34,041 bases of DNA from Candidatus Gastranaerophilales bacterium (GTDB taxonomy: Bacteria; Cyanobacteriota; Vampirovibrionia; Gastranaerophilales; JANQFW01), in the NCBI GenBank assembly GCA_028282645.1, contig JANQHM010000110.1:1-34041 (forward strand), given 5' to 3'. Position numbers and translations under genes: made by a program. Below are positions 1 to 34,041 of the stretch, piece by piece; position 1 is the stretch's first letter, and each line of letters opens with the position of its first letter. The notes under the pieces are model-generated. The model searched no databases. It saw only the letters and a program-made list of their open reading frames with translations, and was not told where the DNA came from.

Positions 1-1041
1 ATCGGCAACGGCAATGCCACACAAACTAACAACAATGTAGCCACTACAGCTACAGCGGCTCAGGAGCCTGCTACAACTGCACCGGCATCTACAAGTACAG
101 ACCAAGCTAATGTTGCGGTTGGCGGTGATAATGTTAATCAGGCTAATGCAGCTGTAAGCTCGACAACTGATATAAGTACGACCTCTACAAGTGCTACTGA
201 TTCAACAGAGCCTGACGTAATTGATAATCTAAACAATGCAAAAGGCATACTGGCCCAAGTAAGCGAAGAAGAAAGAAAATTAGTTCAGGATGTAGATTTA
301 ACTCAAGAGAAAAATGGTAAGCCTTTATACTTAGTAGCAGAAGGTTCAAAAGATAAACAATATCACATCTATAAACAGAATAAATCTAAATATACCTGCA
401 TCACAAGAATTGAGTACGGAAATAATAACTTATATCCGAAAGGAAGAAAAGAATTCGAATTAGATTCTGAGGCTCAAGTATATAAAATCAATTCTAAATA
501 TAGAACAGGTTCTCCTTTAATATTAGATACAAATAAAGACGGTAAAGTTAGTGCCACACAAGGAATGGGCGTAGATATTAACAATGACGGCAAAGCTGAC
601 GGGGCTGCTACAGGCGGAGATAAAATGCTGGCAATGGGCGATCTGAATAAAAACGGTAAAATAGACGGTTCCGAAGTATTCGGTAATGAAACCGTAAGTC
701 CTATTTCCGGCAAAAAGCTTAATTCTGCTAACGGATTTGAGGCCCTTAAGCAAATAGCTCAAGAAGCTCAGGATGCAACAGGCCATACTATAATCCGAGC
801 CGGTGAAGTTGACGTACCTGTACTTAAAACAGCATTAGAAAAGTTAGGCGTTAGTTCTTTAGGATTAATTGACAGTAATAACGTTACTAATTTAGAATCA
901 TTAGGCGATATCAAATCTATTAATACTAAATATGAAGAACAAGACGCTTACGGAGATGTTCAACACAGACAACTCGGTTCTTACAAGAGTAACGATGGTA
1001 ATACGCATAAAGTAAATGATGTTTGGTTCAAATTAGCTTAA
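1..1041 (+). CDS. Secreted/surface-type protein with calcium-loop (EF-hand/dockerin-like) motifs, 5' partial
   Basis: The frame is open from the first base to a TAA at 1039-1041, so the gene starts before the window; 346 residues are visible. The first ~75 residues are a Thr/Ala/Ser/Asn-rich low-complexity linker, as in exported or cell-surface proteins. From about residue 177 there are three spaced Asp/Asn-Gly loops, DTNKDGKVS, DINNDGKAD and DLNKNGKID, the pattern of EF-hand or dockerin-type calcium loops. The C-terminal ~140 residues carry no motif I recognise. No membrane segment or sorting signal is visible in this part. A strong terminator follows at once. Calcium binding is inferred from the loop pattern; the function is unknown. 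An adhesin, an envelope protein or an appendage-associated protein would all fit. Confidence 0.75.
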   Translation: MGNGNATQTNNNVATTATAAQEPATTAPASTSTDQANVAVGGDNVNQANAAVSSTTDISTTSTSATDSTEPDVIDNLNNAKGILAQVSEEERKLVQDVDLTQEKNGKPLYLVAEGSKDKQYHIYKQNKSKYTCITRIEYGNNNLYPKGRKEFELDSEAQVYKINSKYRTGSPLILDTNKDGKVSATQGMGVDINNDGKADGAATGGDKMLAMGDLNKNGKIDGSEVFGNETVSPISGKKLNSANGFEALKQIAQEAQDATGHTIIRAGEVDVPVLKTALEKLGVSSLGLIDSNNVTNLESLGDIKSINTKYEEQDAYGDVQHRQLGSYKSNDGNTHKVNDVWFKLA

Positions 1042-1063
1042 TAATAAATATAACTATCAATTT

Positions 1064-1089
1064 AAAGCCTCGATTTCGAGGCTTTTTTT
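1064..1089 (+). terminator. Rho-independent terminator after the calcium-loop protein gene
   Basis: Stem AGCCTCGA / TCGAGGCT (1066-1073 with 1076-1083) with a two-base loop, extended by A-T pairs and followed by a run of T. It lies about 25 bases after the stop codon. Confidence 0.85.
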
Positions 1090-1201
1090 ATGAAGAAACA
1101 AAAACATATAAAATAGCAATTTTTTATATATCTTTGTTTTTATAAATATATAAAAGATAATTATTGCATGATATACATTTAAGTTAATCAGGTAAGGTTT
1201 G

Positions 1202-1290
1202 ATATACTAAGTCAAAAATACTTTTCAGATTATTCAATCGTGTAAAAGCTAATAAAATAAGCTATTCTCTAAATTTAAAAAAGGGAACGT
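1202..1290 (-). repeat. R1 dispersed repeat, partial or divergent copy (reverse orientation)
   Basis: Bases 1202-1239 are the exact reverse complement of the right end of the R1 copy at 1576-1613. Similarity continues to the TATTCTCT core at about 1262-1270 and then changes to a different tail. The same tail (GTGAAATGG-CAATTTTA) recurs near 18400-18440, so this looks like a subfamily with an alternative half. Confidence 0.7.
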
Positions 1291-1420
1291 TAAAGAGTGA
1301 AATGGGCAATTTTATTTTTTATAAGCTCATTCCAATCAATCGTATTAAAACTAATGAAATCAACTATTTTTATATCCAATATTAAATGATACTCGCCAAT
1401 ATACAGACAACCTGTATTTT

Positions 1421-1448
1421 AAAGCCTCGCTTTTGAGGCTTTTTTTTT
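1421..1448 (+). terminator. Second terminator, near-twin of the one at 1064
   Basis: Stem AAAGCCTC / GAGGCTTT (1421-1428 with 1435-1442), then T-rich sequence. It has almost the same stem as the terminator about 360 bases upstream, but no gene ends between them. It may be the 3' remnant of a lost gene copy, or may insulate the next gene. Confidence 0.75.
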
Positions 1449-1506
1449 CTGCTTATTTTTTCAATTTTAAAAATAAAAGGAAAAATATGATAAACTAATG
1501 TATATT

Positions 1507-1613
1507 TATTCTGATACTCAATTAAATTTCAGATCACTCTTTTCAGAGAATAGTTAATTTCATTAGGTTTAACAAGATTGAATAATCTGAAAAGTATTTT
1601 TGACTTAGTATAT
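1507..1613 (+). repeat. R1 MITE-like element, full-length copy (about 107 bp)
   Basis: It shares with the copies at 26724 and 27182 (reversed) the order ACTCAATTAAATTTCAG, TCTTTTC-GAGAATAG, GATT...AATCTGAAAAGTATTTTTGA and an AGTATA end. AAATTTCAGAT near the left end and ATCTGAAAAGT near the right end are imperfect inverted repeats, so the element can fold back. It ends four to five bases before the ribosome site of the glycosyltransferase gene. Confidence 0.75.
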
Positions 1614-1630
1614 ACAAAAAGGATAAAGAG

Positions 1631-3448
1631 ATGGAAAATAATATAAATCAAATAAAAAATTTTTTAAAAAATAAAATTAGCCCGCCTAAGTATGCGCAGC
1701 TTTATGCTTCTAAAAATTATGATGAGCTTAATAATGAATTTTTAAGCATATGGAGCTATTTTTGGAAAAATAACATATATGAGCTTGATCAGGAGCTTAA
1801 ACAACTGTTAAATTATTTTGTGGAAAGTTTTTTATATTATTTTATCAAGCCTGACTATGAAATCAAAAATGAACATAGTATTGCTTACCTTAAATATAAT
1901 TCTATAATATCTAATATAGTAGCTGTATCAGATTTTAAAAACACTGATTTTCAGTTAGAAATACTAAAACACTCGCCCAATAATTTTATAAAACTGCTTA
2001 CTTTGTACTCTATGAGAAATACTGTAAAGTTTGACAGCAGCAGGTTTTTTGATGTAAGTCCTTATCACGCTTCCTTATGGTATTTTTATTATACCTGGAT
2101 AAACGATTATGCTTCAGAAAATACGTTTAATAATATTGTTGAGCACCTACAAAACGTGGATGACAGACTTAAGCTTGCTACTACAATGTTTCATGAAGCT
2201 TATTTTTGCTGTACTTACTTAGGTATTCATAATGATAAAAAAATAAAAAATAAAATAAACAGTATTTTAAAGCCGGTATTACAAGATATACAAATAAATA
2301 ACACCCCTGATAAAAAGAAAGTAGCTATTGTCACAGGTAAGTGGATACCAACAACTGCTGTTTACAAAAGTTGTTTCGGTTTTATAGAGTCCTTGAAAGA
2401 TGATTATGATCTTGCACTGATTCATCTGGGGCCTGATAACTCAAGAATAGATACTTCTATATTTAAAGAGGTAAAACAAATAAAGCTACAAGGTAATAAT
2501 ATTACAATACCTGACGATATTAAAACTAATGATTTTGCATTTGCATATTTTACGGATATTGGAATGATGCAAGAAAGTATTTATCTTGCAAATATGCGAT
2601 TAGCACCTATACAAGCCGCAGGCTACGGTCACCCTGCCAGTACATATGGAGCTAAAATTGATTACTGGATAGGCGGAGAACATGTAGAACTGCGTGAAAT
2701 GGCCGGAGATAATTATTCAGAAAGATTGGTGCTTATCCCAGGTTTAGGCCAACACCCTGTTTTACCTACTTTTAAAAGAAAAAAATCCAGAAAGAGAAAA
2801 TCTAATAAGATAATAATTAACTGTTCCTGGGGTATCAAAAAAATTAATTATCCTTTAATAAGCTACTTAAAAGAAATACTTGATAGGTCAAACAAACAGT
2901 TATTATTTAGATTTTATGTTAGTGGCGGTGCTTTATACAGATTTAACAATTATATTCCTTTTAAAGAAAGCATAGAAAATATACTTGGCAAGGATAATGT
3001 GGAAATTTTTGCTGAAAAAAAATATGATGAGTATATGGAGCTGATGGAAGAGGGCGATATATCTTTAGATTCTTTCCCTTACGGCGGTTATAATAGTATT
3101 GTTGATTCTATTTACCTTAGAAAGCCTTTCATATCTTTTGAGGGGGACAGATTCTTTAGTAGAGCAGCATCACAGCTTTTAAGAGAGTTGGATTTATCTG
3201 AGCTTATTTCTGTAAATAAAGACGAGTTTATTGATATAACCGTTAATCTTATTAATAATGATAATTACAGAAAAAAATTAAATAAAAAGCTTATGGACAA
3301 AGATCTTAACCAGACTTTGTTTTTCTCGGGACTTGATAAAAACTTTAAATATGCTGTTGATTATTTAATTGAAAATAATGAAGATATAAAAAATGAAAAC
3401 AGTACCGAACCAATATTAATCAGTAAGGTTATGGGCTTGACTGTGTAA
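1631..3448 (+). CDS. HMW1C-like protein glycosyltransferase (GT41 family)
   Basis: Predicted cytoplasmic glycosyltransferase that would transfer a sugar from a nucleotide donor to protein side chains. The 605-residue length, a ~225-residue helical N-terminal part without recognisable TPRs, and a C-terminal GT-B-like half match the HMW1C/NGT branch of GT41 better than TPR-bearing O-GlcNAc transferases. Visible GT41 signatures are AAGYGHPAST (~res 330), a YSERLVLIPGLG segment, DISLDSFPYGGYNSIVDS (~res 475) and FEGDRFFSRAASQLL (~res 505), the last two resembling the donor-site region of GT41. The ribosome site AAGGA is about 7 bases before the ATG. It is a single gene with its own terminator. 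The upstream Thr/Asn-rich surface protein, the flagellin and the pilins are possible acceptors, but nothing here proves a partner. Confidence 0.75.
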   Translation: MENNINQIKNFLKNKISPPKYAQLYASKNYDELNNEFLSIWSYFWKNNIYELDQELKQLLNYFVESFLYYFIKPDYEIKNEHSIAYLKYNSIISNIVAVSDFKNTDFQLEILKHSPNNFIKLLTLYSMRNTVKFDSSRFFDVSPYHASLWYFYYTWINDYASENTFNNIVEHLQNVDDRLKLATTMFHEAYFCCTYLGIHNDKKIKNKINSILKPVLQDIQINNTPDKKKVAIVTGKWIPTTAVYKSCFGFIESLKDDYDLALIHLGPDNSRIDTSIFKEVKQIKLQGNNITIPDDIKTNDFAFAYFTDIGMMQESIYLANMRLAPIQAAGYGHPASTYGAKIDYWIGGEHVELREMAGDNYSERLVLIPGLGQHPVLPTFKRKKSRKRKSNKIIINCSWGIKKINYPLISYLKEILDRSNKQLLFRFYVSGGALYRFNNYIPFKESIENILGKDNVEIFAEKKYDEYMELMEEGDISLDSFPYGGYNSIVDSIYLRKPFISFEGDRFFSRAASQLLRELDLSELISVNKDEFIDITVNLINNDNYRKKLNKKLMDKDLNQTLFFSGLDKNFKYAVDYLIENNEDIKNENSTEPILISKVMGLTV

Positions 3449-3593
3449 TATTATTTTTGTTTATTTAATATTACGACATGTAAATAAAATAGTAAATATA
3501 AGCAATCAAACTCTAGTGCAATACTTTATATATATATAATGAATGTATAGCTTCCTGAACTTACTTCCCAACATTCCCTTCCTATTTGAAGTG

Positions 3594-3620
3594 TTACCCA
3601 GATAATGGGTAATTTTTTTT
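3594..3620 (+). terminator. Rho-independent terminator of the glycosyltransferase gene
   Basis: Perfect stem TTACCC / GGGTAA (3594-3599 with 3607-3612), seven-base loop, then eight T. It lies about 145 bases after the stop codon, in the convergent space before the pilin genes. Confidence 0.85.
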
Positions 3621-3718
3621 GCAAATTTTTTTACTTTTTATAAGCCCATTCTAATAGATTAATCTAAAATTTAATATTAGAATCGAAATAATATTTTTTT
3701 TTAATTTAATAAAATAAT

Positions 3719-4168
3719 TCAGTTCAAAGTCGGTGTAGGCCGGTTTATTTCTATAAACATATGTCCGTATATATTGTTAGCCGTATCCTCATATGTTACT
3801 TCAACTCTTCTTAATATACAAGTAGTTACTTCATCTTCAGTTTCGTCTTCCAGGCATGTAGAAGCAGGATTAATCTCATAATCACCATCTTGAGTATAAT
3901 AATTTGTAACATCAGGCAAATCACCAAGGTCAAATTCAGTCTGATGCTTCCAATCATCCTGTACCTCGTTTAAATACTGTTTTGCAAGGTTGTTTACATC
4001 AATAACCCGCTGATCCCTAAGCGCAAGATAAGACGCTTCTGTAAACGGTAAAATCATTGCCATAGCAGTTATGCCCAGAATAGTTATTGACATAATAACT
4101 TCCAGTAAAGTTAAGCCTTCTCTTTTAGAGTTTTGATTAAGAACTTGATTGAATGTACCTGGGAACAT
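3719..4168 (-). CDS. PilV-like minor prepilin
   Basis: 149 residues. A type IV prepilin signal REG/LTLLEV (cleavage after Gly-18, Glu five residues later) is followed by a ~20-residue hydrophobic helix with IMSITILGITAM character. The rest is a small globular domain with a Cys pair (CLEDE..TTC) that could form a disulfide. It would be processed by a prepilin peptidase and inserted in the inner membrane as a minor pilin or pseudopilin priming a type IV pilus or type II secretion filament. It is last of four overlapping minus-strand genes, overlapping the previous one by 32 bases. AAAGGAG stands 9 bases before the ATG, supporting this start. Confidence 0.75.
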   Translation of the reverse strand: MFPGTFNQVLNQNSKREGLTLLEVIMSITILGITAMAMILPFTEASYLALRDQRVIDVNNLAKQYLNEVQDDWKHQTEFDLGDLPDVTNYYTQDGDYEINPASTCLEDETEDEVTTCILRRVEVTYEDTANNIYGHMFIEINRPTPTLN

Positions 4169-4826
4169 TTCTCGAAACTCCTTTTATTGTCATTATTTTA
4201 TCATTCAATTTGCTTATTTTTATATCCCACTCTACACTTTTAATCAAAGCATTGCTCGCAGTAGTATCCACAGCACCGATAGTACCAAGTAATACTTTGT
4301 CAGTAATACCGTTTTCATAATTTAGAGAATAACTTAATGTACACTCACTACTGACCACATCAGTACCTAAAAGGCTTATAACTCCGTATGAATAACTAAA
4401 ATCATTTACGGGATTTGTATTTTCAGCCCAGGTATAAGGATATTTAGCTCTAAATTCATAAAAATCACCACCACTAATAAAAAAAGAATAAAATATATAA
4501 TCACCGGAAGCGTCTCCAACTAAAAAAGCAATACTGTCATCAGTGTTAATACTAAAACTCTTGGAGTCTGTAGAAAGATATATTTCTATACCCGAAGGAA
4601 AAATATAAGATGCCATTAAAATTTGAGAAGTAACCCTCTCTGTAAATATTCTGCTTTGATCTGTCATTTCAAGCACCTTGCTGTTTTTAGAAGAAAAAGC
4701 AAAGACATTCCAGGAAAACTCTGAAATTGAAAGCATAATAACAGCCATAACAAAACAGGTTATGATAATTTCTGATAAACTAAATCCTTTATAAGGTTTA
4801 GGCAATAATTTTTTAATATTAATCAT
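4137..4826 (-). CDS. PilW-like minor prepilin
   Basis: 229 residues with the prepilin motif KG/FSLSEIIIT near residue 15 (conserved Glu at position +5) and one N-terminal hydrophobic helix. The size and its place between the GspH/FimT-like and PilV-like genes fit PilW/GspJ. The soluble part is rich in Ser, Tyr and Asp and has no motif I can name. It overlaps the upstream gene by 8 bases and the downstream gene by 32, suggesting translational coupling and equimolar production of the pilus-tip complex. Confidence 0.7.
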   Translation of the reverse strand: MINIKKLLPKPYKGFSLSEIIITCFVMAVIMLSISEFSWNVFAFSSKNSKVLEMTDQSRIFTERVTSQILMASYIFPSGIEIYLSTDSKSFSINTDDSIAFLVGDASGDYIFYSFFISGGDFYEFRAKYPYTWAENTNPVNDFSYSYGVISLLGTDVVSSECTLSYSLNYENGITDKVLLGTIGAVDTTASNALIKSVEWDIKISKLNDKIMTIKGVSRNVPRYIQSSS

Positions 4827-5313
4827 AATTTACATTTCCTGTTCCAGTATTTATAGTTAAATTTTTTTGTATTCCATTAGAATATCCCACAGTTATAATA
4901 CAGTTTTCAGTAATTAATTCATCATAAGAATCTATTAAAAATCCATTAATATCGAAATTTATATCATTGCAACTGGATGAAATCACCACTAAATCTTCGG
5001 GAAATGTACCGTTAAAGGAATCAAAAAGAGTACTTTCACCGGTTAATTCTGTCCCGTCAGCGGTTACGGAAAATGTATTACTGCCTTCAGTAAGATCCAC
5101 AGACACTGTGATACCTTTGTTTCGTGCATAATATCGAGATTTTTTCAATGCATATGCCAGTTGTTTCCGTGCATTAACAACATCTTGCGATTGGCAAGTC
5201 TTCCCTATAAAGGGAGCACCAAAACACAATAATATTCCCATTATAGATAGGGTTATCATAAGTTCTAACATCGAAAAACCATAGCGTCTTTGGTGTATCA
5301 TTTTATTCCTCAT
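4819..5313 (-). CDS. GspH/FimT-like pseudopilin
   Basis: 164 residues. RRYG/FSMLELMITLSIMGILLCFGAPF near the N-terminus is a textbook prepilin signal (Gly at about 12, Glu at +5) with a hydrophobic helix. The LxKxCQSQDVVNARKQLAYALKKSRYYARNKG stretch, given here in outline, is the helix after the membrane part that is typical of GspH/FimT proteins, and the remainder is predicted beta-rich. It overlaps its neighbours on both sides (11 and 8 bases), so it is co-translated with the PilX-, PilW- and PilV-like genes. Confidence 0.75.
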   Translation of the reverse strand: MRNKMIHQRRYGFSMLELMITLSIMGILLCFGAPFIGKTCQSQDVVNARKQLAYALKKSRYYARNKGITVSVDLTEGSNTFSVTADGTELTGESTLFDSFNGTFPEDLVVISSSCNDINFDINGFLIDSYDELITENCIITVGYSNGIQKNLTINTGTGNVNYD

Positions 5314-7123
5314 AAATTAAAGAATTATTCTTGCTTATATTTTTTGTATTTTGCCGTACAACACCATTACTGGAAGATGGGAACATATCTATAAACTTAG
5401 GCGGAAGCTCGTTTAAATTTCTAAAGCGCTCTTCGTATGACCAGTTTCTGGTAGGAGCTTTATAATATTTTCCGTACTGCCATAAACCGGTTGCATACTT
5501 ACTTCTGTATAATTGTATAAAACTGCCTTTCATTGTTAGAGTTTTACTGCTCCAGGATTCCAGCATTCTCGGAAAATTCTCAAAACCGCCACTATACTTA
5601 CCGGGTTCTGTGCCAACATTCCCGGAGATCATAGCAAAATTAAATTCAGTACTGGCTGCGGATCTTAATCCGTCAGATGTTGAGTCATTTTTAGAATCTT
5701 GCCATTTGTTGGATAATACAGTTACACTATCTGCAATAATACCGCACGGCTGCCAGCTATCAGTATCAGGGTTGGTAGAAGTATGTAAATTAAAATCACC
5801 CTGCACATACACCGGCAAATTAGAAACAAAAGAGGTAGGAGCAGGTAAAATCGTAGGCTCATACTTACTGGAGTCTGCAGGATCGTGATCGCCGTTATAA
5901 ATTTTAAAGCCGTTAGGCACTCTGGACGAATCACCATCACTGCCTGGTACAGCGTCATTTCTTGTCATATATATAAGGCCATTATCAGGGTAATAACCAG
6001 AGTCTTTTAGGGCATGTATATCTACTTGAGTTATTTTTGATTTTTTTTCATTACTTTTAAATTCTCTATTATCATAAAACTCTGTTTCACTTAGTGCATT
6101 ACCAAGACTTGCATTGGATACAGAAACACCGTTTGCGGTTATATTATATGTTGTATTGCCACTGCTGTCTACATTTACAACTATTTTTAAATCAGCTTCC
6201 GATGCATAGTATCCGTCCGGCTCAAAAGATTCCAGATTGGGAACCTCGATTTCAGCCTGACCAAGGCTACTGTCTTTAACTGTACCTTGCCAATTGCTAC
6301 TGGCTATATCAACCCAGTCTTCGGCTGTAGAATCATCTCCGGCATCAAAAGTAACTAAGCTACCGTCTTTATCACCGGATGATATTTTAACAGTACCGCC
6401 AACAGCGTCTTTATCAAGCCTACCTCTGTAAATATCACCGCTGGAAGTCACTTTATCAGCTTGTATTGTTAAAGTATTACCTGCGTTTAGGTACATATCA
6501 GAGTTAGTATGAATATCGCCCGTTAGCGTAAAGTTCGGACCGGGCAAAATTTCCAGTTCATCTTTAAAAAATATCTGATAAGAACATAGCGACTTTCTGA
6601 TTACATATACATCTTCTTCCATTCCTACCCACGCATCATTGTCTGCATAGGCTATGGCTTCAACTCTAAATTTTTTAGAAGTATAACTGCTGTAATCTGT
6701 CCAGTCTGAACCGTCTTCAAGGTAGATACTATAATCTATATGTATAGTATCGCTGTCTTCATTTTCTACATCAAATGAATAGTAATCAACATTTGTCCCG
6801 CTTGTAAAAGTTTCATCACTAAAAAGCTTTTGTGCGGGGGCAACATCAGTGTCATCCTGGTCCGTGCCTTCAAAGACAATATCAGGTTTTAATTTTGTCA
6901 GCACATCTGAATAATATTTTTCAATTTTAGATTTAGCTCTATTTAAACCGGATGCGGCTGCAAACTCCAGTTTAGACCTTTCTTTTTCTTTAATGGTTAT
7001 ATTAGTATCAGATGCGGTATTAATACAAAGAGACACTCCAATTAATATAAAAAGGGACGATAACACTGAAAATAAAAGCAGCACTGTACCGGGCCTGCTT
7101 TTGTTCCTTAAACAATACTTCAT
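5303..7123 (-). CDS. PilX-like large pilus-assembly protein
   Basis: First gene of the minor-pilin operon. I take ATG at 7123 (606 residues) rather than the TTG 12 bases upstream; a GGTGAT lies just ahead of the ATG. The N-terminus RNKSRPG/TVLLLFSVLSSLF resembles PilX_N proteins: a basic stretch, Gly, then a membrane helix with no Glu at +5. The next helix (EKERSKLEFAAASGLNRAKS) is the usual amphipathic extension. The remaining ~500 residues are Asp/Ser/Thr-rich, probably beta-structured and exported. It is about three times longer than ordinary PilX (~200 residues), so it may be a tip adhesin-like subunit; that role is inference. GspK is the alternative family. Confidence 0.65.
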   Translation of the reverse strand: MKYCLRNKSRPGTVLLLFSVLSSLFILIGVSLCINTASDTNITIKEKERSKLEFAAASGLNRAKSKIEKYYSDVLTKLKPDIVFEGTDQDDTDVAPAQKLFSDETFTSGTNVDYYSFDVENEDSDTIHIDYSIYLEDGSDWTDYSSYTSKKFRVEAIAYADNDAWVGMEEDVYVIRKSLCSYQIFFKDELEILPGPNFTLTGDIHTNSDMYLNAGNTLTIQADKVTSSGDIYRGRLDKDAVGGTVKISSGDKDGSLVTFDAGDDSTAEDWVDIASSNWQGTVKDSSLGQAEIEVPNLESFEPDGYYASEADLKIVVNVDSSGNTTYNITANGVSVSNASLGNALSETEFYDNREFKSNEKKSKITQVDIHALKDSGYYPDNGLIYMTRNDAVPGSDGDSSRVPNGFKIYNGDHDPADSSKYEPTILPAPTSFVSNLPVYVQGDFNLHTSTNPDTDSWQPCGIIADSVTVLSNKWQDSKNDSTSDGLRSAASTEFNFAMISGNVGTEPGKYSGGFENFPRMLESWSSKTLTMKGSFIQLYRSKYATGLWQYGKYYKAPTRNWSYEERFRNLNELPPKFIDMFPSSSNGVVRQNTKNISKNNSLIYEE

Positions 7124-7573
7124 ACTATCACCCAAAATATTTTTTTAAATCCATACTTAAGTATAACTATTTTAAATCTTTATTTGTAAAAAAACAACAG
7201 TATTTTTTAATTTAATAAATAATATTAAAATATATTAAACTGAAAAAAAATAACAAAATAATAAAATTATAGTTATAGCTTGAATCCAAGTAAAAATAAA
7301 AGGGTATATATTTATATTTTTTAAAATTTTTTCTCATTATTTTTCTCACCGGGATACCCGTATAAAAGTGCAGTTGTTATAGTAGGTGATAAAAAGTTTT
7401 CACCTTTAAATTTTAAGGCCGAGCGAGCTTTTATTCTACTTATTTCTTACTTATTTTAAAAAGTAACAAAATCAACGCACTTATACCCGAAAAGGGAATA
7501 TAAAAATACAACTGTTCCTGTTAAAGTTCAAATTGAACCAAATATTGAACCAAATGGGAAAAAGGAGAAAATC
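7124..7573. other. Divergent intergenic region between pilX-like operon and ferredoxin gene
   Basis: About 450 bp without a gene. It should hold two divergent promoters. Visible items are a small hairpin CGGG-ATA-CCCG (7350-7360), a hairpin AGGTGA/TCACCT (about 7382-7404), a second hairpin CCC-GAAAA-GGG (7486-7496), and an inverted similarity between GTATAAAAGTGC (~7360) and GCACTTATAC (~7477). The GTTCAA motifs near 7526-7555 are listed separately. Confidence 0.5.
7526..7555. promoter_or_regulatory. Palindrome plus direct repeat ahead of ferredoxin gene (possible operator)
   Basis: GTTCAA-A-TTGAAC (7526-7538) is a perfect 13-base palindrome, and the 11-mer TTGAACCAAAT occurs twice in a row (7533-7543, 7545-7555), ending just before the AAGGAG ribosome site. 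TTGAACCAA recurs in reverse near 10442-10450, upstream of rsgA. A regulator site in the leader is an inference. Confidence 0.35.
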
Positions 7574-7771
7574 ATGGAAAACTTAAGAGTAAACGTAGAT
7601 CAAAACGAATGTATCGGCTGTGGTATTTGTGCAGAAATGTGTCCCGGCGTATTTGCGCTTGATCCTCAAGGAATTTCTGATGCGAACACATCTGTAGTAA
7701 GCCCTGCCTTAACAAGTGCAGTCAGGCAAGCGGCAAAAGAGTGTCCAACTGCTGCTATAAAGCTATATTAA
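7574..7771 (+). CDS. Ferredoxin, single [4Fe-4S] type
   Basis: A 65-residue cytoplasmic electron carrier. Cluster ligands are visible as C13-x2-C16-x2-C19-x3-C23-P and a distal C57-P; the short single-cluster ferredoxins use three Cys of the first group plus the distal one, while C23 may be free. The spacing between the two halves lacks the second complete Cys motif of 2[4Fe-4S] ferredoxins. The start ATG has AAGGAG seven bases upstream. The gene stands alone, convergent with the PAP2-like gene, with an R2 repeat palindrome as the likely transcript end. The redox partner is not shown by context; oxidoreductases of an anaerobic fermenter would be expected partners. Confidence 0.9.
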   Translation: MENLRVNVDQNECIGCGICAEMCPGVFALDPQGISDANTSVVSPALTSAVRQAAKECPTAAIKLY

Positions 7772-7804
7772 TTTTTTAAGTAAGTGGTAAAAAGAAAAAC
7801 TTTT

Positions 7805-7895
7805 GGTGATGGTCATCACCTTTCTTATGTCATCGCTGTAAGCTTTGATATAACTTGAGTTTATTTGTAAGCATCCGTACTCAGCTGACCACTAC
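7805..7895 (-). repeat. R2 dispersed repeat, full copy
   Basis: It begins with the palindrome GGTGATG-GT-CATCACC, passes through a CATCG-TGTAAG block and an AACTTGAGTTTA-TTGTAAGCAT block, and ends in TCAGCTGACCACTAC. The reverse complement recurs at 31214-31306. It fills the convergent space between two stop codons, so it could act as a two-way transcription terminator. Confidence 0.75.
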
Positions 7896-7912
7896 TAAAC
7901 TTTTTTCCTTAC

Positions 7913-8365
7913 TTATAATGTTAAATAATTGTGGTAAGCAATAGCAACCACACATCCCAACAATGCACCAACAATAACTTCAATTGGTGTATGGCCTAAT
8001 AGTTCAATCAACCTTTCAGACGGATGTTTTTTGCCGTCAGAATAAACATCATCAACTATCTTGTTAAGAACTGCTGCCATTCTGCCGGCAGCTCTTCTTA
8101 ATCCTGCAGCATCATACATAACAACCGCCGCAGAGCCTAAAGCAATTGCAAACTCAATGGATCTGTATCCGTTAATTAATGCAACACTGGTTGTAAGTGC
8201 AACCACAAAAGCACTATGGCTACTTGGCATACCTCCGGTTTCAGTTAAGATTTTAAAATTTATATTTCTATTTTGAGTGTAATAAAACAAAAGTTTAAAC
8301 ATCTGCGCGAAGAATGCTGCTATAAACGCCGAAAGAATAATTTCCAAACCAGTATTAGCTATCAT
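7913..8365 (-). CDS. Divergent PAP2-family membrane protein (COG1963, YuiD-like)
   Basis: 150 residues, inner-membrane, with about four hydrophobic segments. Family signatures are GGMPSSHSAFV (~res 44), YDAAGLRRAAGRMA (~res 84) and LGHTPIEVIVGALLGC (~res 124). These are the conserved blocks of the 'divergent PAP2' family, related to acid phosphatase/vanadium haloperoxidase proteins through the PSSHS motif. The enzyme activity is not established. The gene overlaps ispA by 11 bases, and in this context a phosphatase acting on polyprenyl phosphates or pyrophosphates is an attractive but unproven idea. It is last of the rsgA-ispA-PAP2 operon. Confidence 0.85.
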   Translation of the reverse strand: MIANTGLEIILSAFIAAFFAQMFKLLFYYTQNRNINFKILTETGGMPSSHSAFVVALTTSVALINGYRSIEFAIALGSAAVVMYDAAGLRRAAGRMAAVLNKIVDDVYSDGKKHPSERLIELLGHTPIEVIVGALLGCVVAIAYHNYLTL

Positions 8366-9263
8366 TATTACTCACCTTTGCAACTGTTTCTTCTGCAATT
8401 TTTAATAACAAAGCAGAATCAACATTTTGATTTTTAATATTACCAATGGCTTCTTTACACAAAGCACTAACCCTTTTAATCGACTTGTCCACCCCAAATA
8501 CTATTGGATAAGTTGCCTTTCCTGACTTTAAATCTTTACCCGGTGTTTTGCCTATAACTTTTTGAGTTGACGTTATATCTAAAATATCATCCGCAATCTG
8601 AAACGCAACACCTATAAGTTTACCATAATTACTTAAAGCTTCAAATTTTTCTTTTGATGATTCTGCAATGGAGGCACCTATTTTTACTGCAGCCTCAAAT
8701 AAAGCTGCTGTTTTATATTCACAAATATAATCATAGACTTTTTCATCAAATTTTTTGCTCTCGGCAATAATATCCGCAACTTGTCCGCCGACTATACCAT
8801 TAGGGCCTGATGCCTTGCTGATAATATTAATAATATTTAAAAGCACCTCTGGTTGAACCGTCTTGGGTGTATTTTCTATTATCATTTGATAAACATAAGA
8901 ATTAAGCGCATCACCTGCAAGAATTGCGATAGCCTCACCAAATACTTTATGGTTAGAAGGCTTTCCCCTTCTGTAATCATCATTATCCATTGCCGGCAAA
9001 TCATCGTGAATAAGGCTATAGGCATGTATAATCTCTATAGCACACGCCGAAGGCACAACTTTTTCAATATTATCAATACCGCAAATTCGGGTACTTTCCA
9101 ACGCAAGTAAGGGCCTTAGCCTTTTTCCATCAAGTAAAGCCGTATATCTCATAGCTTGCCATAATTCTTTAGGTTCACAGCAGTTTAAATAATAATCCAA
9201 TTTTGTATTGATAAATTGAATATCTTTTTCTATTAAGCTTTTTAGGTCTTTATTCTTTAACAA
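8355..9263 (-). CDS. ispA: Polyprenyl (farnesyl/geranylgeranyl) diphosphate synthase
   Basis: 302-residue cytosolic trans-isoprenyl diphosphate synthase that condenses isopentenyl diphosphate onto allylic primers. The first Asp-rich motif is IHDDLPAMDND (~res 83), followed by RRGKP; the second is FQIADDILDIT (~res 222). LLDGKRLRPLL (~res 44) is the family's substrate-binding Lys/Arg region. The length and the 40-residue lead to the KRLRP motif match IspA-type enzymes and support the unusual TTG start at 9263, since no other start exists upstream before a stop. No good ribosome site is seen, so coupling to rsgA 32 bases upstream is possible. Product chain length (C15 or C20) cannot be read with certainty. 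Confidence 0.9.
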   Translation of the reverse strand: MLKNKDLKSLIEKDIQFINTKLDYYLNCCEPKELWQAMRYTALLDGKRLRPLLALESTRICGIDNIEKVVPSACAIEIIHAYSLIHDDLPAMDNDDYRRGKPSNHKVFGEAIAILAGDALNSYVYQMIIENTPKTVQPEVLLNIINIISKASGPNGIVGGQVADIIAESKKFDEKVYDYICEYKTAALFEAAVKIGASIAESSKEKFEALSNYGKLIGVAFQIADDILDITSTQKVIGKTPGKDLKSGKATYPIVFGVDKSIKRVSALCKEAIGNIKNQNVDSALLLKIAEETVAKVSNNDS

Positions 9264-9295
9264 AATTCTATTTAACCCACGACTTTAGATTAAGA

Positions 9296-10363
9296 TCAAT
9301 CGTTATTATAATATGTATCATCTAAAATTGAAATAGGATTTAATTTTTGTTTTTTATGTTTTCTGGATTTTTCTCTTGCATTGGTTCCCAGTTTAACAAT
9401 TTTTATTTTTTCATTATCCTGAGAATCTATAATTTTACAGTTTTCTTCAACTTTATGACCAAAAAATGTTAATTTTTGTTTATATTCTTTTGCCTCTTCA
9501 ACAAATATTTTATAACTGTCATAACGAATAGGATTAAGCTTTTCCAGGTTAGCTATTACATTGCAGCCATCTTCGTGAGTATGCAGGCAGTCTGCGTATT
9601 TACAATTATTTGCAAACTTTTTAATATCCGCAAAATAGTTATCAACGTCATACGGCAATATATTATCAAATTTTAAATAGCTAAATCCCGGAGTATCAGC
9701 TACTTTTGCAATTGAATTTTCATTATCATCAATCAGTTCAATAATTTCCGTATGTCTGGTTGTGTGAGTACCTCTTTTTGATTTACTGCTAATCTTACCT
9801 ATTCTTAAGTCTAAACTAGGTGAAATAACATTTAATAAGCTCGATTTTCCTACTCCCGAAGCACCGCAGAGTACAGATACTTTGTCTTTTAAAATATTTT
9901 TAAAATTCTCAACGCCTTCTTCTGACTTTGCGGAAGTGAATATTATTTGATATCCTAAAGGCTCATAAATATTTATTACTTGCTCTATTACGTCTCTATC
10001 CTTGGCCAGATCAGATTTATTAATGCAAATAATAACAGGAATTCTATAAATACCTGCGTGTGTCAAGTATCTGTTCAACTGAATATAATCTAAAACAGGT
10101 TTTTTAACTGAACATACGATAACAATCTGATTTATATTAGCGATAGAAGGCCTGGGAATATAATTATTTCTTTCAAGCACTTCCGTAATAACAGCTTGAT
10201 TTGTTTCTTGGTTGATTTCTTCTATTTTTACAGTGTCACCAACAAAAACCGATTGCTTTTCTTTTTTTATAATTTCTCTAAGCATACACTCATAAAGCTG
10301 ATTCTCAACTTTAACGTAGTAAAAATTAGAATGTATTTTATTTATTTGTCCTTTGATTTCCAT
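9296..10363 (-). CDS. rsgA: Ribosome small-subunit GTPase RsgA
   Basis: 355-residue circularly permuted GTPase acting in late 30S subunit maturation. Order: an OB-fold (~1-75), then the G4 motif NKSD (~res 115) ahead of G1 GASGVGKSS (~res 168), a G2 region with KRGTHTTRH, then G3 ADTPGF (~res 222). This G4-G1-G3 order is diagnostic. A C-terminal zinc finger follows with the ligand pattern C-x4-C-x-H-x5-C (NCKYADCLHTHEDGC). It is the first gene of the rsgA-ispA-PAP2 operon. A TATAAT-like -10 lies 36 bases before the ATG, and no clear Shine-Dalgarno is visible. Confidence 0.95.
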   Translation of the reverse strand: MEIKGQINKIHSNFYYVKVENQLYECMLREIIKKEKQSVFVGDTVKIEEINQETNQAVITEVLERNNYIPRPSIANINQIVIVCSVKKPVLDYIQLNRYLTHAGIYRIPVIICINKSDLAKDRDVIEQVINIYEPLGYQIIFTSAKSEEGVENFKNILKDKVSVLCGASGVGKSSLLNVISPSLDLRIGKISSKSKRGTHTTRHTEIIELIDDNENSIAKVADTPGFSYLKFDNILPYDVDNYFADIKKFANNCKYADCLHTHEDGCNVIANLEKLNPIRYDSYKIFVEEAKEYKQKLTFFGHKVEENCKIIDSQDNEKIKIVKLGTNAREKSRKHKKQKLNPISILDDTYYNND

Positions 10364-10398
10364 AAATTAATAAAAAAATTACCTTTCATCATCATACT

Positions 10399-10404
10399 AT
10401 TATA
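10399..10404 (-). promoter_or_regulatory. Candidate -10 box for the rsgA operon
   Basis: TATAAT on the minus strand, preceded by TATAG, 36 bases before the rsgA ATG. No convincing -35 is found at 17 bases. A hairpin-capable GGTTC-AAACTTG-GAACC (10444-10460) lies about 40 bases further upstream. Confidence 0.4.
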
Positions 10405-10558
10405 CTATATAAATAAAAAAATTTTTGAAAAATAAATTTCTTTGGTTCAAACTTGGAACCTGCATAATAGTTCAGTCTTGTTAGTGATAAAACTAATCTT
10501 CATCCGAATCTCAGGTTTAATTTTAACATAAATAAAAAATATATTAAAATAAACATAG

Positions 10559-10586
10559 AAAAAAGGAGTCAGCCTAAGCTAACCCC
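10559..10586 (-). terminator. Rho-independent terminator downstream of flagellin
   Basis: Read on the minus strand: GGGGTTAGC-TTAG-GCTGACTCC followed by six T. All nine stem positions pair in RNA when two G-U pairs are counted. It is about 300 bases beyond the flagellin stop, so the flagellin transcript may carry a long 3' region. Confidence 0.7.
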
Positions 10587-10697
10587 TAAATACAGGGAAA
10601 GTATAATTTTTTTTGAAAGTCATTACAATTTTAACAGTCTAACTGTTTAATTACTGCCATTATAATAATTACTGACAATTTCAGGTAATAAATCTAT

Positions 10698-10859
10698 TTA
10701 AGTGAACTTGCAATAGCTATCACAGACGTTATAAAGCTGTACAGCACCGGACAAATTCATTTCAGCAAATTTACATTTATTATGCTCAAGTACACTAAGG
10801 GTACTCTTACCTACTAACAGAAATATTATCCTGCTGTTAAATATTAGTTGTACTACAAA
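10698..10859 (-). pseudogene. Possible gene fragment after flagellin (STAS-like tail?)
   Basis: An open frame of about 54 codons ends at TAA 10698-10700 but has no usable start; the only ATG would give 20 residues. The translated fragment includes LVGKSTLSVLEHNKCKFAEM and then NLSGAVQLYNVCDSY. The NLSxxV pattern after a short strand is reminiscent of the end of STAS-domain anti-anti-sigma proteins. This may be a decayed gene or chance; no other support is visible. Confidence 0.2.
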
Positions 10860-10882
10860 TTTATATATTATATTTTCAATTA

Positions 10883-11752
10883 TTATCTCAGTAATGAAAG
10901 TGCTAGTTGCGGTATTTGATTTGCCTGAGATAACACACTTGCTGAAGCTTGCTGCAAGATTTGCGCCTTGGTCAATTCCGCGGAAGCCTTTGCAATATCT
11001 AAGTCTCTGATTCTGGACTCGGCATGTGTCAGGTTCTCATTCATAATCTGTAAGTTTTGCAACGCGCCTTCCAGTCGGTTTTGTATCGCACCTATAGCTG
11101 ATCGCTTGCTGGCTATGTCGTAAACAGCCTCATCTAATCTGTCAAGATAGGTTCTAATCATAGATGTTGCCCAGTTACCACCGGTTAAAGCTTGGCCGGT
11201 AAGCGATAAACCAATACCCACACTGCCTAATGCAGAGGATTTTACATTGGTAAGAACCGGTGCTATATCTATTGTGTTTACTGTAATTCCTGAGTTAGGA
11301 CCGACTTGTAACCTTGCATTTACAGATACAGAGCCGTCTAACAACGGAATTTTATTAAACTGTGTAGAACTTGCAATCCTGTCAATATCTGCAATTCGTG
11401 CATTAATCTCATCCAGAATTGCCTGTCTCTCTGTTGAACCGTATGTTTCATTCAATGCCTGAACACATAGTTCTCTGATTCTTTGAACACTGTCGTTAAT
11501 TACATTAAAGCCGCCTTCGGCTACCTGTAACATGTTGATGCCGTCCTGGACATTGTTAAGCGCCTGATTGTTGCCTCGTATCTGTCCTCTCAATCCTTCC
11601 GAAATCGATAGTCCGGCTGCATCGTCATTCGCATGGTTTATCCTTAAACCAGTTGATAACCTTTCGATTGTCTTTGTAATATTCATCGTGTTTCGCAACA
11701 TGCCCCTCTGGGCCACCAACGATGAAATATTATTGTTAATTATTAGTGACAT
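10883..11752 (-). CDS. Flagellin, short form (D0-D1 only)
   Basis: 289 residues. The N-terminal block (INNNISSLVAQRGM, then IERLSTGLRINHANDDAAGL near res 30-50) and C-terminal block (RIRDLDIAKASAELTKAQIL, ending in SQANQIPQLALSLLR) are the helical D0/D1 domains that build the filament core. The central region is only ~100 residues, so the exposed D2/D3 domains are absent. There is a single Cys in RELCVQAL, uncommon in exported flagellins. The ATG has GGGAG about 8 bases upstream. It is exported by the flagellar type III apparatus. No other flagellar structural gene lies here. The chemoreceptor about 3 kb away fits a motile cell. It is a possible target of the GT41 enzyme, by inference only. 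Confidence 0.92.
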   Translation of the reverse strand: MSLIINNNISSLVAQRGMLRNTMNITKTIERLSTGLRINHANDDAAGLSISEGLRGQIRGNNQALNNVQDGINMLQVAEGGFNVINDSVQRIRELCVQALNETYGSTERQAILDEINARIADIDRIASSTQFNKIPLLDGSVSVNARLQVGPNSGITVNTIDIAPVLTNVKSSALGSVGIGLSLTGQALTGGNWATSMIRTYLDRLDEAVYDIASKRSAIGAIQNRLEGALQNLQIMNENLTHAESRIRDLDIAKASAELTKAQILQQASASVLSQANQIPQLALSLLR

Positions 11753-12265
11753 AACAAACTCCCTGTATTTTTACTTACTTCCCTGTAAAGTTAATAAAAT
11801 ACAATTTATACTTTCTCGTTGTTTATAAACCTATTTAATTTTTCTACTTTCCTCCCAAGTTCAAACTTTGGTTTTTCAAATCTTAAACTTTGGTTTGATT
11901 TGTTTCTCTATTTTCTATATCGAAAGTTTGTAACGAAACTTTAATACTTTTTTATAAAACTTTGAACTTTTTTATAAAACTCAATAATAATAAGATTTTT
12001 AAGCTTGAATCAATTTTTGTAACACCTACGTTATTTGGAGGAGGGTATATTTTCAGTTTTTATCTGGAAAGCTTGTTGTAAGCGAATATTTAACCTCACC
12101 AAGCAAAAGCTATACTTTAGTATAAAATTAAATAAATTTTAAAAAAAATAAATAATAATAATAAAATTTAAAATATAATGGTCATGATCCAGTAATAAAA
12201 GAGAAAGAGCCCTGAAGGGTGATGGTCATCACCCCCCATTGACCGCGACCAAGGAGTAAATGATA
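11753..12265. other. Divergent intergenic region between flagellin and rsmE
   Basis: 513 bp without a gene. The flagellin side carries the AAACTTTG cluster (11863-11964). The rsmE side carries a lone R2-type palindrome GGTGATG-GT-CATCACC at about 12220-12235, followed by an AAGGAG ribosome site. No classic sigma-28 promoter could be found by eye. Confidence 0.5.
11863..11964. promoter_or_regulatory. Cluster of AAACTTTG repeats upstream of flagellin
   Basis: AAACTTTGGTTT occurs at 11863-11874 and again at 11885-11896, 22 bases apart (about two helical turns). An inverted AAAGTTT...AAACTTT pair follows at about 11923-11942, then another AAACTTTG at 11957-11964. TTTTTTATAAAACT is also directly repeated at about 11947-11977. 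The cluster sits 110-210 bases ahead of the flagellin start, which suits an activator or repressor array. Confidence 0.4.
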
Positions 12266-13015
12266 ATGCCACAATTTTTTATAAAGAATGAAGATGTTAA
12301 GAACAACGAAATTTTTATTACAAATAAAAGCGATATATACCATATAACTAATGTAATAAGATTAAAAAAAGGAGACGAAATCTTGCTGGTAAGCGCGCAG
12401 CAAGGGATTGTTTATAATTGTAAAATTAAATCCGTAAGTAAAGAACTAATTACAACTAAAGTTATAGAAAGTTGCAAAGGCGAGCGAAAATTAAAAAATA
12501 ATATAGTACTCGCACAAAGTATACTAAAATCCCAAAAGCAAAGCATAGTAATCCAAAAAGCCGCAGAACTGGGCGTAAACGAAATTATCCCATACACCGG
12601 CAAACATACGGTAGTTAAGCTCGAAGACGAAAAAGACAAAACTTCCAAAATACAACGCTGGCAAAAAATAAGCTACGAAGCCGCAAAACAATGCAAAAGA
12701 ACCGGTATCACGCGTATTGATAAGATCTTGACATTGCAAGAAGTCGTGAACCTAAAGGATTTTGATATAAAATTGGTCTGCTCCGAGAAAAAAACAGAGC
12801 ATTCTATAAAGTCTTTTTTACAAAAATTTAATACAAAAGATAAAATTAATAATATTCTTGTTATAATTGGACCCGAGGGCGGATTCTCCGATGAAGAGAT
12901 AGAATTATTGCACAATAATAATATTTCATCCGTAACACTGGGTAATTTGATATTGAGGGCAGAAACAGCGGTCATAACCGCTATAGGTAATATTATTTAT
13001 GAATACGAATTATGA
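12266..13015 (+). CDS. rsmE: 16S rRNA m3U1498 methyltransferase RsmE
   Basis: 249-residue SPOUT-class methyltransferase that methylates N3 of U1498 in 16S rRNA, acting on 30S subunits. The N-terminal PUA-like part (MPQFFIKNED...HITNVIRLKKGDEI) is followed by the SPOUT knot: QKAAELGVNEIIP (~res 95), VIIGPEGGFSDEEI (~res 198) and LGNLILRAETAVI (~res 225). The ATG at 12266 is preferred over the one at 12260 because GGAG (12253-12256) is then 9 bases away instead of 3, and RsmE proteins begin MP-x-F/Y. It overlaps the next gene by 17 bases. Confidence 0.93.
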   Translation: MPQFFIKNEDVKNNEIFITNKSDIYHITNVIRLKKGDEILLVSAQQGIVYNCKIKSVSKELITTKVIESCKGERKLKNNIVLAQSILKSQKQSIVIQKAAELGVNEIIPYTGKHTVVKLEDEKDKTSKIQRWQKISYEAAKQCKRTGITRIDKILTLQEVVNLKDFDIKLVCSEKKTEHSIKSFLQKFNTKDKINNILVIIGPEGGFSDEEIELLHNNNISSVTLGNLILRAETAVITAIGNIIYEYEL

Positions 13016-14483
13016 TTATATTTTAGACAATCCTATTAATAAAAATGTTTTGGATTGCTGCGGGGGTGGCACCGAGATTTATCTGGTGGGCGGATATATC
13101 AGGGATTTATTACTCAAAAAAGACTGCTACGACAAAGATTATGCCGTAGTTGGCGAAAGCGCAATCGAGCTGGCGCGCAAAGCAGCTGACAAATTAGAGT
13201 CCTACTTTATAGTACTTGATGAAGAATTGGATATAGCAAGGGTTATTCTCAGGGATAAAAAAAACACCCTGGACTTTGCAAAATGTACTAAAAATAATAT
13301 TACTGACGATCTTAACAGGCGAGATTATACTGTTAACAGTCTTGCGCTTAAAATAGGCGAGCACAAAGCAGAATTAATAGACCCGTTTAACGGACTTGAG
13401 GATCTTAATAATAAAACTATTAAGGCAGTATCCGAGTTTAACCTAAAGGACGACCCTTTAAGGATTTTAAGAGGGTTCAGGATTGCAGCGCAACTGGATT
13501 TTGATATTGAGGAATCAACAGTTAAACTGCTGGAAAAGCACAAAAGTTTAATCCGCGAAGTTGCAAACGAAAGAATACATATTGAGCTTATCAAGCTTTT
13601 TCAGGCCAAAAGATCTGTTAGGATACTTAAATTAATGCAAGAAACCGGTTTTCTTTATGAGATTTTCCCTGACTTAAATGCACAGGAAAAAGTTCCGCCG
13701 AGCAGTTATCATCATCTTTACCTGATTGAGCATTCTTTTGAAGTTGTAAGACAAATAGAAAAACTCGCTGAAAGCCTGCCTGAGTGGATAGGTGAAAAAC
13801 TTGAACATGAAGCATCTATGGGGATTAAATATTATCCTTTATTAAAGATTGCAGCTTTGCTCCACGACTACGGCAAGCCCGAAACATGGAACATCCAAAA
13901 TGACGGGCGTCATAGGTTTTTAAAACACGAAGAAGTCGGTGCGTACAAAGCTGAGGATTTGCTTAAGGATTTAAAATTCACCAAAAACGCGGTTAAATAT
14001 ATTTTTCAAATGATTAGGTATCATTTATATCCTAACCAGCTTATTAAGACTGATGAGTACTTATTAAAGCGTTTTGAAAAAAATGCGAAAGAATTCGACT
14101 TTACTCAGAGTGTTTCTCTCAAAGCGTTATCAAGGATGTTCAGACGCATTGATAAATACACACCTGATCTTATTATGATTGCTATGGCTGACAGATTAAG
14201 TACACAAGGCCCTGAAATAACTCCACTTAGGATGAATTATGACCTTAAAGTTCTTGAATGGTTTTTAAACAGATATAAAGAATTCATGCCTCAGGTTCAA
14301 GATGTACCTGAGCTGCTTGATGGCAAAGAGATTATGAAAGTTTTAGGCATTGAGCCGGGGCCTGTAATAGGTGATATTAAAACAGAATTAAAAGAAATGC
14401 AGCTTTCCGGCGAAGTTAATAATAAAGAAGAGGCTATTGAGTTTGTTAAAAATTTTTATAAGCAATTAGCTGAGACTCAATAA
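12999..14483 (+). CDS. cca: tRNA nucleotidyltransferase (CCA-adding family) with HD domain
   Basis: 494-residue class II nucleotidyltransferase of the CCA-adding/poly(A) polymerase family. The head has YLVGGYIRDLLL (~res 29), the metal-binding DKDYAVVG (~res 44), RRDYTVNSLAL (~res 108) and DDPLRILRGFRIAAQL (~res 154). A neck/body follows, then an HD phosphohydrolase-like motif LLHDYGKPETW (~res 288). It would add or repair the 3' CCA of tRNAs; the HD domain suggests extra phosphatase/phosphodiesterase activity as in HD-bearing Cca proteins. Whether it adds all of CCA or only part cannot be told here. It overlaps rsmE by 17 bases, giving an RNA-modification pair. Confidence 0.88.
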   Translation: MNTNYDYILDNPINKNVLDCCGGGTEIYLVGGYIRDLLLKKDCYDKDYAVVGESAIELARKAADKLESYFIVLDEELDIARVILRDKKNTLDFAKCTKNNITDDLNRRDYTVNSLALKIGEHKAELIDPFNGLEDLNNKTIKAVSEFNLKDDPLRILRGFRIAAQLDFDIEESTVKLLEKHKSLIREVANERIHIELIKLFQAKRSVRILKLMQETGFLYEIFPDLNAQEKVPPSSYHHLYLIEHSFEVVRQIEKLAESLPEWIGEKLEHEASMGIKYYPLLKIAALLHDYGKPETWNIQNDGRHRFLKHEEVGAYKAEDLLKDLKFTKNAVKYIFQMIRYHLYPNQLIKTDEYLLKRFEKNAKEFDFTQSVSLKALSRMFRRIDKYTPDLIMIAMADRLSTQGPEITPLRMNYDLKVLEWFLNRYKEFMPQVQDVPELLDGKEIMKVLGIEPGPVIGDIKTELKEMQLSGEVNNKEEAIEFVKNFYKQLAETQ

Positions 14484-14604
14484 GCGCAGCATTTTTGTTT
14501 ATTTTTAACAGTTTGATAGAATATAAAAAGAAAGTCTTCTGCTTAATTGCTTATAAAATTTATAAAAATTAACTAAAAAGAAATAATAGCCTAAAATTTT
14601 TACC

Positions 14605-14633
14605 TTGACAAAAATGAGCGGCACACCGAAAAT
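14605..14633 (+). promoter_or_regulatory. Candidate promoter of the chemoreceptor gene
   Basis: A consensus -35 TTGACA (14605-14610) followed at 17 bases by GAAAAT (14628-14633), with TATATA a few bases further on. It lies 40-70 bases before the chemoreceptor ATG. Confidence 0.45.
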
Positions 14634-14673
14634 ATATATACATACGCTAATTGTTTAGGAGAAAAGGAAAAAA

Positions 14674-16701
14674 ATGTTTAAAAATTTATCTTTGGGGCTA
14701 AAAATAGCCGGCGGATTTTCCGTAATTATTTTTATTACTCTTTGCTTTGGAACTTACAGTTATTTTTCATTACACCATGTGGAAAAAGAGTTAGACACTC
14801 TTAATGATGACTATATACCATTAGCAGCAAAAGCCACTCACTCAGAAGAATTACTGGAGTCAACCATTCTGCAAATAAGAAGCTATACCTTTACAGAAGA
14901 TAAAAAGCATTTAAAAAAGTCCAAAACTTTTTACGAAAAATTTGTCCACGAACTTGATGGATTAATATCAAAAACAAATAATATTAAAGAATTAAAAAAA
15001 ATAAATAAAGACTTTAAAAGTGCTAAAGAACAAATCCTTGAGTACAACGCGCTTGTAGAACAATCAGAAAAGTATCAGGCAAATGTGGATGCAGCCAGGA
15101 TAAAAATGAATGTAGCTTATAATAACTTAAAAGCAGCCTTTGAAAAATTAGTTGAGCATAAAAGAGAATACGTAGAAAAATTAAAAAATAAAAGAATACC
15201 TTATAAAACTGTGGAAAACATATATGAATTTATGGCAATAACAACAGAAGTTAGCGCAGATATCAGGCAGCTTTATCTTAATGTTGCATTAGCAAGGCTT
15301 ACAAAAAACTTTATGCTAATGGAAGAGTCCTTTGCATTATTTGATGAAATGAAAGAAGATTTTATAATTTTAAAAGAAGTATCGAATCTTACAGATAGAA
15401 GTTACCTTGAAAAAACTGAAAGTGACTTAGTAACATTTAGAGAAAGCATGGAACGCGTTTATGAAAATGAAAAATTAAAACATCGAGCCAGCGAAAAAAG
15501 TTATGAGCATTCATTGATTGCATTACAAAGCCTTAAGGATGTATCAGATAAAGCTGCTGACAGCTCTAGCTCATTAGTAGAAAGAATCTATGACGAAGTA
15601 GAGCAAAACCTTGGTCTTATAATGATTGGATCACTTATTGCCTTAGGCGCAGGGGCATTAATAGCTTACTTAATGACAAAGGGAATAACCAGGCCGATTA
15701 GTTTAATAGCCGGCAAGCTTGAAGAAAGCTCCCAGACGGTATCAAGCACATCTGTTCAGATATCATCATCAAGCCAACAACTGGCAGCAGGCAGTGCTGA
15801 GCAGGCATTATCCATAGAAGAGACCTCTTCCACTTTAGAAGAGTCAGCATCTATGGTTAAGCAAAATACCGAAAACACTCAACAAGCGGCAGGACTTGCA
15901 AGACAAACTAAAATGTCTGCAGTAAAAGGCAATGATGAAATGAATAATATGATGAGTTCTATGCTTGAAATTAAAAAATCCAGTGATGAAATTGGTAAAA
16001 TTATTAAAGTTATTGACGATATAGCATTCCAAACTAACATACTTGCATTAAACGCAGCTGTTGAAGCAGCAAGAGCCGGAGAATCAGGAATGGGCTTTGC
16101 AGTTGTTGCAGAAGAGGTCAGAAATCTTGCACAAAGAAGTGCTCAAGCGGCTAAAGATACTTCTGGCATAATAGAAGCAAATATAAATTTATCTGAAAAA
16201 GGTGTTCATGTTGCAGGGAAAGTAAATGAGTCTTTAAGTGAAATAAATGATCAGGCACAAAAGGTTAGTGATTTATTGGATGAGGTATCAACAGCAAGCC
16301 AGGAGCAAGCGCAGGGTATTTCTCAAATAAACAATGCGATATCTCAGATGGAGCAAATAGTTCAAAGCAATGCAGCAAGTGCTGACCAAAGTGCTTCTGC
16401 GTCTGAGTCAATGTCTGAGCAGGCAGTTAAGATGCAAAATATTGTTAAAGATTTGATGGTACTTGTTAATGGAGCAAATATATCTATTCAGCAAAGCTCT
16501 CTTGCTATTACCAGTCAGTCATCAAATATGCAGCAAAAGCCGGCAGAAACTAAAAAGCAAGTGGTGATTGCGGATAAAAAGAATACGACAATACCTAAAG
16601 AGCAAGCAAATAAAGCAAAAGCAAGTATAAAAAAATCTGATACCAAGGTGGTTTCTCCTGAGGATGTTATACCGTTGGAGGACAATACCGAAGGGTTTTA
16701 G
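14674..16701 (+). CDS. Methyl-accepting chemotaxis protein
   Basis: 675-residue inner-membrane chemoreceptor. TM1 is at about residues 8-30, a ~280-residue helical periplasmic sensor (four-helix-bundle type, Lys/Glu-rich) follows, then TM2 at ~312-335. After TM2 only a short [14 protein letters not shown] segment separates the membrane from the signalling helices, so the HAMP unit is reduced. The hairpin tip that contacts CheA/CheW is complete: [20 protein letters not shown], then [16 protein letters not shown] (~res 450-490), with Gln/Glu-rich methylation-type helices on both sides. The Lys/Pro-rich linker ends in [11 protein letters not shown], a possible docking tail for adaptation enzymes. 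The ligand is unknown. It has AAAAGGAAA close to the ATG. Confidence 0.93.
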
Positions 16702-16738
16702 AGAAATATAATCTAATATAATCTTAAAAATGGATCTT

Positions 16739-16772
16739 AAAAAAGTCAAGAGTCAGGCTTTCAAGCTTGACT
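16739..16772 (-). terminator. Terminator of the orphan membrane protein gene
   Basis: On the minus strand AGTCAAG...CTTGACT closes a hairpin with an inner stem (GAGTCA/TGACTC region) followed by six T. It serves the minus-strand gene ending at 16785 and may also slow plus-strand transcripts from the chemoreceptor. Confidence 0.65.
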
Positions 16773-16784
16773 CGGATTATTAGA

Positions 16785-17465
16785 TTACTTGAGCAACCAG
16801 TTTTTGTACCCCTTCGGATAAAGAGCACATACTCCAGTGAGGCTTTTTTTCACAACAAACCCTTTCGGCATATTTTTATTACGCTGATTAGATTCACTCT
16901 TATCATGACCTATGGAGTAGTAAATACCGGCAACTCCAACAGGCACAAGCATTGCATTTTTAGGTAAAATTCGATATTTATTTATATTATAAATTTCATC
17001 GTCTCTTAATTGCCCAGTTACTAACCTAAAAGGGCTAATTCTGGAATTGGCAAACTCTTCTTTTGAAAAGTTATAAGCCTGCTGATTAGGCCTGGCATAC
17101 CAAGCCGCGGTTCCATAAATAGTCGCCCCAATCGCCGCAGCTGTTGATAAAGAAATACCCCATATTTTTTTTAATTGCTTTCTCATTTGAGCCTTTAAGT
17201 CAGCTGACAGTTTATCGTAATCTTTTTGACCGATAAGGTTATGTTTTTTACAAAAGTTGTATTTACTTCTCCTTGCCAGTAGTAAAGCCATTCCACCTCC
17301 TAGCAAAGAGGCAAAAAAAGCACCTCCAATAGCCGGACCAATAATATTTATTTTATTATTGCGGACTAAATTAGTGTTTATACTATTATTAGAACTTTCT
17401 TTTATTTCTTCTTGTGGTTGTGCGACTAGTCGCGGCTTGCTTAATGAAGCAGATCTTACTACCAT
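16785..17465 (-). CDS. Membrane protein of unknown function
   Basis: 226 residues. I do not recognise the family. The N-terminal ~38 residues are polar (Ser/Asn-rich). Two clear membrane segments are IIGPAIGGAFFASLLGGGMA (~res 40-65) and SLSTAAAIGATIYGTAAWYA (~res 108-128), with a weaker third at LVPVGVAGIYYSIG (~res 172-186). A basic stretch (KKHNLIGQKDYDKLSADLKA) lies between the first two. The tail GFVVKKSLTGVCALYPKGYK is basic and has one Cys. GGGAG stands 7 bases before the ATG. A terminator follows directly, so it is a single-gene unit convergent with the chemoreceptor. A lineage-specific envelope protein is likely. Confidence 0.6.
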   Translation of the reverse strand: MVVRSASLSKPRLVAQPQEEIKESSNNSINTNLVRNNKINIIGPAIGGAFFASLLGGGMALLLARRSKYNFCKKHNLIGQKDYDKLSADLKAQMRKQLKKIWGISLSTAAAIGATIYGTAAWYARPNQQAYNFSKEEFANSRISPFRLVTGQLRDDEIYNINKYRILPKNAMLVPVGVAGIYYSIGHDKSESNQRNKNMPKGFVVKKSLTGVCALYPKGYKNWLLK

Positions 17466-17837
17466 TCCACATCTCCCAACATATATCTATTCTTAATTAT
17501 TAAAAACCAAACAAAACATTAATTGCTATCTTTTTATATTATCAAGTAAATTTTATTATTTAAATTTGATAAGACTTAAGCAAATAGTTCAAAAATGTCT
17601 TGGTTATTAGGATTCTTTAAGCAACCGGCCTGTAGTGCCATCAGGAAAACCAGCACAGAGGCCAGGCCTATTTTTTTTAGCTTCATATCCCGGCGGCACC
17701 TCTTGCTTCTTAGCCAATTGCATGATAATCTTTTTCAAGATATAAAAGATATCTATCAAAAAAAAATTTAAAACTAGTTTAAATAATAGAGTATACTTGT
17801 TGTTTAAGTAGGTTAGAAAAAAGAAAGAGAACGCAAA
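17466..17837. other. Intergenic region holding a small lipoprotein candidate
   Basis: 372 bp between the orphan membrane protein gene and speD. Bases 17576-17686 encode the 36-residue lipoprotein candidate on the minus strand. The 150 bases between it and speD must hold two divergent promoters; TATACT at about 17793 is a possible speD -10. Confidence 0.5.
17576..17686 (-). CDS. Very small lipoprotein (36 residues)
   Basis: The translation starts MKLKKIGLASVLVFLMAL and runs into QAGC at residues 19-22: a Lys-rich start, an uninterrupted hydrophobic core and an Ala-Gly-Cys lipobox. After lipidation and cleavage the mature peptide would be only ~15 residues (C-LKNPNNQDIFELFA). The -3 position is Gln, where Leu is usual, so the lipobox is slightly off consensus. 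AGAGGTG lies about 10 bases before the ATG, which is acceptable. It is divergent from speD. It may be a genuine tiny lipoprotein, like the small entericidin-type lipoproteins, or the surviving head of a longer lost gene. Confidence 0.55.
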   Translation of the reverse strand: MKLKKIGLASVLVFLMALQAGCLKNPNNQDIFELFA

Positions 17838-18278
17838 TTGAAACTACAAGAGCAGTTTAAAACAGAACTATCAAAGTCAACACATTTAGGACGTCATATC
17901 TTAGCTGAATTTTTTGATTGTGATTCTAATATTTTAAATAATGTTGAATTAATTGAGCAATTAATGACGGATGCTGCAATTAAAAGCAAAGCTACGATAA
18001 TAGAAAAAAATTTTCATATGTTTAGCCCATACGGGGTAAGCGGTGTAATTATAATTTCAGAATCTCATTTGACAATACATACATGGCCGGAGTATGGTTA
18101 TGCTGCGGTTGATCTGTTTACTTGCGGTGATACAACGGATCCTATGATTGCTTTTAATCATTTAAAAAATGGTTTGCATTCTAAAAACGGCTCATATTCC
18201 GAGCTTAAAAGGGGTATAATGGATCCAAAAAATCAAGAAATCATAAAAGTTCCTTTCCAAATCAGGGAGCAAATGTAA
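17838..18278 (+). CDS. speD: S-adenosylmethionine decarboxylase proenzyme
   Basis: 146-residue class 1B SpeD that makes decarboxylated SAM, the aminopropyl donor for spermidine. Autocleavage within SESHLTIHTWPE between E75 and S76 would turn S76 into the pyruvoyl group; H81 and C96 (FTCGD) match the processing and catalytic His and Cys of the Thermotoga enzyme. LGRHILAEFFDCD (~res 17-29) is the typical beginning. The start is a TTG; no in-frame ATG exists before residue 43, and the distance to LGRH suits the family. It is followed 266 bases later by speE, so the pair forms the spermidine route, probably from separate or read-through transcripts. Confidence 0.93.
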   Translation: MKLQEQFKTELSKSTHLGRHILAEFFDCDSNILNNVELIEQLMTDAAIKSKATIIEKNFHMFSPYGVSGVIIISESHLTIHTWPEYGYAAVDLFTCGDTTDPMIAFNHLKNGLHSKNGSYSELKRGIMDPKNQEIIKVPFQIREQM

Positions 18279-18354
18279 TAAAATAAATGATTTATAGCTG
18301 GTTACTAACCTATAAGGCAAGTAATTTATACTACCTATAAAATACCTTTCTTCT

Positions 18355-18442
18355 CATTCAAGCGTGTTGAATCTGATAAAACAGGCTATATTCAGAATCG
18401 CGAAGTGGAAATGTTAATAAAGTGAAATGGTCAATTTTACTT
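18355..18442 (-). repeat. R1-related repeat, divergent subfamily copy
   Basis: It aligns with the 1230-1320 copy: TTCAAGCGTGT against TTCAATCGTGT, GATAAAA-AGGCTAT against AATAAAATAAGCTAT, and GTGAAATGGTCAATTTTA against GTGAAATGGGCAATTTTA. It lies between speD and speE. The outer R1 end is missing or mutated. Confidence 0.5.
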
Positions 18443-18544
18443 TAGAGTAATCTTAAATTTAATTTTGGAGCAGTATAAATTATTTTATTATTTTTATTTT
18501 AACGGTGAAATAGAATAAATAATTTTAAGAAAGGAACTATATAA

Positions 18545-19387
18545 GTGAATTTGGATATGTGGTACACAGAAAAACAAGATGATGGCTTAGGCATATCTCT
18601 TAAGGTAAATGATATTTTATATAGCGAAAAATCTGAGTTTCAACAAATAGATATACTCAATACTTACTTTTACGGTAAAGTGCTGTATTTAGACGGTCTT
18701 TTAATGACTACAGAAAAAGATGAATTTATTTATCACGAAATGATAAGCCATATTCCTTTATTAAGCCATCCTGAACCTAAACAGATTTTGATTATTGGCG
18801 GTGGTGACGGCGGTACCGTAAGAGAAGTATTAAAGTATCCTTCTGTAAAAAGAGTTGTGCTTTGTGAAATAGACGGAAAAGTAATTGAAGCTTGTAAAAA
18901 GCATCTGCCAAGCATTGCAGGAAGACTGGATGATCCAAAGGTTGATATTCAAGTTAGAGACGGTGTTACTTATATAGCTGATCATAAAAATAGTTTTGAT
19001 GTAATTTTAATAGATTCGACAGATCCCTTAGGCCCTGGAGAAGGTCTTTTTACAGAAGAATTTTATACCAATGTAAAGCAGGCACTTAAGCCTAATGGCA
19101 TTATGGTAGCTCAATCCGAGTCTCCTATTAGCAATCAAAGGGAAATAAAATTAATTTATGGCATATTAAATAAAGTATTTTCTAATGTTCATACTTATGT
19201 AGCACCTATACCTACATATCCGGCCGGATTTTGGAGTTGGTGCTTCTGCTCAAAAGCTACAAAGCCTCTTGAATATATTAATGAAGAGCTTCAGGCAAAA
19301 ATAGAAAAAGAAACAAAATATTATAATAAAGAAATTCATAACTCAGCATTTGCTTTGCCTAATTTTGTTAAGCAATTGGTTGAGTAA
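18545..19387 (+). CDS. speE: Spermidine synthase
   Basis: 280-residue aminopropyltransferase moving the aminopropyl group of decarboxylated SAM to putrescine, releasing methylthioadenosine. A beta-strand N-terminal domain ends in YLDGLLMTTEKDEFIYHEM (~res 42-60). The Rossmann part has ILIIGGGDGGTVREVLK (~res 80), CEIDGKVIEACKK (~res 105) and the catalytic-site ILIDSTDPLGPGEGLF (~res 155), all conserved in SpeE. The start is GTG at 18545 with AGGAAC upstream; the family start MDLWYTE-like (NLDMWYTEKQ) confirms it. It follows speD in the same direction and precedes the methyl-transfer cluster by 40 bases. Confidence 0.95.
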   Translation: MNLDMWYTEKQDDGLGISLKVNDILYSEKSEFQQIDILNTYFYGKVLYLDGLLMTTEKDEFIYHEMISHIPLLSHPEPKQILIIGGGDGGTVREVLKYPSVKRVVLCEIDGKVIEACKKHLPSIAGRLDDPKVDIQVRDGVTYIADHKNSFDVILIDSTDPLGPGEGLFTEEFYTNVKQALKPNGIMVAQSESPISNQREIKLIYGILNKVFSNVHTYVAPIPTYPAGFWSWCFCSKATKPLEYINEELQAKIEKETKYYNKEIHNSAFALPNFVKQLVE

Positions 19388-19427
19388 AATTTATACTTTT
19401 AATTAAATTTAACCTAGGGGGAGAAAT

Positions 19428-20528
19428 ATGAGTAAAGACAAATTGCAAAAGCTTGCAACAGGAGTAGGGAGTTTACCGCATACAAGTTCTAAAGATGCAC
19501 TGGATTTAATTATAAAAGCATTTCCAAACTTTCCATTTTGGCCTCAACTAGGAAATTTAAGCCCTGAGGAAGACATGATGGTTCAGTATAATGAAAAAAT
19601 CCCCGGTGTTATCTTTGACAAAGCTGATAATCGATGGTATATAGATCAAGAAGATGAAAGTTTTTTTGAGCAATTGGAAGAGTTTTTTATGGACTATGAG
19701 GAAATAGTCAGTGAAAAAAACTGGAATTTGCTTGATAAATACGCCATTTCAGAAAAGTACTGTTCTTCTTTTGATGAATTTTTAAATATATTAAGTAAAA
19801 CACAACCTATTGCAATAAAAGGACAAATAGTAGGACCCTTTACTTATGCTACATCGCTTGTTGACAGAGAAAAAAAATGCGCATTTTATGATGATACATT
19901 AAGAGAGGTTGCAGTAAAAGGATTAACCTTAAAAGCCTTATGGCAATTGAAACATTTTAAAGAGGTTTCTCCAAATAGTATACCTGTAATGTTTATGGAT
20001 GAACCAAGTATATCTCAATATGGTACATCTGCGTTTTTGACTGTATCAAAAGAAGATATTCTCTCTTGTATAGATGAAATTGCTAATATTATGAAAGAAA
20101 ATGGTGCGTCAATTGGTGTTCACTGTTGCGGAAAAACAGATTGGTCCTTAATTACATCCAGCCAGGTAGATATACTTAATTTTGATGCTTATGCTTTTTC
20201 TGAAAGCCTTTCTTTATATTCAAATGAAATAAAAGAATTTCTTAAAAGAGGAGGTATGATTGCGTGGGGAATTGTGCCTACTCTGGATATAGATGCTCTA
20301 GAAAAAACAGATATCAATGAATTAAAAGACATATTGGCTAAAGCTTTTGACTATCTTTCTGATAAAGGCATTGACAGAGAATTGTTATTAAACTCTAGCA
20401 TAATAACGCCAAGTTGCGGAGCCGGCGGATTAAGTGTAGAATTAGCAGAAAAGGCTTTGGTGCTAACTGGTGAGTTATCAAAGTTGTTAAAGTCAGGAGA
20501 TATTAAGGAAGAATCAATAAATTTCTAA
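19428..20528 (+). CDS. MetE-core/UROD-fold zinc methyltransferase-like protein
   Basis: 366 residues, with the TIM-barrel fold of cobalamin-independent methionine synthase C-terminal domains and uroporphyrinogen decarboxylases. The zinc ligand pattern of MetE is kept: H232 and C234 in VHCCGKTDW and C330 in TPSCGAGGLS. MFMDEPSIS (~res 188) matches the conserved DEP loop of MetE. The MetE N-terminal half is absent, as in 'core' MetE proteins that take methyl groups from a methyl-corrinoid rather than from folate. It is first of a set with a CooC-like ATPase, FolD and an AcsE-like methyltransferase. A corrinoid-linked methionine synthase is therefore the favoured inference; other zinc methyltransferases remain possible. 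A ribosome site GGGGGAG precedes the ATG. Confidence 0.72.
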   Translation: MSKDKLQKLATGVGSLPHTSSKDALDLIIKAFPNFPFWPQLGNLSPEEDMMVQYNEKIPGVIFDKADNRWYIDQEDESFFEQLEEFFMDYEEIVSEKNWNLLDKYAISEKYCSSFDEFLNILSKTQPIAIKGQIVGPFTYATSLVDREKKCAFYDDTLREVAVKGLTLKALWQLKHFKEVSPNSIPVMFMDEPSISQYGTSAFLTVSKEDILSCIDEIANIMKENGASIGVHCCGKTDWSLITSSQVDILNFDAYAFSESLSLYSNEIKEFLKRGGMIAWGIVPTLDIDALEKTDINELKDILAKAFDYLSDKGIDRELLLNSSIITPSCGAGGLSVELAEKALVLTGELSKLLKSGDIKEESINF

Positions 20529-20573
20529 AAAAAAACAGATATATCCAAGTTTAATAAGGAGAAAAATAAAAAA

Positions 20574-21326
20574 ATGACAGTTTCTATAGCAATAACAGGC
20601 AAAAGCGGGAGCGGAAAAACTACAGTGATAAAGTCTGTCTCTGAATCACTCAGAAAGATATATCCTGAAAAGTCTATGCTGCTTGTTGATAATGATTTAA
20701 GTAAAGAATTAGGTTTATATTTTGGTATAGAAACGCCAAACACTTTATATGACTTGGTAATCAATAAATATACCTATAAAAGTAAACTGCCTGATGAGAT
20801 GACAAAACAGGAGTATATTGAGTGGGTTTTGCAAGACCTGGTTATATCAGTTAGTGAAAATATTGATTTATTAGCAACCGGTTATATTTCAACTGCTGAG
20901 TGCAAGTGTTTTGCAAAAGGGCAGGTAAAAGAAGCGTTAAATAAATTCATTAAAAACTACGATGTTGTTCTTTTTGACTGTGAATTTGACTTGGAATACT
21001 TAAGCCATCTTATTGAATGTCATATAGATATTACTCTGATTATTGCAGAGCCTACTATTTCATCTGTTTATGCAGCCGGCAAAATAAGGGGCCTATCTCA
21101 AAAGCACGCAGCCGGCGAACAAATAGGGATAATATTAAATAAATTAAAACAAAATAGAATACCTGAAGCAATCTCAGGGTTGTTAAACGAATATGACCTG
21201 GAGCTTTTAGGGACATTGCCTTTTGTTGAAGAGGTTGCTAATAATATTTTTTATACGAAATCAAAAGAGCTGGAGGACCTGATAGAAGGAATTTTATTCA
21301 GACTAAATTTACCGTTTGACAGATAG
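20574..21326 (+). CDS. CooC/AcsF-like P-loop ATPase
   Basis: 250-residue cytosolic SIMIBI-class ATPase. The Walker A GKSGSGKTT (K10 and K15) keeps the signature lysine of deviant Walker A proteins of the MinD/CooC type. LLVDNDLSKELGLYFG (~res 36-51) replaces the usual switch-I 'DxDxN/A' stretch, and LFDCEFDLEYL (~res 137) is the Walker B region. Near the middle there is a C-x-C (ECKCFAKG, ~res 109-111), as the metal-site Cys pair of CooC/AcsF ATPases. In that family the ATPase loads or reactivates metal cofactors of CODH/ACS or corrinoid proteins. Placed between a MetE-core-like gene and FolD/AcsE, a reactivase for a corrinoid protein is plausible. The target gene is not in the window. Confidence 0.75.
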   Translation: MTVSIAITGKSGSGKTTVIKSVSESLRKIYPEKSMLLVDNDLSKELGLYFGIETPNTLYDLVINKYTYKSKLPDEMTKQEYIEWVLQDLVISVSENIDLLATGYISTAECKCFAKGQVKEALNKFIKNYDVVLFDCEFDLEYLSHLIECHIDITLIIAEPTISSVYAAGKIRGLSQKHAAGEQIGIILNKLKQNRIPEAISGLLNEYDLELLGTLPFVEEVANNIFYTKSKELEDLIEGILFRLNLPFDR

Positions 21327-21341
21327 AGAGGGGACAAAGTA

Positions 21342-22193
21342 GTGGCTATATTGATGAAGGGAAAAGATTTATCTGAAAAGTTGCTTGAAAATATAAAAAA
21401 AGAAGTCGCTAACTTAACAGTTAAACCTACAATAGCAGTTATTATCGTTGGAAATAACCCTGCAAGTAAAGTTTATATATCTAAAAAGAAAAAAACAGCT
21501 GAAAATATTGGTATGGACTCTATTATAATTGAGATGCCCGAAGGTACCATTCAGCAAGAATTAGAAACAAAAATAGAAGAACTTAATAATGATAAGGCTG
21601 TAAATGGCATTTTAGTCCAGCTTCCACTACCAAAGCAGATAAACGAGTATAAGATTTTGGAAAAAATATTACCGGAAAAAGATGTTGACGGGTTTCATGC
21701 GCTAAATGTAGGTAAACTTTCTCAAGGTATTGAACCTTCGGCTGTATCATGTACTCCTGCCGGGATTATAGAAATACTGAAAGAATACAACATTGATATA
21801 GAAGGCAAGCATGCAGTTATTGTCGGCCGTTCTAATATTGTAGGCAAGCCTGTGTCTTATTTATTACTAAATAGGCATGCTACTGTGACTATTTGTCATA
21901 GCCGTACTAAAGACTTGGAATCTATAACAAAACAAGCTGATATACTCATAGCAGCCGTGGGTAAAGCTAAATTTATAAAGGAAAAACACATAAAAGATAA
22001 TGCTGTAGTAATAGACGTGGGTATTAACAGAAATGACCAAGGAAAACTTGTTGGGGATGTAGATTTTAACGAAGTAGAACCGAAAGTTAGTCATATTACT
22101 CCTGTACCCGGTGGGGTCGGGCCTATGACTATTGCTATGTTAATGACTAACACTTTAAGGCTTTATAAGAATCAAAGAGAGGAGATAAAATGA
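21342..22193 (+). CDS. folD: Bifunctional methylene-THF dehydrogenase / methenyl-THF cyclohydrolase
   Basis: 283 residues. It interconverts methylene-, methenyl- and formyl-tetrahydrofolate. Catalytic Y45-x3-K49 in SKVYISKKKK, VQLPLPKQ (~res 97), DVDGFHALNVGKL (~res 118), SCTPAGIIEIL (~res 138), the dinucleotide motif GRSNIVGKPV (~res 164) and TPVPGGVGPMT (~res 256) are all present, and the length is standard. The start is GTG with GAGGGG 8 bases upstream. The last four bases overlap the next gene (ATGA), indicating tight co-translation with the AcsE-like methyltransferase. Confidence 0.96.
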   Translation: MAILMKGKDLSEKLLENIKKEVANLTVKPTIAVIIVGNNPASKVYISKKKKTAENIGMDSIIIEMPEGTIQQELETKIEELNNDKAVNGILVQLPLPKQINEYKILEKILPEKDVDGFHALNVGKLSQGIEPSAVSCTPAGIIEILKEYNIDIEGKHAVIVGRSNIVGKPVSYLLLNRHATVTICHSRTKDLESITKQADILIAAVGKAKFIKEKHIKDNAVVIDVGINRNDQGKLVGDVDFNEVEPKVSHITPVPGGVGPMTIAMLMTNTLRLYKNQREEIK

Positions 22194-23122
22194 TATTAAT
22201 TGGTGAAAATATACATATAATTTCAAAAAGGACAAAAGCCGCAATTTTGGAAAGGGATGCTAAATATATACAAAAACTTGCACTAGATCAAGTAAAGGCA
22301 AATGTAGATTATATTGATTTAAATATCGGACCCGCAAGGCGTGGCTCTGAGGGGATTATGGAATGGATGTCGGATGTGATTCAAGATGTGGTCCCTAGTA
22401 TAAAGTTTTCTTTTGACACATCTAACCTGAAAGAAATGGAAGCGGGCTTAAAAAGCGTAAAGAATTCTGATGAATGTATTATTAACAGTACAAGCGGTGA
22501 TCCTGAGAGATTGGAGAACATGGTAAACCTTGCTGCTAAATATAACTCCAATCTTATTGCGCTAACTATGAGTGATGCTACCGGTATACCTAAAGAGCCT
22601 GACGGAAGACTGGAGATAGCATCAATAATTCTGGATAAAACAGCGGAAATGAATATTGATAATACCAAAATATTTATGGATCCACTTGTTTTGCCGGTTA
22701 GTGTTGATCAAAGTCAGACTATGGAAGCACTTAACTCTATACGGGTATTTAAGGAATCATTTGATCCTCCTGTTAAAACTACTGTTGGACTTTCCAATAT
22801 ATCAAACGGCAGTCCTAAAGAACTGAGAGGGCTTATTAATAGAGTATTTGCTATTATGGCAATGGGATGCGGCCTTGATTCTGCGATTGTTGACTCTTTT
22901 GATACGGAATTATTAAGAATTATCAATGTTATTGAGTCTCAGTCACCTGAAAAAGACGGGGATAGTATTTTGATAAATCTATATAATTTAATGCTCGAAT
23001 TTGGAGAGCTCGGCGATTTATCTTATAATAAAGATAATCCTGATGAGGTTAAAATTTATAAGACCGCGCAAATTCTATTTAACGAGAATATTTACGCTCA
23101 TAACTATTTGGATGAGCGTTAA
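22190..23122 (+). CDS. AcsE-like methyltetrahydrofolate:corrinoid methyltransferase
   Basis: 310-residue pterin-binding TIM-barrel protein. IDLNIGPARRG (~res 43), KFSFDTSNLKEMEAGLK (~res 74), CIINSTSGD (~res 96), LIALTMSDATGIPKEPDGR (~res 123), FMDPLVLPVSVDQ (~res 163) and TTVGLSNISNG (~res 199) follow the acetogen AcsE protein block by block. AcsE moves the methyl of methyl-THF to the cobalt of a corrinoid iron-sulfur protein. Compared with Moorella AcsE there is an extra ~40-residue Asp/Glu-rich segment after the active-site half (around res 250-285), just before the usual C-terminal helix. No acsC/D (the corrinoid protein) or acsB is found nearby. It ends the one-carbon cluster. Confidence 0.85.
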   Translation: MILIGENIHIISKRTKAAILERDAKYIQKLALDQVKANVDYIDLNIGPARRGSEGIMEWMSDVIQDVVPSIKFSFDTSNLKEMEAGLKSVKNSDECIINSTSGDPERLENMVNLAAKYNSNLIALTMSDATGIPKEPDGRLEIASIILDKTAEMNIDNTKIFMDPLVLPVSVDQSQTMEALNSIRVFKESFDPPVKTTVGLSNISNGSPKELRGLINRVFAIMAMGCGLDSAIVDSFDTELLRIINVIESQSPEKDGDSILINLYNLMLEFGELGDLSYNKDNPDEVKIYKTAQILFNENIYAHNYLDER

Positions 23123-23184
23123 GCAATAAACAAAAAGTTTAAATGGCATTATAAAGACTGAAAACAGGATATTATTTCGGTAAT

Positions 23185-23262
23185 TATACAGGTTCCAAAT
23201 TAAATTTCAGATATTTCTCTATTAAAGAATCTGAAAAGTATTTTAAAAATAGTAATAGTATA
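23185..23262 (+). repeat. R1 element with internal deletion (about 78 bp)
   Basis: Ends TATACAGG... and ...TAGTATA match R1. The left AAATTAAATTTCAGAT and right AATCTGAAAAGTATTTT blocks are kept, while about 30 central bases (the GAGAATAG region) are lost. Confidence 0.65.
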
Positions 23263-23752
23263 ACTTGATTTTATTAAGTTGTATTAAGTTATGTCTGATA
23301 TAAATATACCCACTTTTGTATAATTATTTGATATTGATATTATTGTTATTTGATATATTTTAAATATTATTATTTTAATTTAGCAATTATTTTTAAAACT
23401 TTGTTTTTATAATATTGGAGATAAGGATAAAACAAAAAAAGGGTAAGAAAAAAGCTAATTAATGATAATAAAGTTTTAAATTTATAGTAATAAAATAAGT
23501 AGATAATGAAGCAAATAGTCAATTGAAGTGAAAATGACAGGAAAATAAATCTGCGAATATGCTAACTCTATGAGTAGTATAATAACGTGGAAAATAGGGA
23601 ATAAACAGGGTGAAGTAAGATATTTTCGTGTGAAAAATAAAATAGGAATGGAATTTGGGCGAGTAAGTTTAGGAAGCTTATATACATAATTGCAAAAAAA
23701 TACCTCATAATATACCTTAATACCTTAATATACCTCATAGCTTATACAACCG

Positions 23753-23774
23753 GGTGACAAAGTCACCTTTTTTT
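23753..23774 (+). terminator. Rho-independent terminator-like hairpin
   Basis: Perfect stem GGTGAC / GTCACC with an AAA loop and seven T, on the plus strand. The nearest plus-strand gene ends 630 bases upstream, so it may belong to a lost gene or serve a long transcript. The stem sequence resembles the R2 palindrome. Confidence 0.65.
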
Positions 23775-23817
23775 ATTGGTGAGGTGGTAGTCATTATCGG
23801 TGTAAGCTAAGTAAATA

Positions 23818-24384
23818 CTATACTTTTAAAAAATGAAATTTTTTAAATTTTTCGTCTAATTGAAAATCCAGTTTTGTATTTTTTTTTCTAGTAAAAAATA
23901 AATCATTATTATCATTGTTATTTACGAAGCAAAGTACAAAATTAATAAAATTTTCAGGGGAGGGGAATTGACTTAAAGTAATTCTATACATTGAATCATA
24001 ACCAAAATGAGCATGATAAGCTGTATGTATATAATCTATATGTGCGTCAATATCACAGTCAAACCTTATATAATTATCTTTTGAAATTTCTTCCGGGTTT
24101 GGCAAAAAAGCTAAATTTGCTTTTTTTAATTGATCCTCCTTTACTTCATAAAACAATTGAAAACAGGAAAGATCCCCTAATTGAAAGCTATATTGTTGCT
24201 TATCAATGACATGTTTAAAAAACTCCTTGTATGAAACATTTAATTTTTTAGGCTCATATTTATTCCATGATAAAATACCCTTGGCTTTGTCAATATAAAA
24301 GTTAGGGTTTATAATGCCCGACTTTTTATAGTTATAATTATAGTATGTTTCCAAGTCATACTTTAATCGTTGAATTAAGTCCAT
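23818..24384 (-). CDS. DUF2290-like protein paired with helicase
   Basis: 188 residues. The central and C-terminal pattern FDCDIDAHIDYIHTAYHAHFG then RITLSQFPSPENFINFVL resembles the DUF2290 family as I remember it (His/Asp-rich middle, arginine, then SP-x2-F-x2-F). There is no known function. No signal peptide or membrane segment; the protein is Lys/Asn/Phe-rich and probably cytosolic. Its ATG is 8 bases after the stop of the helicase gene, with AGGTGA about 12 bases upstream overlapping the helicase end, so the two are one transcript. The pairing suggests a partner or effector of the helicase, perhaps in phage defence; this is inference from architecture only. Confidence 0.5.
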   Translation of the reverse strand: MDLIQRLKYDLETYYNYNYKKSGIINPNFYIDKAKGILSWNKYEPKKLNVSYKEFFKHVIDKQQYSFQLGDLSCFQLFYEVKEDQLKKANLAFLPNPEEISKDNYIRFDCDIDAHIDYIHTAYHAHFGYDSMYRITLSQFPSPENFINFVLCFVNNNDNNDLFFTRKKNTKLDFQLDEKFKKFHFLKV

Positions 24385-24392
24385 AAGTAAAA

Positions 24393-26546
24393 TTATTCAC
24401 CTGTTAATTTTTTTATTAATGCTTTTTTTTCATCTTCTGTTAGTTTTTGAATAATATCACTATCAACATTTAGTATTTCGTTTATGTTACTTTTAGTTTT
24501 CTTTAGTTCTTTAACTCTTTGTTGATACTCTTCGTTACTTAGTTTTCTTTTTATTTCTTTCATATCAGGAAACGGAAATTTAAAATAAGGAATTTCTTCT
24601 TTAGTTTTCTTAATTTCATTAACAGCTCTTTCCATATTGTTTCCAATGCCTGTTAATATACACCATCCTTTTGCTCTGGAAATAGAAATAAATGCTTGAT
24701 TTCTTTTAACTACCTCATCTATAGACGTATACAGGTTATCAAAATTCATAATATATACTTTAAAGGCCTCATTACCTTTAGCTTTGGAAACTGTTGAAAT
24801 TGTGACAAAATCTTTTTTTATAAATTGATCTTTTGTTGTACTAATTCCTGGAATTAAAGATAAAATATTTTTATTGTAAAGTTGATTCTGTAATTCTGTA
24901 GAATAATCTTTAAAATTTTTATTGCCAAAGCTTATTACTAAAATATGGTTTGGCTCCATTTTGTTCTCTTCAATATCCCGTTCTATACTTTCTGCAATCC
25001 AGTTAATTTCTTCTTCTCTATCCTCAAACGATTTAGATTCAAATAATTCAGAAGAGCCTGTATAAAATTTTTGTATTAAATTAGGACTATTTTCAGGAAG
25101 TCTTTTAATTTTAGTATCTTGGTTGAAAATAAGATCACCTTTAACTATTTCATATCCAATAGACTCCCATATATTTTTTTTATCGATCATTTGAACAATA
25201 CCATCTTTGTTATAAATACCCAGCCCTATTGAATGAGCAAGCATTAAAATATCTAAAGGATTTCTGTATGACTTTTTTAATATTAAATCAGTATCCTCCT
25301 TATGTTCTTCACTTAATTTATTAAGGTCTACAAGCTTTTTTCCATGTTCATCAAAACCAAATAATTCTCCAGTGTCAGGTATTTCAATATTTTCAAGGCT
25401 TTGTAGCTCATCATAAGCCCAAACTATACGCTTTGGCGTTTTCGTTAATTTATAAATTAGCTTATAAAATGATTTTGGAAAATCTTGGGCTTCATCCATT
25501 AACACTAAATCATATTCCTCTTTTAAGTCTTGATCTAATAATTGATTGCATACATTATTAAAATTATTATCATCACCATAAGATAGCGGTTTTAATTCAT
25601 TTTGCACACAGGCTCTGTAATAAACGCCCTCTTTATACCTTCCTCCCCAACTGTGTAAAATTTTTAAATTTTCCCAATTGGGTTCTTTATCAGTCTTGGA
25701 TTTATAAAAATCCAGGACTAAATTAAAAACTTGATCATAAAGACTTTGGGTATTAAAAGTATATAAAATTTTATGTTTAGGATATCTTCGGTGATGGTTA
25801 GCAGCTTTTTGAGCTAAAACAATAGTTTTTCCTGTTCCTGCAAGCCCTCTAATTCTATGAGGACAACTTATATCTTTAATAGCAATGCTAAACTGCTCAT
25901 TATCTAATAACTTCATCTCTTTTTGTATGCTTTTTATGGCATCACCTTTTATATTTGATTTTTCAAGCTTTAATTTGGACTTGTGATCTGTGAATATATC
26001 AACGCCTTGAGTAATTGACTTTATTGATATCCAATTGTGTTCGTCGTATTGCACAATATTTTGCCAATAATCATTAAAATCCAAGTTTAAATAATCATCA
26101 AAGATATAAAAAGCTTTATTTTTTTCATATTCTTTAGGAAATTTTTTTTCAAAAGACTTTTCATTAATATTAGGCAATATTATAGATTTATTAATATTAA
26201 GCTTGTTTCTCAAAAACCTGTATGATTCATAGGGTTTTTTTATTGCATACTCATAATCATCTAATAGATCAATGGGATGATCTATTAATTCACCATATAT
26301 AAGCCAACCATCTTCATTAATTTCTTGAATTTCTTCTATTTTACACTCCAATGACTCAATTATTAAAAAACCATAATTTTTTGCAATTATAACTATATCG
26401 GGCAAATAATTTTGTATACCATTAGCTAAAGGATATTTATAAAAGCAATATCCATCAATATCAGTGTAATTTTTATCTATTTTATCGTAAATTTGCTGAA
26501 TAGATAATTTGTTCTCTATTCCTTTTATGGTTTTTTGACATTCCAT
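24393..26546 (-). CDS. SF1 (UvrD-like) helicase with nuclease-like N-terminal region
   Basis: About 717 residues from the chosen ATG at 26546, which has GGAG six bases upstream; the frame stays open to an ATG at 26630 that lacks a ribosome site. Helicase motifs in order: I GLAGTGKTIVLAQ, Ia ILYTFNTQSL, II LVLMDEAQDFP, III VWAYDELQSL, IV LKKSYRNPLDIL, V TISTVSKAKGNEAF and VI QAFISISRAKGW. This is a complete SF1A set, similar to COG3972-type helicases. The ~200 residues before it contain LPDIVIIAKNYGFLIIES, resembling the D...E strand pair of NERD/PD-(D/E)xK nucleases, but the expected Lys after Glu is not obvious. A Lys/Glu-rich tail follows. It is transcribed first in a two-gene unit with the DUF2290-like gene. 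Confidence 0.78.
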   Translation of the reverse strand: MECQKTIKGIENKLSIQQIYDKIDKNYTDIDGYCFYKYPLANGIQNYLPDIVIIAKNYGFLIIESLECKIEEIQEINEDGWLIYGELIDHPIDLLDDYEYAIKKPYESYRFLRNKLNINKSIILPNINEKSFEKKFPKEYEKNKAFYIFDDYLNLDFNDYWQNIVQYDEHNWISIKSITQGVDIFTDHKSKLKLEKSNIKGDAIKSIQKEMKLLDNEQFSIAIKDISCPHRIRGLAGTGKTIVLAQKAANHHRRYPKHKILYTFNTQSLYDQVFNLVLDFYKSKTDKEPNWENLKILHSWGGRYKEGVYYRACVQNELKPLSYGDDNNFNNVCNQLLDQDLKEEYDLVLMDEAQDFPKSFYKLIYKLTKTPKRIVWAYDELQSLENIEIPDTGELFGFDEHGKKLVDLNKLSEEHKEDTDLILKKSYRNPLDILMLAHSIGLGIYNKDGIVQMIDKKNIWESIGYEIVKGDLIFNQDTKIKRLPENSPNLIQKFYTGSSELFESKSFEDREEEINWIAESIERDIEENKMEPNHILVISFGNKNFKDYSTELQNQLYNKNILSLIPGISTTKDQFIKKDFVTISTVSKAKGNEAFKVYIMNFDNLYTSIDEVVKRNQAFISISRAKGWCILTGIGNNMERAVNEIKKTKEEIPYFKFPFPDMKEIKRKLSNEEYQQRVKELKKTKSNINEILNVDSDIIQKLTEDEKKALIKKLTGE

Positions 26547-26723
26547 AAGATTCTCCATAAAAAAAGTTTGATGCCTAAGTTTTAAAATAAATATTCTTAC
26601 CAGATTTTTTATTATTTTAACATAATTCATAAATTTGAAATAATTTATTTCTTTATGCTTTATTTATTAATTATAGAAACTTTACTATATTTTAATAGTC
26701 TTAAAATTTAGTATAGAATTTTT

Positions 26724-26830
26724 TATACTGGTTCAAAATTAAATTTCAGATTTCTCTTTTCAGAGAATAGCTTATTTTACTCAGTTTTTACCTGATTAAA
26801 GAATCTGAAAAGTATTTTTGAGTTAGTTTA
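26724..26830 (+). repeat. R1 MITE-like element, full-length copy (107 bp)
   Basis: TATACTGG left end, AAATTAAATTTCAGATTTC, the central CTCTTTTCAGAGAATAG (itself a small hairpin, CTCTTTTCAGAG), ACCTGATTAAAGAATCTG and the right end AAAAGTATTTTTGAGTTAG. It has the same length as the copies at 1507 and 27182. Confidence 0.8.
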
Positions 26831-26846
26831 AGAACCTTATATAAAT

Positions 26847-26876
26847 TTACTTTTTTCTTTATGCTTGTGTTATGAT
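26847..26876 (+). promoter_or_regulatory. Candidate rpmE promoter
   Basis: TTTACT (26847-26852), an 18-base spacer, then TATGAT (26871-26876) with TGTGT before it (extended -10 character). It is about 60 bases before the rpmE start and just beyond the R1 end. Confidence 0.45.
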
Positions 26877-26937
26877 TAAATTTGTCAAATAAGTACAATA
26901 TTTCATTAGAATATTAAAACTAAAAAGAGGTTAAATA

Positions 26938-27150
26938 ATGAAACAAGGAAAACATCCGGATTTTAAAGAAACAACAATTGCATGTGTTTGTGGAAATATG
27001 ATTGAAACAGGTTCTATTATTGACGGTGTAAGAGTTGAAATTTGCAGTGCCTGCCACCCGTTCTTTACCGGAACTCAAAAAATTATGGATACAGAAGGCA
27101 GGGTTGAAAGATTTAATAAACGTTACGCTAATGTAAAAAAGAAAAAGTAA
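26938..27150 (+). CDS. rpmE: 50S ribosomal protein L31, zinc-binding type
   Basis: 70 residues. L31 sits at the subunit bridge B1 region of the ribosome. The zinc-binding form is shown by C16-x-C18 (CVCGN) and C37-x2-C40 ([10 protein letters not shown]); the CSxCHPFxTG block is the L31 signature. The basic end NVKKKK contacts RNA. The first strand KHPDF is typical. The ATG has AAGAGG about 7 bases upstream. The gene stands alone after an R1 repeat, in front of thyX, prfA and prmC; rpmE with prfA and prmC in the same neighbourhood is a common bacterial arrangement. A zinc-free paralogue is not visible. Confidence 0.96.
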
Positions 27151-27164
27151 CGCTTAAAATTTTT

Positions 27165-27341
27165 GGTAGTGGTTAATCAAGTATACTCCCTCAAAAATAC
27201 TTTTCAGACTTCTTTAATCAGGTAAAAGCTAATAAACTAAACTATTCTCGGAAAAGAGAAATCTGAAATTTAATTGAGTACCAGTATACTTATAGTTACA
27301 AGTAAACTTAAGATGACTTAAGAAAAGTGATGGCCGTCACC
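27165..27341 (+). repeat. R2 repeat split by an R1 insertion
   Basis: The left part GGTAGTGGTTAATCAAGTA (27165-27183) and the right part from CTTATAGTTACAAGTAAACT to GTGATGGCCGTCACC (27289-27341) align with the uninterrupted R2 at 31214-31306. The R1 element lies exactly between them at the TA of AGTA-CT. Confidence 0.8.
27182..27288 (-). repeat. R1 MITE-like element inserted in R2, with TA target duplication
   Basis: 107 bp including flanking TA dinucleotides (27182-27183 and 27287-27288). The ends are TACTCCCTCAA and the inverted TACTGGTACTCAA. Reversed, it matches R1 at 26724 and 1507 over the whole length. The empty site can be reconstructed as AAGTACTTATAG, comparable with GAGTACTGATGC in the intact R2. 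Confidence 0.85.
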
Positions 27342-27362
27342 AAATTTTTAAATTTATAAAAT

Positions 27363-27386
27363 AAGCCCGTATGATAGTTCGGGCTT
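27363..27386 (+). terminator. Hairpin ahead of thyX (weak terminator or leader element)
   Basis: AAGCCCG / CGGGCTT (27363-27369 with 27380-27386) with a ten-base loop, followed by GTTGGATTATAT, which is only moderately T-rich. It could end the rpmE transcript about 215 bases after its stop, or be part of the thyX leader. Confidence 0.45.
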
Positions 27387-27435
27387 GTTGGATTATATAA
27401 AAACTTTGGCAATAGCTGGAATAAAAGGTGAAAAT

Positions 27436-28167
27436 ATGCAAGAATCTCCCTTAGTCAATCTATTAAGTATACCTGAAAATATAAAAAAACAAGAATCTCC
27501 TTTAGTCAATCTATTAAGTATACCTGAAAATATAAAAAAAATTATATATACGGCATGTCGCACGTGCTATTCAGCTGATTATCCGATAAATATATGGGAT
27601 AAAGATGTTGAGGATGAAAAAGTTATAAAATTAATTGATAAAGTTTTATCTTCAGGCCACTATAGCACTGTTGAACATTGCCAGATCGTATTTTCAATCA
27701 GCGGAGTAAGCAGGGCATGTACGCATCAGATTGTACGCCACAGGCATATGTCTTTTTCTCAAAAGTCTCAACGCTATGTAACAGAAAAAGGACAATTTGA
27801 ATATATAATTCCGCCAACTGTAAAAAATACAGAGATGGAAGAAGAATTTGTTCAATTTATGGGGCAAATTTCTGAATTTTATGGCAAAATGATAGAAAAG
27901 GGTATACCTGCAGAGGATGCTCGCTATGTATTGCCAAATGCAGCTACAAGCTCCATGCTGGCAAGCTTGAATTTAAGAGAATTAATTCATCTTGCTAACC
28001 TTAGAATATGCACTAAAGCGCAAAAAGAAATCAGGACAACAGTAAAACAAATGTGTGAGCTGGTTATTGAAAAAGAGCCGTGGTTAAGTACATATTTAGT
28101 GCCAAAATGCAAAAAACTGGGCTATTGCGATGAATTTTCCGGCTGCGGATATATGCCGACAAAATAG
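27436..28167 (+). CDS. thyX: Flavin-dependent thymidylate synthase ThyX
   Basis: 243 residues from the ATG at 27436, chosen because AGGTGA stands 5-6 bases upstream; the frame is open further back to a TTG at 27385 without a ribosome site. ThyX makes dTMP from dUMP using methylene-THF and FAD/NADPH as a homotetramer. The ThyX motif is complete (RHRHMSFSQKS, ~res 115). SGHYSTVEHCQIVFSI (~res 73) and the substrate-binding LNLRELIHLANLR (~res 181) with the Arg-rich C-terminal helix are present. Unusually, the first ~34 residues are two in-frame copies of QESPLVNLLSIPENIKK; only the second leads directly into the normal ACRTCYS strand-helix. It uses the same folate pool as FolD. Confidence 0.93.
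   Translation: MQESPLVNLLSIPENIKKQESPLVNLLSIPENIKKIIYTACRTCYSADYPINIWDKDVEDEKVIKLIDKVLSSGHYSTVEHCQIVFSISGVSRACTHQIVRHRHMSFSQKSQRYVTEKGQFEYIIPPTVKNTEMEEEFVQFMGQISEFYGKMIEKGIPAEDARYVLPNAATSSMLASLNLRELIHLANLRICTKAQKEIRTTVKQMCELVIEKEPWLSTYLVPKCKKLGYCDEFSGCGYMPTK
27439..27540 (+). repeat. 51-bp in-frame tandem duplication in thyX
   Basis: 27439-27489 and 27490-27540 are identical except one synonymous third base (CCC versus CCT). Each encodes the same 17 residues. The near-identity points to a very recent duplication. Confidence 0.95.
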
Positions 28168-28197
28168 TATACACCACTCTTAAGGAGTTTTTAATCT

Positions 28198-29283
28198 ATG
28201 AAAGATATGCTTGAAAAAATTAAAAATATAGAAAAAAGTTATATAGAACTAGGGGAAAAACTGTCTGACCCGGAAGTTATACAGGACTATAAACAGTTTA
28301 AATTTCTTTCTAAAAAAAGAAAATCAATGGAAGAGTCCGTTGAAATTTATCATAAGTGGCAAGAAGCGGCAGCTGCTCTGGGAGAAGCTCAAGAGCTCAT
28401 TAAAACTGAGTCGGATGATGAAATGAAATTATTTTTCCAAAATGAAATAGAGACTTCTCACGCAAAAATGACTGAGCTTGAAGAAAAAATGCACGTTTTA
28501 TTACTGCCGAGAGATCCTAATGATGACAAGGATATTATGTTAGAAATCAGAGGCAGTGCCGGCGGTGATGAAGCAAATATATTTGCGGCGGACTTGATGA
28601 GAATGTATTTACGATACGCTGATAAAAAATCCTGGAAAACAGAAATATTAAGTGAATCTGAGGGTGAACTCGGCGGCATAAGTGAAGCTGTTATTTCAAT
28701 TCAAGGGGATGCAGTATACAGTAAGCTTAAATATGAATCAGGTGTTCACAGGGTACAAAGAGTACCTTTAACGGAATCTCAGGGGCGTGTGCATACAAGC
28801 ACTGCAACTGTTGCGGTTATGCCCGAGGTTGATGAAGTTGAAATAAATATTGATCCAAAAGATTTAGATGTATCAACAGCAAGGGCCGGCGGTGCAGGCG
28901 GTCAAAACGTAAACAAAGTTGAAACCGCTGTTAGAATCGTACACAAGCCGACCGGTTTAATGGTCCATTGTACAGAAGAGAGAAGTCAGCTTCAAAATAA
29001 AGAAAGAGCTATGCAAATTCTTAAAACAAAGCTCTATGATATGGAACAACAAAAACAAATGCAGGAAATTACCGACTTAAGAAGATCTCAAGTCGGGACC
29101 GGTGACAGAAGTGAACGGATTAGGACTTATAATTTCCCGCAAGGCAGATTAACTGATCATAGAATCGGTCAAAACCTTAATGTAAAAACAGTAATTGAAG
29201 GTGATATGGATGATCTTATTGAAATGCTAATAATGGCTGACCAAAAAGCAAAACTTGAAAAATTAGCACAGAGCGATGAATAA
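28198..29283 (+). CDS. prfA: Peptide chain release factor 1
   Basis: 361 residues, full length for RF1, which ends translation at UAA and UAG. The catalytic GGQ is in [20 protein letters not shown] (~res 233), whose Gln is methylated by PrmC. The stop-codon-reading region has [20 protein letters not shown] (~res 181-200) with the PxT-type tripeptide placed as in RF1. N-terminal coiled domain 1 (~res 1-100) is Lys/Glu-rich. GGAG lies about 11 bases before the ATG; a second ATG at codon 4 is possible. It overlaps prmC by 8 bases. Confidence 0.97.
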
Positions 29284-30163
29284 TAATAATAAAATTAAAT
29301 ATATAAGAAAAAATGCTGTTTCCAAGCTGACCGGGAGCAGTATTTTGCTTGAAGAGGCTCAAAAGGAAGTTGATATATTACTGGAATTTGTTACAGGAAT
29401 TAGCAAAAAGGATTTTATTATTTCGCCAGACAGGGAAATAAAGGATAATCAAATTGAAAAATTAATAAATTTAATAAATAAAAGGATTAAAGATAAAATA
29501 CCCGTTCAATATTTAATTAACAAAGCTTATTTTATGGGTGATGAGTATTTTGTGGATAATAGAGTGCTTATACCCAGGCCTGAGAGTGAATTTCTTGTAT
29601 TAGAGGCTATAAATATTTATTCAGATAATTTTTATTCTAAAAGAATTAATATTATTGATATTGGAACCGGCTCGGGGTGTATAATCTGTGCACTTGCTAA
29701 GCATATAACATCATCCGATAGTATTAGCTTCTACGCGGCTGATATTTCTCAGGATGCACTAGATGTAGCTAAATTTAATGCTCAGAATTTAAAACTTAAT
29801 AATAAAATTGAATTTATTCAATCTGATTTATTTTTTAATATTGATAAAAAATTTAATATAATTGTTTCAAATCCGCCTTATATCCCTATTAAAGAAAAGT
29901 CGGAATTGCAGGCTGAAATTGCACGACATGAGCCTCAGCAAGCTTTGTTTGCACAGGATGAGGAGGGTATATCTGTTTATGCTGAATTGATAAAGCAGTC
30001 TAAAGTTAAGCTTAGGCACTGTGGGTATTTGCTTTTGGAGATCGGGACCGGACAATCAAGACTTATTAAAGATTTAATTAATAAAAATAATTTAAAATTA
30101 ATAAAAATAATTAAGGATTTAAACAATATTGACAGGGTTGTAATCGCTCAAAATCTATTATAA
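29276..30163 (+). CDS. prmC: Release factor glutamine methyltransferase PrmC
   Basis: 295 residues. It methylates the Gln of the GGQ motif in release factors using SAM. An N-terminal helical domain (~1-75) recognises the factor. [12 protein letters not shown] (~res 97) and the SAM motif [17 protein letters not shown] (~res 124) lead to the catalytic NPPYIP (~res 198), the hallmark of glutamine/adenine N-methylation. The C-terminal part has [12 protein letters not shown]. It directly overlaps prfA, its substrate gene. Very AT-rich codons (Asn/Ile/Lys) are in line with its neighbours. Confidence 0.95.
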
Positions 30164-30164
30164 T

Positions 30165-30179
30165 CCCCAATATTTGGGG
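30165..30179. other. Short perfect hairpin after prmC
   Basis: CCCCAA-TAT-TTGGGG, starting 2 bases after the prmC stop in the convergent gap before aroH. No T-run on either side, so it is not a classical terminator, but it could stabilise the 3' end of the prfA-prmC mRNA. Confidence 0.45.
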
Positions 30180-30212
30180 TAAAAACAAGGTCTTCCTTAA
30201 TAGATATTTTAC

Positions 30213-30590
30213 TTACACATTCAAATCCGGGCGTAACTTTGCCGCACCGCCTAAATACACATGCCGCACTTCATTTTTAGCTAAATTAGTATAAACACCA
30301 AGCATAACCCTTAAGCACATTTTCAGACTGTCCGGCACAGGTATTTCCTGCGTACAAATCATGGAAACCTCGTCCCACCCAAGCTGAACCCTGGCTGATC
30401 TGGCGGGAAAATCAGCGTTAAGGTCGTGAGTTAAAGTAAATATTGCAGATTCTACATTTTCTTTAGTTAAATTATTTTCTTCAAGTATTTTGCACAAAAG
30501 CACGACAGTAGCATTTGATATAGCTTCTTTAGTATTTGCTTCTACGGATATTGCGCCTCTTATGGCCCTTATCCAAATTTGCTGATCCAT
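30213..30590 (-). CDS. aroH: Chorismate mutase, AroH type
   Basis: 125-residue monofunctional chorismate mutase (Bacillus subtilis AroH-like trimer) converting chorismate to prephenate for Phe/Tyr synthesis. Active-site residues align with AroH: R11 in IRGAIS, the FPARSAR arginine (~res 61-67), C79 and E82 in ICTQEIPV, R94 in CLRVM and Y112 in VYLGGAAKLRPDL. The AAGGA ribosome site lies close to the ATG. It is alone on the minus strand between prmC and rpsP. No other aromatic pathway gene is nearby. Confidence 0.94.
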   Translation of the reverse strand: MDQQIWIRAIRGAISVEANTKEAISNATVVLLCKILEENNLTKENVESAIFTLTHDLNADFPARSARVQLGWDEVSMICTQEIPVPDSLKMCLRVMLGVYTNLAKNEVRHVYLGGAAKLRPDLNV

Positions 30591-30696
30591 ATTTTTTCCT
30601 TGATATAGATTTTATTTCTTTTTTTATTTTACCAAAAAAATCTTATTAGTAGAATTAAACAAGTAAGTAGAGCAGGACTTGAAGATTTATTTTGTT

Positions 30697-30786
30697 TGAT
30701 ATATTATTTTTACCAGTAACTCATTTTACTCTTTTCAGAGTATAGTTTATTTTATTAAATTTAAAACGATTGAATAAATAGTATAT
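30697..30786 (+). repeat. R1 element, degenerate copy upstream of rpsP
   Basis: The central CTCTTTTCAGAGTATAGTTT and ACGATTGAATAA plus the end ATAGTATAT align with the 1507-1613 copy, but about 20 bases (TCTGAAAAGTATTTTTGACT in the other) are deleted and the left end is worn. It ends about 10 bases before the rpsP ribosome site. Confidence 0.5.
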
Positions 30787-30809
30787 AGACTAAAGGAGAA
30801 AATTAAATT

Positions 30810-31142
30810 ATGGTAAAGATCCGTTTAAAGCGTTTGGGTGATAAAAAAAATCCTATTTATAGAATTATAGTAATCAATAGTGCTGCTAAAAGAGAAGGCA
30901 GGCCTATTGAACAAATAGGCTTTTATAATCCAAAAATCAAAGATTTAAAGTTAAATAAAGAAAAAGCTCTTGACTGGATTAAAAAAGGTGCTCAGCCAAC
31001 TGAAACAGTTAAGTATTTAATTGATAACTCTGATGAAAATGGTAATTTAATTAGAAAAGAAAAAGAAGGACAGCCAAAATTATCTAAAAAAGCCAGAGCT
31101 AAAGCCGAAGCTGAAAAACAAAACGAAGAAAGTGCTGCATAG
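30810..31142 (+). CDS. rpsP: 30S ribosomal protein S16
   Basis: 110 residues. [20 protein letters not shown] and [14 protein letters not shown] are the S16 signatures; S16 binds 16S rRNA early in 30S assembly. The core is ~80 residues and is followed by a Lys/Ala/Glu-rich tail ([16 protein letters not shown]), a common extension. A strong ribosome site AAAGGAG is seen. In many bacteria rpsP is followed by rimM and trmD, but here a terminator follows at once, so it stands alone. Confidence 0.97.
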
Positions 31143-31168
31143 ATACTTTTTTACTTATATAATTTACA

Positions 31169-31207
31169 AAAAAGAGGCACATATCACAATAAAACAAGCC
31201 TCTTTTT
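31169..31207 (+). terminator. Rho-independent terminator of rpsP
   Basis: AAAAAGAGGC / GCCTCTTTTT (31169-31178 with 31198-31207), loop about 19 bases, with further T-rich sequence. It works on the plus strand and could work in reverse because of the flanking A-run. Confidence 0.8.
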
Positions 31208-31213
31208 ATTTTT

Positions 31214-31306
31214 GGTAGTGGTCAGCTGAGTACTGATGCTTACAAGTAAACTCAAGTTATATCAAAAACTTACACCGATGAAATAAGAAAGGTGATGACC
31301 ATCACC
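31214..31306 (+). repeat. R2 dispersed repeat, full copy
   Basis: It starts GGTAGTGGTCAGCTGAGTAC and ends in the palindrome GGTGATG-AC-CATCACC one base short of the stop codon of the nuclease gene. It is the reverse complement of the copy at 7805-7895, with only scattered differences. It lies in a convergent gap, as there. Confidence 0.8.
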
Positions 31307-32068
31307 TTATTTTTTATTATTATATTTATATAAATTAAAAATAAAATCTTTATAATCAGGGCAGATTCTTTTATAACTGCACTCATCGCATATTTTTTCA
31401 ATTACTTGTCCGGGTTTAAATTCTTTATTTTTAATTTTGCCGGCAGTATTAAGTATCAAATTTTTAACTTCATCTATATATTTATCCTGAACATCTACGC
31501 TTGTTTTTTTATTGAATTGTACAAAATACAAGCTTAATTTCTTCGGTTCAAGGCCTAAATACCTACAAACCAAAGCATACAAATTAAGCTGAATATCATC
31601 TTCAAAAAGCTGCCTTGTGTTTCCGGTTTTATAATCTATTATATCAACACAATTATCTTCAATTTTATCGATCCTGTCGATATATCCATTAATCGAAATG
31701 TCGTGTGTTATTGGAAAATTAAAACTCTTTTCTAAAAATAAAATATTTTGTGCGCTTTTTTCGTTTATTTCTGCAAATTTTTCCAGCTGTTCCAGGCCTT
31801 GATCTTTAAACTGCTGATCTTCCTCTTTATTTTTTGATATTTTAGTCCATTGATTATTAAACAAAGATTGCCGGGCTTGTTTATTCGGTATTTCTCCCAC
31901 TTTTAGCAATTCGGAATAATCCTTTAACACCCTGTGTATATTACTTCCGTATTTTATTTTTTTTGTGGGATAAAACGGCCTTTTTTCTTCGTACCTGTAA
32001 TAGTAACGCCTGGGACATGTCAAGTAAAAAGATAGTTTTGTGTAGCTTATTTTTAGAATTTTCCCCAT
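31307..32068 (-). CDS. RecB/Cas4-like PD-(D/E)xK nuclease
   Basis: 253 residues from the ATG at 32068 (AGGA 7 bases upstream; a TTG two codons earlier is too close to it). Motifs of the PDDEXK_1/RecB family: LSFYLTCPRRYYYRY (~res 15), GSNIHRVLKDY (~res 42), INGYIDRID (~res 125), catalytic DIIDYKTGN (~res 141) and QLNLYALVC (~res 159). The end has CDECSYKRIC; with the N-terminal CP Cys this gives four Cys placed like the iron-sulfur cluster of AddB/Cas4-type nucleases. It would be a DNA exonuclease-like enzyme in repair. It is not next to cas genes or an addA-type helicase in this window. Confidence 0.82.
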   Translation of the reverse strand: MGKILKISYTKLSFYLTCPRRYYYRYEEKRPFYPTKKIKYGSNIHRVLKDYSELLKVGEIPNKQARQSLFNNQWTKISKNKEEDQQFKDQGLEQLEKFAEINEKSAQNILFLEKSFNFPITHDISINGYIDRIDKIEDNCVDIIDYKTGNTRQLFEDDIQLNLYALVCRYLGLEPKKLSLYFVQFNKKTSVDVQDKYIDEVKNLILNTAGKIKNKEFKPGQVIEKICDECSYKRICPDYKDFIFNLYKYNNKK

Positions 32069-32179
32069 TATCAAATCCTGTTTAGACTCACTATTTCACT
32101 CTTATAGGTTATCATAAGTAAGGAATAAAAAGTTTTATTTTTTTTTTATCCACCCCTAACCCCTCAGTAGTATATAAAA

Positions 32180-32223
32180 ATAAAATAAAACCGGATAAGA
32201 GGATGGCAACCCTAAGACCCGGT
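32180..32223 (-). terminator. Structured terminator after the HEAT-like gene
   Basis: On the minus strand ACCGG (rc of 32219-32223) pairs with CCGGT (rc of 32190-32194), enclosing a second stem AGGGT-TGCC-ATCCT, and T-rich sequence follows (TTTATTTTATTTTTA). It lies about 30 bases after the stop of the HEAT-like gene. The two-tiered shape is more elaborate than an ordinary terminator. Confidence 0.6.
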
Positions 32224-32250
32224 AACCAATTGCTAAAACCCATTCATTCT

Positions 32251-34041
32251 CTATTCAAGTACTTCTAGTATTTTTTTACGAGCATTATCCGGCAAGTACC
32301 CCCTTTTTTGATCATAATGCAGCCTGGATATTCGAGAAATTCTCTTTAAAGAGCTATCTTTTGCTTCCAGCTCTTTTTGGAGTACAAGGGCTTCTGTATA
32401 TAGATCGGGGGATTTAGATGATTTCCTTATATCATTCACTGTATTTAACACTTTTGTAAAAATAGTCTTAAATATAAGATTTCCATCTTTATCTTTTATT
32501 TCATTTCCATTTTTATCTTCAAGTTTTTCACAAGTAAGCAGACAGCCTTTTTTAAGTGCTATATCCTTTAAAGCTTTTAAGGAACAAATTATCACATTTT
32601 CATACTTGTCCTTAACGCCTTTATTAATTAACATATCTACAATTTGATTTATCACATCTTCATCTTTAGTATTAGCTGCTATTTTACCCAGGGCTTTACA
32701 AGAATAAGCTCTTATACCATCATTTGAATCATTAATGCCTTTTTGTTCTGCGCTAAGTAGGTCGAACATTGTTTTTTGCAAGTCTTTATCTTTAGTACCA
32801 GCTGCTATTTTACCTAGAGCTTTGTAAGAATAAGCTCTTACAGGGACATTTAAATTATTAATGCCTTTACTAATTATACCTATAATTGTACTTCCCCTAT
32901 TTTCATCTTTAGTTGCTATATTACCCAAGGCTTCATAAGAATAAGCTCTTACATCATCATCTGAATCATTAATGCCTTTTCCTTGTGCTGTAAGGATATT
33001 AAATATTTCTTCTTGTAAGCTTTCATCTTTAGTATTAGCTGCTATATTACCCAGGGCTTTATAAGAATAAGCTTTTACAAAGTCATCTGAATCATTAATG
33101 CCTTTTGTTTCTGCTGTCAGGAGATTGAACATTGTTTTTTGCAAGTCTTTATCATCTTTAATACTAGCTGCTATTTTATTTAGAACATTGTAAGAATAAT
33201 CCTTTACTACTTCATCTGCATCATTAATACCTTTTGTTTCTGTTGTCAGGGCCTTGAATATTTTGCTTTGCAAGTTTTCATCTTTAGTACTAGCTACTAT
33301 TTTACCTAAAGCACTGCAAGAATAATTCTTTACTAGTACATCTGAATCATTAATGCCTTTTTCGTTTGCCATCAGATACTTTGATATCTCTTCTTGTAAC
33401 TTTTTATCTTGAGTATTAGCTCCTATATTGCCCAGAGCTTTATAAGAAAAAGCTCTTACAAGGTTATATGAATTATTAATGCCTTTTTCGTTTGCTATCA
33501 GATACTTTGATATCTCTTCTTGTAACTTTTTATCTTGAGTATTAGCTCCTATATTGCCCAGAGCTTTATAAGAATAAGCTCTTACAAAGTTATTTGAATC
33601 ATTAATGCCTTTTTCATTTGCCATCAGATACTTTAATATCTTTTCTTGTAACTCTTTATCTTGAGTATTAACTCCTATATTGCCCATAGCTTCATAAGAA
33701 TAAGCTTTTAGATAATCATCTGAATCATTAATGCCTTTTCCTGGTGCTATAAGGATATTAAATATTTCTTCTTGTAAGCTTTTATCTTTAATATTAGCTA
33801 CTATTGAAGTTATAAAAGGCTGATCAACTACTTTCCTTATCTCTTTTCGCACATAATCTCTTATTGTTTCATTTTCTTTGTTATTATTGCTTGCCGCAGT
33901 ATATATTTTGGTCATATAGTCTAAAGGAATTTTTTTAGATTTCATTTCTTCAATAATCTCTTCACCCTTATCGGTACCGCAAAATCCGGCTAAAAATTTG
34001 TTTTTTAAGCCTAAAACTGAACTTCGGCTAAATTCAAATGT
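32251..34041 (-). CDS. HEAT-like repeat protein, 5' end outside the window
   Basis: The frame is open to the last base of the window, 32 codons beyond the first visible ATG (33945), and the upstream residues (FLAGFCGTDKGEEIIEEMKS) look like real protein, so the gene very likely begins outside. About 10 repeats of ~42 residues run through most of the visible part, each with LQEEIFNIL, KGINDSDD, VRAYSYKALGNIAANTKDE. Each repeat would form a two-helix HEAT/armadillo-type unit, giving a solenoid for protein binding. The last ~110 residues are not repeated and end with DNARKKILEVLE. No signal peptide can be judged. The function is unknown; a scaffold or a eukaryote-interaction protein are options. 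Confidence 0.75.
   Translation of the reverse strand, partial: TFEFSRSSVLGLKNKFLAGFCGTDKGEEIIEEMKSKKIPLDYMTKIYTAASNNNKENETIRDYVRKEIRKVVDQPFITSIVANIKDKSLQEEIFNILIAPGKGINDSDDYLKAYSYEAMGNIGVNTQDKELQEKILKYLMANEKGINDSNNFVRAYSYKALGNIGANTQDKKLQEEISKYLIANEKGINNSYNLVRAFSYKALGNIGANTQDKKLQEEISKYLMANEKGINDSDVLVKNYSCSALGKIVASTKDENLQSKIFKALTTETKGINDADEVVKDYSYNVLNKIAASIKDDKDLQKTMFNLLTAETKGINDSDDFVKAYSYKALGNIAANTKDESLQEEIFNILTAQGKGINDSDDDVRAYSYEALGNIATKDENRGSTIIGIISKGINNLNVPVRAYSYKALGKIAAGTKDKDLQKTMFDLLSAEQKGINDSNDGIRAYSCKALGKIAANTKDEDVINQIVDMLINKGVKDKYENVIICSLKALKDIALKKGCLLTCEKLEDKNGNEIKDKDGNLIFKTIFTKVLNTVNDIRKSSKSPDLYTEALVLQKELEAKDSSLKRISRISRLHYDQKRGYLPDNARKKILEVLE
32620..33800 (-). repeat. Tandem ~126-bp coding repeats in the HEAT-like gene
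   Basis: About nine to ten units of roughly 126 bases. Neighbouring units around 33400-33670 are nearly identical at DNA level, including silent positions, with only a few substitutions, while units around 32850-32930 are shorter and more diverged. This shows recent unit duplication or gene conversion. Confidence 0.85.

Follow-up and report, generated by a model that had tools for sequence, protein, structure and literature searches.

A GT41 enzyme of a cyanobacterial NGT-sister subfamily in Gastranaerophilales: a candidate protein glycosyltransferase with altered acceptor recognition

Introduction

A gene of a Gastranaerophilales genome raises the question of whether its product is a cytoplasmic protein glycosyltransferase related to HMW1C and, if so, which proteins it would modify. 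The gene lies in the window, by which we mean the whole stretch of DNA analyzed here (34,041 nucleotides). The window is contig C75 (JANQHM010000110.1) of a Gastranaerophilales MAG, G000, with a genome of 3.11 Mb in 307 contigs.

OGT and SPINDLY, which also belong to GT41, carry a TPR superhelix in place of the all-alpha N-terminal domain (AAD) (PMC3983070). The residues of AaNGT that form the donor site and those that read the sequon have been described (PMC10507012). Arg177 and Asp215 of AaNGT are critical, are conserved among NGTs and read the Thr at position +2, and the Arg177Ala mutant is inactive (PMC10507012).

In the open-access literature, the article parts covered contained nothing on the subfamily analyzed here. 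HMW1C and cyanobacteria were not joined as a finding in the articles checked, where HMW1C appeared in reference lists only; the A. minor AmGGT paper, in the parts available, likewise cites HMW1C only among its references (PMC12159676). Judged by title and abstract, articles combining Gastranaerophilales and glycosyltransferase were not on this topic, and none of the open-access articles searched combined Melainabacteria, glycosyltransferase and flagell.

Family membership and predicted fold

The open reading frame begins with ATG at 1631 and ends with a stop codon at 3448 on the forward strand, and it encodes a protein of 605 amino acids. Pfam GT41 (PF13844, cut-off 25 bits) matched this protein with 40.9 bits, confined to residues 466-564, and the NCBIfam NGTferase model NF049992 matched residues 69-565 (E 1.6e-36). 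The NF049992 score of 126.1 bits did not reach the equivalog cut-off of 1000 bits for UDP-glucose:protein N-glucosyltransferase. A single-sequence search of PDB returned ApNGT and AaNGT as the top matches (E 6e-23). When a 5-row profile of the genus proteins was compared with PDB, ApNGT scored 139 bits over residues 108-565, and OGT/SPY chains did not exceed 50 bits, with matches limited to about 90 residues at the C-terminus. The hhalign comparison with NGT gave a full-length profile match (100%, E 8.7e-43, residues 26-563). Sequence identity to HMW1C/NGT enzymes was about 21%. No TPR was found in the enzyme by Pfam, and no Rfam match was found within the window.

An AlphaFold model built from an alignment of 12 homologues, including one true NGT row (from genome G574), had a mean pLDDT of 86.9 and a pTM of 0.86, and it superseded an earlier 5-row model with a pLDDT of 65.6. 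Structural alignment with AaNGT (8p0q) gave Z 35.3 and rmsd 3.4 over 564 residues, beginning at model residue 7. Chains of SPY and bacterial OGT aligned through the catalytic part with Z 24-35, over roughly 420-500 residues versus about 560 for NGT. In Foldseek, ten NGT chains ranked first (E 1e-28 to 2e-25, TM 0.75-0.80; 8p0q_B, TM 0.80), and OGT/SPY chains followed at E 5e-18 and weaker, with TM of about 0.5-0.6.

The TPR-free AAD (1631..2296, forward strand) consisted of helices only, up to residue 217. Model secondary structure and the AaNGT alignment placed a GT-B catalytic domain at residues about 223-588 (2297..3394, forward strand). The 564-residue alignment and the NGT-first ranking indicate that the window enzyme has the N-terminal helical domain seen in NGT. 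These results confirmed that the enzyme is a GT41 member of HMW1C/NGT architecture, as the original prediction had it.

Distribution and phylogeny

The enzyme, described earlier as standing alone, is not a single copy: a second one with 42% identity to the window enzyme was present in the same genome (G000:C294), and the sister genome of the same genus, G001, carried three copies. The window enzyme was 91% identical to its orthologue, and its frame was open. A scan of genome contigs gave one match, the sister MAG (JANQFW010000014.1, 91%). Full-length copies were found in 2/60 relatives, namely the own genome and the sister; three others had weak partial GT41 matches. Among 382 genomes of the class, the full-length match was in the own genome only; 38 others gave matches to part of the protein, none above 113 bits.

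Full-length copies outside this genus were found in cyanobacteria. Across the 386 phylum genomes, such copies (496-683 bits) occurred in four cyanobacteria, two of which carried two copies each; a fifth, G574, had a true NGT-type enzyme (145 bits). Within the order of genome G487, the gene was present in 11/243 genomes, eight of them new, which brought the cyanobacterial genomes to 12 altogether. These homologues shared 33-43% identity with the window enzyme. The gene of G596 (L118:7896-9737) was divided into two ORFs by an in-frame stop, either as a pseudogene or through an assembly error. G574 (L099:1-8000) encoded a true HMW1C/NGT-type enzyme in which the Arg/His/Asp triad was kept, divergently oriented from an ORF of at least 1913 amino acids resembling a surface or autotransporter protein.

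In a phylogeny of 63 rows, a clade of 11 that included the window enzyme (100/99) was separate from four NGTs (100/100) and from 48 OGT-like rows (100/98). The OGT-like rows were the 48/56 loci that covered the GT-B domain, and the NGT side held four rows only. The five genus rows grouped together (99/96) inside the clade, where they were joined with enzymes of true cyanobacteria; the cyanobacterial rows formed no resolved group of their own. Because the tree lacks an outgroup, it is the shared AAD and the full-length match, rather than rooting, that support a sister relation between this clade and NGT. The enzyme did not cluster with sugar-polymer glycosyltransferases, the result on which its assignment had been made to depend, and its clade stood apart from both HMW1C/ApNGT and the OGT/SPY-like enzymes. 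We consider the fold and clade placement very probably correct.

Among mobile elements, five pattern matches on viral contigs included no relative, and phage records gave none. Plasmid records (86, mostly from Escherichia and Salmonella) held HMW1C/EtpC-type and GT41 enzymes, with 21-28% identity among the matches listed; of these, only Caballeronia served as an NGT row. Loci of Azospirillum and Acaryochloris were included as OGT-like; the family profile matched the latter, and the former gave no row. Within its order a single sampled genus has the gene, whose kin are cyanobacterial copies; this patchy presence suggests that it was likely acquired laterally from a cyanobacterium and then duplicated.

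Donor site and sequon-reading residues

Six of the 14 donor-site residues of AaNGT were kept in the window enzyme (Gly369 as Gly333, His370 as His334, Lys440 as Lys404, Tyr500 as Tyr468, Asn520 as Asn488 and Asp524 as Asp492). The positions of His276, Ser277, Arg280, Thr437, His494, Ser495, Thr519 and Gly521 were changed. By alignment, the donor-site loop Gly333-His334-Pro335 is encoded at 2627..2635, Lys404, whose counterpart is the pyrophosphate residue, at 2840..2842, and Asn488 and Asp492 at 3092..3106, all on the forward strand. Lys404, Asn488, Asp492 and Gly333-His334 were kept in 5/5 genus proteins. The sugar contacts His276 and Ser277 were replaced by Thr and Ala; the donor of the window enzyme may therefore not be UDP-glucose.

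At the place of the sequon reader Arg177, the window enzyme has Asn158 (2102..2104, forward strand; MAFFT and hhalign agreed), so that this residue is lost. His188-Glu189 (2192..2197, forward strand) stands at the place of His214-Asp215 by hhalign, and by MAFFT for Glu189. NGTs had Arg in 4/4 and Asp in 4/4; the genus proteins had Arg177 in 0/5 and Asp215 in 0/5, with Glu (2), Val (2) or Gly (1) at the latter. The cyanobacterial homologues differ from the window enzyme here, most of them keeping His276 (12/15) and Asp215 (10/15); the 15 sequences include three fragments or contig-cut ones. By manual count, 8/15 had an Arg one column past Arg177, which makes the alignment of this position uncertain in the cyanobacterial members. 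Across the 17 full-length members of the clade and the NGTs, sixteen residues did not vary, including Lys404, Asn406, Gly333 and Tyr468; a further 36, among them Arg129, Trp150, Tyr151 and Asp202, were invariant in those clade members only.

By these alignments, the donor machinery is retained in part and the acceptor reader altered. With the sequon-reading pair changed, the enzyme should not follow N-X-S/T in the manner of an NGT, and it probably marks different proteins than NGTs do. The substitution of Glu189 for Asp215 is mild, and Thr binding could be retained. The dyad, the equivalog cut-off and the tree placement all came out against an NGT proper, and that claim fails; of the predicted NGT type, the architecture held, while the enzyme lies in a sister clade at 126 versus 1000 bits and lacks the sequon-dyad Arg. 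The likeliest reading is still that it works like an NGT.

Gene neighborhood

The protein encoded upstream at 1-1041 (forward strand), described earlier as a Thr/Asn-rich surface-type protein, is indeed a low-complexity protein adjoining the enzyme gene, but the contig end truncates it, leaving only the C-terminal portion of a longer protein. It comprises the end of an Asn/Thr-rich repeat region and an EF-hand-like C-terminal domain, as seen from the ORF, Pfam, an intact counterpart and family members in G000 and G001. The intact counterpart in G001 (L015:10957-12813) has 618 amino acids with QTNNN-type repeats and the EF-hand-like C-terminal domain. Its gene lies upstream of the orthologous enzyme gene at a gap of 182 bp, versus 589 bp in the window. 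Downstream of the enzyme, the window carries pilin genes, and in G001 the pilin-cluster gene was on another contig. The pairing in the window and in G001 is one inherited arrangement and not two independent cases.

A gene for a low-complexity protein adjoined 4/5 genus enzyme copies. The paralogues at C294 and C86 had their own, different low-complexity neighbor downstream, one per genome, and these two neighbors matched each other weakly (E 0.009). The third paralogue (G001 C92) had no such neighbor; two tandem thymidylate-kinase-like genes (L013:7085-8449, named by eye) adjoin this copy. The partner C-terminal domain was found in 12/60 relatives, 10 of which were without the full-length enzyme, so that the domain is not tied to the enzyme. 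Members of the EF-hand partner family also occurred as tandem pairs elsewhere in both genomes (L030:7746-10770, L032:204-3347), some with Asn-rich repeats of QSNNS type.

Terminator-like hairpins were found on the forward strand at 1064..1085, between the partner and GT41 genes, at 1421..1442 and, past the GT41 gene, at 3593..3613. The hairpins between the two genes suggest that these are probably not on one transcript. An interspersed hairpin repeat is inserted between the genes at 1195..1620, with 72-nt inverted arms at 1202-1273 and 1542-1613. This high-copy repeat has a typical unit of about 133 bp and resembles a MITE or REP-like family. With each hairpin half counted, G000 had 115 matches and G001 had 80. 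Elsewhere in the window (23818-26630), a DUF2290 protein adjoins a UvrD-like helicase, possibly as a mobile or defence pair.

Pfam detected no two-partner adhesin or transporter family (tpsA/tpsB) among the 29 window ORFs, the upstream side being cut by the contig end. The predicted position outside the two-partner adhesin context was thus borne out, and the window differs in this respect from the HMW1C two-partner subset. Among the loci listed, the cyanobacterial homologues had neither a neighbor common to different genera nor a surface protein regularly beside them, and a neighbor conserved in cyanobacteria was rejected on this basis.

Candidate acceptors and sequon counts

N-X-S/T sequons were counted in the proteins that might serve as acceptors. 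The window part of the partner had 4 versus 5.1 expected, and the G001 partner had 7 versus 13.7 expected, with 1.8% of shuffles as low. A sequon-rich partner was ruled out, N-X-S/T being at or below chance. No enrichment was seen in flagellin (5 versus 3.8 expected) or in the three short pilins (0, 0 and 2), and the long pilus protein had 10 versus 7.4 expected, a count reached by 19% of shuffles.

Flagellin was encoded in 21/60 relatives, compared with 2/60 for full-length enzyme copies. These counts do not support the general flagellin and pilin glycosylation system that had been proposed for the lineage, and with N-X-S/T enriched in neither group a flagellin- or pilin-directed system was rejected.

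Outside the window, an RTX protein near a G001 copy had 17 sequons versus 9.0 expected, although its Asn/Asp-rich repeats could alone produce this excess. Near the C86 copy (L012:11768-18501) lie an RTX-like repeat protein and, preceding it, two TPR proteins whose C-terminus is weakly GT9-like.

Discussion

Our preferred reading, to which we give a probability of roughly 50%, is that the window enzyme is a soluble GT41 protein glycosyltransferase of a cyanobacterial subfamily sister to the NGTs, with altered acceptor recognition, and that it likely acts on the neighboring protein. As we infer its working, this soluble GT-B enzyme would bind a nucleotide sugar, probably a UDP-hexose, through Lys404, Asn488, Asp492, Tyr468 and Gly333-His334. 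The likeliest acceptor would be the neighboring Asn/Thr-rich EF-hand repeat protein, which would be glycosylated in the cytoplasm and exported afterwards. On grounds of homology, the enzyme is probably an active protein glycosyltransferase. The identification of the neighbor as its acceptor comes from the gene pairing and is tentative.

The enzyme resembles HMW1C, ApNGT and AaNGT in its combination of AAD and GT-B, its length, the equivalents of Lys440, Asn520, Asp524, Gly369-His370 and Tyr500 and the absence of TPR. It differs from them in its low identity, its separate clade, the loss of the sequon Arg and a score below the equivalog cut-off. A strict functional NGT, which would place glucose on the Asn of N-X-S/T in several surface proteins and tolerate the changed dyad, is unlikely. 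The nearest solved relatives are ApNGT and AaNGT, His188-Glu189 occupies the His214-Asp215 place, and Asp is found at 215 in 10/15 cyanobacterial members. However, Arg177 is missing in 5/5 genus proteins and its change to Ala inactivates AaNGT (PMC10507012), position 215 is Val or Gly in two of the paralogue groups, the partner sequons are at or below chance, and the enzyme falls in a separate clade. With OGT and SPINDLY the enzyme shares the GT-B catalytic fold and the C-terminal GT41 motif, and their chains reach Z 24-35 against the model. The Thr in the QTNNN-type units of the partner repeats would also suit a Ser/Thr O-glycosyltransferase of this kind, in which a helical domain replaces the TPRs. 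We nevertheless consider such an enzyme improbable: the window protein has an AAD and no TPR, the tree sets it apart from the 48 OGT-like rows, and OGT/SPY chains align over roughly 420-500 residues versus about 560 for NGT.

That four of the five genus copies adjoin low-complexity proteins, and that the model contains a full-length AAD, the domain by which NGT binds peptide, argue against a sugar, lipid or metabolite as acceptor. The differing donor-site contacts, and cyanobacterial loci listed that share neither a neighbor nor a constant surface protein, would fit such a non-protein acceptor, which we regard as a rather poor prospect. It is very improbable that the protein is catalytically dead and serves for binding or as a chaperone; the changes of His276, Ser277 and Thr437 would be in line with this, but Lys404, Asn488, Asp492 and Gly333-His334 are kept in 5/5 genus proteins, and the frame is open at 91% identity to the orthologue.

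The cyanobacterial homologues resemble the window enzyme in their 33-43% identity and the 36 clade-only invariant residues, and differ from it in mostly keeping His276 and Asp215 and in neighbors that vary between genera. More speculatively, an undescribed AAD-type GT41 subfamily of Cyanobacteriota may use a code other than N-X-S/T, and in one gut genus of Gastranaerophilales each copy may have specialized as a protein glycosyltransferase paired with a fast-changing repeat protein of its own, the EF-hand partner, for example, being glycosylated on its QTNNN repeats.

If this is true, a second subfamily that reads acceptors through a different surface would illustrate how acceptor choice can evolve while the fold stays fixed, and it could supply enzymes of other sequence preference. 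For Gastranaerophilales, it would also be a first lead towards the glycosylation of surface proteins.
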